Positions 1 through 64,000 of a stretch of 64,000 nucleotides of DNA are shown here, piece by piece. Every line of letters begins with the position of its first letter. Within the stretch, counting starts at the first letter, position 1. The position numbers were made by a program, and so were the translations under genes. Source of the stretch: Streptomyces sp. NBC_01463 (GTDB lineage: Bacteria > Actinomycetota > Actinomycetes > Streptomycetales > Streptomycetaceae); the NCBI GenBank assembly GCA_036227345.1, contig CP109468.1, positions 7,998,001-8,062,000 of the forward strand, written 5' to 3'. The notes beneath the pieces are model-generated. The model had not been told where the DNA came from, ran no database searches, and saw only the letters and a program-made list of their open reading frames with translations.

Positions 1-274
1 GCTGGCGATCCCGATGTCCAAGGGCGGCATCAGCACGGTGGCGATCTACACGGCGCTCCAGGCGTGGAACGGCTTCCTGTTCCCGCTGATCCTGACCCAG
101 TCGGAGGAGCACCGCGTGCTGACGCTGGGCCTGTTCAACTTCATGTCCCAGTTCGGGATGAACATCCCCGCCGTGCTGGCCGCGATCGTGCTCTCCGTCG
201 TGCCGATCTTCGCGGTGTACCTCGTGGCGCGCAAGGCGCTGGTCAACGGACTGATGGGGGTGGGCGGCAAGTAG
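1..274 (+). CDS. Sugar ABC transporter permease, C-terminal end (MalG type)
   Basis: This is the 3' end of an inner-membrane permease of a binding-protein-dependent sugar importer. The start lies outside the window and the first complete codon is at base 2. The visible 90 residues hold the end of the cytoplasmic coupling region, with AWNGFLFPLIL matching the family's W-N-x-F-x-x-P-L pattern. A last hydrophobic segment (AVLAAIVLSVVPIFAVYLVA) and a short tail ending GLMGVGGK follow. A GH3 glycosidase starts 50 bases downstream on the same strand. In Streptomyces, xylo-oligosaccharide loci of the bxlEFGA type have this order, so a BxlG-like role is inferred, not proven. Confidence 0.9.
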   Translation, partial: LAIPMSKGGISTVAIYTALQAWNGFLFPLILTQSEEHRVLTLGLFNFMSQFGMNIPAVLAAIVLSVVPIFAVYLVARKALVNGLMGVGGK

Positions 275-324
275 CCCCCACGCCGCCCCGCACCACCGCA
301 CTCATGAGAGGAACCCCTGCCCCC

Positions 325-2739
325 ATGGCAATCCCCGCTGTCCCGCACGCCCGCGGCGCCGGAGCGGCCCCGGCCGTCGACGGACCGTGGCGCGACCCCT
401 CCCGCACCCCCGAGGAGCGGGTGGCCGACCTGATCCCCCGGATGACCCTGGAGGAGAAGGCCGCCCAGCTGTACGGAATCTGGGTGGGCGCCGACGCCGA
501 CGGCGACGGGGTCGCCCCGCACCAGAACGACATGGTCGACCCGGTCGACTGGGACGGCCTCACCACCCGCGGCCTCGGCCAGCTCACCCGCCCCTTCGGC
601 ACCGCCCCCGTCGACCCCGGCGTCGGGGCACTCGCCCTGGCCCGCGCCCAGGGCCGCATCGCCGGGGCCGGACGCTTCGGTATCCCGGCCCTCGCCCACG
701 AGGAGTGCCTGGCCGGCTTCACGGCCTGGGGGGCCACCGCCTACCCCGTGCCCCTGTCGTGGGGTGCCGCCTGGAACCCGGACCTGGTCGCCGAGATGGC
801 CCGCCGGATCGGCACGGACATGCGCGCGGTCGGCGTCCACCAGGGACTCGCACCCGTCCTGGACGTGGTGCGCGACCTGCGCTGGGGCCGGGTCGAGGAG
901 ACCATCGGCGAGGACCCCTACCTGGTGGCCACCATCGGCACCGCCTACGTCCGCGGGCTGGAGTCGGCCGGCATCATCGCCACGCTCAAGCACTTCGCCG
1001 GATACGCGGCCTCCGCCGGTGCCCGCAACCTCGCCCCGGTACGGGCCGGGGCCAGGGAGATGGCGGACGTGATCCTGCCGCCGTTCGAGATGGCGCTGCT
1101 GGAGGGCGGGGCGCGTTCGGTGATGCACTCGTACGCCGAGATCGACGGCGTGCCCGCGGCCGCCGACCCCGCGCTCCTCACCGGACTGCTCCGGGACACC
1201 TGGGGGTTCACCGGGACCGTCGTCGCCGACTACTTCGGCATCGGCTTCCTGGAGACCCTGCACAAGGTCGCCGCCGACCGGGCCGGCGCCGCCCGGCTGG
1301 CCCTGGCCGCGGGCGTGGACGTGGAACTGCCCACCGTCCGCAGCTACGGCGACGTCCTGGTCGGCGCGGTGCGGGACGGCGTGGTGGACGAGGCGCTCGT
1401 CGACCGCGCCCTGCACCGCGTCCTGCTGCAGAAGTGCGAACTGGGACTGCTCGACCCCGACTGGTCACCGCTGCCCACCGTGCTCGCCGGCGCCGACCCC
1501 GACGAGGCCCGCGACACCGTCGACCTCGACCCCCCGGAGAACCGGGCACTGGCGCGCGAACTCGCCGAACAGGCCTGCGTGCTGCTCGCCAACCCCGGCG
1601 GCACGCTGCCGCTGCGTGACGGCGCACGGATCGCCGTGGTCGGGCCGCGCGCCGACGACCCGCTGGCGATGCTCGGCTGCTACTCCTTCCCCAGCCACGT
1701 CGGTGTCTCGCACCCCGAGGCCGAGACGGGGATCGACGTGCCGACGGTGCTGGAGTCGCTGCGCGGGGAGTTCCCGGGCTCCGGTGTCGGATTCGCCGCG
1801 GGCTGCGAGGTGGACGGCACGGACACCTCCGGGTTCGCCGACGCCGTGCGGCTGGCCGGCGAATCCGACGTCTGTGTCGCCGTGCTGGGCGACCGGGCCG
1901 GGCTGTTCGGCCGCGGTACGTCGGGCGAGGGCTGCGACGCGGCCGATCTCTCGCTGCCGGGTGTGCAGGGCGAGTTCCTCGACGCCCTGCTGGCCACCGG
2001 CACCCCGGTGGTCCTGGTGCTGCTGACGGGCCGCCCGTACGCACTGGGGCGCTGGGCGGACCGGACGGCCGCCGTCGTGCAGGCCTTCTTCCCCGGCGAG
2101 GAGGGCGGAGCGGCGCTGGCCGGGGTGCTCTCCGGCCGGGTCAACCCCTCCGGCCGGCTGCCGGTAAGCGTGCCGCGGGGGCCGGGCGGCCAGCCGTGGA
2201 CGTATCTGCAGCCGCCGCTGGGGCTGGTGAGCGGGGTCAGCAATCTGGATCCGACACCGCTCTACGCCTTCGGACACGGACTGTCGTACACGACGTTCGA
2301 CTGGGAGCCGGGCGTGTCCGTACCCGCGGAGCTCCCCACCGACGGCTCCACCGGGATCGAGATCACGGTCCGCAACAGCGGCGAGCGCGAGGGGGCGGAG
2401 GTCGTACAGCTCTACCTGCACGACCCGGTCGCCCAGACCACCCGCCCGCAGGCCCGGCTGATCGGTTACGCCCGGGTTCCGCTGGCGGCCGGCGCCGCCG
2501 CCCGGGTCCGGTTCCGCTTCCACGCGGATCTGGCGTCCTTCACGGGTGTCGCGGGCCGCCGGATCGTCGAGCCCGGTGAGCTGGAACTGCGCCTTGCCAC
2601 CTCCAGCGACGCGGCCGACGTCCGCCGGACCGTACGGCTGCGGCTCACCGGCCCCGAGCGCGTCGTCGACCACCGTCGCCGGCTCGTCTGCGGCACCTCG
2701 GTCGAGCCCGCGCCCCTGCCGGAGCCGGCCGTGCGCTGA
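325..2739 (+). CDS. Glycoside hydrolase family 3 (beta-xylosidase/beta-glucosidase type)
   Basis: This 804-residue enzyme would remove beta-linked sugars from the non-reducing ends of oligosaccharides. The N-terminal GH3 barrel shows RMTLEEKAAQLYG, RWGRVEETIGEDPYL and KHFAGY. VVADYFGIGF holds the likely nucleophile Asp302. The alpha/beta sandwich domain and a C-terminal fibronectin-III-like domain (YAFGHGLSYTTF onward) follow. No signal peptide is visible, so it probably acts inside the cell on imported oligomers. The ATG at 325 is preferred over the ATG at 304 because AGAGGAA lies upstream only of the former. The permease before it and the GH115 after it favour xylo-oligosaccharides. The exact substrate cannot be read from the sequence. 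Confidence 0.92.
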   Translation: MAIPAVPHARGAGAAPAVDGPWRDPSRTPEERVADLIPRMTLEEKAAQLYGIWVGADADGDGVAPHQNDMVDPVDWDGLTTRGLGQLTRPFGTAPVDPGVGALALARAQGRIAGAGRFGIPALAHEECLAGFTAWGATAYPVPLSWGAAWNPDLVAEMARRIGTDMRAVGVHQGLAPVLDVVRDLRWGRVEETIGEDPYLVATIGTAYVRGLESAGIIATLKHFAGYAASAGARNLAPVRAGAREMADVILPPFEMALLEGGARSVMHSYAEIDGVPAAADPALLTGLLRDTWGFTGTVVADYFGIGFLETLHKVAADRAGAARLALAAGVDVELPTVRSYGDVLVGAVRDGVVDEALVDRALHRVLLQKCELGLLDPDWSPLPTVLAGADPDEARDTVDLDPPENRALARELAEQACVLLANPGGTLPLRDGARIAVVGPRADDPLAMLGCYSFPSHVGVSHPEAETGIDVPTVLESLRGEFPGSGVGFAAGCEVDGTDTSGFADAVRLAGESDVCVAVLGDRAGLFGRGTSGEGCDAADLSLPGVQGEFLDALLATGTPVVLVLLTGRPYALGRWADRTAAVVQAFFPGEEGGAALAGVLSGRVNPSGRLPVSVPRGPGGQPWTYLQPPLGLVSGVSNLDPTPLYAFGHGLSYTTFDWEPGVSVPAELPTDGSTGIEITVRNSGEREGAEVVQLYLHDPVAQTTRPQARLIGYARVPLAAGAAARVRFRFHADLASFTGVAGRRIVEPGELELRLATSSDAADVRRTVRLRLTGPERVVDHRRRLVCGTSVEPAPLPEPAVR

Positions 2740-2765
2740 CCGGTCCTCCCGCCGGGCCCCGTCCA

Positions 2766-2817
2766 CGTGGGCCTCCCCGCCCGATCCGGCCTTGACGCCG
2801 CTGCGGGGAGGCCCACG
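2766..2817. terminator. Long GC hairpin between GH3 and GH115
   Basis: A perfect 15-bp inverted repeat (left arm 2766-2780, right arm 2803-2817) encloses a 22-base loop just after the GH3 stop. No T-run follows, as is common in Streptomyces. It could end the transporter/GH3 transcript or act as an attenuator before GH115. The right arm overlaps the first two bases of the CGAAACTTTCG palindrome. Confidence 0.75.
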
Positions 2818-2826
2818 AAACTTTCG
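2816..2826. promoter_or_regulatory. CGAAACTTTCG palindrome, candidate LacI-type (BxlR-like) operator
   Basis: An 11-bp perfect palindrome, CGAAA-C-TTTCG, lies five bases before the AGGAG ribosome site of GH115. A second overlapping palindrome is TTTCGAAA (2822-2829). CGAA/TTCG inverted repeats are reported operators of the LacI regulator BxlR and of other Streptomyces xylanase genes. The link to xylose-oligomer control is inferred from this and from the neighbouring enzymes. Confidence 0.5.
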
Positions 2827-2841
2827 AAACAGGAGTGCAGT

Positions 2842-5800
2842 ATGGACAACAACGTTCCGCGGCACACCAGCCGCAGATCGGCGCTGGGGCTCGGCCTGGG
2901 CCTCACGGCCCTCACCGCGACACCGCTCGGCTCCCTCCTCGGACTGTCCGCCGAGGCGTCCGCGACCGGTCACGGCCCGGCGGTCCGGCCGTCCGACCCC
3001 GGCGCGTACATCTCGTTCGCCGCCAGGCCCGGCAGCTTCGCGCTGGTCAGGAACGGCCGCGCCGCCCCGATCCTGGTCAGCGACCGCGACTGGGACGGCG
3101 TCGTCCGGGTGGCGGGCGACCTGCGGAGCGACATCGAACGTGTCACCGGCGTCCGCCCCGCCCTCTCACACGGCGCGGTGCCCGGGGCCCGCGAGATCAC
3201 GGTCATCGGCACCGTGGGCCGCAGCCCGCTGATCGACGGGCTGATCGCCAGGGGCAAGCTCGACGTCTCCGCGATCCGGGGCAGGTGGGAGACCAGTCTC
3301 CAGACCGTCGTGGACAAGCCGCTGCCCGGCGTCGACCGCGCCTTCGTGATCGCGGGCAGCGACCAGCGGGGCACGATCTTCGGTACGTACGACGTCTCGC
3401 GCGGCATCGGCGTCTCGCCCTGGTACTGGTGGGACGACGTCGCCCCCGTGCACCGGGACGAGATCCACGTCCTGCCCGGCCGTCACAGCCAGGGCACCCC
3501 GGCCGTGAAGTACCGCGGCTTCTTCATCAACGACGAGAACCCGGCGCTCGGCACCTGGGCCCCCGCGTACTTCGGCCCCGGAAAGGCGCCCGGATTCGAG
3601 GGCGGCTTCAACGCCGGCTTCTACGCCAGGATCTTCGAAGTGATGCTGCGGCTGAAGGCCAACTACCTCTGGCCCGCCGTCTGGGGCCGCGCGTTCGCCG
3701 AGGACGACCCGCTCAACCACGCCACGGCCAAGGCGTACGGCGTCGTCATGGGCACCTCGCACGAGGCGCCCATGATGCGCGGCATCGAGGAGTGGAACCG
3801 CCACGCGGTCGCGGCGGTACGCGACAGCACCGGAGCCGTCACCGTCCCCGGCCACGACCCCTACGGCGGCACCGGCGAGTGGTCCTTCCGACGCAACGCC
3901 GAGGCGATCAAGGCGTACTGGGCCGACGGCATCCGCCGGATGAAGGAGGAGGACTTCGAGGGCGTCGTCACCCTGGGGATGCGCGGCAACGGTGACGTCA
4001 GCCTGCCCGACGGCGACGGCATCGAGCTGATGACCGAGATCATCGCCACCCAGCGGCAGATCCTGGCCGAGGTCTCCGGCCGGGACGTCACCACGATCCC
4101 GCAGGTCTGGACGCTCTACAAGGAGGTCCAGCACTACTGGGACCGCGGGCTGCGGGTCCCCGACGACGTCACGGTGGTGCTCACCGACGACAACTGGGCC
4201 AACATCCGCAAACTGCCCGACCTGGGGAACGACGCCCGCGCGGGCGGTTACGGCCTCTACTACCACTTCGACTACGTCGGTGTCGGCCGCAACTACAAGT
4301 GGGTGGACACCGCCTCCCTGCCCAACATGTGGGACCAGCTCCACCAGTCCGTCGCCTACGGGAACCACGGTCTGTGGGTCACCAACGCCGGCGACCTCAA
4401 GGGCAACGAACTGCCCACGCAGTTCTTCCTGGAGTACGCCTGGAACCCGGAGCGCTGGACCCTGGACCGGCTGCCGGAATGGGAGGAGCAGTACGCCCGG
4501 CAGAACTTCGGCGAGCACCAGGCGGCCGCGGTGGCCGAGGTGCTGCGCACGTACGCCCGGCTCCAGTCGCGGCGCAAGCCCGAACTCCTCAACCGGAAGA
4601 TCACCCTCGATCCGGCCAAGGACCCCGCCGAGGACAGCTCGGCGATCGTGTACGACGACGGGGCGACGCCGTTCAGCATCGTCGACTACCGCGAACTGGA
4701 GCGGGTCACCGAGGAGTGGCGCACGCTCGGCGCCGAGGCGGAACGGGTCGGGCGCAGGCTGCCGGCGTCCGCACAGGACGCCTGGTACGAACTGGTCGGC
4801 TACGAGGTGCTGGCCACCGCCAATCTGTACGCGCTGCGCGCGGCGGAGTTCACCAACCTGCACTACGCCCGGCAGGGCCGGGCCCTCACCAATGACCTCG
4901 CGGCTGCCGCCGAGGCCCGGCTCGCCGATGACCTGGCCCTGGCGGCCCGCTTCAACACGCAGGTGGCGGGCGGGAAGTGGCAGGGATTCCAGACCCAGCC
5001 GCACATCGACTACGGCGATGTGGCCCGCTACGGACCGAACGCCCCGTGGCAGCAGCCCGAGATCGACAACGTCGCCCTCAAGGACGTGCTGTTCCCGGCG
5101 GTCAAGCGCATCGAGCTGCCCTCCGGGGCCGAGATGGGCGTGGCCGTCGACGGTTCGGCGGGGTGGTGGCCGCACGAGCGAAGCGCGGCCGTGCTGCCCG
5201 TCTTCAGCCCGTACCAGAGCCAGCCCGCTCAGTACATCGAGGTGTTCAACCGGGGCCGGGCCCCGTTCGGCTACCGGGTGCGCACCGGTGCCCCCTGGCT
5301 GATCGCGGACCGGGTCCGGGGCCGGGTCGACCGGCAGGACCGGATCACCCTGCGGGTCGACTGGGACAGGGCCCCGGAGGGGGTCACCGAGGTCCCGGTC
5401 ACGGTCAGCGGACCGGACGGGCCGGAGGTGGTGGTCACGGCGGTCGTCGACCGTCCCGCCGTGGCCCGCTCGCGCCTGGACGGTTTCGTCGAGGCCAACG
5501 GGTACGTCTCCATCGAGGCCGACCACTACAGCCGGGCCGTCGGCGGCGACGGGATCAGCTGGCAGCGCATCCCGGACATCGGAAGGACCGGAGCCGGGAT
5601 GGAGCCCTTCCCGGTCACCGCGGCCCGGCAGACCCCCGGCGGCGCCGGCCCGCGGCTGGAGTACCGGGTCAGCCTCTTCACCACCGGCCCGGTCACCGTG
5701 CACGCGTATCTCTCGCCCCGCAACAATCCGCTGCCGACCGACGGACTGACGTACGCCGTCTCCTTCGACGACGCCGCACCGCAGACGGTGAACGTCACCG

Positions 5801-6024
5801 AGGTGACGGGGGCCGACGACGGCACCATGAACCCGCAGTGGGCCCGCCACACCTCCGACAACGTCAACATCACCGAAACGGTGCACCACATCGGCGACGC
5901 CGGAGTGCATGTGCTGAAATTCTGGATGGTCGACCCGACGGTGGTGCTGCAGAACCTGGTGGTCGACACCGGCGGACTCAAGCCCAGCTACCTGGGCCCG
6001 CCGGAGAGCCTCCGGCTGCACTGA
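2842..6024 (+). CDS. Glycoside hydrolase family 115 (xylan alpha-glucuronidase type), Tat-secreted
   Basis: This 1060-residue secreted enzyme of the GH115 type would remove (4-O-methyl)glucuronic acid from xylan. The start at ATG 2842 has AGGAGTG five to eleven bases upstream. A twin-arginine signal (RRSALGLGLGLTAL) occupies residues 9-40. The central catalytic region shows the family's pattern of RGFFINDENP, LKANYLWPAVWG and WTLYKEVQHYWDRG. The C-terminal beta-domain begins near GYVSIEADHYSR, a hallmark of GH115 tails. Length fits the family. The upstream palindrome and the GH3/ABC genes place it in a xylan set. Exact linkage preference is unknown. Confidence 0.9.
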   Translation: MDNNVPRHTSRRSALGLGLGLTALTATPLGSLLGLSAEASATGHGPAVRPSDPGAYISFAARPGSFALVRNGRAAPILVSDRDWDGVVRVAGDLRSDIERVTGVRPALSHGAVPGAREITVIGTVGRSPLIDGLIARGKLDVSAIRGRWETSLQTVVDKPLPGVDRAFVIAGSDQRGTIFGTYDVSRGIGVSPWYWWDDVAPVHRDEIHVLPGRHSQGTPAVKYRGFFINDENPALGTWAPAYFGPGKAPGFEGGFNAGFYARIFEVMLRLKANYLWPAVWGRAFAEDDPLNHATAKAYGVVMGTSHEAPMMRGIEEWNRHAVAAVRDSTGAVTVPGHDPYGGTGEWSFRRNAEAIKAYWADGIRRMKEEDFEGVVTLGMRGNGDVSLPDGDGIELMTEIIATQRQILAEVSGRDVTTIPQVWTLYKEVQHYWDRGLRVPDDVTVVLTDDNWANIRKLPDLGNDARAGGYGLYYHFDYVGVGRNYKWVDTASLPNMWDQLHQSVAYGNHGLWVTNAGDLKGNELPTQFFLEYAWNPERWTLDRLPEWEEQYARQNFGEHQAAAVAEVLRTYARLQSRRKPELLNRKITLDPAKDPAEDSSAIVYDDGATPFSIVDYRELERVTEEWRTLGAEAERVGRRLPASAQDAWYELVGYEVLATANLYALRAAEFTNLHYARQGRALTNDLAAAAEARLADDLALAARFNTQVAGGKWQGFQTQPHIDYGDVARYGPNAPWQQPEIDNVALKDVLFPAVKRIELPSGAEMGVAVDGSAGWWPHERSAAVLPVFSPYQSQPAQYIEVFNRGRAPFGYRVRTGAPWLIADRVRGRVDRQDRITLRVDWDRAPEGVTEVPVTVSGPDGPEVVVTAVVDRPAVARSRLDGFVEANGYVSIEADHYSRAVGGDGISWQRIPDIGRTGAGMEPFPVTAARQTPGGAGPRLEYRVSLFTTGPVTVHAYLSPRNNPLPTDGLTYAVSFDDAAPQTVNVTEVTGADDGTMNPQWARHTSDNVNITETVHHIGDAGVHVLKFWMVDPTVVLQNLVVDTGGLKPSYLGPPESLRLH

Positions 6025-6057
6025 GCCCGGGGGTCCGGGCCAGGGAGAGCAGAGCGA

Positions 6058-6450
6058 ATGAAGAGCGGCAACGACGGCACCGGCGCGCCGGCCGAGCACC
6101 TCGAAGTGACCCCCGTCGGCAGTACGGTCGAGATCAGGATCGGCACACCGCCGGGAGACCGCGTGCTCCTCTGCACCCCGGCCCGTGCCCGTGAGCTGGC
6201 CGCCGCTCTCGGCCTCGCGGCGGACGAGGCCGAGAGCGCGGCGTCGGCGGACCCCGTCACCGTCCGGGCGGACGAGCTGCGCCGCGGGGACGTGCGCGAC
6301 GGCGACCGGATCATGACGGTGGACGCCGTCCGGACCGACGGGGACACCGCCCATGTCACCTGGAAGTCGGGCGCGGGCCGCAGCTGGAGTCAGGCGTACG
6401 ACGCCGACGCCCGGATCACGCTGCGCCGTCGGCGCCAGAGCGGGCGGTAA
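6058..6450 (+). CDS. Small conserved hypothetical protein, 130 aa
   Basis: I do not recognise a named family. The product is 130 residues, soluble and acidic, with no signal peptide. It looks like two parts. An N-terminal strand-rich region (HLEVTPVGSTVEIRIG) is followed by an alanine-rich helix (ARARELAAALGLAADEAESA). A C-terminal region near ELRRGDVRDGDRIMTVDAV resembles a small beta-barrel and ends in basic residues. It begins 33 bases after GH115 with GGGAGAG upstream of the ATG and may be co-transcribed. The strong GC3 bias supports real coding. Function unknown. Confidence 0.6.
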   Translation: MKSGNDGTGAPAEHLEVTPVGSTVEIRIGTPPGDRVLLCTPARARELAAALGLAADEAESAASADPVTVRADELRRGDVRDGDRIMTVDAVRTDGDTAHVTWKSGAGRSWSQAYDADARITLRRRRQSGR

Positions 6451-6531
6451 CGCCGGTCGGCGGCCCCGCCCTGCCGCGCACGGTCGCGGCCGGGGGCGCA
6501 CCCTGGAGGGGAGTCCCCGGAGGTGAGCGCC

Positions 6532-6804
6532 ATGACGCAGACGGCTGTCGGATGGCACATCGAGCTGGAATTCGAGGAAGACACCCATCGCACCCGCGCG
6601 GCCGCCCTGGTGCGGCTCTCCGACGGGAGCGAGGTGCGGGCCCACGGCTACGCCAGCCGCCATCCCTCCGACTCCGAACAGCCCCGGGTGGGCGAGGAGA
6701 TCGCGGGGGCCCGCGCACTCAACGAACTGGCGATGAAGCTGCTGACCAAGGCGCACGACGAGATCGACGAGGCATCCGGCCGCACGTCGTACCCGCTGAC
6801 CTGA
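6532..6804 (+). CDS. DUF1876 (dsRBD-like) small protein
   Basis: This 90-residue soluble protein matches the actinobacterial DUF1876 family: GWHIELEFEEDTHRTRA, AHGYASRHP and GEEIAGARALNELAMKLL are characteristic. The predicted fold is a small alpha/beta domain likened to a double-stranded-RNA-binding fold; no activity is established. The ATG at 6532 is preferred to the GTG at 6523 because GGAGG sits eight bases before it and overlaps the GTG. It stands alone between the 130-residue protein and an oxidoreductase promoter region. Confidence 0.8.
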   Translation: MTQTAVGWHIELEFEEDTHRTRAAALVRLSDGSEVRAHGYASRHPSDSEQPRVGEEIAGARALNELAMKLLTKAHDEIDEASGRTSYPLT

Positions 6805-6839
6805 GCGAGAGGGGCCCGGGCGCTTTCCGCGTCACCTTG

Positions 6840-6855
6840 TACGAGAGGCGTCGTA
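6840..6855. promoter_or_regulatory. TACGA-N6-TCGTA operator, copy 1 (oxidoreductase promoter)
   Basis: A perfect 5+5 inverted repeat with a six-base spacer (GAGGCG) lies just upstream of the likely -35 TTGACG at 6858-6863. The same architecture recurs at 6874-6889 and at 28464-28479 before an ArsR-type regulator gene. Confidence 0.65.
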
Positions 6856-6857
6856 AT

Positions 6858-6889
6858 TTGACGGACGTCGTAGTACGGGATGTATCGTA
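6858..6889 (+). promoter_or_regulatory. Promoter and TACGA-type operator copy 2 before the old yellow enzyme gene
   Basis: TTGACG at 6858-6863 is a good -35. The -10 zone 17 to 19 bases on (TGTATC/TATCGT, 6881-6888) lies inside a second operator copy, TACGG-GATGTA-TCGTA at 6874-6889, which extends to the 7-bp arms TAGTACG/CGTACTA. A bound repressor would cover the -10. Confidence 0.6.
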
Positions 6890-6928
6890 CTAGCGATCCT
6901 TTCCGTACCCGGCGAAACGGAGTCCGTC

Positions 6929-8026
6929 GTGAGTGCCCTTTTCGAGCCCTTCACCCTGAGGTCGCTTGTCGTGCCCAACCGGGTGTGGATGGCACCCATG
7001 TGCCAGTACAGCGCCGCACCGGTGGGGCCGGACACGGGCGTGCCCACGGACTGGCACTTCGCCCATCTCGCCGCCCGCGCCACGGGGGGAACGGGCCTCA
7101 TCCTCACCGAGGCGACGGCCGTCAGCCCCGAGGGGCGCATCAGCCCGGCCGACCTGGGCATCTGGAACGACACCCAGGTCGCGGCGTTCCGCCGGATCAC
7201 CGACTTCGTCAAGGCGCAGGGCTCCGCCGTCGGAATCCAGCTGGCCCACGCCGGCCGCAAGGCGTCGACCGCCGCTCCCTGGACCGGCGGCGGACCCGTC
7301 GGCGCCGACGCGCACGGCTGGACGCCCGTCGCCCCCAGCCCCCTCCCGTTCGACACCGGCTACCCCGTGCCGCACGAACTGACCGTGGACGAGATCCAGG
7401 GCGTCGTCGCCGACTTCCGCGAGGCCGCTCGCCGTGCCGTCGAAGCGGGCTTCCAGGTCGCCGAGATCCACGGCGCACACGGCTACCTCGTCGGACAGTT
7501 CCTCTCGCCGCACAGCAACCACCGCACCGACGAGTACGGCGGCAGCTACGAGAACCGCGTCCGCTTCGCCCTCCAGGTCGTCGACGCCGTACGCGAGGTG
7601 TGGCCCGAGGACCTGCCCGTCTTCTTCCGCATCTCCGCCACGGACTGGCTCACCGAGAACGCGGAGGACGAGCGCGAGGGCTGGACCGCCGACGAGACCG
7701 TCCGGCTGTCCGAGGAGCTCCGCGCCCACGGCGTCGACCTGCTGGACGTCTCCACCGGCGGAAACGCGCCCCGCGCCCGGATCGAGAGCGGACCGGGCTA
7801 CCAGGTCCCCTTCGCCGAGCGTGTCAGGCGGGAGACCTCGCTGCTCGTCGCCGCCGTCGGCCTGATCACGGACCCGCAGCAGGCCGAGAAGATCCTCACC
7901 GAGGGGCGCGCGGACGCCGTGCTCCTGGGGCGCGAACTGCTGCGCAGCCCGTCCTGGGCACAGGACGCGGCCCGCGAACTGAGCGCCCGGGCACACGCCC
8001 CCGAGCAGTACGCCTACGCGATCTGA
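6929..8026 (+). CDS. NADH:flavin oxidoreductase, old yellow enzyme family (YqjM type)
   Basis: This 365-residue soluble FMN enzyme would reduce activated C=C bonds with NAD(P)H. The TIM-barrel signatures are clear. LVVPNRVWMAPMCQYSA is the N-terminal FMN region, with the Cys typical of YqjM-like enzymes. LAHAGRKAS carries the histidine/arginine pair, EIHGAHGYLVGQFLSP the substrate region, and VDLLDVSTGG and ADAVLLGRELL the C-terminal phosphate site. Length is normal for the class. The GTG start follows ACGGAG. The promoter carries two TACGA-N6-TCGTA sites, so electrophile or stress induction through the ArsR-type regulator at 28519 is a reasonable inference. Confidence 0.9.
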   Translation: MSALFEPFTLRSLVVPNRVWMAPMCQYSAAPVGPDTGVPTDWHFAHLAARATGGTGLILTEATAVSPEGRISPADLGIWNDTQVAAFRRITDFVKAQGSAVGIQLAHAGRKASTAAPWTGGGPVGADAHGWTPVAPSPLPFDTGYPVPHELTVDEIQGVVADFREAARRAVEAGFQVAEIHGAHGYLVGQFLSPHSNHRTDEYGGSYENRVRFALQVVDAVREVWPEDLPVFFRISATDWLTENAEDEREGWTADETVRLSEELRAHGVDLLDVSTGGNAPRARIESGPGYQVPFAERVRRETSLLVAAVGLITDPQQAEKILTEGRADAVLLGRELLRSPSWAQDAARELSARAHAPEQYAYAI

Positions 8027-8040
8027 CCGATCGCCCGGGG

Positions 8041-8121
8041 CACGCGACCGCCCTCCCCGCACGTCCCGCCCCCGCCGTCCTCCGGCGGTGGCCCGGGCGC
8101 TGCCGGGAGGGCGGTTGCGTG
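8041..8121. terminator. Terminator hairpin after the oxidoreductase
   Basis: A 17-base arm at 8041-8057 pairs with 8105-8121 with one G-T wobble. Inside it sits a smaller CCGCC/GGCGG hairpin. It begins 14 bases after the stop codon and is a strong rho-independent-type structure. Confidence 0.7.
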
Positions 8122-8230
8122 CGTACCGTCCGGATCGCGGCATCCGTTCATCGCGCGTTCACCCGGGATGGCTGCCGGGGCATTCCCTCCTGCGCCGCGG
8201 GGATCTACGCTCGGCCGCGAATCGATCACC

Positions 8231-8269
8231 GTTGCAACCGGCCGGACCCCGGTCGCTGACAACGTTGTC
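8231..8269. promoter_or_regulatory. LacI-type operators before GH92
   Basis: GACAACGTTGTC, a perfect 12-bp palindrome, spans 8258-8269. A second palindrome, GTTGCAAC, spans 8231-8238. The first is identical to the site at 53717-53728 between the LacI gene and the ROK kinase gene, so this GH92 gene is a candidate member of that regulator's regulon. Both sites are within 65 bases of the GH92 start. Confidence 0.65.
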
Positions 8270-8294
8270 CGAACTCCCCGGAAGGTACCGCGAC

Positions 8295-10730
8295 ATGCCC
8301 CCCAGACCGCTGACCGCGCCCCGGCGCCTCGCCGCGCGAACAGCCGCCGTGGTCATCACCGGCGCACTGGCCGCCGCCGTCCTGCCCGCCGCCGAGGCCG
8401 CGACGCCCGTCACCCGCCCCACCGCCTATGTCGACCCGCTCATCGGCAGTGCGAACGGCGGCAACACCTTTCCGGGCGCCACCGCCCCGAACGGCATGAT
8501 CGCCTGGTCGCCGACGAGCACCAAGGGCGACCAGACGGGCACCGGCGCCGCGAACGGCTACCAGTACGACACCACCCGGCTGCGCGGCCTGAGCCTCACC
8601 CACGTCAACGGCGCCGGGTGCGACCCGGGCGCCGCCGGTGACATCCCGGTCATGCCGTTCGTCGGGGACATCACCTCGTCGCCGTCGGCCGACACCAAGG
8701 ACGCCGTCTACGCCGCGGACTTCTCGCACGACGACGAGCGGGCCGTGCCGGGCCGCTACACCGTCGGCCTCGACTCCGGAGCCACCGCCGACCTCGCGGT
8801 GAGCCGCCGGGCCGGTGTGGCCGACTTCGCCTTCCCGGCCGGGAAACCCGCCAACCTGCTCTTCCGCGTCTCGAACTCGCTCAACGGCAGCGAGGACGCC
8901 GAGGTGCGGATCGACACCGCCCGCCGCAAGGTCACGGGCTCGGTGCTCACCGGCGCGTTCTGCGGCCGCCGCGCCAACGGCGGCACCAACAACCGCAAGA
9001 GCTACTACCGCCTCTACTTCACCGCCTCCTTCGACCGCGCCTTCTCCTCCACCGGCACCTGGAAGGACGGCACGCTCGCTCCCGGCTCGACCGCCGGCAG
9101 CGGCGGCGAGGGCTACGCCACCGGCGCGGACCGGGCCGGCCGCGGCTCGGGCGGCTGGGTCGGCTTCGACACCACGACCGACAGCGACGTCCACATGCGG
9201 GTCGGTATCTCCTACGTCAGCCAGGCCGGCGCCGAGGCCAACCTGAAGGCGGAGATCGCCCCGCACGCGGGCGTCGACGACGTCGCGGCGGCCGCGAGCC
9301 GCAGCTGGGACCGCGAGCTGGCCTCCGTACGCACGGGCGGCGGCACGGAGGCGCAGCGCACCGCCTTCTACACCGCGCTGTACCACTCCCTGATGCAGCC
9401 CAACATCATCAGCGACACCGACGGCCGCTACCCGGGCATGGACGGGAAACCCCACCGGATCGAGCGCGGACAGGGGGCGCAGTACAGCAACTTCTCCGGC
9501 TGGGACCAGTACCGGGCGCAGATCCAGCTGCTCGCCCTCATCAAGCCGGAGATCGCCGGGGACTTCGCCCAGTCGCTGTACAACTTCGCCCGGCAGAACG
9601 GCGGTGTGTGGGACCGCTGGGTGCACATCAACGGCGCCACCCACGTGATGACCGGCGACCCCACCGCGGCCACCCTCGCCACGTTCTACGCCATGGGGGT
9701 GCGGAACTTCGACTACGAGGGCGCGTACGAGTCGCTGGCGCGGCAGGCGACCGTCCCCGTGGACGACGGGCTCTCGGACGCGGGCTGCCCGGGGCAGTGC
9801 ACCGGCCAGCGTCCCAACCTGGCCCAGTACCTGGACTCCCACTACGCGCCCCAGGACGTCTGCCACTGCTGGGGCGGCGCCGCCGAGACACTGGAGGACG
9901 CGGTCGCCGACGACGCGCTCGGCCGCTGGGCGGGGCTGCTCGGCCGGGACGAGGAGGCCGCGGCGTTCAGGGAGCGCGGCGGCTGGTGGCGCAACGTGTA
10001 CAACGCGCAGGCCACGGACGGGGCCGGCACCGACGGCTACATCCAGCCCCGCAACCTCGACGGCTCCTGGGCCGGGCCGTTCAGCCCGGGCAGCGACCGC
10101 GGCTTCGCGCAGGGCACCAGCGCCACGTACACCTGGATGGTCCCGCAGGACGTCCAGGGGCTCGCGGAGGCGATGGGCGGCCGGGTCATCGCGGCGCGGC
10201 GCCTGGACGGCTTCTTCCACAAGGCGGACGGCTCCTGGTCGGTGAAGGGCGGTGACGCGGTGCGCTACGACCCCACCAACGAGCCCGGCATCCACGCCCC
10301 TTGGCTCTACAACGCCCTCGGTCAGCCGTGGAAGACGCAGGAGACGGTCCGCGAGATCCTGAACACGGTCTACGGGACCGGCCCGCGCGGGCTGCCGGGC
10401 AATGACGACCTGGGCACCATGTCCGCCTGGTACGTCTTCTCCGCGCTGGGCCTCTACCCGCAGACGCCGGGCGGCGCCTCGATGCTGCTGGGCGCCCCGC
10501 TGTTCCCGAAGGCGGTGATCGACCGGCCGCACGGCGGGGACATCACGATCACCGCTCCGGCCGCCGACGCCGGCCATCCGTACATCGACGCGGTGACGGT
10601 CGACGGGCGCGCGCACGACCGTTCGTGGACGGACGCGAGCCTGCTCGGCCGGGGTGGCTCGCTCGTCTACCGGCTGTCCGCCACCGCCAACACCTCGTGG
10701 GCCACGGCCCCTTCGGGGCTGCCGCGGTAG
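8295..10730 (+). CDS. Secreted glycoside hydrolase family 92 (exo-alpha-mannosidase type)
   Basis: This 811-residue exported enzyme of family GH92 consists of calcium-dependent exo-alpha-mannosidases, typically alpha-1,2. The ATG at 8295 has GGAAGG upstream. A Sec signal (RRLAARTAAVVITGALAAA...AEAA) covers about 35 residues. Family motifs are present in order: DPLIGSANGGNTFPGA near the N-terminus, SGWDQYRAQ and DRWVHINGATHVMTGDP in the middle. In the C-terminal barrel GNDDLGTMSAWYVFSALGLYP-type residues carry the acid/base region. Fungal or yeast mannans and N-glycans are the usual substrates. A LacI-type palindrome overlaps its promoter region, and a strong terminator follows. Confidence 0.93.
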   Translation: MPPRPLTAPRRLAARTAAVVITGALAAAVLPAAEAATPVTRPTAYVDPLIGSANGGNTFPGATAPNGMIAWSPTSTKGDQTGTGAANGYQYDTTRLRGLSLTHVNGAGCDPGAAGDIPVMPFVGDITSSPSADTKDAVYAADFSHDDERAVPGRYTVGLDSGATADLAVSRRAGVADFAFPAGKPANLLFRVSNSLNGSEDAEVRIDTARRKVTGSVLTGAFCGRRANGGTNNRKSYYRLYFTASFDRAFSSTGTWKDGTLAPGSTAGSGGEGYATGADRAGRGSGGWVGFDTTTDSDVHMRVGISYVSQAGAEANLKAEIAPHAGVDDVAAAASRSWDRELASVRTGGGTEAQRTAFYTALYHSLMQPNIISDTDGRYPGMDGKPHRIERGQGAQYSNFSGWDQYRAQIQLLALIKPEIAGDFAQSLYNFARQNGGVWDRWVHINGATHVMTGDPTAATLATFYAMGVRNFDYEGAYESLARQATVPVDDGLSDAGCPGQCTGQRPNLAQYLDSHYAPQDVCHCWGGAAETLEDAVADDALGRWAGLLGRDEEAAAFRERGGWWRNVYNAQATDGAGTDGYIQPRNLDGSWAGPFSPGSDRGFAQGTSATYTWMVPQDVQGLAEAMGGRVIAARRLDGFFHKADGSWSVKGGDAVRYDPTNEPGIHAPWLYNALGQPWKTQETVREILNTVYGTGPRGLPGNDDLGTMSAWYVFSALGLYPQTPGGASMLLGAPLFPKAVIDRPHGGDITITAPAADAGHPYIDAVTVDGRAHDRSWTDASLLGRGGSLVYRLSATANTSWATAPSGLPR

Positions 10731-10741
10731 CCGGACGGCGA

Positions 10742-10789
10742 GCCTGTGCCGGATCGGCCGCGCCGTGTGCGCGGCGATCCGGCACAGGC
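10742..10789. terminator. Terminator hairpin after GH92
   Basis: A 15-bp perfect stem (10742-10756 with 10775-10789) continues after one bulged G into CCGCGC/GCGCGG with a five-base loop. It begins 11 bases after the GH92 stop. Confidence 0.85.
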
Positions 10790-10813
10790 GTGGCACGGGT
10801 TCGGTGCCAGAAG

Positions 10814-10912
10814 TTTCTATCGTTGAAAATTCTCTGTGCACGACTGTTGTTTTGCGTTTGATGCTGTGGCTCAATGTTCGATTGTGTGCTGTGCCTCACA
10901 GGTTCGAGGCAC
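10814..10912 (+). promoter_or_regulatory. Leader of the GH2/LamG gene: LacI-like site and hairpin
   Basis: The 208 bases between GH92 and the next gene are notably AT-rich for this genome. TTTCTATCGTTGAAA (10814-10828) resembles a LacI-type operator. GTGCCTC (10891-10897) and GAGGCAC (10906-10912) form a 7-bp hairpin with an eight-base loop shortly before the ribosome site. No convincing -35/-10 pair was found. Confidence 0.35.
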
Positions 10913-10938
10913 TTCAGCTCTCTCGACAGGACGACGCC

Positions 10939-13900
10939 TTGAGACGACAAATGCCCCGCCCCCGCGCTCTGTTCCGAACGGCGGCCGTGGCCGCAGCACT
11001 GCTGGTCCCCGTCGGGGCCACCCTGGTCCCGGCCGCCGCAGCCACCCCCGCCGCAGCCGCCGGCACCGCCTCCGCGACCACCTTCAAGGCCGGTGACCCG
11101 GCCACCGCCGTGCACGGGCTGAAGGGCGAGTACTTCAGCATGTCCGCGCCGGGTGCGCGGGACTTCGACAAGCTCGGCGGGGTCGCCCTCGACCCGCAGA
11201 TCAACTTCCCCGGTCTCACCGGCACGTTCGAGTCCACCACCGGCCGGACCGAGAACACCACCGCCCGCTGGACCGGCAACATCACGGCCCCCGAGGACGG
11301 GGACTACACCTTCGCCGCGAGCGGCGACAACGGCTTCCGGCTCTTCATCGACGGCCAGGTGGTCATCGACCACTGGGAGCCGGACTGGGACAACGAGCAG
11401 ACCAGCAGGCCGGTCGCGCTCAAGGCCGGTGAGCCGCACACGTTCAAGCTGGAGATGTTCCAGGACACCGGCGGCGCGAACATGTTCCTGCGCTGGTCCA
11501 GTGCCACGCTCGCCCGGCAGATCGTGCCCGAGTCCGCCTTCACCCCGCCCGCGGACTTCGAGGTCTACCCGGTCGGGCTGAGCGTCGCGGACAACGGCCT
11601 GAAGCTCCGGGCGACGTTCGAGGACAAGGTGGCCGACTACGCCGCCCTGAAGGACCACCTCACCATCGAGGCCGACACCTCGCCGATCCCCGTGAAGTCC
11701 GTCGCCCGGGTGCCGGGCAACGCCAAGGCGCTGGACATCACCCTGACCGGGCCCGTCCAGAAGGACCAGCAGGTCAGGGTCGGGTACGACGGCGAAGCCG
11801 GCCTCCAGGTCGGCGGCAAGGCCGTTCCCCAGATCAGCCGCACCGCCACGAACCTGTCCACGCACCGGCTGACCACCACCTGGGGCGACAAGGTCGACCG
11901 CAACCACCCGCTGCCCGAGTACCCCCGGCCGCAGCAGGTGCGCGACGACTGGAAGAACCTCAACGGCCCGTGGGAGTTCGCCGGGGCCAAGGCCGGTGAG
12001 CAGCCCGTCTTCGGCAAGAAGCTGGGCGAGCGCATCACCGTGCCCTACCCGGTCGAGTCGCAGCTCTCCGGTCTCGAGCGCCACGAAGACCACATGTTCT
12101 ACCGCAAGCTCGTCACCGTCCCGAAGAACTGGGCCGTCAAGGGTGACAAGCACGGCAAGGGCCAGAGCAACCGGCTGAAGCTCAACTTCGGTGCCGTCGA
12201 CTACCAGGCCACCGTCTGGGTCAACGGCAAGCAGGTCGCCGAGCACACCGGCGGCTACACCGCCTTCAGCGCCGACATCACCGACGCGGTCAAGGGCAGC
12301 GGTCAGCAGGAGATCGTCGTCGCGGTCACCGACACCACCGGCGCCGACCAGCCCACCGGCAAGCAGTCCGCCAACCCCGGCGGCATCTTCTACACCGCCT
12401 CGTCCGGCATCTGGCAGACCGTCTGGATGGAGCCCGTAGCCCCGGCGGCCGTCGACTCCCTGACGACCACCCCGGACATCGGCAAGGGCCGGCTCGCCCT
12501 GACGGTCAACTCCGCCGACGCCTCGTCCTCCGCCCGGATCACCGCCGTCGCCCGCGACAAGAAGGGCAAGGTCGTCGGCAGCGTCACCGGCCCGGCCAAC
12601 CGCGAGCTGAGCCTGCCGGTCGCGAAGCAGCACCTGTGGACGCCTGACGACCCCTACCTCTACGACCTGAAGGTCACCCTCGACGACGGCCGCTCCAAGG
12701 ACACCGTCGACAGCTACTTCGGCATGCGGTCCTTCGGTGTCGCCGAGGTCGGCGGCTACCAGAAGCTGGTCCTGAACGGGAAGCCGTTCTTCTCCCTCGC
12801 CCAGCTCGACCAGGGCTTCTACCCGGACGGCCTGAACACGGCGCCCAGCGACTCCGCCCTGCTCTTCGACCTGAAGGCGCAGAAGGACCTCGGCTTCAAC
12901 TCCGTGCGCAAGCACATCAAGGTCGAGCCCGCGCGCTGGTACTACCACGCCGACCAGCTGGGTCTGCTGGTGTGGCAGGACTTCGTCTCCGGCAACCTCA
13001 CCGGCGAGAAGGGCCACAAGGCCTTCCTCGACCAGGGCGCCGAGATGATGAAGCAGCTGCACAACTACCCCTCGATCGGTGCCTGGATCGTCTTCAACGA
13101 GGGCTGGGGCGAGTGGGACCGCACCGAGACCGGCAAGATCACCGAGCAGGTCCAGGCCGCCGACCCCTCCCGCGTCGTCAACGCCCACAGCGGTGTCAAC
13201 TGCTGCAACTCGAAGGGTGACTCGGGCAAGGGCGACATCATCGACCACCACGACTACAACAACACCGACCCGGCCTTCCCGGACGACAACCGCGCGGCGA
13301 TGGACGGCGAGCACGGCGGATTCACCCTGCGGATGCCCGGACACATGTGGCCCGGCGCGCCCACCGCGATCTACAGCGGTGTCGCCGACAAGGCCGCGCT
13401 GACCGCCAAGTACGTCGAGAACACCCGTAAGTACTACCTGGAGGCGGCCGGCGCCGAACTCTCCGGCTCCATCTACACCCAGGTGACCGACCTGGAGAAC
13501 GAGCTCAACGGGCTCTGGACGTACGACCGCCGCGAGATCAAGGTCGACCCGGCCCAGGTCCGCAAGATCAACCGAGAGGTCATCGCCGCCGGCGCGGCCG
13601 CCGGCGAGCGGGACGAGATCAAGGGCGGCGGCGCCTGGTCCCTCGACGAGAACAAGGGCACCGAGGCCGCCGACAGCGGGCCGAACCACAAGACCCTCAC
13701 CCTCTCCGAGGGCACGTCCTGGACGGCCGGCGTGCACGGCTCGGCGCTGAAGTTCGACGGCGCGGGCCAGTACGCCGAGACCGACGGCCCGGTCGTCGAC
13801 ACCACCGGCGACTACACCGTCTCCGCCTGGGCGTCGCTGGACGCCCTGCCCGGCAACTACGCCACCATCGTCAGCCAGGACGGCCGGCGTCAGGAGAACC

Positions 13901-14235
13901 CGTTCTACCTCCAGTACGGCCAGGGCGGATTCGCCTTCTCCACCCCCGGCGCCCACCGCGCCCGGCTGGAGATGAAGCCCGAGCTCGGCCAGTGGTACCA
14001 CGTGGTCGGTGTGCGCAGCGGTGACGAGATCAAGCTGTACGTGGACGGCAAGCTCGCCGCGACCGCGCCGGCCGGATCGGCCGACGTCAGCAGCGGAGCC
14101 CTGGCCGTGGGCCGCGCCAAGTGGTCGGGTGGGAACACCGACTTCTGGAACGGTTCCGTCGACCAGGTCGCGGTGTACGACAAGGCCCTGACCGCCGACG
14201 AGGTGAGCGCGCTGCACGACAGCGAGCAGCCGTAG
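10939..14235 (+). CDS. Secreted GH2 glycosidase with PA14 and LamG domains
   Basis: This exported protein is about 1098 residues. After a signal peptide (FRTAAVAAALLVPVGATLVP) comes a PA14 domain (GLKGEYFSM to MFLRWSS, about residues 60-190). The GH2 jelly-roll, Ig-like and TIM-barrel domains follow. VFNEGWGEWD holds the acid/base Glu721, and MDGEHGGF holds the likely nucleophile Glu791. The C-terminus is a LamG/concanavalin-like domain (VHGSALKFDGAGQYAE to FWNGSVDQVAVYD). The TTG at 10939 is preferred over ATG 10951 because ACAGGACG precedes it; this is uncertain. GH2 covers beta-galactosidase, beta-glucuronidase and related activities, and the specificity cannot be read. A second GH2 gene converges on it. 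Confidence 0.88.
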   Translation: MRRQMPRPRALFRTAAVAAALLVPVGATLVPAAAATPAAAAGTASATTFKAGDPATAVHGLKGEYFSMSAPGARDFDKLGGVALDPQINFPGLTGTFESTTGRTENTTARWTGNITAPEDGDYTFAASGDNGFRLFIDGQVVIDHWEPDWDNEQTSRPVALKAGEPHTFKLEMFQDTGGANMFLRWSSATLARQIVPESAFTPPADFEVYPVGLSVADNGLKLRATFEDKVADYAALKDHLTIEADTSPIPVKSVARVPGNAKALDITLTGPVQKDQQVRVGYDGEAGLQVGGKAVPQISRTATNLSTHRLTTTWGDKVDRNHPLPEYPRPQQVRDDWKNLNGPWEFAGAKAGEQPVFGKKLGERITVPYPVESQLSGLERHEDHMFYRKLVTVPKNWAVKGDKHGKGQSNRLKLNFGAVDYQATVWVNGKQVAEHTGGYTAFSADITDAVKGSGQQEIVVAVTDTTGADQPTGKQSANPGGIFYTASSGIWQTVWMEPVAPAAVDSLTTTPDIGKGRLALTVNSADASSSARITAVARDKKGKVVGSVTGPANRELSLPVAKQHLWTPDDPYLYDLKVTLDDGRSKDTVDSYFGMRSFGVAEVGGYQKLVLNGKPFFSLAQLDQGFYPDGLNTAPSDSALLFDLKAQKDLGFNSVRKHIKVEPARWYYHADQLGLLVWQDFVSGNLTGEKGHKAFLDQGAEMMKQLHNYPSIGAWIVFNEGWGEWDRTETGKITEQVQAADPSRVVNAHSGVNCCNSKGDSGKGDIIDHHDYNNTDPAFPDDNRAAMDGEHGGFTLRMPGHMWPGAPTAIYSGVADKAALTAKYVENTRKYYLEAAGAELSGSIYTQVTDLENELNGLWTYDRREIKVDPAQVRKINREVIAAGAAAGERDEIKGGGAWSLDENKGTEAADSGPNHKTLTLSEGTSWTAGVHGSALKFDGAGQYAETDGPVVDTTGDYTVSAWASLDALPGNYATIVSQDGRRQENPFYLQYGQGGFAFSTPGAHRARLEMKPELGQWYHVVGVRSGDEIKLYVDGKLAATAPAGSADVSSGALAVGRAKWSGGNTDFWNGSVDQVAVYDKALTADEVSALHDSEQP

Positions 14236-14277
14236 TCCGGGCTGTTCGTGAAGTGCTGAACCCCTGAAGCACCGAAA

Positions 14278-14317
14278 CCGCTGCCTGCCACCGCATCCGT
14301 GCGGCGGCAGGCAGCGG
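14278..14317 (+). terminator. Terminator after the GH2/LamG gene
   Basis: A 12-bp perfect stem joins 14278-14289 to 14306-14317. An inner CCGCA/TGCGG pairing lies inside it. Confidence 0.85.
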
Positions 14318-14550
14318 CATGCGCCGCGTGGGGGGCCGGGAGGTGCCGGGACATGTGACCCTGACCCGCACCCACGACGTCCCGGCGGCGCAGACCGGGC
14401 TTCCACGGGACGAACTGGCCTCGCTGCCCAGCATGTTCACGGCCGCATCGGCTCGGCGACATGGTGTGGCGGGTGTCTGCTCGCGACCGCGGCGGCCGGC
14501 CGGCGCAGCCGCACACGTATCTCGCCCCGGCTGTCGGGACGCGCCAGACC

Positions 14551-14592
14551 GACGGCCCGGATGCGACGCGGTCGCGTCGTGTCCGGGCCGTC
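14551..14592 (-). terminator. Terminator after the GH2/AbfB gene
   Basis: A stem of about 19 bp (14551-14569 with 14574-14592, including two G-T wobbles) closes a four-base loop. It lies 30 bases past the minus-strand stop. Confidence 0.85.
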
Positions 14593-14621
14593 GGCCACAG
14601 CGATGGAGCGGGCGGGTCAGA

Positions 14622-16967
14622 TCACGGCGCCCAGGGCGCCTCCACCGCCCAGGTGGTGTCCTCGGTGAAGGTGGCCGGGTTGTCCCAGGCGTGCCCGCCG
14701 CCCGGTGTGGCCAGCCACACCTCCGAATCGATGTGGCGCAGATAGCTGCCCGGCAGATTGGCGCTGGACAGTCGCACGCCCCCGGTGCCGGCTACGGCGC
14801 ACCAGGTGGCGTCGGCCTTGAAGAGCGCCGAGCCGTCGTTGGCGTCGCGGCGGACCCGGAAGTCGCGGTGCCGGAGGTACTCGCCGGGATAGTTGCGGGA
14901 CTCCAGCGAGTAGCAGTTGCTGTTGGCGAGTCCGGTGACGATCTTCCAGGTGGCGTCGTTCTTCAGCAGTCCGCTGCTTCCCGCGTCGACGACCTCGGTG
15001 AAGGCGAGCGCGTCCTGGTGGCGCAGGTACTTGTTGGTGTACCCGGGCGTCGTGACGCGGAGCGACTTGTACTGCCCGGTGGGCAGGGTCACCGGCGGGG
15101 CCGGGTTGCGTGAGGCGTTGATGAGGGCCTGGTTGGCGGCCTTCACCCGTGCGGTGTCCACCTTGACGACCTGGCGGTCGTAGGTGAGCAGCCCGTTCGC
15201 CTCGTTCTCGACGTCGGTGATCTCCGTGTAGACCGAGGCGGAGAGGCCCGCGGGCAGCTGGCCGACGCGGATGCTGTCGAGCAGCCCGACGAAACGGTTG
15301 TTCAGCGCGGAGACGCTCGCCTGGTCCTCGTAGCTGAAGCCGCCGCCGGGGAACCACTCGTGTCCGGGGACCTTGTAGCCGAGGCCGCCGAACTCACCGA
15401 GGACCGCGGCTCTGGTCGCGGTCGGCGCGGTGTTGCCGGGGCCGACGTAGATGTGGTTGTCGACCACGTCCCCGTTGCCGCCGTCCACCGAGCCGCAGCA
15501 GTTGACCCCGCTCATGTTGTTCACCAGGCGGGAGGGGTCGTAGGCCTTCACCTCGTTGGCGATCCTGGCCTGGTCGTACTGCCCCCAGCCCTCGTTCTGG
15601 TCGACCCACATCACCAGCGAGGGCGAGCTGCGGTGCTGGTCGATGATCGCGTGGAACTCGGCCTCCCACTGGGTGCGGGCCGCCGTGCCGGGGCTCTTGC
15701 CGGTGTCCATGGCGGGCATGTCCTGCCAGACGAGCAGGCCCAGCTTGTCCGCCCAGTAGAACCAGCGCTGCGGTTCCACCTTGATGTGCTTGCGGACCAT
15801 GTTGAAGCCGAGGTCCTTGTGGGCCTGGAGGTCGGACTTGAGGGCGGCGTCGGTCGGCGCGGTGTAGATGCCGTCCGGCCAGTAGCCCTGGTCCAGGGTG
15901 CCGGTCTGGAACACGAACTTCCCGTTGAGCACCGGCCGCAGCACACCGTCGACCTTGGCCACGGCGATCGACCGCATGCCCGTGTAGCCGCTTGCCGAGT
16001 CGGTGACGGCCGAGCCGTCGAGCAGCTCCGCCTTCACGTCGTACAGGAACGGGTCCTCCGGAGTCCACAGATGCGCGTTGGGCACCGGGACGGAGATCTC
16101 GGAGCCGACGGTGCCGGTGGCCGTGCCGACCACGGTTCCGCCGCTGGAGACGGTGACCCGGGCGGTGCGGCCGGACGCGGACGCGCCCTGCACCTTCACC
16201 CGCAGGGTGCTGTCGCCCAGGTTCGGCGTCATGTCGAGACGGGTGATGTGGGCCGCCGCGACCGGCTCCAGCCAGACGGTCTGCCAGATGCCGGAGGCCG
16301 CGGTGTAGAAGATGCCGCCGCCGCTGTGCGGCTGCACGTCGTTGATGCGCTGCTTGCCGACGGCCTGGCCGCCCGTCTGCGTCGGGTCGTACACGGACAC
16401 CACGACCGTGTTCGTACCCCCGTTGAGCTGCGGGGTGATGTCGTACGCGAACGAGTCGTAGCCGCCCTTGTGGGCGCCGACCTGGGTGCCGTTGACCCAG
16501 ACCGTCGTCTGCCAGTCGGAGGCGCCGAAGTTCAGCTCGACCCGGCGGCCGTTCCAGCCGGCGGGCACGGTGAAGGTGCGCTTGTACCAGAGCTTGTCAT
16601 TCTCGGTGATCCTGCGCTGGATGCCGGAGAGCGCGGACTCCGCGACGAACGGCACCCGGATCTGATCGGGGAACGAGGACGGCTGCCCGGCGTCGCGGCC
16701 GGTCACCGCGAAGTCCCAGATGCCGTTGAGGTTGGCCCAGTCGGGCCGGGTCAGCTGCGGGCGCGGATACTCCGGCAGCGGCTTGTCGACCGGGACCTGG
16801 GCGGTCCACGGCGTCGTCATCGGGGACGGCTTGGGTGCCCAGGAGGCGGCACCGGCCGGCGCCGATCCGACTCCCACCAGTGCCGAGGACACCAGCGCCA
16901 GCAGTCCGGTCGTGGCGATCGCCCGTCTCCACCACGGCCTGCGGCCGGGCACACGTAAACGGCTCAT
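14622..16967 (-). CDS. Secreted GH2 glycosidase with C-terminal AbfB (CBM42) domain
   Basis: This 781-residue exported enzyme starts at the ATG whose first base is 16967, with AGGAG about eight bases upstream. A Sec-like signal (RRAIATTGLLALVSSALVGVG) is followed by the GH2 sugar-binding domain (LPEYPRPQLTRPDWANLNGIWDF-type motif). The TIM barrel follows with QNEGWGQYD (acid/base Glu) and LGEFGGLG (nucleophile Glu). The last 150 residues form an AbfB arabinose-binding beta-trefoil with three repeats marked by YLRHQD, YLRHRD and YLRHID. The GH127 gene immediately upstream on the same strand makes arabinose-bearing polysaccharide the likely target. Confidence 0.9.
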   Translation of the reverse strand: MSRLRVPGRRPWWRRAIATTGLLALVSSALVGVGSAPAGAASWAPKPSPMTTPWTAQVPVDKPLPEYPRPQLTRPDWANLNGIWDFAVTGRDAGQPSSFPDQIRVPFVAESALSGIQRRITENDKLWYKRTFTVPAGWNGRRVELNFGASDWQTTVWVNGTQVGAHKGGYDSFAYDITPQLNGGTNTVVVSVYDPTQTGGQAVGKQRINDVQPHSGGGIFYTAASGIWQTVWLEPVAAAHITRLDMTPNLGDSTLRVKVQGASASGRTARVTVSSGGTVVGTATGTVGSEISVPVPNAHLWTPEDPFLYDVKAELLDGSAVTDSASGYTGMRSIAVAKVDGVLRPVLNGKFVFQTGTLDQGYWPDGIYTAPTDAALKSDLQAHKDLGFNMVRKHIKVEPQRWFYWADKLGLLVWQDMPAMDTGKSPGTAARTQWEAEFHAIIDQHRSSPSLVMWVDQNEGWGQYDQARIANEVKAYDPSRLVNNMSGVNCCGSVDGGNGDVVDNHIYVGPGNTAPTATRAAVLGEFGGLGYKVPGHEWFPGGGFSYEDQASVSALNNRFVGLLDSIRVGQLPAGLSASVYTEITDVENEANGLLTYDRQVVKVDTARVKAANQALINASRNPAPPVTLPTGQYKSLRVTTPGYTNKYLRHQDALAFTEVVDAGSSGLLKNDATWKIVTGLANSNCYSLESRNYPGEYLRHRDFRVRRDANDGSALFKADATWCAVAGTGGVRLSSANLPGSYLRHIDSEVWLATPGGGHAWDNPATFTEDTTWAVEAPWAP

Positions 16968-17010
16968 CGGTTCGTCTCCTTCGCCGGGGGCTGCCCCCGG
17001 TACGGGGAAA

Positions 17011-17036
17011 CTCCCCGCGCCGGATGGCGCGGGGAG
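17011..17036 (-). terminator. Hairpin between GH127 and the GH2/AbfB gene
   Basis: CTCCCCGCGCC (17011-17021) pairs perfectly with 17026-17036 around the loop GGAT. A second hairpin, CCGGGGGC/GCCCCCGG, lies at 16984-17000 just before the ribosome site of the downstream gene. The first probably reduces read-through from GH127. Confidence 0.75.
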
Positions 17037-17068
17037 CGGTGCGGGATGTGCGGAGGAACGGTCGGGGG

Positions 17069-19516
17069 TCAGACGAGCTGCCACAGGTGGTCGTCGGTGC
17101 CGGTGTCACCGAACTGGACGACGTGGGCGCTGTCCTGGGTGGACATGTTGTCGACGCCGAGGACCTTGCCGGAGTGGCGGTTGCGGATGCGGTACCAGCC
17201 GTCGCCGTCGGGGACGAGCTGCCAGAGGTGGTCGTCGGTGCCGTTGTCGTCGAACTGGACGACGTGGGCGCTGTCCTGGGTGGACATGTTGTCGACGCCG
17301 AGGACCTTGCCGGAGTGGCGGTTGCGGACGCGGTACCAGCCGTCGCCCTCCGGGACCAGCTGCCAGTCGTGGTCGTCGGTGCCGTTGTCACCGAACTGGA
17401 CGACATGGGCGCTGTTGGCGGTGGACATGACGTCGACGCCGAGGACCTTGCCGGAGTGGCGGTTGCGGATGCGGTACCAGCGGTCGGACAGCCAGGGCCC
17501 GGCGCCCGGGTCGGCCGTGGGGAACGAGGTGATGCGCAGCCGCGCCGCCCCCATGGGGACGAGCGTGATCTCCTCGACCGGCTCGGTGGTGCCGGCCGGG
17601 CCGTCCTGGAGCGGCGCGACGACGTGCTCGCCGTCCGCCGTCCACTCCGGGATCCGCCGGGCCCTCGCCGTCATGGTCAGCGGGGTGCCCTCCAGTGTGA
17701 ACGGGTTCGCGTCCTTGAGGTGGCGGACGCTGTGGTGGCGCAGCGAGGCGGCCGGTTTCCGCTCGTCGAGGACGAGGCCGTAGTTCCACGGGCTCGTGGC
17801 GTGCACCGCGTACTCCGGGAACTGGTCGGTGCCGCCGATGCGCTCGTACGTCTCGTCGATGCGCAGGGAGTACGTGAGCGGGCCGCGGTCCACGCTGACG
17901 GAGGCGTGGTTGTGCTCCCAGGTGCGGACCGTGGTCCGCTGCGGGAAGCGGAGCGTCACCCGGTCGCCGTCGGACCAGGTGCGGTCCACGCGGGTGAAGG
18001 CCGGGCCCGCGGGGGCGGCGACCGGACGCCCGTTGACCTTGACCTCCGGGCTGTCGCACCAGGCCGGTACCCGCAGCACCAGGGGGAACGACAGCTTCTT
18101 CGGCGCCTTCAGGGTCAGGGTGACCGTGTCCGTGAAGGGGTAGCCGGTCTCCTCCGTGAACGTGACCTCGGTGCCGTCCGCGACCTTCGCGGTGACCTCG
18201 CAGCTCGCGTACATCGCGGCGGCCAGCCCGCCGTCCGGGGTGGCGAGCCACAGCTCCTCGACGAAGTAGGGCCAGCCCATGCCGTAGTTGTGCGGGCAGC
18301 AGCGGTACTGGTCGACGCCGGGCAGGAACGCCTGCATGGCGAAACCGTTCTGGAACTGCCGGCCGCTCTTGGGGACGTCGTCCAGGTCCACGCTGTTGGC
18401 GCTGGTGATGTAGTGGACGGACTTGCCCGACGGGTCGAGCGAGGCGGGCAGCGAGTTGAAGGCCAGCTCCTCGCAGCGGTCGGCCCACAGCGGATCGCCG
18501 GTGATCCGGGTGAGCAGCTGGTGGCTGGCCATGAACTCGACGATGCCGCAGGTCTCGAAGCCCTGCCGGGGGTCGCCGTGCCCGGGGCGCGCGTTCTCGT
18601 CCCCGGCGAAGCCGCCGCCGGGGAACTGCCCGTACTGGTCCATGGCCTTGCCGTACGTCCCGTACGTGTTCCGGGTGTCCTCGGCCGAACCGCTGCGCAG
18701 CGCGTACTGGGCGGGCTCGCGGAAGCCCTGCGCGATGTTGACGTTGTGCAGGTTGACCAGGTTGTCGCCCCAGTCGGCACCGTTCGCGTGGATCTTGTCG
18801 GCGAGGTCCAGGAGGAAGGTGTCGCCGGTGCGGTTGAAGAGCCAGAAGACACTGTCCAGGCCGTCGCCCCAGCGCAGTGCGATCCAGCTGGTGTTGAAGG
18901 CGCCGGGTCCCTGGGCGTTCATGTAGCGGAAGAACCGGCTGAGGAACGGGATGACGCGGGTGTCGCCCGAGTACTCCTGCCAGGAGCGCAGGGCCTGCAC
19001 CAGCGGCAGGAACGGCCAGAAGTCCGGGCCGCCGTTCAGGGACGTGCGCAGCGCCTTCGGCCCGAAGAAGCCGTCGGACTGCTGGGTGGCGAGGATCGCG
19101 TCGAACCAGCGGCGCACGGCGGCGAGCGCCGTCGCGTCACCCGTGACGATCGCCAGGTCGGTGTAGCCGCGCAGCCAGTACGGGACCTCCTCCCAGCCGC
19201 CCAGCTCGGGGCGGACCCAGCCGGTGGCCGTGAAGTCGAGGAAGTGCGAGAACTCCTCGTACCGGCCGCACAGTCCGTCCAGCTGGAGCTTCAGCTGTCC
19301 GGCGAGCCAGCCGCGTGCGGTGACCCGGCCGGGGGGCAGCTTCAGGAAGGCCGTCGGGTGCAGGGGCGCGGCGTTGGGGGAGTAGTGGCCGCCGTGGGCG
19401 GGCCTGGCGCGGTGTTCGGCCGCGGTCGCCGTGGTGGCCCAGCGGCCCGAAGCGGCCGTGGTGGCGGCGACGGTGGCCAGCGCGCCGGCCATGAGTTGTC
19501 TGCGGTTCAGGGGCAT
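17069..19516 (-). CDS. Secreted GH127 (beta-L-arabinofuranosidase type) with ricin-type repeats
   Basis: This 815-residue enzyme has a twin-arginine signal (NRRQLMAGALATVAATTAAS). The (alpha/alpha)6 barrel carries GFETCGIVEF and YRCCPHNYG. In characterised GH127 enzymes the Glu and Cys of E-T-C and the Cys-Cys pair form the zinc-binding active site, so all key residues are present. The C-terminal 130 residues are three near-identical 47-residue ricin-type lectin repeats ending D-H-x-W-Q-L-V. The ATG start has AGGAG seven bases upstream. It lies upstream of the GH2/AbfB gene and divergent from a furanose-type ABC importer, so removal of L-arabinofuranose is the likely role. Confidence 0.92.
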   Translation of the reverse strand: MPLNRRQLMAGALATVAATTAASGRWATTATAAEHRARPAHGGHYSPNAAPLHPTAFLKLPPGRVTARGWLAGQLKLQLDGLCGRYEEFSHFLDFTATGWVRPELGGWEEVPYWLRGYTDLAIVTGDATALAAVRRWFDAILATQQSDGFFGPKALRTSLNGGPDFWPFLPLVQALRSWQEYSGDTRVIPFLSRFFRYMNAQGPGAFNTSWIALRWGDGLDSVFWLFNRTGDTFLLDLADKIHANGADWGDNLVNLHNVNIAQGFREPAQYALRSGSAEDTRNTYGTYGKAMDQYGQFPGGGFAGDENARPGHGDPRQGFETCGIVEFMASHQLLTRITGDPLWADRCEELAFNSLPASLDPSGKSVHYITSANSVDLDDVPKSGRQFQNGFAMQAFLPGVDQYRCCPHNYGMGWPYFVEELWLATPDGGLAAAMYASCEVTAKVADGTEVTFTEETGYPFTDTVTLTLKAPKKLSFPLVLRVPAWCDSPEVKVNGRPVAAPAGPAFTRVDRTWSDGDRVTLRFPQRTTVRTWEHNHASVSVDRGPLTYSLRIDETYERIGGTDQFPEYAVHATSPWNYGLVLDERKPAASLRHHSVRHLKDANPFTLEGTPLTMTARARRIPEWTADGEHVVAPLQDGPAGTTEPVEEITLVPMGAARLRITSFPTADPGAGPWLSDRWYRIRNRHSGKVLGVDVMSTANSAHVVQFGDNGTDDHDWQLVPEGDGWYRVRNRHSGKVLGVDNMSTQDSAHVVQFDDNGTDDHLWQLVPDGDGWYRIRNRHSGKVLGVDNMSTQDSAHVVQFGDTGTDDHLWQLV
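17072..17479 (-). repeat. Three tandem 141-bp repeats encoding ricin-type modules
   Basis: Copies occupy 17339-17479, 17198-17338 and 17072-17197 (the last truncated by the stop codon). They encode the same 47-residue unit with only a few changes. The DNA is nearly identical, including third positions, which points to recent tandem duplication within the GH127 gene. Confidence 0.85.
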
Positions 19517-20029
19517 GGAGGGGCTCCTGCTCTCGGCCGGCCGTGCGGGGCTCCGGCTCGGGGACGGCACATGACACGTGCGGGGGTTGCCATGACGCCC
19601 ACCGGCCCGGGGCGGAACCGGACGCGCGCACGGCAAGGCACGCCGTCGCGACCGGAGGGGTGGCGCGGCACCGTGCTTGCAACGTTGGAAAATTGCGTAC
19701 CGGCGGTATGACAGCACGGTGTCGGGCGGGTGTCCAGGGGTGCGGCGGCAACCAGTGGGGCGGGAGCCGCCCGTCGGCACCGCATCGCTCCGACACATTT
19801 TGGAAACGCATCGACCACGCTCTTGCCGCCCGTGCCACGGCGCCTATATAACGTTGTAAACCGAGCCGCCGAGAGGCCGCGCAGGCTCTCACGACCGCAG
19901 TTCGTCCAGGTGGCGGGGTCGTGAGGAACGCAGTGGCATCAGCCGCCGAGCGGCAGCCGATGCATCATCCAGCCATGCCCGACCGCACGTCCATCGACGT
20001 GCCGTCATCCCGCCAAGGAGCTCCCGCGC
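19517..20029. promoter_or_regulatory. Divergent control region with two AACGTTG operators
   Basis: This 513-bp gene-free region separates GH127 (minus) from the ABC importer (plus). TTGCAACGTTGGAA (19677-19690) lies on the GH127 side and TATAACGTTGTAAA (19847-19860) on the importer side. Both match the LacI-family A-A-C-G-T-T core, and the linked LacI gene at 25056 is the obvious candidate regulator. No open reading frame here has convincing coding bias. AAGGAG at 20015-20020 is the ribosome site of the binding protein. Confidence 0.6.
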
Positions 20030-21115
20030 ATGATGATCCAGCGCCGAACCCGTACCCTCGCCGTGGCCTGCCTCCTCGCCGCCACCGCCACGCTGGCCGC
20101 CTCCGGCTGCTCCAAGTCGGAGACGTCGGACACCGCGAACGCCGACAGCAGCCAGGGTGCTCAGGCGGCCAAGTCCCCCGAGTCCTCCTCCGGTTCGGGC
20201 TGCTCGCTGCAGACCTACGGAGCACCGAAGCTGGACCTGAAGAACGCCGTGGTCGGCTTCTCCCAGTCGGAGAAGGAGGCCAACCCGTTCCGCATCGCCG
20301 AGACCCAGTCCATCAAGGACGAGGCCAAGAAGGTCGGCGTCAAGAAGCTGCTCACCACCAACGCCCAGTCGCAGCTGTCCAAGCAGATCAGCGACATCCA
20401 GGACATGCTGTCGCAGGGCGCCCAGTTCCTCATCGTCGCCCCGCTGAACTCCGACGGCCTGGAGCCGGCACTGAAGGCCGCCGCCGCCAAGAAGGTCCCG
20501 GTCCTCACCGTCGACCGCAAGCTCAACTCCACCGCCTGCAAGGACTACGTGGCCTTCCTCGGCTCCGACTTCGTGGAGCAGGGCAAGCGCGCCGCGGACG
20601 CGATGATCAAGACGACCGGTGGCAAGGGCAAGGTCGCCATCCTCCTCGGCGCCTCGGGCAACAACGTCACCACCGACCGCACCAAGGGCTTCGTCGACCA
20701 GCTCAAGGCCAAGGCCCCCGGCCTGGAGATCGTCGCCCAGCAGACCGGTGAGTTCGCCCGCGACAAGGGCCAGCAGGTCATGGAGCAGCTCATCCAGTCC
20801 AAGCCCGACATCACCGCCGTCTACGCGGAGAACGACGAGATGGGCCTCGGCGCCGTCACCGCGCTGAAGGCCGCCGGCAAGAAGCCCGGCAAGGACGTCA
20901 AGATCGTCTCCGTGGACGGCACCCGCAACGCCGTCCAGGCCCTGGTCAACGGCGAGTACAACGCCGTCATCGAGTCGAATCCGCGCTTCGGCCCGCTGGC
21001 CTTCGCGACCGCCCAGAAGTTCTACGGCGGCGAGGAGATCCCGGAGAACGTCATCATCTCCGACCGCGCCTACGACGAGTCCAACGCCAAGGCCTCGCTC
21101 GGCGGCGCGTTCTGA
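20030..21115 (+). CDS. Sugar ABC importer, lipoprotein binding protein (YtfQ-like)
   Basis: This 361-residue lipoprotein has a lipobox (LAASGC) and starts at ATG 20030, nine bases after AAGGAG. It is a cluster-B periplasmic-binding-protein fold. VGFSQSEKEANPFRIAE, DMLSQGAQFLIVAPLNSDG, VPVLTVDRKL and VYAENDEMGLGAVTAL follow the order seen in YtfQ, the E. coli galactofuranose-binding protein. The furanose preference is inferred from that similarity and from the neighbouring GH127 arabinofuranosidase. It heads an operon-like run with the ATPase and two permeases, under the AACGTTG sites upstream. Confidence 0.88.
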   Translation: MMIQRRTRTLAVACLLAATATLAASGCSKSETSDTANADSSQGAQAAKSPESSSGSGCSLQTYGAPKLDLKNAVVGFSQSEKEANPFRIAETQSIKDEAKKVGVKKLLTTNAQSQLSKQISDIQDMLSQGAQFLIVAPLNSDGLEPALKAAAAKKVPVLTVDRKLNSTACKDYVAFLGSDFVEQGKRAADAMIKTTGGKGKVAILLGASGNNVTTDRTKGFVDQLKAKAPGLEIVAQQTGEFARDKGQQVMEQLIQSKPDITAVYAENDEMGLGAVTALKAAGKKPGKDVKIVSVDGTRNAVQALVNGEYNAVIESNPRFGPLAFATAQKFYGGEEIPENVIISDRAYDESNAKASLGGAF

Positions 21116-21166
21116 TCCAGACCCGCGCCACCTGCCCGTAACGCCGGCAGCGGGCCGGCCGGGACC

Positions 21167-21192
21167 GGCCGCGCAGCGAACCCTGCGCGGCC
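21167..21192 (+). terminator. Intercistronic hairpin between binding protein and ATPase
   Basis: GGCCGCGCAG (21167-21176) pairs with 21183-21192 around a six-base loop in the 190-bp gap. In sugar importers such hairpins often protect or partly terminate the message so that binding protein is made in excess. That role is inferred here. Confidence 0.6.
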
Positions 21193-21305
21193 CCCGGCCG
21201 GGCCCGGCCCGGACCCGCCGGCTTCACCCGCCGCCGTGACGCGGCCACCCGTCACGGCGGCCCCGGGCCCGACACCCTTGGAAGAGCGGAAGGCCGAGAA
21301 CAGCC

Positions 21306-22946
21306 ATGGCACCACCCGAAGCAGTACCGCAGCCGCCGGAGCCGGCCGCCGACGCGAAGGAAGCCGCCGCACCGGAGACCTCCGATCCGGCCGCACCCGT
21401 CCTCGAAGCCCGCTCGGTGAGCAAGCGGTTCCCGGGCGTCGTCGCACTCGACGGAGTCTCCTTCGCCCTGCGCCCCGGCGAGACCCACGCACTCGTGGGC
21501 GAGAACGGAGCCGGCAAGTCCACCCTGATCAAGGTGCTGACCGGTGTGTACCGGCCCGACGAGGGCGAACTGCGGCTGGCCGGCGAACAGATCGCCTTCG
21601 CCCGGCCGTTCGAGGCGCAGCAGGCCGGCATCTCCACGATCTACCAGGAGGTGAACCTCGTCCCGCTGATGAGCGTGGCGCGCAACATCTTCCTGGGCCG
21701 CGAGCCGAAGAACCGTTTCGGCCTGATCGACTTCGGCCGCATGCACCGCGAGACCGCCGAACTGCTCGACGGCTTCGGCGTACGCGTCGACCCGAAGAGG
21801 CCCCTGCACACCCTGGGCATCGGCACCCAGCAGATGGTCGCCCTGGCCCGTGCCGTCTCGGTCAACGCCCAGGTCGTCATCATGGACGAGCCCACCTCCT
21901 CGCTGGAGCCGCGCGAGGTCGAGACGCTCTTCCGCGTCATCGGGGACCTGCGCGCACGCGGCATCGCCGTCCTCTACGTCAGCCACCGCATGGACGAGCT
22001 CTACCGGATCTGCGACCGCGTCACCGTGCTCCGCGACGGCAAGCACATCCACACCGGCGACCTCGCCGACCTCGACCGCATGCAGCTCGTCTCGATGATG
22101 CTCGGCCGCGACATGGCCGAGGTCCGCCGCTCCGGACTCACCAGCTTCGGCTCCGAGGGCCACGACACCACCCGTACCCCGGTCCTCACCGCGAAGGGCC
22201 TCTCCCGCGACCACCTGCTGCACGGCATATCCCTGTCGCTGTACGGCGGTGAGGTGCTGGGCCTCGGCGGGCTCCTCGGCTCCGGCCGCAGCGAGACCGC
22301 GAAGGCCCTGGCCGGAGCGCTGAGCCTGGACTCCGGCGAACTCGCCATCGGCGGACGCACCCTGCGCCGGCTCACCTCCGCCGGAGCCATCCGGGCGGGC
22401 ATCAGCCTGCTGCCCGAGGACCGCAAGGCCGAAGGCATCGTGCCCGGCCTCTCCGTCCGCGAGAACATCGTGCTCGCCGCGATGCCCCGCCTCTCCCGCG
22501 CCGGCATCGTCTCGCGCGCCAAGCAGGACCGCATCGTCGGCATCTTCATGAAGCGGCTGCGGATCAAGGCCGCGAGCCCCGAGCAGAAGGTCGGCGAGCT
22601 CTCCGGCGGCAACCAGCAGAAGGTCCTGCTGGCCCGCTGGCTCTGCCTGGAGCCCAAGGTCCTGCTGCTCGACGAACCCACCCGCGGCATCGACGTCGGC
22701 GCCAAGGCCGAGGTCCAGAGCCTCATCGACGACCTCGCCGGCGAGGGCCTCGCCGTCCTGCTCATCTCCTCCGACATCGAGGAACTCATCGAGGGCGCCG
22801 ACCGCATCGTCGTCCTGCGCGGCGGCGCGGTCGCGGGTGAACTGTCCGGCGACGAGGTGGCCGAGAGCCATCTGCTCGAAGTACTCGCCGACCACTCACC
22901 GGCGCCCGTGGACAAGGCCCCGGCCGCCAAGGAGGACCCCCGATGA
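21306..22946 (+). CDS. Sugar ABC importer, duplicated ATPase (RbsA/YtfR type)
   Basis: This 546-residue cytoplasmic ATPase energises import of the sugar bound by the upstream protein. The first half has a full Walker A (GENGAGKST), a Q-loop (TIYQEVNLVP) and Walker B (VVIMDEPTSSLE). The second half has a degenerate Walker A (GLLGSGRSET), a signature VGELSGGNQQKVLLARWL and Walker B VLLLDEPTRGID. That asymmetry is typical of ribose/galactose-class ATPases. The N-terminal 30 residues are a proline/alanine-rich extension. The stop codon overlaps the next start by four bases, so translation is coupled. Confidence 0.95.
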   Translation: MAPPEAVPQPPEPAADAKEAAAPETSDPAAPVLEARSVSKRFPGVVALDGVSFALRPGETHALVGENGAGKSTLIKVLTGVYRPDEGELRLAGEQIAFARPFEAQQAGISTIYQEVNLVPLMSVARNIFLGREPKNRFGLIDFGRMHRETAELLDGFGVRVDPKRPLHTLGIGTQQMVALARAVSVNAQVVIMDEPTSSLEPREVETLFRVIGDLRARGIAVLYVSHRMDELYRICDRVTVLRDGKHIHTGDLADLDRMQLVSMMLGRDMAEVRRSGLTSFGSEGHDTTRTPVLTAKGLSRDHLLHGISLSLYGGEVLGLGGLLGSGRSETAKALAGALSLDSGELAIGGRTLRRLTSAGAIRAGISLLPEDRKAEGIVPGLSVRENIVLAAMPRLSRAGIVSRAKQDRIVGIFMKRLRIKAASPEQKVGELSGGNQQKVLLARWLCLEPKVLLLDEPTRGIDVGAKAEVQSLIDDLAGEGLAVLLISSDIEELIEGADRIVVLRGGAVAGELSGDEVAESHLLEVLADHSPAPVDKAPAAKEDPR

Positions 22947-23917
22947 CCCAGGCCGCAGTCTCCACCCCCGCAGCCCGGCCGCTGGCCCGGCTGCGCGACC
23001 CCGCCTGGTACCAGGAGTACGGCGTCTACCTCGCCGTCGCGGTCGTCCTCCTCTTCAACGCCCTGTTCACCGAGCACTTCATGACCGCGGACAACCTCCG
23101 CACCCAGCTCGTCCAGGTCGCCCCCATCGTCATCGTCGCCCTCGGCATGGCGCTCGTCATCGGCACCGAGGGCGTCGACCTCTCCGTCGGCTCGACCATG
23201 GCGCTCGCCGCCGCCCTGCTGCCGCTCTACCTCGGCTACGGCCTGGTGGCCGCGCTCGTCATGGCGCTGCTGGCCGGCGCACTCGTCGGAGCGGTCAACG
23301 GCACACTCGTCTCCCTCGTGGGACTCCAGCCGATCGTCGCCACCCTCGCCCTGTTCGTGGGCGGCCGGGGCCTGGCCCTGGTGATGGCGGACGGCCAGCT
23401 CAAGCAGATCGTCAACCCCGACCTGCTCTCGCTGGGCACCGGATCCTTCCTCGGCATCCCGCTGGTCGTCCTCATCGCCGGCGTCCTCGCCCTCGCCGTG
23501 GCCTTCCTGGTCACCCGCACCACCTTCGGCCGCCAGGTCGTCGCCATCGGCGGCAACCGCTCGGCCGCGGCCCTGGCCGGACTGCCCGTACGACGGGTGC
23601 TCATCGGTGTGTACATGCTCTGCGGGGTCCTCGCCGCGCTGGCCGGCATCCTCGCCACCGCCCGGCTCACCGCCAGCGACCCCTCCTCGCTCGGCACCCT
23701 CATGGAGCTCTCCGCCATCACGGCGGTCGTCGTCGGCGGCACCCCGCTCAACGGCGGCTCCATCCGGATCCTCGGCACCGTCGCCGGCGCCCTGCTGATG
23801 CAGCTGCTGCGCGCCACCCTCGTCAAGCACGACCTGCCCGACTCCACCGCACAGATCGCCCAGGCGGCCATCATCATCGCCGCCGTCTACGTCGCCCGGG
23901 AGCGTCGGTCCCGATGA
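22943..23917 (+). CDS. Sugar ABC importer permease 1 (YtfT-like)
   Basis: This 324-residue membrane protein has about nine or ten hydrophobic segments. The family motif region VALGMALVIGTEGVDLSVGS is followed by GGRGLALVMADG and GLPVRRVLIGVYMLCGVLAAL. It belongs to the RbsC/BPD-transp-2 family and forms half of the translocation channel. ATG overlaps the ATPase stop (ATGA) and its own stop overlaps the next permease start, so all parts of the importer are co-translated. Confidence 0.93.
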   Translation: MTQAAVSTPAARPLARLRDPAWYQEYGVYLAVAVVLLFNALFTEHFMTADNLRTQLVQVAPIVIVALGMALVIGTEGVDLSVGSTMALAAALLPLYLGYGLVAALVMALLAGALVGAVNGTLVSLVGLQPIVATLALFVGGRGLALVMADGQLKQIVNPDLLSLGTGSFLGIPLVVLIAGVLALAVAFLVTRTTFGRQVVAIGGNRSAAALAGLPVRRVLIGVYMLCGVLAALAGILATARLTASDPSSLGTLMELSAITAVVVGGTPLNGGSIRILGTVAGALLMQLLRATLVKHDLPDSTAQIAQAAIIIAAVYVARERRSR

Positions 23918-24957
23918 ACGAAACCTCACCCGCCCCCGCGGTCCAGGCCCCGGTACCGCGCAAGACCCCGGCAGCAGCCGGCGGCGGCACCCCCCGCCCC
24001 GCGACCGGGCAGCGCATCGCCGAACTCCTCCAGCGCCAGGGCGTGCTCGCGGTCCTGCTCACGGTCGTCATCGTGGCGTCCTTCGTCTACCCGACGTTCG
24101 GCACCCTGGACAACGCCCGGGGCGTGACCGTCCAGGCGGCGTTCCCCGCCGTGGTCGCCCTCGGCATGACCATGGTCATCATCACCGGCGGCATCGACCT
24201 GTCGGTCGGCTCCGTGTTCGCCCTCGGCGGCGTACTGGCCGCCTGGGCCTCGCAATGGGGCTTCCTGGCCGCCCTGTTCGTCCCGCTCGTGGTCTGCGGG
24301 GCCATCGGACTGCTCAACGGACTCCTGGTCGCCCGCGCCGGAATGGCACCCTTCATCGTCACGCTCGCCACCCTGCTGGGGGCGCGCGGTCTGCTCCTCG
24401 CGATCACCGACGAGGGCGCCACCACCTACCTGGTGCCCAAGGACTCCGCCTTCGCCGAACTCGGACAGGGCAGCGTCTGGGGCTTCGGCTACCCGATCCT
24501 CATCGCCCTGGTGCTGTTCGGCATCGGCGGACTGATCCTCCAGCGCACCTCGTTCGGGCAGACGCTCTTCGCGGTCGGCGGCAGCAACGACGCGGCCATG
24601 CTGATGGGCCTGCCCGTCGCCCGTACGAAGATCCTCGTCTACACGCTCAGCGGACTGCTCGCCGGATTCGCCGGAGCGCTCAACGCGGCCCGGCTCACCT
24701 CCGGCGTCACCATAGTCGGCGTGGGCATGGAGCTCGACGCGATCTCCGCCGTCGTCATCGGCGGCACCCTCCTGATCGGCGGTGCCGGCTCCATCAGCGG
24801 AACGCTCTGGGGCGTGCTGCTGCTGGCCGTCATCCAGAATCTGATCAATCAGATCGGCTCGCTGAACTCCTCCTACCAGTCGGTCGTCAGCGGAGGTTTC
24901 CTTATCGTTGTCGTCGTGGCCCAGCGCTATCTGGCGCGCAGCCGCAGAACCACCTGA
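23914..24957 (+). CDS. Sugar ABC importer permease 2 (YjfF-like)
   Basis: This 347-residue partner permease starts at ATG 23914 inside the stop of permease 1. A hydrophilic 35-residue N-terminus is followed by RbsC-type membrane segments. MVIITGGIDLSVGSVFALGG is the family motif and VGVGMELDAISAVVIGG the conserved C-terminal loop. Having two different RbsC-type permeases with one double ATPase is the arrangement of the YtfQRT-YjfF galactofuranose importer, which supports a furanose sugar as substrate. Confidence 0.93.
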   Translation: MNETSPAPAVQAPVPRKTPAAAGGGTPRPATGQRIAELLQRQGVLAVLLTVVIVASFVYPTFGTLDNARGVTVQAAFPAVVALGMTMVIITGGIDLSVGSVFALGGVLAAWASQWGFLAALFVPLVVCGAIGLLNGLLVARAGMAPFIVTLATLLGARGLLLAITDEGATTYLVPKDSAFAELGQGSVWGFGYPILIALVLFGIGGLILQRTSFGQTLFAVGGSNDAAMLMGLPVARTKILVYTLSGLLAGFAGALNAARLTSGVTIVGVGMELDAISAVVIGGTLLIGGAGSISGTLWGVLLLAVIQNLINQIGSLNSSYQSVVSGGFLIVVVVAQRYLARSRRTT

Positions 24958-25055
24958 ACCGGTGCCGGGGCCCGCGGCCCCGGCACCGTTCGAGCCGAAC
25001 CGGCACAGCCGGGCCACCGCGCGTCAACGCGCGACAAGTCGATCCAGGGAGTGCC

Positions 25056-26090
25056 GTGGGCGTCAGCCTCAAGGACGTTGCACTACGGGCGGGCGTGTCC
25101 ATCAAGACCGTGTCGAACGTGGTGAACAACTATCAGCACGTCACACCGAAGATGCGGGCCAAGGTGCAGCAGGCCATCGACGAGCTCGGCTACCGGCCGA
25201 ACCTCACCGCACGCCATCTGCGCAAGGGCCGCACCGGCATCATCGCCCTCGCCGTCCCCGAGTTCGGCAACCCGTACTTCGCGGAGCTGGCCGGCGCCGT
25301 CGTCGACGCCGCCGCCCGGCACGACTACACCGTGCTGGTCGACCACACCGGCGGACTGCGCGAGAAGGAACTCCTGGTCAGCCAGGGATTCCGGTCCCAT
25401 GTGATCGACGGGCTCATCCTCAGCCCCATCCACCTGGAGACCGAGGACCTGATGGCGCGCACCGAGACCGCGCCCCTGGTGCTGCTCGGCGAGCGCGAGT
25501 ACGAGGCCCCGTACGACCACATCGCCATCGACAACGTGGCGGCCTCCCGCGACGCCGTGCGCCACCTCATCGACCACGGCCACCGCCGGATCGCGTTCCT
25601 CGGCTCGCGCACCGGCCGCGAACGCCAGCCCGCCCACCTGCGGCTGCGCGGCTGGCGGGAGGAGCTGGCCGCCGCCGGAATCGAGGCCGACGAGTCGCTC
25701 GTCGTCGTCACCGACGGCTACGGCCGCGAGGACGGAGCCACCGCCATGGCCGCCCTCCTGGACCGCGGGGAGCAGCCGGACGCCGTCTTCGCGTACAACG
25801 ACCTCATCGCCATCGGGGCGATGCGCACGCTGTCGGAGCGAGGGCTGCGCATCCCCGAGGATGTCGCCGTCGTCGGGTTCGACAACATCGAGGAGAGCCT
25901 CTACGGGGCCACCACGCTCACCACCGTGGCCCCCGACAAGGAGGCCATCGCCCGGCTGGCCGTCGACAGCCTCGTCGAGCGCCTCTCCGGCAACCCGGTC
26001 TCCGAACCCCGGCGCCCGCGGCCCGGCTACCGGCTCGTCGTCCGCGAATCCACCGTTCCCCGGCCTCCTGCCGAGCCCGCCGGACCGTGA
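25056..26090 (+). CDS. LacI-family transcriptional regulator
   Basis: This 344-residue DNA-binding protein starts at GTG 25056, four bases after AGGGAG. The helix-turn-helix is SLKDVALRAGVSIKTVSNVVNN, with the hinge at NLTARHLRKGRT. A ligand-binding domain of the periplasmic fold follows (IIALAVPEFGNPYFAEL, GHRRIAFLGS, VVGFDNIEES). It sits between the importer and the epimerase and is the likely repressor acting at the AACGTTG sites 19677-19690 and 19847-19860. The inducer is probably the imported sugar. Confidence 0.93.
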   Translation: MGVSLKDVALRAGVSIKTVSNVVNNYQHVTPKMRAKVQQAIDELGYRPNLTARHLRKGRTGIIALAVPEFGNPYFAELAGAVVDAAARHDYTVLVDHTGGLREKELLVSQGFRSHVIDGLILSPIHLETEDLMARTETAPLVLLGEREYEAPYDHIAIDNVAASRDAVRHLIDHGHRRIAFLGSRTGRERQPAHLRLRGWREELAAAGIEADESLVVVTDGYGREDGATAMAALLDRGEQPDAVFAYNDLIAIGAMRTLSERGLRIPEDVAVVGFDNIEESLYGATTLTTVAPDKEAIARLAVDSLVERLSGNPVSEPRRPRPGYRLVVRESTVPRPPAEPAGP

Positions 26091-26098
26091 CCCGTGGT

Positions 26099-26131
26099 GC
26101 CGGACTCCCGCCGTCCCGGGGGGAGTCCGGC
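26099..26131 (+). terminator. Hairpin between LacI and the epimerase gene
   Basis: GCCGGACTCCC (26099-26109) pairs perfectly with 26121-26131 around an 11-base loop, beginning nine bases after the LacI stop. The epimerase may be read only in part from the operon promoter. Confidence 0.7.
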
Positions 26132-26194
26132 GCTCCCGTCCAGGGCCCGCCGTACCCGCTCCGCCCGGCCGTCCGCTCGTCCCAAGGATCTCTG

Positions 26195-27274
26195 ATGCCT
26201 CGCCCCACCGTGAACCGCAAACCGTTCGGCGCCCACGGGCGCACGGACGTCGATGTCTGGACGCTCGACTCCGGTACCGGAGTCGAGGCCGAGATCCTCA
26301 CCTACGGTGGCGTCCTGCACCGTCTCACCGTGCCGGACACCGGGGGAGTCCCCGCCTCGGTCGTACGCCCGCTGGTGTCCCTCGACGACTACACGGGCAA
26401 GAACCCGTTCTTCGGCGCCCTCATCGGCCGCTTCGCCAACCGCATCGCGCACGGCCGCTTCACCCTCGACGGCACGGCCCACCAGGTCCCCGCCACCGAC
26501 CGGGGCCACGCCCTGCACGGCGGGCCCGACGGCTTCCACACCCACGTCTGGCAGGCCGCAGGCGAGGCAGACGACACGGCCGCGACGCTCCGGCTCACCC
26601 TGCACAGCCCCGACGGCGACATGGGGTTCCCCGGCGCGCTGGACGTCACCGTGACGTACACCCTGGACACCGCGGGCACCCTCGCCCTCGACTACACCGC
26701 CACCACCGACCGTCCCACCGTCATCAACCTCACCAACCACGCCTACTTCGAGCTCACCGCCCGGGGCGACATCCTCGGCCACACGCTCCAGGTGGACGCC
26801 GGCCACTACCTCCCCGTCGACGACGACGGCATTCCCGAGGGCCCCGCCCTGCCCGTGCAGGCCACCCCGTTCGATCTCACCGCCCCGCACACCGTCGGGG
26901 ACCGCATCGCGCTGCCGGACGAGCAGCTGCGCCGGGCCGGCGGCTTCGACCACTGCTGGGTGCTGGACGGGCCCCGCTCACCGGACGGCCTGCGCCGCGC
27001 CGCCCGGCTCACCGCTCCCGGTGCCGTGCGCGTCATGGAGGTGTGGACCACCGAACCCGGCATCCAGGTCTACACAGCCAACCAGCTCGACGGCACCCTG
27101 GCCGCCCCCGAGGGCGGACGCCACGAGCGTCACAGCGCCGTCTGCCTGGAGACCCAGCACCTGCCCGACTCACCCAACCGTCCGGACCACCCCGGCACGG
27201 TCCTGCGGCCGGACGAGGTCTTCTCCAGCCGCACCGAGCTGAGGTTCCCGCACCTCGCGGCGGCCACGGACTGA
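26195..27274 (+). CDS. Aldose 1-epimerase (mutarotase)
   Basis: This 359-residue cytoplasmic enzyme interconverts alpha and beta anomers of free sugars. The ATG at 26195 has AAGGA six bases upstream. Family motifs include GRFANRIAHGRF and HALHGG, the latter with a conserved active-site histidine. TNHAYFEL and VCLETQHLPDSPN follow, the latter with the catalytic Glu. It is the last gene of the sugar-import group and would prepare the imported pentose or galactose for kinase or isomerase steps. Confidence 0.93.
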   Translation: MPRPTVNRKPFGAHGRTDVDVWTLDSGTGVEAEILTYGGVLHRLTVPDTGGVPASVVRPLVSLDDYTGKNPFFGALIGRFANRIAHGRFTLDGTAHQVPATDRGHALHGGPDGFHTHVWQAAGEADDTAATLRLTLHSPDGDMGFPGALDVTVTYTLDTAGTLALDYTATTDRPTVINLTNHAYFELTARGDILGHTLQVDAGHYLPVDDDGIPEGPALPVQATPFDLTAPHTVGDRIALPDEQLRRAGGFDHCWVLDGPRSPDGLRRAARLTAPGAVRVMEVWTTEPGIQVYTANQLDGTLAAPEGGRHERHSAVCLETQHLPDSPNRPDHPGTVLRPDEVFSSRTELRFPHLAAATD

Positions 27275-27332
27275 CCCCGCGCCACCCCGCCGGTGCGGGA
27301 ATGCCGGAATGGGACGGGGTGTTGCGACGTCC

Positions 27333-27749
27333 ATGACCTTTTTTGTGGACGTGACCGTGCGGGGTTACGAGCTCGACACGCAGGGACATCTCAACCAGGC
27401 GGTCTACCTCCAGTACGCCGAGCACGCGCGCTGGGAGCTGCTGCGGGCCGCCGGACTGCCCCAGGAGAAGCTGCTGGCCGACGGAGTGGGGCCGGTGGCG
27501 CTGGAGGTCACGGTGAAGTACCGCCGCGAGCTGCGCGGTGGCGAGCGGGTGCGGGTGACCTGCCGGTTCGAGTACGGGGAGGGCAAGACGTTCACCGTCG
27601 CCCAGCAGGTCCTCAAGGAGGACGGCACGGTGGCGGCCGAGATCACGGGCGTCGCGGGCGTCCTCGATCTGACGACGCGCAGGCTGGTCGCCGATCCGGG
27701 TGACCGGCTCGCCTCGCTCGCCAAGGAGCCGGAGCTGCTGAGCGGCTGA
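27333..27749 (+). CDS. Acyl-CoA thioesterase-like protein (4HBT hotdog fold)
   Basis: This small cytoplasmic protein of about 138 residues would hydrolyse acyl thioesters. TVRGYELDTQGHLNQAVYLQYAEHAR carries the 4-hydroxybenzoyl-CoA-thioesterase pattern, with Asp and an Asn-x-x-x-Tyr motif. It ends VAGVLDLTTRRLV as usual. The ATG at 27333 is preferred because homologous proteins start with a short hydrophobic strand. An in-frame ATG at 27309 would add eight residues. Its natural substrate is unknown. It converges with the YdeI-like gene, with six bases between them. Confidence 0.85.
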   Translation: MTFFVDVTVRGYELDTQGHLNQAVYLQYAEHARWELLRAAGLPQEKLLADGVGPVALEVTVKYRRELRGGERVRVTCRFEYGEGKTFTVAQQVLKEDGTVAAEITGVAGVLDLTTRRLVADPGDRLASLAKEPELLSG

Positions 27750-27756
27750 CCGGGCG

Positions 27757-28332
27757 TCAGCGGACCTTCCGGCCCGCCGCCATGGAGGCCACGGCCTTCT
27801 GGAGGCGGGCCGCCCTGACACCGGGGCTCGTCGCCGTCATGAGACGCAGGATCACCAGATAGCGGTCCGACTTGCCGAGCCGCTCGTAGAAGAGCCGGGC
27901 CGCCTCGTCCGCCTCCAGAGCGGCCGCGAGGTCCGCCGGGACGCCGGCCCTGTGCTGCGAGGGGTACGCCGCCTCCCACCGCCCGTCCGCCCGCGCCGCC
28001 GCGACCTCGGCGAGGCCGGCCTCGCGCATCCGCCCGTCCGCGAGGAGCACCTCGACCTTCTCCACGTTGATCAGCGACCACACGCTCCGGGGCCGGCGGG
28101 GCGTGATCCGCTGCAGGAAGTACACCTCGTCGCACGACTTGCGCTGCCCGGTGATCCAGCCGAAGCAGAGCAGGAGGTCGAGGACCTCGTCCGTGTCCAC
28201 GGACGCCACGCCCGAGCCGCGCTTGGCGAGCTTCAGCCAGAGTCCGTCCCGGTCGGCGTGGTGCCTCTCCAGCCACGATTCGAGCTCCGCGGCCCGTGCG
28301 AAGGGCCGGGCGTGCTCCAGGGTCTCCGTCAT
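27757..28332 (-). CDS. YdeI/OmpD-associated family protein
   Basis: This 191-residue soluble protein matches the YdeI (bacteriocin-resistance/OmpD-associated) family: ESWLERHHADRDGLWLKLAKRGSG, LCFGWITGQRKS, FLQRITPRRPRSVWS and the C-terminal DRYLVILRLMTA are all typical. No enzymatic role is established. The start follows AGGAGG nine bases upstream. Its promoter region carries the inverted repeat AGGAC-N7-GTCCT (28399-28415), and the gene is divergent from the ArsR-type regulator. Confidence 0.85.
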   Translation of the reverse strand: MTETLEHARPFARAAELESWLERHHADRDGLWLKLAKRGSGVASVDTDEVLDLLLCFGWITGQRKSCDEVYFLQRITPRRPRSVWSLINVEKVEVLLADGRMREAGLAEVAAARADGRWEAAYPSQHRAGVPADLAAALEADEAARLFYERLGKSDRYLVILRLMTATSPGVRAARLQKAVASMAAGRKVR

Positions 28333-28398
28333 CGGTCTGCGCCTCCTGAGGGATACCGGGCGGTCCGCCCGGCTGCACCACCACGCTAATTCTCCTCC

Positions 28399-28415
28399 AG
28401 GACAGTTTCAGTCCT
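28399..28415. promoter_or_regulatory. AGGAC-N7-GTCCT inverted repeat before the YdeI-like gene
   Basis: A 5+5 bp inverted repeat around agtttca lies about 70 bases upstream of the minus-strand start, next to an AT-rich stretch (TATAGG on the minus strand) that could be a -10. It is a candidate operator; the regulator is unknown. Confidence 0.35.
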
Positions 28416-28463
28416 ATATGCCTCCTGCCCTCCCCGTACGTGCTCCCGCCCTGTGCGTCCAAT

Positions 28464-28483
28464 TACGATGAGCCTCGTATTAT
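28464..28483 (+). promoter_or_regulatory. TACGA-N6-TCGTA operator over the -10 of the ArsR-type gene
   Basis: TACGA-TGAGCC-TCGTA spans 28464-28479 and overlaps the likely -10 TATTAT (28478-28483). It has the same half-sites and spacer length as the two sites at 6840-6889, which implies autoregulation plus control of the oxidoreductase. Confidence 0.65.
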
Positions 28484-28518
28484 GGGAGCCCCGGACCGAG
28501 TGACGATGCGGAGCCAAC

Positions 28519-28887
28519 GTGACCCCTGTCAGCACCACAGAACCGGCTTCCGGCGTCCGCACGCTGGCCCACCCCGCACGGGACGAGATCAGGATCGAGT
28601 CCGTCCTGCACGCGCTCTCGGACCCGGTGCGCCTGTGCGTGGTCCGCGAACTGGCCGCCGCCGACGGCGAACTCACCTGCTCCCGCTTCGACCTCCCGGT
28701 CACCAAGTCCACCAGCACGCATCACTTCCGGGTGCTCCGCGAGAGCGGCATCGTCCAGCAGATCTACCGGGGCACCGCCAAGATGAACGGGCTCCGGCGC
28801 GAGGACCTGGAGGCGCTCTTCCCCGGACTGCTGGACCGGGTGCTCGAAGCGGCGAACCTCCAGGCGGACCGCCTCGGCGAGGCCTGA
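28519..28887 (+). CDS. ArsR-type winged-helix transcriptional regulator
   Basis: This 122-residue DNA-binding protein has a winged helix covering residues 30-100: SVLHALSDPVRLCVVRELA, then the recognition region FDLPVTKSTSTHHFRVLRESG and the wing IVQQIYRGTAKMNGLR. There is one Cys in RLCVVREL and another in LTCSRFD, so a thiol switch is possible, but the metal-binding C-x-C of classical ArsR is absent. The GTG start follows GGAG at six bases. The palindrome over its own -10 recurs at the 6929 oxidoreductase gene, so an electrophile-sensing repressor is a reasonable guess. Confidence 0.88.
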   Translation: MTPVSTTEPASGVRTLAHPARDEIRIESVLHALSDPVRLCVVRELAAADGELTCSRFDLPVTKSTSTHHFRVLRESGIVQQIYRGTAKMNGLRREDLEALFPGLLDRVLEAANLQADRLGEA

Positions 28888-28914
28888 CCGGCCGGACGGG
28901 ACGCGCGCGCCGCC

Positions 28915-30285
28915 CTACGGAGTGCCGCCGCGTGCCGCGTCCAGCAGCCCCGGCCAGTCCGGGATCTTCACCGGCCCCCGGCCGAGCGAGCGCCCCAGCG
29001 CCGCCTCCGCCCGCTCGATCGACAGCCAGCCGTCCCATTCCACCGGCCGCAGCCCCCAGGACCGGAGCACCGCCAGCGGATCCGCTGCCGACGGGCGCCC
29101 CGTGAGCACGGCCGCGTCCTCGATCAGCGACGCGACGGTCTCCTTCGCGCACGAACGGTTCGACCCGATCACGCCGGTCGGCCCGCGCTTGATCCACCCC
29201 GCGACGTACTCCCCGGGCGAGTCCACCCCGTCCCGCAGCACCCGGCCGGCCCGGTGGGGCACCGTCCCGTGCGCCGCGTCGAAGGGGAGACCGGGCAGCG
29301 GCATCCCCCGGTAGCCGACGGCCCGCAGCACGAGCCCGGCACCGATGTCCTCGTACGCACCCGTGTCGCGCACCCCACCGCTGCCGTCGGGGACCGTCCG
29401 GGCGAACCGCACCCCCGCCACCCGCCCGCCGCGCTCCAGCAGCTCGACCGGGCGGAGGAAGAACCGCAGCCCGATGGTCCTGGCCGCGCCGGGGCCGGGG
29501 GCCGGGGGGCTCACGGCCCACCCGCGCAGCACGTCGAGGTTGCGCCGGACCAGCGCGGGCAGTGGCGGGGAGCCGGGCTCCGTACCCGCGTAGGCGGGGT
29601 CCAGGGCGAGCTCCGCGGGGTCCACGACGATCCGCGCCCCGGGGAGTCCGCCGAGCTCCCGCAGCTCCTTGGTGGTGAACCGGGCCTGTGAGGGCCCGCG
29701 TCTGCCGGCCATGTGCACCTCGCGCACCCGGCTGCCGGCCAGCACCCCGAGCGCGGGCTGCGGGACATCGGTCGGGCGCAGCTCATCGGCGCCCCGCGCC
29801 AGGATCCGGGCCACGTCGACCGCCACGTTGCCGACCCCGATCACCACCACCGAACGCGCCCGCAGCGCGAACAGTCCGTCGGTCGCATCCGGGTGGGCGC
29901 TGTACCAGGAGACGAACTCGGTCGCCGAATGGCTGCCGGGCAGATCCTCGCCGGGGATGCCCAGCGGGCGGTCCGTGGCCGCTCCCACGCAGTAGACCAC
30001 CGCGTGGTAGAGCTCGCCGAGCCGCTCGGGCGGCAGCCCGTCCCCGCCCACGGCGACATTGCCCACGAAGGTGACGCGCTCGTGCTCCAGAACCGTCCGC
30101 AGACTCCGCTGCAGCGACTTGATCTTCTCGTGGTCCGGCGCGACGCCGTACCGCACCAGACCGTACGGGCAGGGCAGCCGGTCCAGGACGTGCACCCGCA
30201 CATCGGGCACCAGGGTCTGCGCCACCAGGGCCTGGGCGGTGTAGATCCCGCTGGGACCGGAGCCGACGACTGCGACACGGAGCAC
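28915..30285 (-). CDS. Ferredoxin/adrenodoxin-NADP reductase-like FAD enzyme
   Basis: This 456-residue flavoprotein would move electrons between NADPH and ferredoxin-like partners. The N-terminal FAD Rossmann motif is VAVVGSGPSGIYTAQAL, followed by YGLVRYGVAPDHEKIK, which is diagnostic of the adrenodoxin-reductase/FprA group. The NADP-binding region is VVVIGVGNVAVDVARIL, with GRRGPSQARFT after it. GWIKRGPTGVIGSNRSCA is the conserved C-terminal FAD contact. The GTG at 30285 is chosen because GAAGAGG lies six bases before it. It converges on the ArsR-type gene. The natural partner is not evident here. Confidence 0.92.
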   Translation of the reverse strand: MLRVAVVGSGPSGIYTAQALVAQTLVPDVRVHVLDRLPCPYGLVRYGVAPDHEKIKSLQRSLRTVLEHERVTFVGNVAVGGDGLPPERLGELYHAVVYCVGAATDRPLGIPGEDLPGSHSATEFVSWYSAHPDATDGLFALRARSVVVIGVGNVAVDVARILARGADELRPTDVPQPALGVLAGSRVREVHMAGRRGPSQARFTTKELRELGGLPGARIVVDPAELALDPAYAGTEPGSPPLPALVRRNLDVLRGWAVSPPAPGPGAARTIGLRFFLRPVELLERGGRVAGVRFARTVPDGSGGVRDTGAYEDIGAGLVLRAVGYRGMPLPGLPFDAAHGTVPHRAGRVLRDGVDSPGEYVAGWIKRGPTGVIGSNRSCAKETVASLIEDAAVLTGRPSAADPLAVLRSWGLRPVEWDGWLSIERAEAALGRSLGRGPVKIPDWPGLLDAARGGTP

Positions 30286-30396
30286 GGCGCACCTCTTCCC
30301 TGAGGGTGTCTCCAGCATCGCACCGGCGGACCCGGCGGGGGAGAGGTGCGCCGCGTGCTCTTGGGGACCGCGCGCCCTGCCGAGGCTGCCCGCCGC

Positions 30397-31062
30397 TCAG
30401 GAGGAAAGGGCGCGCATCCGGCCGATCTCGGTGGTCTGCTGGGCCACGACGTCCCCGGCCATCTCCTCGACCTGCACGTTGTTGCCCTCCGAGAGCACCT
30501 CGGTCGCCATGGTGACCGCCCCCTGGTGGTGCGTGATCATCAGCTTGAGGAACAACCGGTCGAAGGCAGCGCCCTTCGCCGCCTGGAGGCCCTTCAGCTG
30601 CCCCGTCGTGGCCATGCCGGGCATCGCGCCGTGGTCGTGGCCCGCGGACTGCCCGGCCCGGCCGTGACGGCTGAGCCAGCCCTCCATCGCTCCGATCTCG
30701 GGCTTCTGGGCGGCCGTGATGCGCTCGGCGAGCCGCTTGACCGAGGCCGAGCGGGCCCGGGAGGGCGCGAGCGCGGTCAGCTCCAGTGCCTGCGTGTGGT
30801 GCTGGATCATCATCTGTACGTAGCGGACGTCCGCCGAGTTGGGGGTATCCACCCCGGCCTCCTCGGCGGCCTCCGAGGCGGAGAGCGTCCGCGCGGGCTC
30901 GCCCGGCTTCCCGGGCGCCACGACCGTGCCGCCGCCGTGCGCCCCGGCCTTCGGACCGCTGTCGGCACCGCCCGCGTCGCAGCCTGCCGACGTGAGCACG
31001 GCCGCCGCGACGGCAGCGAACAGAGCCCAGCCGCGGAACCGTATGACCTGACGACGAATCAA
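30397..31062 (-). CDS. DUF305 lipoprotein
   Basis: This 221-residue exported lipoprotein has a lipobox (LTSAGC). The start is most likely the TTG at 31062, with GGAGG eight bases upstream. The DUF305 four-helix domain carries two His-His motifs, MMIQHHTQAL and LMITHHQGAV, plus a His/Met-rich loop (HDHGAMPGM). DUF305 proteins are often found with copper-handling systems, so metal binding at the cell surface is plausible but not shown. It stands alone, 112 bases from the FAD enzyme gene. Confidence 0.88.
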   Translation of the reverse strand: MIRRQVIRFRGWALFAAVAAAVLTSAGCDAGGADSGPKAGAHGGGTVVAPGKPGEPARTLSASEAAEEAGVDTPNSADVRYVQMMIQHHTQALELTALAPSRARSASVKRLAERITAAQKPEIGAMEGWLSRHGRAGQSAGHDHGAMPGMATTGQLKGLQAAKGAAFDRLFLKLMITHHQGAVTMATEVLSEGNNVQVEEMAGDVVAQQTTEIGRMRALSS

Positions 31063-31385
31063 CAAAGAGACCTCCGCTGACACATGGGTGGTTGCGCTCT
31101 GTCCTAACACGTCAACGCGCAGCTCTGATCAAAAACTGTCATTCTTCGATCGGGCTGCGAGGGAATGTCCCGATTGGGGTCAGGCTGTCGCAGCGGCCGC
31201 CCGGCAGGCCGGGAGGATGGGCCGGCAACTGTCCCACCCGCTGGGCGTCACCTTGCGGAACACAGCGATGTGACGGACCCCGCCCCGGGTCGCCACACGC
31301 ATGATGCTGCGTCACCACGGCTGACTCCCGCCGTCGCTGAACCGACCCGGCTCACGCCCGCGCCCGCGGTTCCGGTCCTGCCCTG
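31063..31385. other. 323-bp intergenic region, nothing clear
   Basis: The region is slightly less GC-rich near 31100-31150 (TTGATC and TTAGGA on the minus strand could form a weak promoter for the DUF305 gene). Short open frames here lack a good ribosome site and normal Streptomyces codon bias. No terminator-like hairpin of note was found. Confidence 0.4.
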
Positions 31386-32177
31386 TCAGGCGTTCGTCCG
31401 ACCTTGATAACTCGTCCTGAGCAGGTCCCGTCGGCGCTGGCCGAGGTACCAATGGGCGGACTCGGCAAGGTCGATCGTGGTTCTGATCATGGTGGACTCG
31501 CCGGAGTCCGCCTCGGCGAGGACCTCTCCTCTCGGTGAGATGACCATGCTGGGGCAGTGCTGGCGTGGATCTGCCACGTTGGCTGCCAGGACGAACCGCT
31601 GGTTCTCCGCTGCGCGGCTGATGAGGTGGCTCCGCCAGACCCCTGCGGGCTCGGAGGGGTTGGCCGCATGGGTGAGGTAGATGAAGGCCTCTGCTCCGCG
31701 GTCGGCCAGATGCTGCCATTGCTCGGGGAAACGGATCTCGCGGCAGATCTGGACGCCGAGCGTGACGGGTCCGCTCGCCAGGTGGATCGTGAGCGTCGAG
31801 AGCTCGGAGCCGGCATCGAGCCGGCCTCGCTCGCTCATCGCCAGGTTCGTCTTCCGGTAGGTCCAGCGGGTGCCGTCCGGAGAGAAGTAGAGGGCGGCAT
31901 TGCTCCAGGCGCCGCGTTCGTACAGCAAAGTGCCGCAGAACAGATGGACGGCTCTGCGCCGAGCCAGCTCTGCGAGGCGGTCCATGGCATGCGCGAGGGC
32001 CGAGGGCGTCAGGTGTTCCAGAGGTGCGAGGTCGGCGCCGTAGCCGGAGAGAGCGCCTTCGGGGAGTACGACGATCTCGTCCGGCCGGGCGTCTGCCAGG
32101 AGCGCGGTGATGGCCGCGAGATTCCGCTCGATGTCCCAGGTGATGGGGAACTGTGCGATGGCTGTGGAGGCTTTCAT
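31386..32177 (-). CDS. Nitrilase/carbon-nitrogen hydrolase
   Basis: This 263-residue cytoplasmic amidase-fold enzyme has a complete catalytic triad: Glu in VVLPEGALSGYG, Lys in YRKTNLAMSERG and Cys in GVQICREIRFPEQW. A second conserved Glu may be in NPSEPAGVWRSH. It starts at ATG 32177 with AGGA just upstream. Its third positions are less extreme in GC than those of its neighbours, which may reflect transfer. A possible 56-residue Cys-rich ORF ends 45 bases upstream on the same strand. The substrate amide or nitrile is unknown. Confidence 0.9.
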   Translation of the reverse strand: MKASTAIAQFPITWDIERNLAAITALLADARPDEIVVLPEGALSGYGADLAPLEHLTPSALAHAMDRLAELARRRAVHLFCGTLLYERGAWSNAALYFSPDGTRWTYRKTNLAMSERGRLDAGSELSTLTIHLASGPVTLGVQICREIRFPEQWQHLADRGAEAFIYLTHAANPSEPAGVWRSHLISRAAENQRFVLAANVADPRQHCPSMVISPRGEVLAEADSGESTMIRTTIDLAESAHWYLGQRRRDLLRTSYQGRTNA

Positions 32178-32222
32178 CAGTCCTGCTTTCCGCGGCTGAA
32201 CTCGTCTGCGCAAGCGGCCCGG

Positions 32223-32393
32223 TCACCGCCGGAGGACCCAGGTGCCGCCGCGGGTTCGGGCGGTGGTGCCGCAATCCCCGCAGGTCGCCCATCGCTGCAG
32301 GCGGCGTTCGCACCAGGGCTGCCCTGTGGCCGGGGAGATCGCCCGGGGCGAGTGGCAGGGGCCGGACCACCGCTGGTCATGGCCTGAAGCCAA
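32223..32393 (-). CDS. Possible 56-aa Cys-rich (zinc-ribbon-like) protein
   Basis: This short frame has a TTG start (32393) and ends 45 bases before the nitrilase. Its codons keep strong G/C third positions. The product has four cysteines: one in SGPCHSP, one in QPWCERR and a C-x2-C in WATCGDCGTTA. It also has four tryptophans and ends GGTWVLRR. That looks like a small treble-clef or zinc-ribbon peptide rather than noise. The ribosome site (GAAAG) is weak and no family is recognised. An in-frame stop lies immediately upstream, so it cannot be longer at the N-terminus. Confidence 0.35.
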   Translation of the reverse strand: MASGHDQRWSGPCHSPRAISPATGQPWCERRLQRWATCGDCGTTARTRGGTWVLRR

Positions 32394-32501
32394 TAACTTT
32401 CATTACGTCTCTGTTGCCATCTGTTGAGATGCCCATGGCAAGGACCATACTGCCGGAGTCCATGCCCCGTTCAACTACATACGGATCCATGGGAGGACGC
32501 A

Positions 32502-33992
32502 GTGACCTCGTTGCACACCACCCCGGTGCGGCGCAGACGTCTGGGCGTGGCGGCAGCCGCCGCCGGGCTCTTCGCCACCCTGCTGATGGCCGGGCCCGCG
32601 GCCGCGACACCCGACCCCGGTGACACGGCCACGAGCCGGACCGACGTCTCCGCGCGTCAGCAGGCGCAGGCGACCGCCGCCATCGCCAGCGGTGAGGTGC
32701 CCGGCGTGGACGAGATCGTCCACAGCCGCAACATCACCCACCTCGCGAACGTCCCCAAGGACGCGCTCCAGGGACTCAACACGGACCTGGCCTTCCAGGG
32801 GAAGTACGCCTTCGCCGGGAACTACGACGGCTTCAGGATCTTCGACATCAGCAATCCGAAGGCGCCCCGCACGGTCGCGCAGGTGCTCTGTCCCGGATCG
32901 CAGAACGACATCTCCGTCTCCGGGAACCTGCTGTTCCTGTCCACGGACTCCTCGCGCAGCGACAACTCCTGCACCAGCACCACCCAGCCCGCGACGGAGA
33001 AGTCCTCCTGGGAGGGCATGAAGGTCTTCGACATCAGCGACAAGCGCAACCCGAAGTACGTCGCGGCGGTCGAGACCGCGTGCGGATCGCACACGCACAC
33101 GCTGGTTCCGGACCGCAAGAACGTCTACGTGTACGTCTCCTCGTACTCGCCGAACGAGACGTTCCCGGACTGCCAGCCTCCGCACGACGGGATCTCCGTC
33201 ATCAAGGTGCCGCGCAAGGCCCCCGAAGAGGCCCGCATCGTGAACTTCCCGGTCCTCTTCCCGGACGGCGGGAACCCGGGCGGTCCCACCAACCCGGGCG
33301 TCAGCAAGACGACGGGCTGCCACGACATCACCGTGCTGCCGTCCAAGGACCTGGCCGCCGGTGCCTGCATGGGTGACGGTCTGCTGTTCTCCATCAAGGA
33401 CCCGGAGAACCCGAAGATCATCGACCGGGTGCAGGACAACGTGAACTTCGCGTTCTGGCACTCCGCGACGTTCAACCAGCGGGCGGACAAGGTCGTGTTC
33501 ACCGACGAGCTCGGCGGCGGCGGCGCTGCCACCTGCAACGAGGAGATCGGTCCGAAGCGCGGCGCGGACGGCATCTACGACATCGTCGGCCGGGGCGACC
33601 ACCGCAAGCTGGTCTTCCGCAGCTACTTCAAGATCGACCGTCCGCAGGCCGACACCGAGGTCTGCGTCGCCCACAACGGTTCGATCATCCCGGTCAAGGG
33701 CCGCGACCTGATGGTCCAGGCCTGGTACCAGGGCGGCGTCTCGGTGTGGGACTTCACCGATTCCTCGAAGCCGAAGGAGATCGGCTTCTTCGAGCGCGGT
33801 CCCGTCACCACGGAAGAGGTCACCACGGCCGGCCCCTGGTCGGCGTACTACTACAACGGCTACATCTACTCCAACGACATCGCCAAGGGCTTCGACGTCC
33901 TGAAGATCGACGACCGGCGGACCGACCCGGCGAAGCGGGTGCGGACGGACGAACTCAACGTCCAGACGCAGCCCGACTACTTCGACCGCTGA
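32502..33992 (+). CDS. Secreted LVIVD-repeat (beta-propeller) protein
   Basis: This 496-residue exported protein starts at GTG 32502, with GGGAGGACGCA before it. A Sec signal (RRRRLGVAAAAAGLFATLLMAG) is followed by repeats of the LVIVD type, in which an F/V-D-I-S-x-P/K motif recurs: GFRIFDISNPKAPR, GMKVFDISDKRNPK and VSVWDFTDSSKPKE. They predict a beta-propeller. Six or more cysteines (VLCPGS, TACGSHT, DCQPPHD, TGCHD, ACMGDG, TCNEE) probably form disulphides outside the cell. It is divergent from the small Cys-rich ORF and the nitrilase. Function unknown; LVIVD proteins are surface or secreted. Confidence 0.88.
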   Translation: MTSLHTTPVRRRRLGVAAAAAGLFATLLMAGPAAATPDPGDTATSRTDVSARQQAQATAAIASGEVPGVDEIVHSRNITHLANVPKDALQGLNTDLAFQGKYAFAGNYDGFRIFDISNPKAPRTVAQVLCPGSQNDISVSGNLLFLSTDSSRSDNSCTSTTQPATEKSSWEGMKVFDISDKRNPKYVAAVETACGSHTHTLVPDRKNVYVYVSSYSPNETFPDCQPPHDGISVIKVPRKAPEEARIVNFPVLFPDGGNPGGPTNPGVSKTTGCHDITVLPSKDLAAGACMGDGLLFSIKDPENPKIIDRVQDNVNFAFWHSATFNQRADKVVFTDELGGGGAATCNEEIGPKRGADGIYDIVGRGDHRKLVFRSYFKIDRPQADTEVCVAHNGSIIPVKGRDLMVQAWYQGGVSVWDFTDSSKPKEIGFFERGPVTTEEVTTAGPWSAYYYNGYIYSNDIAKGFDVLKIDDRRTDPAKRVRTDELNVQTQPDYFDR

Positions 33993-34063
33993 GCCGACGG
34001 CTGCCAGCCGCCGACCAGGGCGGCCGGCCGGCCGTCACGCCGTACGGACGTCGGAGTGGTCCC

Positions 34064-34107
34064 CGCGCCGGTACCGCCCGGGCAACTGCCCGGGCGGTAC
34101 CGGCGCG
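34064..34107. terminator. 21-bp perfect inverted repeat after the LVIVD gene
   Basis: The left arm 34064-34084 is an exact reverse complement of 34087-34107, with only two bases between them. It would make a very strong hairpin, 71 bases after the stop codon, and could also extrude as a cruciform. Confidence 0.8.
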
Positions 34108-34260
34108 TCCGTTCATTGACCGATCCGCCGCGCCGGGACATGCTGTACCCCCGCACCGGCCGCCCGCCGTCAGCAGGCCGGTACGCGGTCCCCGGCGGCT
34201 GGACCGGCCGGGGTGACCGCCTGGTTCCGGCGACGCAGGGGATCGCCGGAACCAGACGTC

Positions 34261-34485
34261 TCAGGCCGCCTCGTACCGATGGGCCCGACCGCCCCGCCAC
34301 TCGACCCACTCGGGGCTGTCCAGAATCCGCTCGGGGTCGTCGAGCCCCGCACCCTCGAGGAACACGATCACATCGTGGTCGGAGTGCGCGAGGCCGAGTA
34401 TCTGGACCCGCCCGTCGCGCTGCACGGTGACGCGCCGTCCGCCGGAGGGGGAGGGGCGGAAGATCACGATCGGGGGAGAAGTCAT
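34261..34485 (-). CDS. Small conserved hypothetical protein, 74 aa
   Basis: This 74-residue soluble protein begins TSPPIVIFRPSPSGGRRVTV and contains LGLAHSDHDVIVFLEGAGL and PEWVEWRGGRAHRYEAA. I recognise this only as a conserved Streptomyces small protein without assigned role. The ATG at 34485 is preceded closely by GGAGG. It is followed on the chromosome by another small protein on the same strand, 149 bases upstream. Confidence 0.75.
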   Translation of the reverse strand: MTSPPIVIFRPSPSGGRRVTVQRDGRVQILGLAHSDHDVIVFLEGAGLDDPERILDSPEWVEWRGGRAHRYEAA

Positions 34486-34634
34486 GCCTCCAGGGTGCGA
34501 CGTGCCGACGGCCGCCGCACAGCGAATCGGGAACCCGGTCGAACGGCAGATCGAAAAGGTGTACGAGGACCGCTTCGGCGGCCCCGCGGCAGTCGCGCCG
34601 GAGAGGGCGGGCGGACCCGGACGGGCCCGGATGC

Positions 34635-34814
34635 TCAGGCGGCGGACCTCGCGCCGCCGCCGGTGGCCGCGGCCCACTCGACCAGCAGCCGCTGGTACTG
34701 CTCCTCGTCCTCCGGGGACAGGCAGCCGCCCGAACGCTGCCACAGGTCGCGAATGTCTTCATTCACCACTGCTGCGGGACGCACGGAACCGGACGGGCAC
34801 GGAGTCGGGGACAT
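34635..34814 (-). CDS. Small conserved hypothetical protein, 59 aa
   Basis: The 59-residue product starts TPCPSGSVRPAAVVNEDIR and contains LWQRSGGCLSPEDEEQYQRLLVEWA, a helix-rich acidic stretch. It has the look of a conserved Streptomyces protein of unknown function. The start with GGTAGG upstream gives normal codon bias throughout; longer in-frame starts add a poorly biased extension. Confidence 0.7.
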   Translation of the reverse strand: MSPTPCPSGSVRPAAVVNEDIRDLWQRSGGCLSPEDEEQYQRLLVEWAAATGGGARSAA

Positions 34815-34884
34815 GCCTACCAGGCTAAGGCCCCGATGTGACAATCCGACCCATTGCGCGTCAGGGACATCTCTCACATGTCTC

Positions 34885-35586
34885 TCAGGCAACCTCGGAG
34901 GCCAGACCGAGCTCCCGCAGGCCGTCCGGCCGCTCGTCCACCGGGAGATGGTCCACGAAACGTACCTCGCAGCCCAGCGCGGCCGCCCCGGCGTCGGCGT
35001 GCCGGTCGTCGCCGACCATCACCACATCGGCCGGATCCTGTCCGAGAAGTGTGCAGGCGGTGTGGAAGAGGCGTGCGTCCGGCTTGTGGACGCCGTGCTC
35101 GAAGGACAGTACGTACGTGTCGACGAAGCCGTCCAGGCCGTGCGCCCGGAAGACCGGCCTCAGGTCCCACCCGATGTTGCTCACCACGCCGACCGCGACA
35201 CCGCGGTCGCGGAGCGAGGCCAGCACCTCCGCCGCGTCCGGGTAGGGCCGCCAGGCGGCCGGGGCCATATGGCGTTCGTACAGCGCGTCGTACAGCCCCG
35301 GATCCGGCAGTTCGACCTGCCGCGCCAGACCGGTGTACGCCTCGCGATGCTGCCGGGCGCTCTCGTCGCGGGCGGCCCAGGCGCCCGCCAGCTCCTCCGG
35401 GACCTGCGCGGGAGGAGGACCGCCCGGCAGCGCACCGGAGGCCTCCAGCTCACGTACCCACCGCTCGAAGCCGGCCTCGTCCGGACTCACCTCCCGCTCG
35501 GCGAGGGCCGCGGCGAGCCAGGAACCGACGGACTCGATCCGGAAGAGCGTCCCGGAGAAGTCGAAGAGCACACCCTTGATCGGCAT
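34885..35586 (-). CDS. HAD-superfamily hydrolase
   Basis: This 233-residue cytoplasmic phosphatase-type enzyme has all four HAD motifs. GVLFDFSGTLF is motif I, with the nucleophile Asp; the second Asp of D-x-D is replaced by Ser, so the general acid is unusual. VVSNIGWD is motif II, KPDARLF gives the motif III Lys, and VVMVGDDRHADAGAA is motif IV. A helical cap lies between motifs I and II. It starts 47 bases after the PAP2 gene on the same strand and is probably co-transcribed. Substrate unknown. Confidence 0.9.
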   Translation of the reverse strand: MPIKGVLFDFSGTLFRIESVGSWLAAALAEREVSPDEAGFERWVRELEASGALPGGPPPAQVPEELAGAWAARDESARQHREAYTGLARQVELPDPGLYDALYERHMAPAAWRPYPDAAEVLASLRDRGVAVGVVSNIGWDLRPVFRAHGLDGFVDTYVLSFEHGVHKPDARLFHTACTLLGQDPADVVMVGDDRHADAGAAALGCEVRFVDHLPVDERPDGLRELGLASEVA

Positions 35587-35633
35587 GGCCCCGATCCTCG
35601 CCGACGCGGTGACCGCGGGGCAAGGATGCCCGG

Positions 35634-36326
35634 TCAGGCGGCGTCCGGCGCCCGGTCGCGCGAGGTGTAACGGTCGTACCCGGCGGTCGCGAAGGCGGCC
35701 AGGGCCGCTCCCAGCAGCCACCCGCCCAGTACGTCGGACGGCCAGTGGACGCCCAGGTAGAGCCGGGTGAGACCGACGCCGAGCACCGAGATCCAGGCGG
35801 CGGCGAAGGCGGTCCGCCGGATCCAGGGACGGGCCCCGGACCGGCGCAGCAGCCACAGCAGCAGCACGCAGCTCACCATGGCGGTCATCGCGTGTCCGGA
35901 TGGGAACGCCGCGTAGTGCGCGGAGTCCACCGGATCGGGCCAGCGGGGGCGCTCGCGGCCGACGGCGGCCTTGATCCCCTGCTGCAGCAGGCTGGAGAAC
36001 AGGCTCGTCACCGCCACCCAGGCCGCGAGCAGCCGGGCGCCGCGCCACCACAGGAGCACCACGGCGACGGCGATCAGCGCGCGCATCGTCCAGGGGTCCC
36101 ACAGCCAGTCCGTCAGCACCCGGTTCACATGGACGAGGCCGGGCTCCGTCACCGCCCGCCGGTGCAGCGCTTCGGCGACCGCACGGTCCAGGCGCATCAG
36201 CGGGGACCAGCGCGCGGCGACCAGGGCGAGCAGCACCAGGGCGAGGACGCCGCAGACGATGCCCGTCCACGGAGCCGGAGCCGGGGTGCGGGCGGGGCGC
36301 GTGGGGGAGAGGGGCGGGGAGTGCAT
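35634..36326 (-). CDS. PAP2-family membrane phosphatase
   Basis: This 230-residue integral membrane protein with about six hydrophobic segments would remove phosphate from lipid phosphates such as phosphatidate or undecaprenyl diphosphate. The three-part phosphatase motif is intact: KAAVGRERPRWP, FPSGHAMTAM and RLYLGVHWPSDVLGG. The start at 36326 has AAGGA nine bases upstream. It precedes the HAD hydrolase gene by 47 bases. Confidence 0.92.
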   Translation of the reverse strand: MHSPPLSPTRPARTPAPAPWTGIVCGVLALVLLALVAARWSPLMRLDRAVAEALHRRAVTEPGLVHVNRVLTDWLWDPWTMRALIAVAVVLLWWRGARLLAAWVAVTSLFSSLLQQGIKAAVGRERPRWPDPVDSAHYAAFPSGHAMTAMVSCVLLLWLLRRSGARPWIRRTAFAAAWISVLGVGLTRLYLGVHWPSDVLGGWLLGAALAAFATAGYDRYTSRDRAPDAA

Positions 36327-36441
36327 GAGGTGATCCTTGCCGACGGGCGGGTCGTACGGCCATCCCGGCGCGGCGGGCAGGACGTCCGGGTGCCGTGTCC
36401 GGCCGCCGGCGAAAACGCGTACGACAACGCCCGGTCGGGCT

Positions 36442-36472
36442 GTCCGGCTGCCGCCGGACCCGGGAACTCCCG
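36442..36472 (-). terminator. Hairpin pair downstream of the M56 peptidase
   Basis: GTCCGGC (36442-36448) pairs with GCCGGAC (36453-36459) around a four-base loop. CCCGGGAACTCCCGG follows directly. They lie 7 to 37 bases past the minus-strand stop. Confidence 0.55.
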
Positions 36473-36478
36473 GTCCTG

Positions 36479-37414
36479 CTATCCCAGTGCGCTGAGCGCC
36501 GGAACGAACGCCACCAGAAGCGGGACCACCGGCAGGAGCGTGGCCGCCGCGGTGAGCCGCAGCCGGCGGCCCGCCGTCAGCCGCCCCGCGGGCGCCAGCA
36601 GCCGGTTCACCCGCAGGGGCATCTGCGCGTCCGGCGTCGGGCACGGGCCGAACACGCCCCGGTCCTCGTTCAGTTCGACCAGTGCGAGCGCGGTCGTCAG
36701 CCGCCCGAAGCGCCGTGAGGCCGTGTCGTCGGCGGCCAGTTCCACGAGCCGGTGCATCTCGCCGCGGAACGCCGCGAACACCGGAATCTGCGGGAAGCCG
36801 GACGCCAGCGCGGCCGAGCAGTTGAGCAGCCAGTCGTGCCGGGCGTTCGCATGCCCCTGTTCATGGGCGAGCACCGCGTCGAGCTGACGGCCTTTCAGCC
36901 GTCCCAGCGCGGCGGTGGTGATGACGAGCCGGGGCGCGGTGCCGGGCAGCCACCAGGCGTCGGGACGTTCCCCCTCCAGGACCACGAGCCGGCCGCTGCC
37001 GGGCTCCTCGCCGGGCATCAGCGGTGAACGCACCAGGAGTTCGGCGCGCCGTCCCCTGCGTTCCAGCCGGACGCGACGGATCTCGCGGGTCAGCATCGCG
37101 GCCGTCCACAGACCGCCGAGAGCCAGCAGCACGGCCATCACGGCCGACCACGGGCCGTAGGCCGCCAGAGCGTAGGCCTCGACCACGGCGTGCGGGGCGG
37201 GTGCGAACACATGGCCGCGCACCGCCTGCCAGGCCGCCGCCGCGCTGAACGTCATGGACAGTCCGAACGAGAGCAGCACCCCCGCCACCACGCACTGCCA
37301 CACCCACAGCGCCACCACGGGCTCGCGCTCCGGCCACTCGGCCCGCGCCATCAGCCGCGGGGTCACGACGGCGGCCAGTGCACCGAGCAGCAGCAGCACG
37401 AGGGAGACCAACAT
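36479..37414 (-). CDS. M56-family membrane metallopeptidase (BlaR1/MecR1-like)
   Basis: This 311-residue membrane protein has hydrophobic segments at residues 1-20, 38-60, 85-105 and near the C-terminus. The zinc motif HEQGH is in DAVLAHEQGHANARHDW, with a downstream Glu in MHRLVELAADD. The beta-lactam sensor domain of BlaR1 is absent, as in most Streptomyces M56 proteins. These normally pair with a BlaI-type repressor, but none is encoded next to it here. The DUF5134 gene lies just upstream on the same strand. Confidence 0.88.
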   Translation of the reverse strand: MLVSLVLLLLGALAAVVTPRLMARAEWPEREPVVALWVWQCVVAGVLLSFGLSMTFSAAAAWQAVRGHVFAPAPHAVVEAYALAAYGPWSAVMAVLLALGGLWTAAMLTREIRRVRLERRGRRAELLVRSPLMPGEEPGSGRLVVLEGERPDAWWLPGTAPRLVITTAALGRLKGRQLDAVLAHEQGHANARHDWLLNCSAALASGFPQIPVFAAFRGEMHRLVELAADDTASRRFGRLTTALALVELNEDRGVFGPCPTPDAQMPLRVNRLLAPAGRLTAGRRLRLTAAATLLPVVPLLVAFVPALSALG

Positions 37415-37500
37415 GGCGTCAGCCTATGAGGGGCGCGGTACACACGGGTATGGCTGCGCTCGGCAAGTGACGCACGCCACGGTTTGTGGAGGCTCCCGTC

Positions 37501-38106
37501 TCACAGAGCGAGCAGCATCGCGAACATCGCTATGCCCATGGTGAGCCGGCAGGCCAGCGCCAGCTCCGGCCGGGTCCCCCAGCCGGCCGCCGGTGTCCCG
37601 CCGGTCAGGGTTCCGCCGGTCACGGTCCCGCCCCCTGCCGCCGCCGCGGTCACCGGTATCAGCCGCGCCCCGGACCGCAGGACGTACACGGTGTAGTAGA
37701 CGAGGAGCAGCCCGGTCAGCAGGGGCACGCCGCCGGCGGCCGCCATGGCGTGGGAGGCGTGGCCGCCGTGCCCCGTCCCGCCCGACCGCGCCATCACCAC
37801 GGACATGTAGACCATCGCCGAGGAGCCGACCAGGTGGTGCAGATGGTGACCGCTGCGGCGGGAGAACCACAGGGCGCGCACCGCGGCGGCGCCGAAGAGC
37901 ACGGCGTACAGCGCCCATCCCCACGCGGGCGGGGCGACGACAGCCGCCGGCATCGCCATGGCGGCCATGCCGAAGCCCATCAGCGCCTCGGCACGCGCCG
38001 CTCTGCGCTCCTCCCCGGTCCCGCTGCGGGTCCGCAGCAGGCAGTACGCGCCCGTCACCGCGCACAACGTCATCAGCAGCCAGCCGGACATCGCGGGTCC
38101 GTGCAC
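37501..38106 (-). CDS. DUF5134 multi-pass membrane protein
   Basis: This 201-residue membrane protein has about six hydrophobic segments and histidine-rich loops: RRSGHHLHHLVGSSAMVYMS and GHGGHASHAM. The GTG at 38106 has GGGGGAGG six bases before it, far better than the ATG at 38091. The pattern MHGPAMSGWLL at the start fits DUF5134 proteins. The histidines suggest metal or haem contact within the membrane, but no role is established. It is 86 bases from the M56 peptidase and probably co-regulated. Confidence 0.8.
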   Translation of the reverse strand: MHGPAMSGWLLMTLCAVTGAYCLLRTRSGTGEERRAARAEALMGFGMAAMAMPAAVVAPPAWGWALYAVLFGAAAVRALWFSRRSGHHLHHLVGSSAMVYMSVVMARSGGTGHGGHASHAMAAAGGVPLLTGLLLVYYTVYVLRSGARLIPVTAAAAGGGTVTGGTLTGGTPAAGWGTRPELALACRLTMGIAMFAMLLAL

Positions 38107-38232
38107 AGCAGACCTCCCCCTGGGCGAACGACATCGCCGTCGTCTAGTCGATGCCCGGGCCCGCACCCTCGTACGCGGCGCACTGGGGTACAGGGGGAGC
38201 GCGCGACGGGAGTGTATTGCGGCGCCGAGGCC

Positions 38233-38619
38233 TCAGGGCCGATAGCGCAGCGGGTGCTCCGCCGGCACTTCGACGACGGCGATGCGCACCCCGTCCGGAT
38301 CGGCGATCCACATCTCGTCGAGCCCCCAGGGCTCGCGCAGCGGCGGCCGCAGGACCTCCACACCGCGGGCCGACACCTCCGCGTGGACGGCCCGGACATC
38401 GGCGACCTGGAGCCACAGCCGCAGTCCGGGGGCGGGCGGCGCGTCACCGCGACCGGACAGCTCCAGGAACCCGCCGCCGAGGAAGTAGACCGTCCCCCGC
38501 TCGGGACCCGTACCGAATTCGCGGTAGACGGGGAGCCCGAGGGACTCCCCGTAGAACGTCCGTGACCGTTCGGGATCCGTGGGGGTCACCAGGATCCGGC
38601 TGCTCAGCACATGAACCAT
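38233..38619 (-). CDS. VOC-family (glyoxalase/bleomycin-resistance fold) protein
   Basis: This 128-residue cytoplasmic protein has two beta-alpha-beta-beta-beta modules: VLSSRILVTPTDPERSRTFYGESLG in the first half, and LWLQVADVRAVHAEVSARGV with WGLDEMWIADPDGVRIAVVE in the second. The fold binds a metal and acts as a dioxygenase, isomerase or drug-binding protein. The specific role is unknown. It is divergent from the GNAT gene with 78 bases between the starts. Confidence 0.88.
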   Translation of the reverse strand: MVHVLSSRILVTPTDPERSRTFYGESLGLPVYREFGTGPERGTVYFLGGGFLELSGRGDAPPAPGLRLWLQVADVRAVHAEVSARGVEVLRPPLREPWGLDEMWIADPDGVRIAVVEVPAEHPLRYRP

Positions 38620-38697
38620 GGTCCGGACTCTAAGGGCTGCCCCGCCGGGAGTTACGCTGCTGCGGCACGGCCGAAGCAGAGAACGGAGAGCCTCACC

Positions 38698-39255
38698 ATG
38701 GACACCGCCCCGCCCCGGGACTCGGGACAGCTGACCTTCCGCGACGCGACCGAAGCGGATGTGCCCGCCCTCGTGGAGCTGATCCAGGCCGCGTACCGCG
38801 GTGACTCCAGCCGCGCGGGCTGGACCACCGAGGCCGACATCCTGGAGGGGCAGCGCACCGACCCGCAGGGCGTGCGCGACGTGGTGGAGGCCCCCGGCAG
38901 CCGACTGCTCGTGGTGGAGCGCGACGGCGAGACCGTCGCCTGCTGCCAGCTCGAACACCGGGGCGAGGCCGCCTACTTCGGCATGTTCGCCGTGCGTCCC
39001 GCACTCCAGGGCACGGGCCTCGGCAAGGTGATCATCGCCGAGGCCGAGCGCACGGTCCGCGAGAGCTGGGGTGCGCGTGAGATGCACATGACCGTCATCT
39101 CGGTGCGCGAAGACCTGATCGCCTGGTACGAGCGCCGCGGCTACCGCCGTACGGGAAAGCTGAGCCCGTTCCCGTACGGCGATGAGCGCTTCGGTGTTCC
39201 GCAGCGCGACGACCTCGCCTTCGAGCTGCTCGTCAAGGACCTGCCCGAGGCCTGA
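38698..39255 (+). CDS. GNAT-family N-acetyltransferase
   Basis: This 185-residue acetyl-CoA-dependent transferase has LTFRDATEADVPALVELI as the N-terminal GNAT strand-helix. AYFGMFAVRPALQGTGLGKVI carries the R/Q-x-x-G-x-G/A acetyl-CoA motif, and IAWYERRGYRRTGKLSPFP the C-terminal part. GGAG lies ten bases before the ATG. The acceptor (protein, antibiotic or small amine) is unknown. It converges on the GDPD gene, with 18 bases between them. Confidence 0.9.
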   Translation: MDTAPPRDSGQLTFRDATEADVPALVELIQAAYRGDSSRAGWTTEADILEGQRTDPQGVRDVVEAPGSRLLVVERDGETVACCQLEHRGEAAYFGMFAVRPALQGTGLGKVIIAEAERTVRESWGAREMHMTVISVREDLIAWYERRGYRRTGKLSPFPYGDERFGVPQRDDLAFELLVKDLPEA

Positions 39256-39273
39256 CCCGGGCCCGCGGCTCGG

Positions 39274-39957
39274 CTACGCGGTGAAACGGCCGGCGCGGCG
39301 GATCTCCGGGAAGTCGGTGGTCGCGCCGTCGAGCCCGAGGCCACGGGCCAGCCGCAGATGGTCCTGGGTGTTGACCACCCAGCCGACCACGGTCAGCCCC
39401 TCGGCGTGGGCCTTCTCGACCAGTTCCAGCGTGATGCGCCGGACGTTGAGCACCAGCCGGGTGGCGCCCACCGCCTTCGCGCGGTCCACCACGTCGTCGC
39501 CCCAGCGGCTGGCCACGAGAGCCGTCCGCACCCCCGGCACCAGCTGCGCGATCTCGGCGATCGCCTCGTCGTGGAACGAGATCACCTCGACCCGTTCGAC
39601 GAGATCGCGCCTCCGCATCACCTCGGCGAGCGTGCGCGCGGCGGCCACGTCCTTGATCTCCGCCTGCAAGGGGGAGCGCACGGCGTCGAGGACCTCCTCG
39701 AAGACCGGCACGCGTTCCCCCTGACCGGCGTCGAGCTCACGCAGCTCCGCCAGGGTCTTCTCGGCGATCGGGCCCTTGCCGTCGGTCGTGCGGTCCACCT
39801 CGGCGTCGTGCATGACGGCGAGCGCGCCGTCCTTGCTCAGATGAAGGTCCAGCTCGATGAGGTCCATGCCGGCCTGTTCGGCGTGGACGAACGACCGCAG
39901 GGTGTTCTCCGGCTCGACACCCATCACCCCGCGATGACCGATGGTGAGAAAAGACAA
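39274..39957 (-). CDS. Glycerophosphodiester phosphodiesterase
   Basis: This soluble enzyme of about 227 residues splits glycerophosphodiesters to glycerol-3-phosphate and an alcohol. Key motifs are TIGHRGVMGVEPENTLRSF with the catalytic His-Arg and Glu-Asn, and DLIELDLHLSKDGALAVMHD with the metal ligands and second His. EIKDV lies mid-barrel. The TTG at 39957 is preferred (GAGAG upstream, and the catalytic motif starts within six residues). A GTG at 40008 would add 17 poorly conserved residues. A MITE-like element sits 35 to 85 bases upstream, which may have changed its promoter. Confidence 0.9.
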   Translation of the reverse strand: MSFLTIGHRGVMGVEPENTLRSFVHAEQAGMDLIELDLHLSKDGALAVMHDAEVDRTTDGKGPIAEKTLAELRELDAGQGERVPVFEEVLDAVRSPLQAEIKDVAAARTLAEVMRRRDLVERVEVISFHDEAIAEIAQLVPGVRTALVASRWGDDVVDRAKAVGATRLVLNVRRITLELVEKAHAEGLTVVGWVVNTQDHLRLARGLGLDGATTDFPEIRRAGRFTA

Positions 39958-40042
39958 GGCACTCTCGCTTCCGTCGACGGCGTCTCCCCGCGTGCTGCTC
40001 CTACCCACGCGGCACTACGGCATGACCGCAGTCCCGCAGCCT

Positions 40043-40238
40043 AAGGGCTGTCCCGCAATTCCTGGCGGGCGCACGACGACAGCTACGGCACCTCTCCCCC
40101 GTGGCCGGAACGGCACGGGGGGACCCCCTCCGTTGCCGAATCGCCCGAATGCGCCCAGTATGCGGGCGCCTCTCCGCCTTGCGATGCACCGCATCTGACG
40201 CCGCGCGCTGATCCACCAGGAATTGCGGGACAGCCCTT
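40043..40238. mobile_element. MITE-like element with 23-bp terminal inverted repeats
   Basis: AAGGGCTGTCCCGCAATTCC is the start of a 23-bp left end (40043-40065), which is an exact reverse complement of 40216-40238. The 196-bp unit has no transposase and no gene with a good start. GGGCTGTCCCGCA-type ends are known from Streptomyces insertion sequences and their small non-autonomous derivatives. No obvious target-site duplication is visible. It lies between the GDPD and DUF6421 genes. Confidence 0.75.
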
Positions 40239-40449
40239 GGTGTCCGGTCGCGGCCGGGGCGGGCAGGACGGCCCGGGAGGGTCCATGACGGCCGTTCGTA
40301 CGTGGAAGAGGTTGCCCGAGCGCTGGACGGCAGGAAAAATCGCGGTGACCATGGGGATGTGCAGGATAATTTTCAGGTCCCCACTTGTCTTGGAGAACCG
40401 CACACGGATACGGTTGCTTGACGCGAGGTTCTCCCGTGGAGGAAGTGTT

Positions 40450-41847
40450 ATGACGGAAATTCTTGTGCACGACGTCGCCGCCGGTGACATACCTTCCGCT
40501 CAGCGGGTGGTCGAGCACCCTGCCTGGCCCGCGCTCAAGAATGCCGTGGAGGAGATCCGTCCCTGGCAGTCGAAGGACGGTTCCATCGACTTCGACGCCG
40601 ATGGCGCGCCCACGCGGGCCCTTGCCGGGTCGGCACTGGAGCGAGTGGCCGCCGCGGTCGAGGAGCTGTCGCCGCTCCTCCCGCACGACGCCGCGTACCA
40701 CCGTGCCCTCGTCCTGGACCTGCGCCGCTGGGCCGCCGACGGATTCGGCATCCCCGACTTCCTCGATTCGCTGCTGGCCTTCCAGCCGGCCAAGGACCGC
40801 GCCGACGGGCTCCAGCACCTCGTCGTCTTCGCGATGTACACGCAGAACGGCAATCCCGACCGCAACCTCGAAGCGGTCGTGCTCCGGATGGTCTGGCCCG
40901 AGTGGCTCGCGGACCTGGAGGCGACCCGCTACGACAACCCGCTGTTCTGCGGCATCACCTTCGAGGACTTCACCTCCGGGTACGACACCAACTCCGCGGT
41001 GCTCTTCCCGGAGACCATCGCCGTGCGCGAGGCCCCCGAGCGCTTCAGCTGGGGCGGCATCTTCTGTGACCGCGAGGCCGCCCGCTTCCGCCGGGTCACC
41101 GAGGCCTCCGTCGAGCTCCTGGGCGTCGAGCTGCCCGAGGACATCCGCGACATGGTCGGCGACCAGCAGCGCTGTGAGCAGGCCTTCGTGCTCTGGGACA
41201 TGGTCCACGACCGCACGCACAGCCACGGTGACCTGCCGTTCGACCCGTTCATGATCAAGCAGCGCCAGCCGTTCTGGATGTACGGCCTGGAGGAGCTGCG
41301 CTGCGACCTCACCGCCTTCAGGGAGGCCGTGAAGCTGGAGGCCGACGGCTTCGGCCAGGGCCGCGACGTGCAGTACGCCGTGCTCTTCGACCGGATGTTC
41401 CGCTTCCCGGTCACCGGCGAGCGCGTCCGCAACTACGACGGCCTCGGCGGCCAGCTCCTCTTCGCCTACCTCCACAAGCACGACGTCGTCCGCTGGACGG
41501 ACAACACCCTGAAGATCGACTGGGAGCGTGCCCCGCAGGTCACCAACCAGCTCTGCGCCGAGATCGAGAAGCTCTACCGGGACGGCATCGACCGCCCCAA
41601 GCTCGTCCACTGGTTCGCGGCGTACGACATGGTCGCCACCTATCTCGCCCCGCACCCGGGATCGCGCTGGGCCAAGGGTCCCGACGCCCTGGATCTCTCG
41701 CTGCCGCCCCGCAAACTCGTCGACGACGTGCTTCCGGACGAGTTTCCCCTGAGCATGTTCTATGAGGCGCTCTCCAAGAAGCTGAAGAACGTGATCGCCT
41801 CCACCAAGGGGATCACCGCCGCGGAAGCCGGGCAGGCGGCCGCGTGA
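40450..41847 (+). CDS. DUF6421 family protein
   Basis: This 465-residue soluble protein starts at ATG 40450 with GGAGGAAG six bases upstream. It matches an actinobacterial family known only as DUF6421: EIRPWQSKDGSIDF, VVFAMYTQNGNPDRNLEAV, WDMVHDRTHSHGDLPFDPFM and YAVLFDRMFRFPVTG. The H-D-R-T-H-S-H cluster could bind a metal and suggests an enzyme, but no activity is known. Its stop overlaps or nearly abuts the SDR gene, so the two are probably one operon with the threonine aldolase. Confidence 0.85.
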   Translation: MTEILVHDVAAGDIPSAQRVVEHPAWPALKNAVEEIRPWQSKDGSIDFDADGAPTRALAGSALERVAAAVEELSPLLPHDAAYHRALVLDLRRWAADGFGIPDFLDSLLAFQPAKDRADGLQHLVVFAMYTQNGNPDRNLEAVVLRMVWPEWLADLEATRYDNPLFCGITFEDFTSGYDTNSAVLFPETIAVREAPERFSWGGIFCDREAARFRRVTEASVELLGVELPEDIRDMVGDQQRCEQAFVLWDMVHDRTHSHGDLPFDPFMIKQRQPFWMYGLEELRCDLTAFREAVKLEADGFGQGRDVQYAVLFDRMFRFPVTGERVRNYDGLGGQLLFAYLHKHDVVRWTDNTLKIDWERAPQVTNQLCAEIEKLYRDGIDRPKLVHWFAAYDMVATYLAPHPGSRWAKGPDALDLSLPPRKLVDDVLPDEFPLSMFYEALSKKLKNVIASTKGITAAEAGQAAA

Positions 41848-41873
41848 GCGCACGTCGTGAGGAGGCGGTGGCC

Positions 41874-42641
41874 ATGAACGGAAACGGCAGGGGCAGCGGG
41901 AGCGGTGCGCTCGAAGGGGCCGTGGTCGCGGTCGCCGGAGCGGCGGGACCCGCCGGCCGGGCGGCGCTGCTGAGGCTCGCCGAGGCGGGCGCGGTCGTCG
42001 TCGCCTCCGACGCGAACGCCACCCGGCTCGCGGAGGCCGTGGACGCGGCCCGTTACGCCCACGGCGGCGCCACCGTCACCGGCGACACCGTGGACCTGCT
42101 CGATCTCGGTGCCGCCCGTGAATGGGCCGACAAGACGGAGAAGGAGTTCGGCCGGATCGACGGTCTGGTCCACCTCGTCGGCGGCTGGCGCGGCAGCCCG
42201 ACCTTCGCCGAGACGGACCTCGCCGACTGGACGCTGCTGGAGAAGCTGCTGATCCGCACGGTCCAGAGCACCTCGCTGGCCTTCCAGGACGGTCTGCAGC
42301 GCAGCGACCGCGGCCGCTATCTGCTGATCAGCGCGGCCGGCGCGAGCAACCCCACCGCGGGCAACGCCGCCTACGCGGCGTCGAAGGCGGCGGCCGAGGC
42401 CTGGACCCTCGCGCTCGCGGACGCCTTCCGCAAGGCGGGGGGCGACCAGGGGCCGCAGAGCGCGGCTGCGATCCTGGTCGTGAAGGCATTGGTGCACGAC
42501 GCCATGCGCGCCGAGCGCCCGAATGCGAAGTTCGCGGGCTTCACCGACGTCAAGGAGCTGGCTGATGCCATCGCCGGCGTCTGGGACCGGCCCGCCCCGG
42601 AAGTGAACGGAAAGCGCCTGTGGCTGACCCCGCAACCGTAA
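41874..42641 (+). CDS. Short-chain dehydrogenase/reductase
   Basis: This 255-residue NAD(P)-dependent oxidoreductase has the Rossmann glycine motif VVAVAGAAGPAGRAAL near residue 15. The catalytic Ser is in LLISAAGAS and the Tyr-x-x-x-Lys in AYAASKAAAEAW. ATG 41874 is chosen because GAGGAGG lies about nine bases before it. A GTG at 41844 overlapping the previous stop is possible. The next gene's start lies within its last codons, so DUF6421, SDR and threonine aldolase appear translationally linked. Substrate unknown. Confidence 0.9.
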   Translation: MNGNGRGSGSGALEGAVVAVAGAAGPAGRAALLRLAEAGAVVVASDANATRLAEAVDAARYAHGGATVTGDTVDLLDLGAAREWADKTEKEFGRIDGLVHLVGGWRGSPTFAETDLADWTLLEKLLIRTVQSTSLAFQDGLQRSDRGRYLLISAAGASNPTAGNAAYAASKAAAEAWTLALADAFRKAGGDQGPQSAAAILVVKALVHDAMRAERPNAKFAGFTDVKELADAIAGVWDRPAPEVNGKRLWLTPQP

Positions 42642-43702
42642 GGACCGACGCGCGTCGTCATCACGACCCGCAGGTACGCGGATTCGCCAGTGACAACTAC
42701 GCGGGGACCCACCCAGAGATCCTCGCGGCCCTCGCCCTCGCCAACGGCGGCCATCAGATCGCCTACGGCGAGGACGACTACACCGGTCACCTCCAGCGCG
42801 TGATGCACAGCCACTTCGGACCCACCGCCGAGGCTTTTCCGGTCTTCAACGGAACGGGCGCCAACGTGGTCTCGCTCCAGGCGATGACCGACCGCTGGGG
42901 CGCCGTCATCTGCGCCGAGTCCGCGCACATCAACGTGGACGAGGGAGGCGCGCCGGAGCGGGTCGGCGGGCTCAAGCTGCTCACCGTGCCCACCGAGGAC
43001 GGCAAGCTCACGCCGGAGCTCATCGACCGGCAGGCGTACGGCTGGGACGACGAGCACCGCGCCATGCCCCAGGTCGTCTCGATCACCCAGAACACCGAGC
43101 TGGGCACGGTCTACACCCCCGACGAGATCCGCGCCATCTGCGAGCACGCCCACGGGCACGGCATGAAGGTCCATCTCGACGGGGCCCGGATAGCCAACGC
43201 CGCGGCCTCCCTGGACGTGCCGATGCGGACGTTCACGAACACGGTCGGCGTCGACGTGCTCTCCTTCGGCGGCACCAAGAACGGGGCCATCTTCGGCGAG
43301 GCCGTCGTGGTGCTGAACCCGGACGCCGTCCGGGCGATGAAGCACCTGCGCAAGCTGTCGATGCAGCTCGCCTCCAAGATGCGCTTCGTCTCGGTGCAGC
43401 TCGAGGCGCTGCTGGCCGGCGACCTGTGGCTGCGCAACGCCCGGCACGCCAACACCATGGCCCAGCGGCTCGCCGAGGGCGTCCGCGCGGTCGGCGGCGT
43501 GGAGATCCTCTATCCCGTCCAGGCCAACGCCGTCTTCGCCCGGCTGCCGCACGCGGTGAGCGAGCGGCTGCAGAAGCGCTTCCGGTTCTACTTCTGGGAC
43601 GAGAAGGCCGGTGACGTGCGCTGGATGTGCGCCTTCGACACCACGGAGGACGACGTCGACGCGTTCCTCCTCGCCCTGAAGGAAGAGATGGCGGCGGCGT
43701 AG
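42620..43702 (+). CDS. Threonine aldolase (beta-eliminating lyase family, PLP)
   Basis: This 360-residue PLP enzyme would cleave L-threonine or L-allo-threonine to glycine and acetaldehyde. GFASDNYAGTHPEIL starts the fold. VFNGTGANVVSLQ binds PLP phosphate, KVHLDGARIANA gives the Asp-Arg ring contacts, and LSFGGTKNGAIFG gives the Schiff-base Lys. The GTG start overlaps the SDR end by 22 bases, with GGAAAG upstream. With the SDR it may handle a hydroxy-amino acid, but the physiological substrate is not evident. Confidence 0.93.
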   Translation: MADPATVRTDARRHHDPQVRGFASDNYAGTHPEILAALALANGGHQIAYGEDDYTGHLQRVMHSHFGPTAEAFPVFNGTGANVVSLQAMTDRWGAVICAESAHINVDEGGAPERVGGLKLLTVPTEDGKLTPELIDRQAYGWDDEHRAMPQVVSITQNTELGTVYTPDEIRAICEHAHGHGMKVHLDGARIANAAASLDVPMRTFTNTVGVDVLSFGGTKNGAIFGEAVVVLNPDAVRAMKHLRKLSMQLASKMRFVSVQLEALLAGDLWLRNARHANTMAQRLAEGVRAVGGVEILYPVQANAVFARLPHAVSERLQKRFRFYFWDEKAGDVRWMCAFDTTEDDVDAFLLALKEEMAAA

Positions 43703-43742
43703 CGTTCCACCATGCATGAATATGCGGTCGACCGGAAATGCA

Positions 43743-43780
43743 TTGACTCCGGTCGGCCGCTTCCCTACGCTCGACGCTCA
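43743..43780 (+). promoter_or_regulatory. Promoter giving a leaderless transglutaminase-like mRNA
   Basis: TTGACT (43743-43748), a 17-base spacer and TACGCT (43766-43771) form a clear sigma-70-type (HrdB) promoter. The ATG follows eight bases after the -10, so transcription should start at or next to the A of the start codon. There is no ribosome-binding site. Confidence 0.7.
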
Positions 43781-44382
43781 TGGAGCTGACGCAGCAGATC
43801 CCGGAGATCTCCGCCTACCTGACGGCCGACGAGGCAATCGACCACGGGCATCCGCTGGTCCGCGAGACGGCCGCACGACTGCGCTCCGAGGCAACGGACG
43901 CATACTCATACGCCGTCGCTGCTTACGCCTTCGTACGTGACACCGTCACGCACTCCGCGGACTCGGGCGATATGCGGGTCACCTGGCGCGCCTCGGACGT
44001 CCTCGCCACCCGCAACGGCATCTGCCATGCCAAATCGCACGCCCTGGCCGCACTCCTGCGTGCGGAGGGCATCCCCGCCGCCCTCTGCTACCAGGCGCTC
44101 GCGGACGACTCCGGGGATCCGGGGGCGGTCCACGGGCTGGTGGCGCTGAGGCTGCCGGGCCGTGACCGCTGGGACCGGCAGGATCCGCGGGGCAACGTGC
44201 CGCCGGGTGTGGACGCGCAGTTCTCGCTGGACGAGGAGCGGCTGGCCTGGCCCGTCCGGCCGGAGTTCAATGAAGTGGACTATCCAGTACTCTATGCAGC
44301 ACCGCATCCGGAGGTGCTGCGCGCCCTGCGGACGGCCGCCGACCGCGCGGAACTCTGGCGCACACTCCCGACAGCACTCTGA
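43780..44382 (+). CDS. Transglutaminase-like (papain-fold) protein
   Basis: This 200-residue cytoplasmic protein has a transglutaminase core: catalytic Cys in RNGICHAKSHALAALLRAEG, His in AVHGLVALRLPG and a following Asp in PPGVDAQFSLDEER. This small bacterial class is probably a peptidase or amide-processing enzyme rather than a cross-linker. The start has no ribosome site but lies at the predicted transcription start. It is 26 bases upstream of the B3/4-domain gene. Confidence 0.88.
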   Translation: MELTQQIPEISAYLTADEAIDHGHPLVRETAARLRSEATDAYSYAVAAYAFVRDTVTHSADSGDMRVTWRASDVLATRNGICHAKSHALAALLRAEGIPAALCYQALADDSGDPGAVHGLVALRLPGRDRWDRQDPRGNVPPGVDAQFSLDEERLAWPVRPEFNEVDYPVLYAAPHPEVLRALRTAADRAELWRTLPTAL

Positions 44383-44408
44383 CGACACCCACTCCAGGCA
44401 AGGTATCG

Positions 44409-45101
44409 ATGACCCCGACCATCACCGTCTCCGACGAGGTACGCGCCCTCGCCCCCGGCTTCACCTGCCTCGCCGTGGAGGCGCACGGCCTGGTCAACGG
44501 ACCCAGCGACGTGCGGAGCTCGGCCCTCCTGGACGACGCGACGCGACGCCTCGCCGAGCGGCTCGACGGCCGGCCCCCGCACGAGGACCCCCACCTCGCC
44601 GCCTGGCGCGACACCTACACCGCGTTCGGCGCCAAGCCCTCACGTACCCGCAACTCCGCCGAGGCGCTCGCCAAGCGGGCCCTGAGCGAGGCGGGGCTGC
44701 CCCGGATCAATCTGCTGGTCGACCTCTACAACGCGATCAGCGTCGCCCATCTGATCCCGGTCGGCGGCGAGGACACGGACCGCATCGAGGGGGCCATGCG
44801 GCTCGTGCGCTCCACCGGGCGCGAGCCCTTTCCCACCGTCGCGGGTGGCGAGGAGACCATCGAGCACCCCGAGCCCGGCGAGGTCGTCTGGCGCGACGAC
44901 GAGGGCGTCACCTGCCGGCGGTGGAACTGGCGCCAGGGAGTACGCACCCGGCTCACCGAGGAGTCGGTGAACGCCCTCTTCCTGCTGGAGAGCCTGGCGC
45001 CGATGTCCGCCGGTGAACTCGAGGCGGCCGGCACCGAACTCGCCGAGTCCCTGGAGAAGCTGAGCCCCGGAGCGCGGATCACCGTCCGCACTCCGGAGTG
45101 A
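44409..45101 (+). CDS. B3/B4-domain protein (PheRS-beta editing-like)
   Basis: This 230-residue protein matches the free-standing B3/4 tRNA-binding domain related to the editing module of phenylalanyl-tRNA synthetase beta. FGAKPSRTRNSAEALAKR, LPRINLLVDLYNAISVAHLIPVGG-type residues and NWRQGVRTRLTEESVNALFLLE are typical. Stand-alone versions may clear mischarged aminoacyl-tRNA, but this is not established here. AAGG lies seven bases before the ATG. It is probably co-transcribed with the transglutaminase-like gene. Confidence 0.88.
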   Translation: MTPTITVSDEVRALAPGFTCLAVEAHGLVNGPSDVRSSALLDDATRRLAERLDGRPPHEDPHLAAWRDTYTAFGAKPSRTRNSAEALAKRALSEAGLPRINLLVDLYNAISVAHLIPVGGEDTDRIEGAMRLVRSTGREPFPTVAGGEETIEHPEPGEVVWRDDEGVTCRRWNWRQGVRTRLTEESVNALFLLESLAPMSAGELEAAGTELAESLEKLSPGARITVRTPE

Positions 45102-45131
45102 CGTTTCGGCCGCACTCCGGGCCGGCGCCCG

Positions 45132-45854
45132 TCAGCTGCGCTCGCGGACCTCGGCGGCCGTCGGAGCCGTACCGCCGAGGTGCGAGGGCACCCACCAGGT
45201 GTCGCTCGCGTCCTTCGGGCGCACCGGGTAGGCGCGCTGGGCCGCTTCGAGCAGCTCCTGCACGCGCTCCCGCAACCGCCGGGTGATCGCACCCGCGTAC
45301 TGGTCGGTCGGGGCCTCCAGCGGCTCACCGACCCGGATCGTCACCGGGATGTGGCTGCGCCTGAAGTTGCGCGGGCGCCCCTTGGTCCACAGCCGCTGGG
45401 TGCCCCACAGCGCCATCGGGATCAGCGGAACGCCGGCCTCCTGGGCGAGACGGGCCGCACCCGACTTGAAGCTCTTGAGCGTGAAGGACTCCGAGATCGT
45501 CGCCTCGGGGAACACGCCGACGATCTCGCCGGAGCGCAGCGAGGAGAGGGCGTGCGCATACGCGTCCTCGCCCTGCTTCCGGTCGACGGGGATGTGCTTC
45601 ATGCCGCGCATCAGCGGTCCCGAGACCTTGTGCCGGAACACCGATTCCTTCGCCATGAACCGCACCAGCCGCTTCTGCGGCAGCGCCGACAGCCCGGTGA
45701 AGATGAAGTCCAGATAGCTGATGTGGTTGCTGACCAGAACCGCGCCACCGGTCTTCGGGATGTGCTCCGAACCCTGAGTGTCGATCTTCAGGTCGAGCGC
45801 CTTGAAAAACGTACGAGCGGCGCCGATGACCGGCCGATAGACGAGTTCTGCCAT
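45132..45854 (-). CDS. 1-acyl-sn-glycerol-3-phosphate acyltransferase (PlsC-type)
   Basis: This 240-residue membrane-associated acyltransferase has the H-x4-D motif in LVSNHISYLDFIFTG, the glycerophosphate-binding GVFPEATISESF and RGMKHIPVDRKQG. It makes phosphatidic acid or transfers acyl groups to related lipids. ATG 45854 (AELVYRPVIGAAR) is chosen as the family-like start. An upstream ATG at 45947 would add 31 basic residues. Confidence 0.9.
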   Translation of the reverse strand: MAELVYRPVIGAARTFFKALDLKIDTQGSEHIPKTGGAVLVSNHISYLDFIFTGLSALPQKRLVRFMAKESVFRHKVSGPLMRGMKHIPVDRKQGEDAYAHALSSLRSGEIVGVFPEATISESFTLKSFKSGAARLAQEAGVPLIPMALWGTQRLWTKGRPRNFRRSHIPVTIRVGEPLEAPTDQYAGAITRRLRERVQELLEAAQRAYPVRPKDASDTWWVPSHLGGTAPTAAEVRERS

Positions 45855-46010
45855 CTGGAGAAGACCCTTCTTCAGCGCCTGGGGAGGGTTCTCCCGGCGG
45901 AAGTTACGCAGCCGTAGGTTTTCGGCATTGGGCCGATCGTGCCCCATGCGCGTCGTGGTGGCCAGTCTCGGCGGGCGCGGGGCGCGAGATTCTCGTCACG
46001 TGGAACGGCC

Positions 46011-46037
46011 GGGAATGTCCGGGCGGCCGTGGGTGCT
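46011..46037 (+). promoter_or_regulatory. Weak SigR-like promoter before the thioredoxin gene
   Basis: GGGAAT (46011-46016), an 18-base spacer and GCT (46035-46037) approach the SigR pattern GGAAT-N18-GTT, with one mismatch in the -10. SigR controls thiol-oxidation genes, so the match before a thioredoxin-fold gene is worth noting but weak. Confidence 0.25.
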
Positions 46038-46072
46038 GACCCTTTGCGTAGAGCTCTGACAGGAGGCCGAAG

Positions 46073-46399
46073 GTGGACGGGCAGGCAGATACGAACAGGC
46101 TGGACACGGCCCAACTCGGCGTGGAATTGGGGGAGCGGGCGACGCTGGTCCAGTTCTCCAGCGCGTTCTGTCAGCCGTGCCGGGCGACCCGTCGCACCCT
46201 CGCCGAGGTGGCGGGGATGGTCGACGGTGTCGCCCATGTGGAGATCGACGCCGAGGCGCATCTCACTCTTGTGCGCGCGCTGGACATCAGCCGGACCCCG
46301 ACCGTGCTGGTCCTCGACGCCGCCGGCCGCATCGTCCGCCGGGCCGTCGGACAGCCACGCACCGCCGACGTCGTCGCCGCGCTGGGACAGGCGATATGA
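46073..46399 (+). CDS. Thioredoxin-family protein
   Basis: This 108-residue protein starts at GTG 46073 with GGAGG six bases upstream. The redox motif C-Q-P-C lies in VQFSSAFCQPCRATRRTLAE, and the cis-proline is in DISRTPTVLVLD. The active-site C-x-P-C matches the thioredoxin order, with Gln in place of Gly. No signal peptide is visible, so it is a cytoplasmic thiol-disulphide exchanger. It reads toward the flavin reductase gene. Confidence 0.9.
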   Translation: MDGQADTNRLDTAQLGVELGERATLVQFSSAFCQPCRATRRTLAEVAGMVDGVAHVEIDAEAHLTLVRALDISRTPTVLVLDAAGRIVRRAVGQPRTADVVAALGQAI

Positions 46400-46471
46400 C
46401 GGGCCGTGATGCTTCTCCCACCTGATGGGACGGTCTTGACTGCAACCGCCACGCATCGTCACTCTGACGCT

Positions 46472-46552
46472 ATGCCGCCAGTACTCCTTCTCTACGGCCG
46501 GGTCCACGTCGACCTCGCCCGCAACGCGAGTGCGCGCTGTCCGGATGCCTGA
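46472..46552 (+). CDS. 26-aa leader peptide before the flavin reductase gene
   Basis: This short frame encodes 26 residues, PPVLLLYGRVHVDLARNASA-type followed by R-C-P-D-A and a stop. The R-x-H-V-D-L-x-R core and a late Cys are the hallmark of actinobacterial putative leader peptides found before sulphur-assimilation and flavin-reductase genes. They are thought to sense cysteine supply through translation. TTGACT (46436-46441) lies 30 bases upstream; the -10 is weak. It ends 43 bases before the flavin reductase ATG. Confidence 0.8.
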   Translation: MPPVLLLYGRVHVDLARNASARCPDA

Positions 46553-46595
46553 GCATCCACGGCCCCGTACCTCCGACGTGCAGAAGGACATCTCC

Positions 46596-47102
46596 ATGAC
46601 GGCATCACCCGAACTCGGCAACGCCCGGACCGCCTCGCCCGACCTCCTCCGCTCCGTGTTCCGGCAGCACGCCGCCGGCGTCGCCGTGATCACCGCGGCC
46701 GGTGACCGGCCGGTCGGTTTCACCGCCACCTCCCTCAACTCCGTCGCGGCCGACCCGCCGCTCATCTCCTTCGGCGTCGGCACCTCGTCCTCCAGCTGGC
46801 CGGTGGTGGCGGAGGCCGAGCACATCGGCGTCCACATACTCGGCGATCACCAGCGGGAGCTGGCCGCCACCTTCGCGCGCAGCGGCGCCGACCGGTTCGG
46901 CCCGTCCACCCGATGGAGCAGCGGGCCCGAAGGCGTCCCGGTGCTGGACGGCGTGCTCGCCTGGCTGGTCTGCCGGGTCGTGGCCAGGATCCCGGCGGGG
47001 GACCACCGCATCGTGATCGCGCAGGCGGTCGTCGGTGATCCGGCCGGCGGCGGCCGTCCGCTGGTCTATCACCAGGGCAGGTTCACGGCTCTGCGAGACT
47101 GA
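46596..47102 (+). CDS. Flavin reductase family protein (HpaC/ActVB-like)
   Basis: This 168-residue cytoplasmic protein has SVFRQHAAGVAVITAAGDRPVGFTATSLNSVAADPPLISFGV-type residues at the N-terminus, as in the FMN/FAD reductases that feed two-component monooxygenases. HIGVHILGDHQRELAATFA and the C-terminal PLVYHQGRFTAL complete the split-barrel fold. The ATG at 46596 has AAGGA about eight bases before it. The Cys-type leader peptide upstream suggests a link to sulphur metabolism, perhaps a sulphonate-type monooxygenase partner encoded elsewhere. Confidence 0.9.
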   Translation: MTASPELGNARTASPDLLRSVFRQHAAGVAVITAAGDRPVGFTATSLNSVAADPPLISFGVGTSSSSWPVVAEAEHIGVHILGDHQRELAATFARSGADRFGPSTRWSSGPEGVPVLDGVLAWLVCRVVARIPAGDHRIVIAQAVVGDPAGGGRPLVYHQGRFTALRD

Positions 47103-47169
47103 CCTCGCCGTGGTGGCATCCGAGCGCCCGGCGTTGGCCAGATCACAGCGCAAAGCGCTTGCTCATTGA

Positions 47170-47202
47170 ACACCCAGTGGGTGTACTGGCGAGTAATATT
47201 AC
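47170..47202. promoter_or_regulatory. Three abutting palindromes upstream of etfB
   Basis: ACACCCAGTGGGTGT (47170-47184), TACTGGCGAGTA (47184-47195) and GTAATATTAC (47193-47202) follow each other within 33 bases. The second is of the TACT/AGTA type common for TetR-family operators. The start codon of etfB lies about 100 bases downstream. These are candidate operators; the regulators are unknown. Confidence 0.45.
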
Positions 47203-47303
47203 GGTCGGTGCGCCGGTCGCCCCGACCGGAAATCGCCCCATCAGGCGCCTATGCTGCGTGCAACAAGGCAGCCCGGAAATGACGATGCAGTAGGAGAGCC
47301 GGC

Positions 47304-48089
47304 GTGAGCTTGAGGATCGTTGTCTGTGTGAAGTACGTGCCCGACGCGACCGGTGACCGGCATTTCGCCGATGACCTGACGTTGGATCGTGAGGATGTCG
47401 ACGGGCTGCTGTCGGAGCTGGACGAGTACGCGGTCGAGCAGGCGTTGCAGATCGCGGATGCGGCGGACGATGCGGAGGTCACCGTGCTGACGGTGGGTCC
47501 GGAGGACGCCAAGGACGCGTTGCGCAAGGCGTTGTCGATGGGTGCGGACAAGGCCGTTCATGTCGAGGACGACGATCTGCACGGCACGGATGTGATCGGT
47601 ACGTCGCTGGTGCTGGCGAAGGCGATCGAGAAGACGGGTTACGACCTGGTGATCTCGGGGATGGCGTCGACGGACGGCACGATGGGTGTGGTTCCGGCGC
47701 TGCTGGCCGAGCGGCTGGGTGTGCCGCAGGTGACGCTGCTGTCCGAGGTGTCGGTCGAGGGCGGTGTGGTGAAGGGCCGCCGGGACGGTGACACGGCGTC
47801 CGAGCAGCTGGAGGCGTCGCTGCCGGCGGTGGTGTCGGTGACCGACCAGTCCGGTGAGGCCCGTTACCCGTCGTTCAAGGGGATCATGGCCGCGAAGAAG
47901 AAGCCGGTCGAGTCGCTGGACCTGGACGACCTGGGGATCGACGCGGACGAGGTCGGCCTGGGTGGCGCGTGGACCGCGGTCGACTCCGCCGCGCAGCGTC
48001 CGGCCCGTACCGCGGGCACGATCGTCAAGGACGAGGGCGAGGGCGGCAAGCAGCTGGCCGAGTTCCTGGCCGGCCAGAAGTTCATCTGA
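47304..48089 (+). CDS. etfB: Electron transfer flavoprotein, beta subunit
   Basis: This 261-residue protein pairs with EtfA to carry electrons from acyl-CoA and other dehydrogenases to the quinone pool. SLRIVVCVKYVPDATGDRHF starts the fold. YDLVISGMASTDGTMGVVPALLAERLG-type residues bind AMP. PSFKGIMAAKKKPVESLDLDDLG is the recognition loop used by partner dehydrogenases. GGAGAG lies five bases before the GTG start. Codons here favour G-ending (ttg, gcg, gtg) and ggt over C-ending ones, unlike etfA. Confidence 0.96.
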   Translation: MSLRIVVCVKYVPDATGDRHFADDLTLDREDVDGLLSELDEYAVEQALQIADAADDAEVTVLTVGPEDAKDALRKALSMGADKAVHVEDDDLHGTDVIGTSLVLAKAIEKTGYDLVISGMASTDGTMGVVPALLAERLGVPQVTLLSEVSVEGGVVKGRRDGDTASEQLEASLPAVVSVTDQSGEARYPSFKGIMAAKKKPVESLDLDDLGIDADEVGLGGAWTAVDSAAQRPARTAGTIVKDEGEGGKQLAEFLAGQKFI

Positions 48090-48150
48090 GCCCCGGCCGT
48101 ACCCCTTCACCGCCCCCGCCTACCTCGCACACGCAGGAGATTGAAGTCCC

Positions 48151-49113
48151 ATGGCTGAAGTTCTCGTCTATGTCGACCACGTGGACGGTGCCGTCCGGAA
48201 GCCCACCCTGGAGCTGCTGACGCTCGCCCGCCGCATCGGCGAGCCCGTCGCCGTCGCCCTGGGCAACGGCGCCGCGGACACCGCCGCCGTGCTCGCCGAG
48301 CACGGTGCCGTCAAGGTCCTGACCGCCGACGCCCCCGAGTTCGCCGACTACCTCGTCGTACCGAAGGTCGACGCGCTCCAGGCCGCCTACGACGCGGTGT
48401 CCCCGGCCGCCGTGCTGCTGCCCTCCTCCGCGGAGGCCAAGGAGATCGCGGCCCGCCTCGCGGTCCGGATCGGTTCCGGCATCATCACCGACGCCGTCGA
48501 CCTGGAAGCCGGCGATCAGGGCCCGGTCGCCACGCAGTCCGCGTTCGCCGCCTCGTACACCACCAAGACCCGTGTCTCCAAGGGTGCCCCGGTCGTCACC
48601 GTCAAGCCGAACTCGGCCCCGGTCGAGCCGGCACCGGCCGCCGGTGCCGTCGAGGCCCTCACGGTCTCCTTCTCGGCGCAGGCCACCGGCACCAAGGTCC
48701 TCTCGCGCACCCCGCGCGAGTCGACCGGGCGTCCGGAGCTGACCGAGGCCGCGATCGTCGTCTCGGGCGGCCGTGGCGTCAACGGCGCGGAGAACTTCGC
48801 GGTCATCGAGGCCCTCGCCGACTCGCTTGGTGCCGCCGTCGGCGCCTCGCGCGCCGCGGTGGACGCCGGCTGGTACCCGCACTCCAACCAGGTCGGCCAG
48901 ACCGGCAAGTCCGTCTCGCCGCAGCTCTACATCGCCTCGGGCATCTCCGGCGCGATCCAGCACCGGGCCGGCATGCAGACCTCGAAGACCATCGTCGCGG
49001 TCAACAAGGACGCCGAGGCCCCGATCTTCGACCTCGTCGACTACGGCGTCGTCGGTGACCTCTTCAACGTCGTCCCCCAACTCACCGACGAGGTCAACAC
49101 CCGCAAGGGCTGA
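48151..49113 (+). CDS. etfA: Electron transfer flavoprotein, alpha subunit
   Basis: This 320-residue FAD-binding subunit has a C-terminal FAD domain that is complete: [35 protein letters not shown] residues, then [20 protein letters not shown] and [19 protein letters not shown]. The start lies 61 bases after etfB, with CAGGAG upstream. A long terminator follows. The pair forms the standard Streptomyces ETF unit. Confidence 0.96.
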
Positions 49114-49145
49114 CCCCCACGGCACACAGCACAGCACGACGGCCC

Positions 49146-49177
49146 GGGGCCGCGCGGTGAACCCACCGCGCGGCCCC
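49146..49177 (+). terminator. Terminator after etfA
   Basis: A 14-bp perfect stem (49146-49159 with 49164-49177) closes the four-base loop aacc, 33 bases after the etfA stop. Confidence 0.85.
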
Positions 49178-49196
49178 GCACCGTTTCCGATCACCA

Positions 49197-49263
49197 TTGA
49201 CGCAGGTACGACAGCCTTATAACTTCACTATACGGATTGTTGATTCCGGGAAGCGGAAACAAC
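49197..49263 (+). promoter_or_regulatory. Promoter and imperfect palindrome before the DUF6986 gene
   Basis: TTGACG (49197-49202), a 17-base spacer and TAACTT (49220-49225) form a likely promoter. Downstream, GTTGATTCC (49239-49247) and GGAAACAAC (49255-49263) are an inverted repeat with one mismatch and a seven-base spacer. It sits where a repressor could block elongation or opening. Confidence 0.45.
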
Positions 49264-49284
49264 GAGAGTGCGGAGGGTGCGGAG

Positions 49285-50583
49285 ATGGGTCAGCAGGAGA
49301 AGGTGGCGACGAGCCTCGCCGGTGCGGTCAGCGACGGGATCAGCGCCTCCCTCACGGCGGTGGACGCCGAACTCGCCCGCCGCTACCCGGGCGACCCCGG
49401 CACGCGCCAGCCCGTCCACACGGTCTACGTACCCGGGGACGCCTTCACCGAGGGCACCATCCGCTCCTGGGGCGACCAGGCACTGCGGTCGCTCGACGAG
49501 CACGCCCCCGACGCCGCCTCGCTCGCCGCGGTCCTCGGCATTCCGGACGAGCTCGCCGGCCCCGTCCACGACCGCGTCCGCGCCAAGCTGGAGCGCGAGC
49601 CCGTCGAGGACCTGCGGATCGACTTCGAGGACGGCTACGGCCCCCGCTCCGACGCCGAGGAGGACGAGGCCGCGGCCCGGGCGGCCCGGCTGATCTCGGA
49701 GGCGTACGCCAACGGCACGGCGGCCCCGTACATGGGCATCCGGATGAAGTGCATGGAAGCCGCGGTACGCGACCGGGGCATCCGCACCACGGACGTCTTC
49801 CTCACCGGCCTGATGGAGGCGGGCGGCCTGCCCGACGGGCTCGTGCTGACCCTGCCGAAGGTGACGTACCCCGAACAGGTCACCGCCTTCGTCCAGCTCC
49901 TCGAGGCCTTCGAGAAGGCTCACGCCCTGCCCTCCGGGCGGCTCGGCTTCGAGATCCAGATCGAGACCAGCCAGTCCATCCTCGCGGCCGACGGCACCGC
50001 CGCCGTCGCCCGGATGATCGACGCCGCGCAGGGCCGGGCGACCGGACTGCACTACGGCACGTTCGACTACAGCGCCTGCGTCGGGGTCAGCGCCGCCTAC
50101 CAGGCGAGCGACCACCCGGCGGCCGACCACGCGAAGGCCGTCATGCAGGTAGCCGCCGCGGGCACCGGGGTGCGGGTCTCCGACGGCTCGACCAACGTCC
50201 TGCCCGTCGGCCCGACCCCGCAGGTCCACGAGGCCTGGCGACTGCACTACGGCCTCACACGGCGCGCTCTGGCCCGCGCCTACTACCAGGGCTGGGACAT
50301 GCACCCGGGCCACCTGCCGACCCGCTACGCGGCCGTCTACACCTTCTACCGCGAGGGCCTGGAGCAGGCCGCGGCCCGGCTCGCCGCCTACGTGGCCAAG
50401 GCCGGCGGCGACGTGATGGACGAACCCGCCACCGCCAAGGCGCTCAGCGGCTACCTGCTGCGCGGCATCGACTGCGGCGCCCTGGACACCGCCGAGGTGG
50501 CCCGGCTGACCGGACTGACCCGCGCGGACCTCGACGCCTTCGCCTCACCGCGGCGCGGCGGGCTGACCGTCACGGCACCGTAG
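49285..50583 (+). CDS. DUF6986 (HpcH/HpaI aldolase/citrate-lyase-like) protein
   Basis: This 432-residue soluble TIM-barrel protein starts at ATG 49285, with GGAGG eight bases before. LRIDFEDGYGPRSDAEEDEAA and RLGFEIQIETSQSI carry the acidic residues that bind Mg in citrate-lyase and malate-synthase relatives. GLHYGTFDYSACVGVS and WDMHPGHLPTRYAAVY complete the barrel. A carbon-carbon lyase or condensing role is likely, but the substrate is not known. It stands alone with its own promoter. Confidence 0.85.
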   Translation: MGQQEKVATSLAGAVSDGISASLTAVDAELARRYPGDPGTRQPVHTVYVPGDAFTEGTIRSWGDQALRSLDEHAPDAASLAAVLGIPDELAGPVHDRVRAKLEREPVEDLRIDFEDGYGPRSDAEEDEAAARAARLISEAYANGTAAPYMGIRMKCMEAAVRDRGIRTTDVFLTGLMEAGGLPDGLVLTLPKVTYPEQVTAFVQLLEAFEKAHALPSGRLGFEIQIETSQSILAADGTAAVARMIDAAQGRATGLHYGTFDYSACVGVSAAYQASDHPAADHAKAVMQVAAAGTGVRVSDGSTNVLPVGPTPQVHEAWRLHYGLTRRALARAYYQGWDMHPGHLPTRYAAVYTFYREGLEQAAARLAAYVAKAGGDVMDEPATAKALSGYLLRGIDCGALDTAEVARLTGLTRADLDAFASPRRGGLTVTAP

Positions 50584-50653
50584 CCGGTACCGCACCGTGT
50601 GAACGATCCGGTCGTCCCGGGCGCCGGCGTGTGCCGCGCCCGGGACGACCGGA

Positions 50654-52474
50654 TCACCGGCGTTGTATCGGGCCTCCGATACGCCGCGCGCGCTGGGTGA
50701 GTCTGCTGCGGAGCCGCATGCTCACCAGGACGCCGACGAGCAGCACGAGGACGACGAGGCTGGTGACCCGCCAGAGGATGCTGTTCAGCACGGTGACCAC
50801 GCCGATGAACGCGAGGCCGAGCAGGAACACCATTTCGCGGAGTTCCTTCTTGAGCTGGTAGGTACGGCTGCAGCGGATGCGTACGGTGGCCAGCCACTGT
50901 CCCTCGACGCCGAGTCCGGACCACAGCCTGCGGTCCAGGAACGCCCACGGCAGGTCCGGATAGGTGCCTAGCGCGTCGAGCGAGCTCGGATAGCGGCTGG
51001 TCATGTCACCGCCGTGCAGCTCGGTCCGGCGGCTCTGCACCTCGTCGCTCGTCTGGATGGCCTTCAGTTCGAGGATCGGCACGATCCCGTTCTCGTCCGG
51101 GAAGCCCTCCAGCACCACGTCATCGCCGCTGGACACGCCGATGAGCTGAAGCGTGAGGGCGTCCAGCAGGCAGACCTCGTGCTCCGCGCTGGCGCGGTCG
51201 CCGTCCTGGATCCGGCAGGTGATGTAGCTCTGCTTGCCGAACAGCAGATCCTGCCAGCGGTGTCTGCGCTTGGGGAGCGTGGCCGGGCGCACCGTGATCG
51301 CTTCGCCCGGCTCGACCCCCACGCAGATCCGCAGCGAGCGGTCGACCTGCACGGTTCGCCGGTCCTCGCGGTCGATGTCGGCAGCGACCACCACGTTGGC
51401 CAGAGCGCCGAGCCGCTCGTGCCGGGCAGCGGGAATCTGAACGTTCTGCACGATCACATGGCTCGGGTGGCGCAGCGTGGCGGCGAGCCCGGCCGAGATC
51501 CTGACGACACCCGAACCGCGCTGGTCGTACGTATCGGGGGTGCGGGCGGCGTGGAAGGCGTTCGGCGGCAGGTCATTGGCCGGGTGGATGTCGTCGTACG
51601 GAATGTTCGACGGCGCCTCGGGGACCAGGTCCTCCAGCCCGGACCGTGTGGTGCGTTCCTCGTCCTGGAACAGCCGGGTGCCCTTCTCGCAGAGCTGTTC
51701 GTCGCCCCGGGCCCGCGAGCTGAACTCGTCGGGCGTGTCACCGAACCACTCCCGCAGGCGCCGTGACTCCGAGAGCAGGTCGGTGAGCAACTGCCGCTCG
51801 CCGGGGTGCGTCCTGGGGGCGCCCGTTCCGTCGTGGATCACGCCGTAGCGGTGTACATACGCGTAGACGCCGCCCAGCCGCTCGCCGGAGGGCAGCTCGA
51901 CGGGGAAGTCGTCGCCCGGCAGGAACACCCGGTCGTACTCGCCACCGGGTGTGAAGACGCCCTCGCTGCCGTCGACGATCTCCAGCTGGGCCGCGTCCAG
52001 CCAGGTGACGAACAGGTCGCGGGTCCTGCCCGGCGTGTGGAAGGGGGACGCCGAGACGTAGCCGAGCGGACTCACATAGGCGGAGACCCCGACCCCGATG
52101 CCGGTGGAGCGGACCTTCACCATGGGAATGGTCGAGGAGACGCCCAGCCCTTCCATCTTGTGCCGCAACTGCGCCGGGCAGGCGTTGGAGCCGATCGAGA
52201 GCACCGGGTACCGCTCCCCGATCAGCGGTTCGTTGGAGCTCATGAGCGCGTAGTCGAGCGGTACGGCACGACTCGACGCGGCGTTGCCGTTGAATCCGTT
52301 GTCCGGGCTCTCCACCAGCCACTGGGCGAGCCGCCGGTTCTGCTTGGGCCGTAACCTCAGGTACTCGTTCCGATGCAGCAGGCCCGATTCCACGGGCCAG
52401 GCCCCCGGGTAGATGAGCGGGTGTTCGCGTGGCGCTTCATCAAGGCCCAATGCCTCAAGAGTGCGTTCGTTCAC
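50654..52474 (-). CDS. Unrecognised 606-aa membrane protein with Cdc48-N-like and GGCT-like regions
   Basis: I do not recognise this as a named family. Residues 90-260 begin VLSIGSNACPAQLRHKM and hold PLGYVSASPFHTPGRTRDLFVTWLD-type strands. The G-S-N-x-x-P-x-x-L start is reminiscent of the gamma-glutamylcyclotransferase fold. Residues 320-460 resemble the double-psi barrel of Cdc48/VAT N-domains: VRISAGLAATL, then RSLRICVGVEPGEAITVRPA, then GVSSGDDVVLEGF. The last 60 residues hold two hydrophobic segments (MVFLLGLAFIGVVTVL and VTSLVVLVLLVGVLVSM), so it is a C-terminally anchored cytoplasmic protein. The GTG start has a poor ribosome site. No operon partner is seen. Confidence 0.7.
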   Translation of the reverse strand: MNERTLEALGLDEAPREHPLIYPGAWPVESGLLHRNEYLRLRPKQNRRLAQWLVESPDNGFNGNAASSRAVPLDYALMSSNEPLIGERYPVLSIGSNACPAQLRHKMEGLGVSSTIPMVKVRSTGIGVGVSAYVSPLGYVSASPFHTPGRTRDLFVTWLDAAQLEIVDGSEGVFTPGGEYDRVFLPGDDFPVELPSGERLGGVYAYVHRYGVIHDGTGAPRTHPGERQLLTDLLSESRRLREWFGDTPDEFSSRARGDEQLCEKGTRLFQDEERTTRSGLEDLVPEAPSNIPYDDIHPANDLPPNAFHAARTPDTYDQRGSGVVRISAGLAATLRHPSHVIVQNVQIPAARHERLGALANVVVAADIDREDRRTVQVDRSLRICVGVEPGEAITVRPATLPKRRHRWQDLLFGKQSYITCRIQDGDRASAEHEVCLLDALTLQLIGVSSGDDVVLEGFPDENGIVPILELKAIQTSDEVQSRRTELHGGDMTSRYPSSLDALGTYPDLPWAFLDRRLWSGLGVEGQWLATVRIRCSRTYQLKKELREMVFLLGLAFIGVVTVLNSILWRVTSLVVLVLLVGVLVSMRLRSRLTQRARRIGGPIQRR

Positions 52475-52590
52475 CTTGCTTCTGACCTTCCCCGGAAATT
52501 AGGAATACGGGCGCAGTGCGTCCGACATCCTAGTGAACCGGGCACCGCGCCTCCCAGAAGGCCAGAAGGTGCGAATCCGCTCAAGTGTTC

Positions 52591-53619
52591 TCAGGACGGG
52601 CGCAGTTCGCCCGAACCGCGGGCGATCAGTCGCGTCGGGAGTTCGACGCGGGCCGGTGAGTGGTCGGCCCCGTCGAGGCGGCGGAAGAGATGTTCGGCCG
52701 CGGTGCGGCCGACTGCCGCCGCGTCCTGGGAGATGACGGTGATGCCGAGCAGATCCGCCAGCTCGATGTCGTCGAAGCCGACCAGGGCGACCGGCCGCTC
52801 CCGGCCCGCGAGGACGCGCACCGCGGTCACCGTCACACGGTTGTTGCCCGCGAAGAGCGCGGTGACGGGTTCCGGGCCGGAGAGCATGGTCTCGGCGGCC
52901 ACCCGGACGCGGTCCGGGTCCGTGGAGCCGAGTGAGACCCAGGAGTCCTCGACGGTGATCCCGGCGTCGGTCATCGCCGTGTGGTAGCCGCGCAGACGCT
53001 CGGTGGCGGTGTGGATACGGGGCTGGTCACCGATGAAGCCGATCCGGCGGTGGCCGTGGGCGATCAGGTGGGAGACGCCCTCGCGGGCGCCGCCGAAGCT
53101 GTCCGAGAGGACCATGTCGGCATCGATCCGGCCCGCCGGGCGGTCCACGAACACCGTCGCTATGCCGGCCTTGATCTCCGGTTCCAGATAGCGGTGGTCG
53201 TCGCCGGCCGGAATCACGATCAGCCCGTCGACGCGGCGCGCGCACAACGCGAGGACGAGTTCCTGCTCGCGCTCCGGGTCCTCGGCGCTCGAACCGTTGA
53301 TGAGCAGGGCGCCGTGCGCCCGTGCCACCTCCTCCACCGCGCGGCTCAGCGGTCCGTAGAACGGGTCGGCGAGATCCTCCAGGACCAGGCCGATGGAGGC
53401 GGTGCGGCCCTTGCGCAGTACCCGTGCGCTGTCGTTGCGGCGGAAGCCCAGCGCGTCGATGGCCTCCTGGACGCGGCGCTCGGTGTCGGGTGTGACGCCC
53501 GGCTCGCTGTTGACCACCCGGGAGACCGTCTTGAGGCCCACTCCGGCGCGGGCGGCCACATCCTTCATGGTCGGCCTGTTGCCGTAACGGGGCTCGGGGT
53601 GACGGGTGGTCTCGGCCAC
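52591..53619 (-). CDS. LacI-family transcriptional regulator
   Basis: This 342-residue repressor starts at GTG 53619 with AGGACAG upstream. PTMKDVAARAGVGLKTVSRV is the helix-turn-helix and NDSARVLRKGRT the hinge. The sugar-binding domain has GLVLEDLADPFYGPLSRAV, HGHRRIGFIGDQP and ALVGFDDIELADLLG. It is divergent from a ROK kinase gene, and the perfect palindrome GACAACGTTGTC lies between them. The same palindrome before the GH92 gene at 8295 extends its likely regulon to mannan breakdown. Confidence 0.93.
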   Translation of the reverse strand: MAETTRHPEPRYGNRPTMKDVAARAGVGLKTVSRVVNSEPGVTPDTERRVQEAIDALGFRRNDSARVLRKGRTASIGLVLEDLADPFYGPLSRAVEEVARAHGALLINGSSAEDPEREQELVLALCARRVDGLIVIPAGDDHRYLEPEIKAGIATVFVDRPAGRIDADMVLSDSFGGAREGVSHLIAHGHRRIGFIGDQPRIHTATERLRGYHTAMTDAGITVEDSWVSLGSTDPDRVRVAAETMLSGPEPVTALFAGNNRVTVTAVRVLAGRERPVALVGFDDIELADLLGITVISQDAAAVGRTAAEHLFRRLDGADHSPARVELPTRLIARGSGELRPS

Positions 53620-53716
53620 GGTGCGCTGTCCTGTCGTCGGGTACGGGGCTGTCCGGACGGACCGCGGAGGGTACCGCTGGGGCGGCCGGAGGGTGTGGCG
53701 TCGAGCATAGGCCCTG

Positions 53717-53752
53717 GACAACGTTGTCAGCTGAATGGAGACTATGCAGACT
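53717..53752 (+). promoter_or_regulatory. GACAACGTTGTC operator and promoter between LacI and ROK genes
   Basis: The 12-bp palindrome spans 53717-53728. It overlaps a possible -35 TTGTCA (53724-53729), followed after 17 bases by CAGACT (53747-53752). A bound LacI protein would block the kinase promoter and the divergent regulator promoter. Confidence 0.65.
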
Positions 53753-53801
53753 ATTCACTGAAGCCGCAGGTCCGCCCCCTCACCATCCGGAGCCCACACC
53801 G

Positions 53802-54758
53802 ATGCATACCGACCTCGTCGCCGCGCTGGACATCGGCGGCACCAAGATCGCCGGAGCGTTGGTGGACGGCGACGGCACGCTCCGCGTGCGGGTGCAGCGT
53901 CCGACGCCCGCCCGGGAGGACGGCGAGACGGTGATGGCGGCCGTCGGTGAGGTGCTGGCCGAACTGACCGCCTCCCCGCTGTGGGGCCGGGCCACGGCCG
54001 TCGGGATCGGCAGCGCGGGTCCGGTGGACGCCGCGGCCGGGACGGTCAGTCCCGTCAACGTGCCCGGCTGGCGGGGCTTCCCGCTGGTGGAGCGGGTGAG
54101 CAGGGCGACCGGCGGGCTCCCGGTCGAGCTGGTCGGCGACGGCGTCGCGATCACCGCGGCCGAGCACTGGCTCGGCGCCGCCCGCGGCCATGACAACGCG
54201 CTGTGCATGGTCGTGTCGACCGGGGTCGGCGGCGGGCTCGTCCTCGGCGGTTCGCTCCACCCCGGCCCCAGCGGCAACGCGGGCCACATCGGGCACATCA
54301 GCGTGGATCTCGACGGCGATCCCTGCCCGTGCGGGGCGCGCGGCTGCGTCGAGCGCATCGCGAGCGGCCCCAACATCGCCCGCCGCGCCCTGGAGGGCGG
54401 CTGGCGGCCCGGCCCGGACGGCGACGCGTCGGCGGCCGCGGTCGCGGCCGCCGCACGGGCGGGCGACCCGGTCGCCGTCGCCTCGTTCGAACGCGCCGCG
54501 CAGGCGCTGGCCGCGGGCATCGCCGCGACGGCCACCCTGGTCGAGATCGACATCGCGGTGATCGGCGGCGGAGTGGCCGGCGCCGGCGAGGTGCTGTTCG
54601 CCCCGCTGCGCACCGCCCTGCGCCGGTACGCGACGCTCTCGTTCGTCCAGCAGCTCACCGTGGCACCGGCGGTCATGGGCAACGACGCCGGACTCGTGGG
54701 CGCGGCGGCCGCGGCCTTCGCCGCACGGGTCACCGCGGACGGGGCTGTGTCCGTCTAG
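53802..54758 (+). CDS. ROK-family sugar kinase
   Basis: This 318-residue cytoplasmic kinase phosphorylates a hexose. AALDIGGTKIAGALVDGDG is the ATP phosphate motif and GNAGHIGHI carries the zinc-binding and substrate histidine. CPCGARGCVERIASG is the ROK C-x-C-G-x-x-G-C-x-E signature. The N-terminal HTH of ROK repressors is absent, so this is a kinase, of glucokinase, mannokinase or fructokinase type. GGAG lies nine bases upstream. It is divergent from the LacI gene and shares the palindrome. Confidence 0.93.
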   Translation: MHTDLVAALDIGGTKIAGALVDGDGTLRVRVQRPTPAREDGETVMAAVGEVLAELTASPLWGRATAVGIGSAGPVDAAAGTVSPVNVPGWRGFPLVERVSRATGGLPVELVGDGVAITAAEHWLGAARGHDNALCMVVSTGVGGGLVLGGSLHPGPSGNAGHIGHISVDLDGDPCPCGARGCVERIASGPNIARRALEGGWRPGPDGDASAAAVAAAARAGDPVAVASFERAAQALAAGIAATATLVEIDIAVIGGGVAGAGEVLFAPLRTALRRYATLSFVQQLTVAPAVMGNDAGLVGAAAAAFAARVTADGAVSV

Positions 54759-54867
54759 CGGCGGTCCGGCTCTCCGGGCCGTCACGGAACCGCGGCCGGG
54801 TGGCGACGGCGGCTGTCGTCGCCACCCGGCCGTCCCGAGGACCTTCTGCCTCCCCGGGGCGGCGGCC

Positions 54868-56913
54868 TCAGCAGGTGATGCGGAGGTCCGCCCAGTCTGC
54901 GTGGTCGGAGTCGACGCCGTCGCCCCCGTCGGTGACCACCAGACGCACGACCTGCGCACCGCTCACGTCGGCCGAGACCGGCTGCGCGGCCATCGCGTTG
55001 GTCAGCACCCCGGTCGATGCCGCCTTCGTGCCGTCCGCCCAGATCTCGAAGCCCACGCTTCCCTTGTCGTCGCCCTTCTCGTCGTCGACCCCGACTCGGG
55101 CCGTCAGCGCGCTGCACGCGCCGCCCGTGTAGAACTCGACGGCACTGTCCGCGTGCACCCCCAGCCCCTTCGCGTACACCTCGCCGCCGATGGTGAGCGG
55201 ATGGCCGTCACCGGCCGCGCTCTCACCGTTGCTGGTGTCCTTCTCGACCGGTCCGTAGCCGTTGGCCGCGGAGAGCTGCGGCAGATCGCTCAGGTAGCCG
55301 TCGCCGGCCGGTGGCGCCACCACCACGTGGGCCTGGAACGGTACGGAGGTCCGCACCCGCTGTCCCGAGGGCGAGCGGTACTGCGCGGTGAGTGTCAGAT
55401 CGTAGGCACCGGTTGCCGTGCCGGCCGGAGCCGTGACGCGCCAGCGGGTGGTCAGCGCCCTGCCGGTCGGCAGGGCGGCAGCCGTGGTCGCGGAATCGGC
55501 CCTGACCCGCCAGCCGGCCGGCCCGGAGAGCGCGGCCGACACCTTCACGGCGGGCGTCCGGCCCAGGCCGGTGACCGTGGTGGTCAGCTGCTGCGTGCGG
55601 CCGGCCTCCACGAACGGGTTTGTGCCGAGCCCCAGTTCCACCGCGGGCGGATAGGCGGCCCAGTCGCTGTCGGCGGCGACACGCAGCAGGACGGTCCCAT
55701 GGGCCGGGACGGTCGCCGAGAGGCTGCCCGCCGTGTTCTGCGTGGTGTGCGCCCAGAGATCGCGCACGGTGTACGCGGAGGCCTGCGGCAGCCCCGCCGC
55801 CGTAGCCGTCGTGGAGATCCGCTGCGCGCTCCCGGTCTCGTTGAACAGCGCCACCACCCGGCTGCCGTCCGCCATCTCCTTGGCGACGACCCAGCGCCCG
55901 CCCTCGGACGAGAGCACGGTGCCCTGCTTGCCGAGCGGGTCCTGGTCGACGGCGATGACCTCGTGGTTCGCGAGGATCTCGTACGTCTCGGGCGTCGCCG
56001 TGCGCAGATCGGAGCCGATGAGCAGGGGTGCGGCCATCACCGACCACATGGAGAAGTGGGTGCGGTACTCCGTGTCCGTCATCCCGCCGTTCCCGACCTC
56101 CAGCATGTCGGGGTCGTTCCAGTGGCCGGGGCCCGCGGCCGCCGCGAGCGGCAGGTTCTGCTTCATGATCGACAGCATGCTGCCCCAGCTGTCGTTGATG
56201 TCGCCCGTGGTGCGCCAGAGATTGCCCAGACCGGCGGCCCACTCCCAGGGTTTGTTCTCGCCCCATTCGCAAATGCTGTAGACGATGGGCCGGCCGGTCG
56301 CGGCCAGCGCGTCACGCATCGTCGTATAGCGCTCCTTGGCGTCCACGCCCTGGTTGTTGCAGTTGTCGTACTTGAGATAGTCGACGCCCCAGTCTGCGAA
56401 CTGCTGAGCGTCGCTGTACTCGTGCCCGAGCGCGCCCGGGAGTCCGACGCTGTCGCAGGTCTTGGTGCCCGCGCTGGTGTATATGCCGAGCTTGAGCCCC
56501 TTCGAGTGGACGTAGTCGGCGACCGCCTTGATCCCGTTCGGGAATCGCGCCGGATCGGCTTCCAGCTTGCCGTCCGCGTTGCGCTGCGGCTTCGCCCAGC
56601 AGTCGTCCAGATTGACGAACTCGTAGCCCGCTTCCCTGAGTCCCTTCGCCACGAAGATATCGGCGATGCCCTTCACCATCGCCTCGTCGAACTCGGCCCG
56701 GCAATGGGTCGAGTTCCAGTTGTTGAACCCCATGGGGGGTGTGAGGGCGAGACCGTTGCCGGCCCGCGCGGCGCCTGGTGTCGCGGACGCGGTGGCGGGG
56801 GACTGGGCGGCGGCGGGAACGGTGACTCCCGCCGCGCACAGCAGGCCCGCGGCGAGCGCTCCGATGACTCTGCGGCGGCCTGTTCGGGTTGTACGGCTTG
56901 GAAGATGACGCAT
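54868..56913 (-). CDS. Secreted GH27 alpha-galactosidase with NEW3 and NPCBM domains
   Basis: This 681-residue enzyme starts at ATG 56913 after AGGAGG and has a signal peptide (RRRVIGALAAGLLCAAGVTV). The GH27 barrel starts LALTPPMGFNNWNSTHC. The nucleophile Asp is in VDYLKYDNCNNQG and the acid/base Asp in GHWNDPDMLEVGNGG. After the barrel and its beta-sandwich come an alpha-galactosidase NEW3 domain (residues 430-530) and a C-terminal NPCBM sugar-binding domain (KGLGVHADSAVEFY, VGFEIWADG). It would release galactose from galactomannan or raffinose sugars. It is divergent from the ABC importer that follows. Confidence 0.94.
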   Translation of the reverse strand: MRHLPSRTTRTGRRRVIGALAAGLLCAAGVTVPAAAQSPATASATPGAARAGNGLALTPPMGFNNWNSTHCRAEFDEAMVKGIADIFVAKGLREAGYEFVNLDDCWAKPQRNADGKLEADPARFPNGIKAVADYVHSKGLKLGIYTSAGTKTCDSVGLPGALGHEYSDAQQFADWGVDYLKYDNCNNQGVDAKERYTTMRDALAATGRPIVYSICEWGENKPWEWAAGLGNLWRTTGDINDSWGSMLSIMKQNLPLAAAAGPGHWNDPDMLEVGNGGMTDTEYRTHFSMWSVMAAPLLIGSDLRTATPETYEILANHEVIAVDQDPLGKQGTVLSSEGGRWVVAKEMADGSRVVALFNETGSAQRISTTATAAGLPQASAYTVRDLWAHTTQNTAGSLSATVPAHGTVLLRVAADSDWAAYPPAVELGLGTNPFVEAGRTQQLTTTVTGLGRTPAVKVSAALSGPAGWRVRADSATTAAALPTGRALTTRWRVTAPAGTATGAYDLTLTAQYRSPSGQRVRTSVPFQAHVVVAPPAGDGYLSDLPQLSAANGYGPVEKDTSNGESAAGDGHPLTIGGEVYAKGLGVHADSAVEFYTGGACSALTARVGVDDEKGDDKGSVGFEIWADGTKAASTGVLTNAMAAQPVSADVSGAQVVRLVVTDGGDGVDSDHADWADLRITC

Positions 56914-57034
56914 CGTTACGTTCCTCCTGGCTCGTGCCGAAACGGGTGGCGACATGTGCACGCCAAGACGAGCGATTACGTTAGAGCGTGTTGAAGTCTG
57001 TTGGAAGAGGGGTGGTGCCGGTTGTTCGGTATCT

Positions 57035-57074
57035 CGTCAAAACCCTTGACGCCACTGCTGGTTGGGGGTGAGAT
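57035..57074 (+). promoter_or_regulatory. Promoter with operator before the sugar importer
   Basis: TTGACG (57046-57051), a 17-base spacer and TGAGAT (57069-57074) form a promoter. CGTCAA-aaccc-TTGACG (57035-57051) is a perfect 6+6 inverted repeat that includes the -35. GTTCGGTTG is directly repeated at about 57085-57103 in the leader. Confidence 0.55.
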
Positions 57075-57122
57075 CCAAGCGCACGTTCGGTTGTGTTCGG
57101 TTGCCTTCCGGAGGAGGGGGTC

Positions 57123-58466
57123 ATGGCGCACTCGTACGACAGGTCAGATCTGCCCGGCAGTGTCGCGGGACATCGGATGTCCCGGCGAAGTCTGCTGCGG
57201 GGCGCGGCAGTCGGAGCCGGCGCGGTCACGCTGCCCGCTCTGCTCACCGCCTGCGGCGGCGGACCCGGCGGTGACGGCAAGACCATCACCCTGGGATCGA
57301 ACTCGTCCGACCCCATTCCGAAGAAGGCGTTCGCCGACGCCTTCAAGGCCTACGCCGCCCAGTCGGACGGCCGCAAGGTGAAGGTCAACACCGTTGACCA
57401 CAACACCTTTCAGGAGAACATCAACCGATATCTCCAGGGCAAGCCCGACGACGTCTTCATGTGGTTCGCCGGAAATCGCATGCAGTTCTTCGCCAAGAAG
57501 GGGCTGCTGCACGACATCAGTGACAACTGGGAGGGCTACGAGGGATTCTCGGACGCCCTGAAGGCCCAGTCCACCGGCGAGGACGGCAAGCAGTACCTCA
57601 CGCCCTACTACTACTATCCGTGGGCCGTGTTCCACCGGAAGAGCCTCTTCACCGAGCGCGGCTATCAGGCGCCCAAAACGCTCGACGAGTACGTGGCCCT
57701 CGCCAAGCAGATGCAGAAGGACAAGCTGGACCCCATCGCGTTCTGCGACAAGGACGGCTGGCCCGCCATGGGCACCTTCGACTACATCAACATGCGGACC
57801 AACGGATACGAATTCCACAAGAGCCTGATGGCAGGCGAGGAGGCCTGGACCGACAAACGGGTCCGGGAGGTCTTCGACACCTGGCGGCGCCTGCTCCCGT
57901 ACTGCCAGCAGGGCGCCAACGGCCGTACCTGGCAGGAGGCCGCCACCAGCCTGCAGAAGCGCGAGGCGGGCATGACCGTCCTCGGACTGCCGCACCCCGG
58001 GGCCCAGTTCCCCAAGGGCGAACAGGCCGACCTCGACTTCTTCCCCTTCCCCGTCATCAACCCCGAGCACGGCCAGGACGCCGTCGAGGCGCCGATCGAC
58101 GGGTTCCTGCTCGCGAAGAAGTCGAAGAACCTCAAGAACAAGAAGAGCCTGGAGAGCGCCAAGGACCTGCTGAAGTGGCTCGCCACCGGCAAGGCCGAGG
58201 ACATCTACCTGAAGAGCGACCCGAACAACATCGCGGTCAGCGACCAGGCCGACACCTCCCAGTACTCCGCCATCCAGAAGAAGGCCGTCGAGCTGGTCTC
58301 CGGGGCGAAGCAGATCTCCCAGTTCCTGGACCGGGACACCCGCCCGGACTTCTCGTCCACGGTCATGATCCCGGCGATCCAGAAGTTCATCAGCAGCCCG
58401 AACGACGTGGACGGCCTGGTCAACGACATCGAACGGCAGAAGAAGACCATCTTCGCCTCGGACTGA
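57123..58466 (+). CDS. Sugar ABC importer, extracytoplasmic binding protein
   Basis: This 447-residue lipoprotein has a twin-arginine/lipoprotein signal (SRRSLLRGAAVGAGAV then LLTACGG). It has the cluster-D (maltose-type) binding fold, with YLQGKPDDVFMWFAGNRMQFFA, TPYYYYPWAVFHRKSLF and APIDGFLLAKKSKNLK. GGAGG precedes the ATG. It heads an operon with two MalFG-type permeases; no ATPase is present, so the shared MsiK-type ATPase of Streptomyces probably serves. With the alpha-galactosidase next to it, a galactoside is a reasonable substrate guess. Confidence 0.92.
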   Translation: MAHSYDRSDLPGSVAGHRMSRRSLLRGAAVGAGAVTLPALLTACGGGPGGDGKTITLGSNSSDPIPKKAFADAFKAYAAQSDGRKVKVNTVDHNTFQENINRYLQGKPDDVFMWFAGNRMQFFAKKGLLHDISDNWEGYEGFSDALKAQSTGEDGKQYLTPYYYYPWAVFHRKSLFTERGYQAPKTLDEYVALAKQMQKDKLDPIAFCDKDGWPAMGTFDYINMRTNGYEFHKSLMAGEEAWTDKRVREVFDTWRRLLPYCQQGANGRTWQEAATSLQKREAGMTVLGLPHPGAQFPKGEQADLDFFPFPVINPEHGQDAVEAPIDGFLLAKKSKNLKNKKSLESAKDLLKWLATGKAEDIYLKSDPNNIAVSDQADTSQYSAIQKKAVELVSGAKQISQFLDRDTRPDFSSTVMIPAIQKFISSPNDVDGLVNDIERQKKTIFASD

Positions 58467-58482
58467 ACCGGGAGTACCGACC

Positions 58483-59397
58483 GTGCCGTTCACCTCGGGG
58501 CGGCGCACCGGACGACGGGGCACGCGGCGGTTCACCCGCCGCGACCTCGTCGTGCTCGGGGCGCTGCTCGGCATACCCGTCCTGCTCGACATCGCCATCG
58601 TCTGGGGGCCGACCCTCGCCTCCGTCGTCCTCTCGTTCACCAGCTGGGACGGCATCGGCGACATCGAGTGGGTCGGGACGCGCAACTACACCAACCTGTT
58701 CACGAACTACCCGCAGTTCTGGCCGGCCGCCCGCCACAACCTGCTCTGGCTCGCCTTCCTCGGCCTGGTCGCCACGCCGTTCGGGCTGCTCCTCGCCGTA
58801 CTCATCGACAGGGGCGTGCGCTTCAGCCGCTTCTACCAGTCGACCCTGTATATGCCCGTCGTGCTCTCCCTCGCGGTGGTCGGCTTCATCGCGCAGCTGA
58901 TCTTCTCCCGCGACCAGGGAGCCCTCAACGCGATCGTCGGCGACACCAGGAACCCCACCGACTGGCTGGGCGACCCCGACCTCAACATCTGGATGGTCCT
59001 GCTGGCCGCCGCCTGGCGCCACACCGGCTACGTGATGATCCTCTACCTCGCCGGCCTCAAGGCCGTCGACTCCTCCCTCAAGGAGGCCGCCGCGATCGAC
59101 GGGGCGAGCGAGGCCCAGACCTTCTTCCGCATCGTCTTCCCCACGCTGCGCCCGGTCAACATCATCGTCGGCGTCATCACCGTCATCGAGTCGCTGCGCG
59201 CGTTCGACATCGTGTACGCGGTCAACCACGGCCGCAACGGCCTCGAACTGCTCTCGGTGCTCGTCACCGACAACATCATCGGCGAGGCCAGCCGGATCGG
59301 GTTCGGCTCCGCCATCGCCGTCGTCCTGCTGGCCGTCTCCCTGGGATTCGTCGTCACGTACCTGGTCCAGGAACTCCGAGGGGAGAAGAACCGATGA
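58483..59397 (+). CDS. Sugar ABC importer permease (MalF type)
   Basis: This 304-residue membrane protein has about six hydrophobic segments. The EAA loop lies near SSLKEAAAIDGASEAQTFFRI, the cytoplasmic contact with the ATPase. LGAVLGIPVLLDIAIVWG-type residues mark the first segment and SFTSWDGIGDIEWVGTRNY the following loop. The GTG start follows GGGAG. Its stop overlaps the next start by four bases. Confidence 0.93.
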   Translation: MPFTSGRRTGRRGTRRFTRRDLVVLGALLGIPVLLDIAIVWGPTLASVVLSFTSWDGIGDIEWVGTRNYTNLFTNYPQFWPAARHNLLWLAFLGLVATPFGLLLAVLIDRGVRFSRFYQSTLYMPVVLSLAVVGFIAQLIFSRDQGALNAIVGDTRNPTDWLGDPDLNIWMVLLAAAWRHTGYVMILYLAGLKAVDSSLKEAAAIDGASEAQTFFRIVFPTLRPVNIIVGVITVIESLRAFDIVYAVNHGRNGLELLSVLVTDNIIGEASRIGFGSAIAVVLLAVSLGFVVTYLVQELRGEKNR

Positions 59398-60308
59398 CCA
59401 CGCAGACCGCAGCCGTCCGCCCGGCGCCCGGAGCCCCGGTCACGCCCCGGCGCCGGATCCGGCCCGGCCGCCTCGGGGTGCACGCCTTCCTGATGGCCGT
59501 GTCGCTGGCCTTCCTCGCCCCGCTGCTGCTCGCCGTGTACGCCTCCCTGAGGCCGTACGACGAGACGTCGGAGTACGGCTACTTCTCGCTGCCGCGCCAC
59601 CTCTCGCTGGACTACTACCGGCAGGCGTTCTCCGACTCCGGCATGACGAAGTACTTCGTCAACACCATGATCATCGCGGTGCCCGGGGTACTCATCACCC
59701 TCTTCCTCGCCTCGTTCGTGGCGTTCGCGCTCGCCCGGCTCAAGATGCGCGGCGGGCTCGTCCTGCTCATGCTCTTCACCGCGGGCAACCTGCTTCCGCA
59801 ACAGGTGATCGTCACCCCGCTGTACGTCGTCTTCAACCGCATCCCGCTGCCCTACTGGATGTCCGACTCGATGACGATGTTCGACTCCTACTGGGCCGTC
59901 ATCCTGGTGCAGATCGGATTCCAGCTCGGCTTCTGCGTCTTCGTCCTGGCCAACTTCATGCGGACCCTCCCGCAGGAGATCCTGGAGGCGGCCGTCGTGG
60001 ACGGCGCGGGCGTCTGGACCCAGTTCTGGCGCATCACCCTGCCCCTGTGCCGCCCCGCGCTCGCGGCCCTGGGCACGCTCCAGTTCACCTGGATGTACAA
60101 CGACTTCCTCTGGGCCCTGGTCTTCATCTCCGACGGCGACAAACTCCCGGTCACCTCGGCGCTGAACAACCTGCGCGGCCAGTTCTTCACCGACTACAAC
60201 CTGCTGGCCGCCGGATCGGTGATCGTCGCCCTCCCGACCCTGGTGGTCTTCCTGCTGTTGCAGCGGCACTTCATCGCGGGGCTGACCTTGGGCTCCAGCA
60301 AGGGCTGA
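59394..60308 (+). CDS. Sugar ABC importer permease (MalG type)
   Basis: This 304-residue partner permease starts at ATG 59394 within the stop of the MalF-type gene. The EAA loop is LPQEILEAAVVDGAGVWTQFW, and WMYNDFLWALVF follows as in MalG. A run of Pro/Arg residues precedes the first membrane segment (VHAFLMAVSLAFLAPLLLAV). No ATPase gene follows; the Y RNA/rsr unit comes next after a 110-base spacer. Confidence 0.93.
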   Translation: MTTQTAAVRPAPGAPVTPRRRIRPGRLGVHAFLMAVSLAFLAPLLLAVYASLRPYDETSEYGYFSLPRHLSLDYYRQAFSDSGMTKYFVNTMIIAVPGVLITLFLASFVAFALARLKMRGGLVLLMLFTAGNLLPQQVIVTPLYVVFNRIPLPYWMSDSMTMFDSYWAVILVQIGFQLGFCVFVLANFMRTLPQEILEAAVVDGAGVWTQFWRITLPLCRPALAALGTLQFTWMYNDFLWALVFISDGDKLPVTSALNNLRGQFFTDYNLLAAGSVIVALPTLVVFLLLQRHFIAGLTLGSSKG

Positions 60309-60417
60309 GCGACGGACGGGCCGGGCGGGGCGGTTCCGGAGGCCCGGGCGGTCCGGGCGCGCCAGGCCGGCCGGGCGGGTCAAAAATCCCTGTGTGCACG
60401 AAGGCTTGATGATTATG

Positions 60418-60661
60418 GTGGGGCGATCAGCACATGCACCTCCCGGTGCGCAGGGACCGCCTACTTCTCTCACAAGCCCGGCGGGCCCGTCCTTATCTCG
60501 GGAGGCACAGCGCCGGGGTGCCCGGTGCGCAGGCGACGGATACTTCTCCTGTCAAGAGAGGGACCCGGGTTCGAATCCCGGCCGCCGGTCCACGGACCGG
60601 AGGTAGCTCAGCGGCCCAGAGCACTTCGTTCCGTCACCGACCTTGATCTCGGGCACCCCAC
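60418..60661 (+). ncRNA. yrlA: Y RNA (YrlA-like) with a permuted tRNA mimic
   Basis: The 5' end GTGGGG-C-GATCAG (60418-60430) pairs with TTGATC (60643-60648) and CCCCAC (60656-60661). This forms the closing stem that holds the likely Ro site, with unpaired bases on both sides. A second stem, GACGGA/TCCGTC (60535-60540 with 60630-60635), encloses a tRNA-like module. Its T-arm is CCGGG-TTCGAAT-CCCGG (60565-60581). A closed acceptor follows, CCGCCGG (60582-60588) with CCGGAGG (60597-60603), one mismatch. TA and the D-arm GCTC-AGCGGCCCA-GAGC (60606-60622) come next. The order T-acceptor-D is a circular permutation of tRNA, as in bacterial YrlA RNAs. Ends are estimated from pairing; rsr follows 33 bases later. 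Confidence 0.8.
60442..60548 (+). repeat. Internal direct repeat within the Y RNA
   Basis: CCCGGTGCGCAGG followed by seven bases and TACTTCTC occurs at 60442-60469 and again at 60521-60548, exactly 79 bases apart. The first copy leads into a GCCC/GGGC hairpin enclosed by CCTCCCG/CGGGAGG, and the second into the tRNA-like module. Confidence 0.75.
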
Positions 60662-60694
60662 GCTGAGCTTCCCCTCCACAGGAGGGGGCCATTC

Positions 60695-62320
60695 ATGTCC
60701 CGTTTCAACAAGCGCGGTTCCCGTCCGGCCGCCGCCTCGCCCGTACGCAGCACCGGGACGCACACGCGCACCGCGGAGGGCGGCACCGGGTACCTCCGGG
60801 ACGCCAAGTCCGAGCTCTTCCTGCTGGCGGTGAGCAACTTCGTCACGCAGAACACCTTCTACGAGAAGGGCGAGGCCCGCGACGACCGCTACGCCCAGCT
60901 CGTCCGCAAGCTCGCGGTCAGCGACCCCGAGTGGGTCGCCGGACTCCTCAAGTGGCTGCGCGGCGAGGGCAACATGCGCACCGCCGCCCTGGTCGGTGCC
61001 GCCGAGTTCACGGCCGAGCGGCTGCTGAAGGAGGCGCCGGGCCATTCCCGTCAGACCGTCGACTCGGTGCTCCAGCGCGCCGACGAGCCCGGCGAACTGC
61101 TCGGCTACTGGACGTCCACGTACGGCCGCAGGCTTCCGAAGCCCCTGAAGCGCGGCGTCGCCGACGCCGTACAGCGTCTCTACAACGAGCGGAGCCTGCT
61201 CGCGTACGACACCGGCTCCAAGGGCTACCGCTTCGGCGACGTCCTCAACCTCGTCCACCCCAGCCCCGCCGACGACAAGCCCTGGCAGGGAGCGCTGTTC
61301 AAGCACGCCATCGACCGGCGCAAGAACCGGGACGAGGAGATACCGACCGTCCTCCCCATGCTGCGCGCCCGCGACGCGCTGATGAGGATGCCGGCCGAGG
61401 ACCGCCGCGGTGTCCTTGAGGACCCCCGGGTGACGGACCTGTTCCGCGAGGCAGGCATGACATGGGAGGCGCTGGCCGGCTGGCTCCAGGGCCCCATGGA
61501 CGCGAAGGCGTGGGAGGCGGTCATACCCTCCATGGGGTACATGGCGCTGCTGCGCAACCTCCGGAACTTCGACGAGGCGGGCGTCGGCGACGAGGTGGCC
61601 GAGCAGGTGGCGAAGCGGCTCTCCGACCCCGAGCAGGTCGCCCGGTCACGGCAGTTGCCCATGCGGTTCTACTCCGCGTTCAACGCCGCGCCGTCCCTGC
61701 GCTGGGGACACGCACTCGACCAGGCGCTCACCTGCTCGCTCTCCAGCATTCCGCAGCTGGGCGGGCGGACGCTGATCCTCGTCGACACGTCGTCGTCGAT
61801 GGACGCGTCGTTCTCCCGCGACGGCTCCCTCATGCGGTGGGACGCCGCGGCCCTCTTCGGCATCGCGCTGGGGCGGCGGTGCGCGAAGGCGGACGTGGTG
61901 TCGTTCTCCTCGGCCCGCCAGTACTGGGACCAGCCGCCCGGTGCGAGGACGAAGGCGTTCCGCGTCACCCTGGGGGGCTCCCTGCTCGGTGACGTCCGGA
62001 AGTGGAAGGACGGGGGCTGGTTCCTCGGCGGGGGCACCGATACGGCCCCGGCGCTCCGCGAGACGTTCCGCGGCCACGACCGGGTCGTCATCGTCACCGA
62101 CGAACAGGCAGGCCACGACGCACAGGAGGTCACCGAGGCGATTCCGGCGGCGACCCCGATGTACACCTGGAACCTCGCCGGGTACGAAGCCGGGCACACC
62201 CCGTCCGGCCAGGGCGCGCGGCACACCTTCGGCGGCCTCACCGACCAGGCGTTCCGCATGATCCCGCTGCTCGAAGCGGGCCGGGACGCGGCGTGGCCGT
62301 GGGAAACCGCGGCCGTCTGA
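60695..62320 (+). CDS. rsr: Rsr: TROVE and vWA domain protein, bacterial Ro60 homologue
   Basis: This 541-residue RNA-binding ring protein has a TROVE HEAT-repeat region over residues 1-350: AEGGTGYLRDAKSELFLLAVSNF, WVAGLLKWLRGEGNMRTAAL and VIPSMGYMALLRNLRNFDEAGV are clear. The C-terminal vWA domain has a complete MIDAS: VDTSSSMDAS, GGGTDTAPAL and VIVTDEQAG. Ro60 proteins bind misfolded RNA in the central hole and Y RNA on the outside, and in bacteria work with PNPase. AGGAGG lies ten bases before ATG 60695. The Y RNA encoded just upstream is its expected partner. Confidence 0.95.
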   Translation: MSRFNKRGSRPAAASPVRSTGTHTRTAEGGTGYLRDAKSELFLLAVSNFVTQNTFYEKGEARDDRYAQLVRKLAVSDPEWVAGLLKWLRGEGNMRTAALVGAAEFTAERLLKEAPGHSRQTVDSVLQRADEPGELLGYWTSTYGRRLPKPLKRGVADAVQRLYNERSLLAYDTGSKGYRFGDVLNLVHPSPADDKPWQGALFKHAIDRRKNRDEEIPTVLPMLRARDALMRMPAEDRRGVLEDPRVTDLFREAGMTWEALAGWLQGPMDAKAWEAVIPSMGYMALLRNLRNFDEAGVGDEVAEQVAKRLSDPEQVARSRQLPMRFYSAFNAAPSLRWGHALDQALTCSLSSIPQLGGRTLILVDTSSSMDASFSRDGSLMRWDAAALFGIALGRRCAKADVVSFSSARQYWDQPPGARTKAFRVTLGGSLLGDVRKWKDGGWFLGGGTDTAPALRETFRGHDRVVIVTDEQAGHDAQEVTEAIPAATPMYTWNLAGYEAGHTPSGQGARHTFGGLTDQAFRMIPLLEAGRDAAWPWETAAV

Positions 62321-62350
62321 CCCGTTGCGGTCCGACCGGCGGCCGGCACG

Positions 62351-63475
62351 TCACGGTCGTTGGCGCGGGGTCGCCAGGGAGATCATGCGGTGCATGACGG
62401 CCGTCGGGATGGCGGGGTTCCGGGCGGCCGCCTCGGCACAGTGGTCATCGAGGAGCGAGGAGACCAGGGCGTCCGCCGGCAGTGCCGGATTCCGCCGGGC
62501 CGAGCTGTGGACATGGTGATCGGCGTCGCCGGTCAGCCTGACAGCGGATGCCGCGGACAGGCGCGGGTCGAGGGCGGCCCTCGTCCGCACGAGGGCGTCG
62601 GGGTCGTGGCTGAACCGTTCGACCAGAAGGGCGGACGAAGCGGGGTCGTCGAGTGCCAGGAGGCGCATCCGGGGGGCCGGGTCCTCCGCGAAGCGGAGCA
62701 GGCCGTGGCGGGGGAAGTTGGGGTGATTGCGCGGGCGCCCCGGAAAGGAGAAGCTGCCGGACCACCAGCTCCACACCTCCAGGAGCAGGTCCGCCGGGGC
62801 GTCCTCGCAGGACTCGCTGAGGAAGAGGCGTACGACGCGGTCCGTGTCGTGCGAGAGGAGTTCCACGACGTCCGGCGGAAGGCGTGGGGCGCGGGCCACA
62901 CTCCGGCGGATCAGCAGGTTCGGCGAGGCGGCCAGCCGGCGCATCGCGTCGGTGTCGGAGTGGAGCGCGGCGATCCACCACACCGCGTACGTACGGGAGT
63001 CGGCGGTGATATCGGGCACGGCGGCCGCCATCGTGGCGATCTCGGCCGGGGTCGACGGGGGCCGGGACCCGGGGGACGGCGGATTCGCCACCCCGATGCG
63101 CGCCCCGGATGCCCGGTACGAGGCCTGGTCCACCGCCAGCTCCGCCAGAACGGCGCGCAGCGCCGGGTCGTCGGTCGCGGCGAGGAGCCGGCTCCACTGG
63201 GCCGGCGATAGCCTCCCCGCTTCCGCTGCCGTGACCCGGACACTCTTGGCCGGGTGCACGACCGCCGCGTCGAGCACGCCGTCCGGCAGGTCGTCGCGGT
63301 ACAGGAAGTACACACAGGGCCGTGGGCCCGCGTCGAAGAGACCGACCAGCACCTCCGGCGGCGCGGCCGGGTTGTTCCCCAGACCGCGCAGCCACGCCAC
63401 GGCGGTGTCCTCGGAGGGACGAAGGCTCGCGGACAGTGCGGTCCAGGGGTTCGGATCGGCATCACTTCCGGCCAT
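62351..63475 (-). CDS. Leucine-rich-repeat-variant (LRV) protein
   Basis: This 374-residue soluble protein consists of helical repeats of the LRV type, seen as LAASPNLLIRRSVARAPRL, LSHDTDRVVRLFLSESC and LTGDADHHVHSSARRNPALP. The pattern of about 24 residues with N/D-P-x-x-x-V-R turns recurs. These are protein- or nucleic-acid-binding superhelices; no enzyme motif is visible. ATG 63475 is chosen as start; the ribosome site is weak. It converges on rsr, with 30 bases between the stops, and may be an unrelated neighbour. Confidence 0.8.
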   Translation of the reverse strand: MAGSDADPNPWTALSASLRPSEDTAVAWLRGLGNNPAAPPEVLVGLFDAGPRPCVYFLYRDDLPDGVLDAAVVHPAKSVRVTAAEAGRLSPAQWSRLLAATDDPALRAVLAELAVDQASYRASGARIGVANPPSPGSRPPSTPAEIATMAAAVPDITADSRTYAVWWIAALHSDTDAMRRLAASPNLLIRRSVARAPRLPPDVVELLSHDTDRVVRLFLSESCEDAPADLLLEVWSWWSGSFSFPGRPRNHPNFPRHGLLRFAEDPAPRMRLLALDDPASSALLVERFSHDPDALVRTRAALDPRLSAASAVRLTGDADHHVHSSARRNPALPADALVSSLLDDHCAEAAARNPAIPTAVMHRMISLATPRQRP

Positions 63476-63600
63476 CCGCCGATTGAACAGGCACGGAACG
63501 GAAGGATCAAGGCGCTCCGGAGCCCGGGAGGTACCTCCGATCGAGTCGCACGGGCTCACCGGCCGAAGCGGTTGTCAGTGGTGGGTGCGATCCTGCGGGT

Positions 63601-63867
63601 ATGGACGAGATCATGCGGCGCAGGGTGTACGGCGCCGATCACGACGACCCCGATCCGGGTCCCCGGCCGGGGCGTGTCTACCGGGAGCTGGTGGGCGGTC
63701 CGCTCGACGGGCTGCTGCTGGACGTGACCGGCTGGACGGAGGTGGCCCTCGCGGACGGCTCCGCGCTGATCACCGAGATCGGCTCCTACGGTGCCGGCGG
63801 CAGGGCGGAGTACGGGCCACGGGCCGATGACCCGTACAAGTGGGACTGGCGGGGCGACACGCCCTGA
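63601..63867 (+). CDS. Small conserved hypothetical protein, 88 aa
   Basis: This 88-residue acidic soluble protein contains RVYRELVGGPLDGLLLDVTGW and EYGPRADDPYKWDWRGDTP, which looks like a small beta-rich domain. Proteins of this type are common and uncharacterised in Streptomyces. The start has a weak GCGGG upstream. No function can be assigned. Confidence 0.7.
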   Translation: MDEIMRRRVYGADHDDPDPGPRPGRVYRELVGGPLDGLLLDVTGWTEVALADGSALITEIGSYGAGGRAEYGPRADDPYKWDWRGDTP

Positions 63868-63899
63868 GCGCCGGTGCCGGGAGGCACTAGCATCCCCGG

Positions 63900-64000
63900 A
63901 TGGCGCGCAGAGAGAAGAAGGCCCGACGTCTCGTTGCCGACGGCACCACCTTCCACTGGAAGGTGAGCCACCGGCACCGCGGGGAAGACGGCAGGACCCT
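63900..64000 (+). CDS. Hypothetical protein, N-terminal fragment cut by the window end
   Basis: ATG 63900 opens a frame that runs off the window: basic ARREKKARRLVADGTTFHW and then KVSHRHRGEDGRT. The codon bias is normal for Streptomyces. It begins 32 bases after the 88-residue gene on the same strand and may be co-transcribed. Too little is visible for a family call. Confidence 0.65.
   Translation, partial: MARREKKARRLVADGTTFHWKVSHRHRGEDGRT

Follow-up and report, generated by a model that had tools for sequence, protein, structure and literature searches.

Two repeated units in front of rsr

The DNA directly in front of rsr in the window (the whole 64,000-nt stretch of Streptomyces sp. NBC_01463 analyzed here) probably carries an array of two Y RNAs, a reading to which we assign a probability of about 0.8 on the basis of sequence comparison. 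The two, unit A and unit B, are predicted to be separate RNA domains built on a common base, and unit A contains a circularly permuted tRNA mimic. The features are, in order along the window:

60414..60419, + strand: candidate −10-like box TATGGT before unit B, from comparison of relatives
about 60434..60510, + strand: unit B, putative Y RNA without tRNA mimic, YrlB-like (model R2, alignment A2, free fold)
60515..60659, + strand: unit A, 145 nt, putative Y RNA with permuted tRNA mimic (covariation, model R1)
60515-60524 / 60650-60659, + strand: closing stem of unit A, GGGGTGCCCG / CGGGCACCCC (covariation)
60525..60533, + strand: GTGCGCAGG, conserved 5′ side of the internal loop, presumed Rsr-binding face
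60532..60539, + strand: 5′ strand of helix 2, partner 60631-60638 (covariation)
60541..60546, + strand: UACUUC, conserved motif after helix 2 (189 units compared)
60544..60560, + strand: anticodon-arm-like hairpin TTCTC-CTGTCAA-GAGAG, 5 bp, 7-nt loop, "anticodon" GUC
60565..60581, + strand: T-arm with loop TTCGAAT (helix 3)
60582..60603, + strand: acceptor-like stem closed by loop CACG, without a free 3′ CCA (helix 4)
60604-60605 and 60606-60622, + strand: U8-A9-like TA, then D-arm GCTC/GAGC with GG in the loop
60641-60649, + strand: CCTTGATCT, 3′ side of the internal loop, of the same presumed role as its 5′ side
60670..60688, + strand: hairpin TCCCCTCC-ACA-GGAGGGGG around the presumed rsr ribosome-binding site
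60695..62320 including stop, + strand: rsr, Ro60/TROVE-like protein of 541 aa (PF05731, PDB TROVE chains)

The initial annotation had described this region as one RNA of 240-270 nt, enclosed by a stem GTGGGG/CCCCAC spanning about 245 nt, whereas comparison gave two units of about 77 nt and 145 nt. The enclosing stem is out of register: the partner of CGGGCACCCC is GGGGTGCCCG at 60515, so that the 3′ strand of the proposed outer stem is part of the unit A closing stem, in its outer four pairs GGGG/CCCC, and the supposed extra hairpins at 60440-60530 correspond to the separate unit B plus the 5′ strand of unit A. An unconstrained fold of 60418-60661 consisted of two separate domains, one of them unit B, with pairing probabilities of 0.81-0.83 for GGGGTGCCCG/CGGGCACCCC versus 0.15-0.19 for the outer stem. 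The outer stem can form, since forcing it cost little (−104.7 versus −106.1 kcal/mol for the free fold), and because this gap is small the case against it rests on the comparison. The folding energy of 60410-60670 relative to shuffled sequences was uninformative in this GC-rich DNA (z = −0.45). Among the relatives, the stretch following the −10-like box, including GTGGGG, which overlaps the end of TATGGT, and GATCA, varies, so that the 5′ strand of the outer stem is not kept; its 3′ strand belongs to a conserved closing stem whose inner six pairs covary, and the units occur singly and in different orders. A single 245-nt Y RNA with new extra hairpins was rejected on these grounds, and we consider it exceedingly improbable.

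A TANNNT hexamer preceded unit B in all eight distinct rows of a comparison for which 12 loci were tried and 3 gave no row. The hexamer ended exactly 14 nt before ATGCACC/ACGCACC in five of the eight (the window, L002, L003, L005 and L009), and 11 or 17 nt before it in the other three.

The two-unit reading draws on the regions upstream of 80 related rsr loci, chosen as the best 80 out of 370 relatives that are mostly Streptomyces. Our own motif script found one to three repeated units on a common base in 79 of these 80 loci as well as in the window; L030 was the one related locus in which the script found no unit. The common base comprises the closing stem, GUGCGC(A)GG, helix 2 and UACUUC, followed on the 3′ side by CCGAC-UUGAUCU and the closing stem. 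The motif TACTTC was present in 176/189 units of every class, and T[AC]CTTC in 188/189. The commonest orders among the 81 loci were B-A (23), A-B-A (22) and A-B (10), and unit A stood by itself in six. Of 12 units of about 100 nt, 6 had a T-arm-like motif without a D-arm. Units of this size with that combination, which are between YrlA and YrlB in build, were seen at L001:2207-2315, L004:2357-2467 and L014:2299-2411.

Unit B is closed by CCTCCCG (60439-60445) and CGGGAGG (60499-60505), and it matched model R2, whose training set includes unit B itself, with 72.3 bits (E 1.3e-13). Its closing stem is almost invariant and therefore provides no covariation evidence. Helix 2 of unit B was examined by swapping strands because its alignment is poor; a 4-nt partner was present in 66 of 73 units (swaps: mean 42.8, maximum 52). 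The window copy of unit B lacks one conserved G, with UUAUCU for UUGAUCU. In Salmonella, YrlB is not known to have a tRNA-like domain.

The tRNA mimic of unit A and its anticodon-like arm

We analyzed covariation in 28 unit-A sequences, aligned by sequence only, covering 29 pairs in five helices, against 500 shuffles. Paired cells reached 98.1% (79.8% in shuffles), double-change cells numbered 139 (46.4 in shuffles) and the covariation score was 0.497 (0.161 in shuffles); none of the 500 shuffles attained any of the five measures, and versions of the structure slid along the alignment paired at most 48.6% of cells. Helix 1, the inner six pairs of the closing stem, was paired in 100% of cells and covaries; helix 2 was paired in 96.4%, with double changes in 5 of 7 counted pairs, so that together they showed double changes in 9 of 13. 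The T-arm (helix 3) was paired in 100% of cells and the acceptor-like helix 4 in 95.9%, with double changes in 6 of its 7 pairs. The D-stem is invariant in alignment A1 and therefore gives no covariation information, and A1 and A2 show the internal loop GTGCGCAGG/CCTTGATCT to be mostly invariant. The four outermost pairs of the closing stem were kept in 205 of 248 cells in 62 units of the same stem type and covary weakly (observed 82.7%; swaps: mean 78.1%, maximum 82.3%). Compensatory changes thus support the mimic together with the inner base stem; they do not support the 245-nt outer stem proposed earlier. The T-arm, acceptor-like stem, TA pair and D-arm with GG are all present, in agreement with the initial annotation. 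The window copy has a non-standard pair in helix 2 (C534/A636) and one G.A mismatch in the acceptor-like stem (60584/60601).

Model R1, which has the window sequence among its 28, matched unit A with 123 bits (E 3.8e-25), and its next best match in the window reached 10.3 bits (E = 1.2). Like YrlA, unit A has a stem joining its 5′ and 3′ ends and a T-acceptor-D tRNA-like domain, and it is encoded next to an Rsr/Ro60 gene. The consensus of RF02553 has the same T-acceptor-D order. An Rfam scan of the window found nothing at gathering level; the YrlA model scored the window copy at 19.1 bits against a gathering threshold of 69, so that unit A is not filed as an RF02553 member. In the whole genome, the best match to RF02553 was a tandem tRNA-Asn pair (38.4 bits).

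In the tRNA-like part of unit A, the anticodon-like arm comes first, followed by the variable loop, the T-arm, the closed acceptor stem and the D-arm; the anticodon-arm-like hairpin (free-fold probability 0.58-0.70) directly precedes the variable loop. The mimic had been described as a tRNA cut open at the anticodon. This does not apply to the window copy, in which the local hairpin places the cut between D-arm and anticodon arm, but it does apply to other relatives. The window and L001-L141 together gave 151 distinct unit-A sequences, 68 of them with a local arm of 5 bp. The loop of this arm read CTNNN(A/G/C)A in 66 of the 68, and the variable loop was 5 nt long in 66, the window unit being one of two with 4 nt. 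In another 51, the strand after the D-arm pairs over 5 bp with the strand before the T-arm, and 49 of them had a 5-nt variable loop plus one spacer base; this long-range arrangement corresponds to a tRNA opened inside its anticodon loop. Under the strict rules no unit had both kinds of arm (0/151), and 32, including the highest-ranked relative, L001, fitted neither. With free wobble pairing, 21 of the 68 local units could form a long-range stem, a number not above that given by swapped strands (mean 25.5), and 0 of the 51 long-range units a local one. Among GTCCAG-stem-type units, a count independent of selection by arm class, 55/68 had the full local arm and 62/68 the loop pattern.

When strands were swapped 1000 times among the 151 units, the observed number of local arms, 66, compared with a mean of 25.4 and a maximum of 36, and that of long-range arms, 80, with 19.7 and 31. 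Double-change cells numbered 12 (1.6 in shuffles) for the local and 36 (8.9) for the long-range arm. Alignments A3 and A4 were selected by anticodon-arm class and dereplicated (31/78 and 24/51, the long rows L008 and L035 being left out of A4), so their paired percentages lean towards the model. Two measures were weak: for the local arm, double-change pairs were matched by 169/500 shuffles and pair types by 19/500, and for the long-range arm by 9 and 41 of 500. The anticodon-like triplet varies (GUC, GUU, GAU, CAU, CUU and others), so that the shape of the arm is kept and codon reading is not; covariation of the arm in spite of this variation suggests that selection acts on its shape. By eye, a similar hairpin was seen in four loci from another family of the class, with five pairs in L228 and L230 and with four in L220 and L227.

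ARAGORN reads 60516-60588 as tRNA-Asp(gtc). A tRNA-Asp with complete cloverleaf and free 3′ end was rejected, as the stretch is part of the covarying unit and, judged from the sequence, its T-arm leads into a hairpin that is closed. The ARAGORN call would be explained by a tRNA gene in decay or by a cluster of tandem tRNAs, and R1 gives 53.8 bits to tandem tRNA-Asn genes at another place in the genome; considering that the mimic is enclosed by covarying helices, that its acceptor end is closed and that full units track Rsr across genomes, we judge such an origin of the signal highly improbable. A tRNA finder can misread RNAs of the unit A kind as tRNAs, and the Rfam model misses unit A.

The two tRNA-Asn genes lie four bases apart at L143:1467-1618 (near C1:6134444). 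The 3′ half of one tRNA and the 5′ half of its neighbor reproduce the permuted mimic, making such pairs a possible candidate for its origin.

Association of the units with Rsr

The initial annotation had reported a full-length TROVE Rsr gene next to the RNA, which was borne out (60695-62320). The protein matched PF05731 (TROVE) with 55.7 bits (cut-off 23) over residues 269-331 only, and PDB TROVE chains 9l5y/9kop over residues 22-208 (E 2.6e-29); it is the single TROVE match in the 9.07-Mb genome. Against NCBIfam NF041674, the Rsr equivalog, it scored 21.8 bits versus a cut-off of 900, and the window Rsr is a TROVE protein outside that narrow group. The upstream genes at 57093-58466 and 58483-59397 match ABC-transporter families. 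Convergent with rsr is a 402-aa gene on the − strand (62351-63559), for which a Pfam/NCBIfam profile search gave no match at E up to 0.001. A GAGG-bearing hairpin stands upstream of rsr in 16 of 81 regions, including the window; on this count, the idea that hairpins holding the ribosome-binding site generally precede rsr was dropped. At the equivalent place, 40 of the 80 related loci have GAATTC-GGGG-GAATTC.

To relate the units to Rsr, we compared 121 genomes of the genus, counting as a unit a full-length R1 match of at least 57.8 bits or an R2 match with E ≤ 0.001. Units were present in 69/69 genomes with a substantial Rsr and in 0/52 others. An Rsr match occurred in 73 of the 121, four of them (G023, G047, G085 and G090) having short fragments only and no units; counting these as Rsr-positive gives a table of 69/4/0/48. 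The R1 floor was set after viewing the match list and excludes partial matches, and the strict filters lose weak matches; because of these filters and the relatedness of the genomes, a formal p-value overstates the association. The partial R1 matches (about 54-56 bits, model positions 34/39-117) occur in many genomes with or without Rsr, and the one that was checked, in the genome of the window, is the tandem tRNA-Asn pair. The co-occurrence supports as likely the earlier proposal that Rsr is the partner of the RNA.

The genome contains a further unit between metK and priA (L144:1502-1606 = G000:C1:7433357-7433461), which scored 47.7 bits with R2 and 42.9 bits with R1 and lacks the T- and D-arm mimic. 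At least 10 other genomes also have units at this site (L151-L153, L177, L178 and L210-L214), two of them each in L210, L211 and L212. A literature search for an sRNA between metK and priA found none.

The structures could instead form a cis-acting 5′ leader of rsr that binds Rsr or stalls transcription, without free Y RNAs. Unit A ends 35 nt upstream of the rsr start codon, the presumed ribosome-binding site lies inside a hairpin, and in L210-L213 the end of the metK-priA unit is 6-8 bases away from the downstream priA match, the edge of which may not be the priA start. Against this, units also lie away from rsr, yet among the 121 genomes only where Rsr is present, and the tRNA mimic is kept in a detail that a leader does not need. 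We regard a leader without free Y RNAs as unlikely; a cis-leader role and a Y RNA role may coexist.

Unit A was also found at four places (L215-L218) with no Rsr match within the fetched stretch. On a linear Streptomyces plasmid, L254:3001-3141 is 80.7% identical to 143 nt of the window array, and no Rsr is listed within about 3 kb in its gene table, which is incomplete.

Proposed function and relation to known Y RNAs

As Y RNAs, the units are likely to bind Rsr, with the mimic docking an effector, PNPase by analogy. Rsr would bind the common base of both RNAs (closing stem and internal loop GUGCGC/UUGAUCU), and the mimic of unit A would dock a tRNA-recognizing partner, for which the Deinococcus system suggests PNPase. 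With unit B, Rsr would form a particle lacking a mimic-docked partner, so that the two RNAs would form alternative Rsr particles. The array and rsr may be co-transcribed, in which case the hairpin ahead of the start codon would set the RNA:protein output, and the metK-priA unit could be a third Y RNA serving the same Rsr. RNAs with and without mimic, plus a dispersed copy, would offer a simple system for studying effector choice by Rsr. Judged by sequence, the T-loop and D-loop of unit A are compatible with substrates of TruB and DusA.

Salmonella YrlA is reportedly the subject of a 2014 paper by Chen et al. According to the accessible part of PMC8394870, YrlA RNAs have 90-150 nt, a terminal stem, a tRNA-like domain and a gene beside rsr; at 145 nt, unit A falls within this range, contrary to the earlier suggestion that the RNA is larger than known YrlA RNAs. 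The descriptions of YrlA in the same accessible part name D, T and acceptor arms only, whereas unit A has a local anticodon-like arm. The available text of PMC7790460 describes a Salmonella rsr-yrlBA-rtcBA operon in which two Y RNA genes adjoin rsr, as in the window, YrlA having the tRNA-like domain. Unlike in that operon, the window RNAs precede rsr, and their upstream neighbors are the ABC transporter genes. The Deinococcus RYPER complex combines Rsr, a Y RNA and PNPase (PMC4726728, PMC8394870, both as far as accessible); the window likewise has an Rsr-like protein and an adjacent Y RNA, and docking of PNPase there would be by analogy. A literature search, with the primary YrlA papers outside its reach and other sources accessible in part, found no Y RNA with an anticodon arm and no Streptomyces array. 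Y RNAs that mimic tRNA are already known; the anticodon-arm variant is undescribed in the literature searched.

We further put forward, tentatively and with considerable doubt, that actinobacterial Y RNAs may represent a whole permuted tRNA including the anticodon arm, in two interchangeable builds, with the cut either at position 26 or inside the anticodon loop. Proteins directed at tRNA, such as anticodon-loop enzymes or nucleases, would then be baited or docked by the arm on an Rsr platform supplied by several loci. The mimic itself would perhaps descend from two tandem tRNA genes, combining the 3′ half of the first with the 5′ half of the second. A displayed anticodon loop would suit the possibility, raised for Salmonella in the accessible part of PMC7790460, that YrlA is a competitive inhibitor of an anticodon nuclease.

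Gordonia phage BearBQ and the prophage prophiGD43A-5 bear a likeness to the window: by eye, T-acceptor-D mimics adjoin a gene annotated in both as Ro-like RNA binding protein, and hairpins with 7-nt loops of the CUNNN(A/C)A type precede the mimics. Their base sequences differ from those of the window units, the hairpins have four of five pairs, and prophiGD43A-5 seems to have a longer array than the window. In this prophage, an annotated tRNA-Thr(tgt) (L253:2308-2386) overlies one of several Y RNA-like units recognized by eye, and is possibly a misannotated Y RNA.
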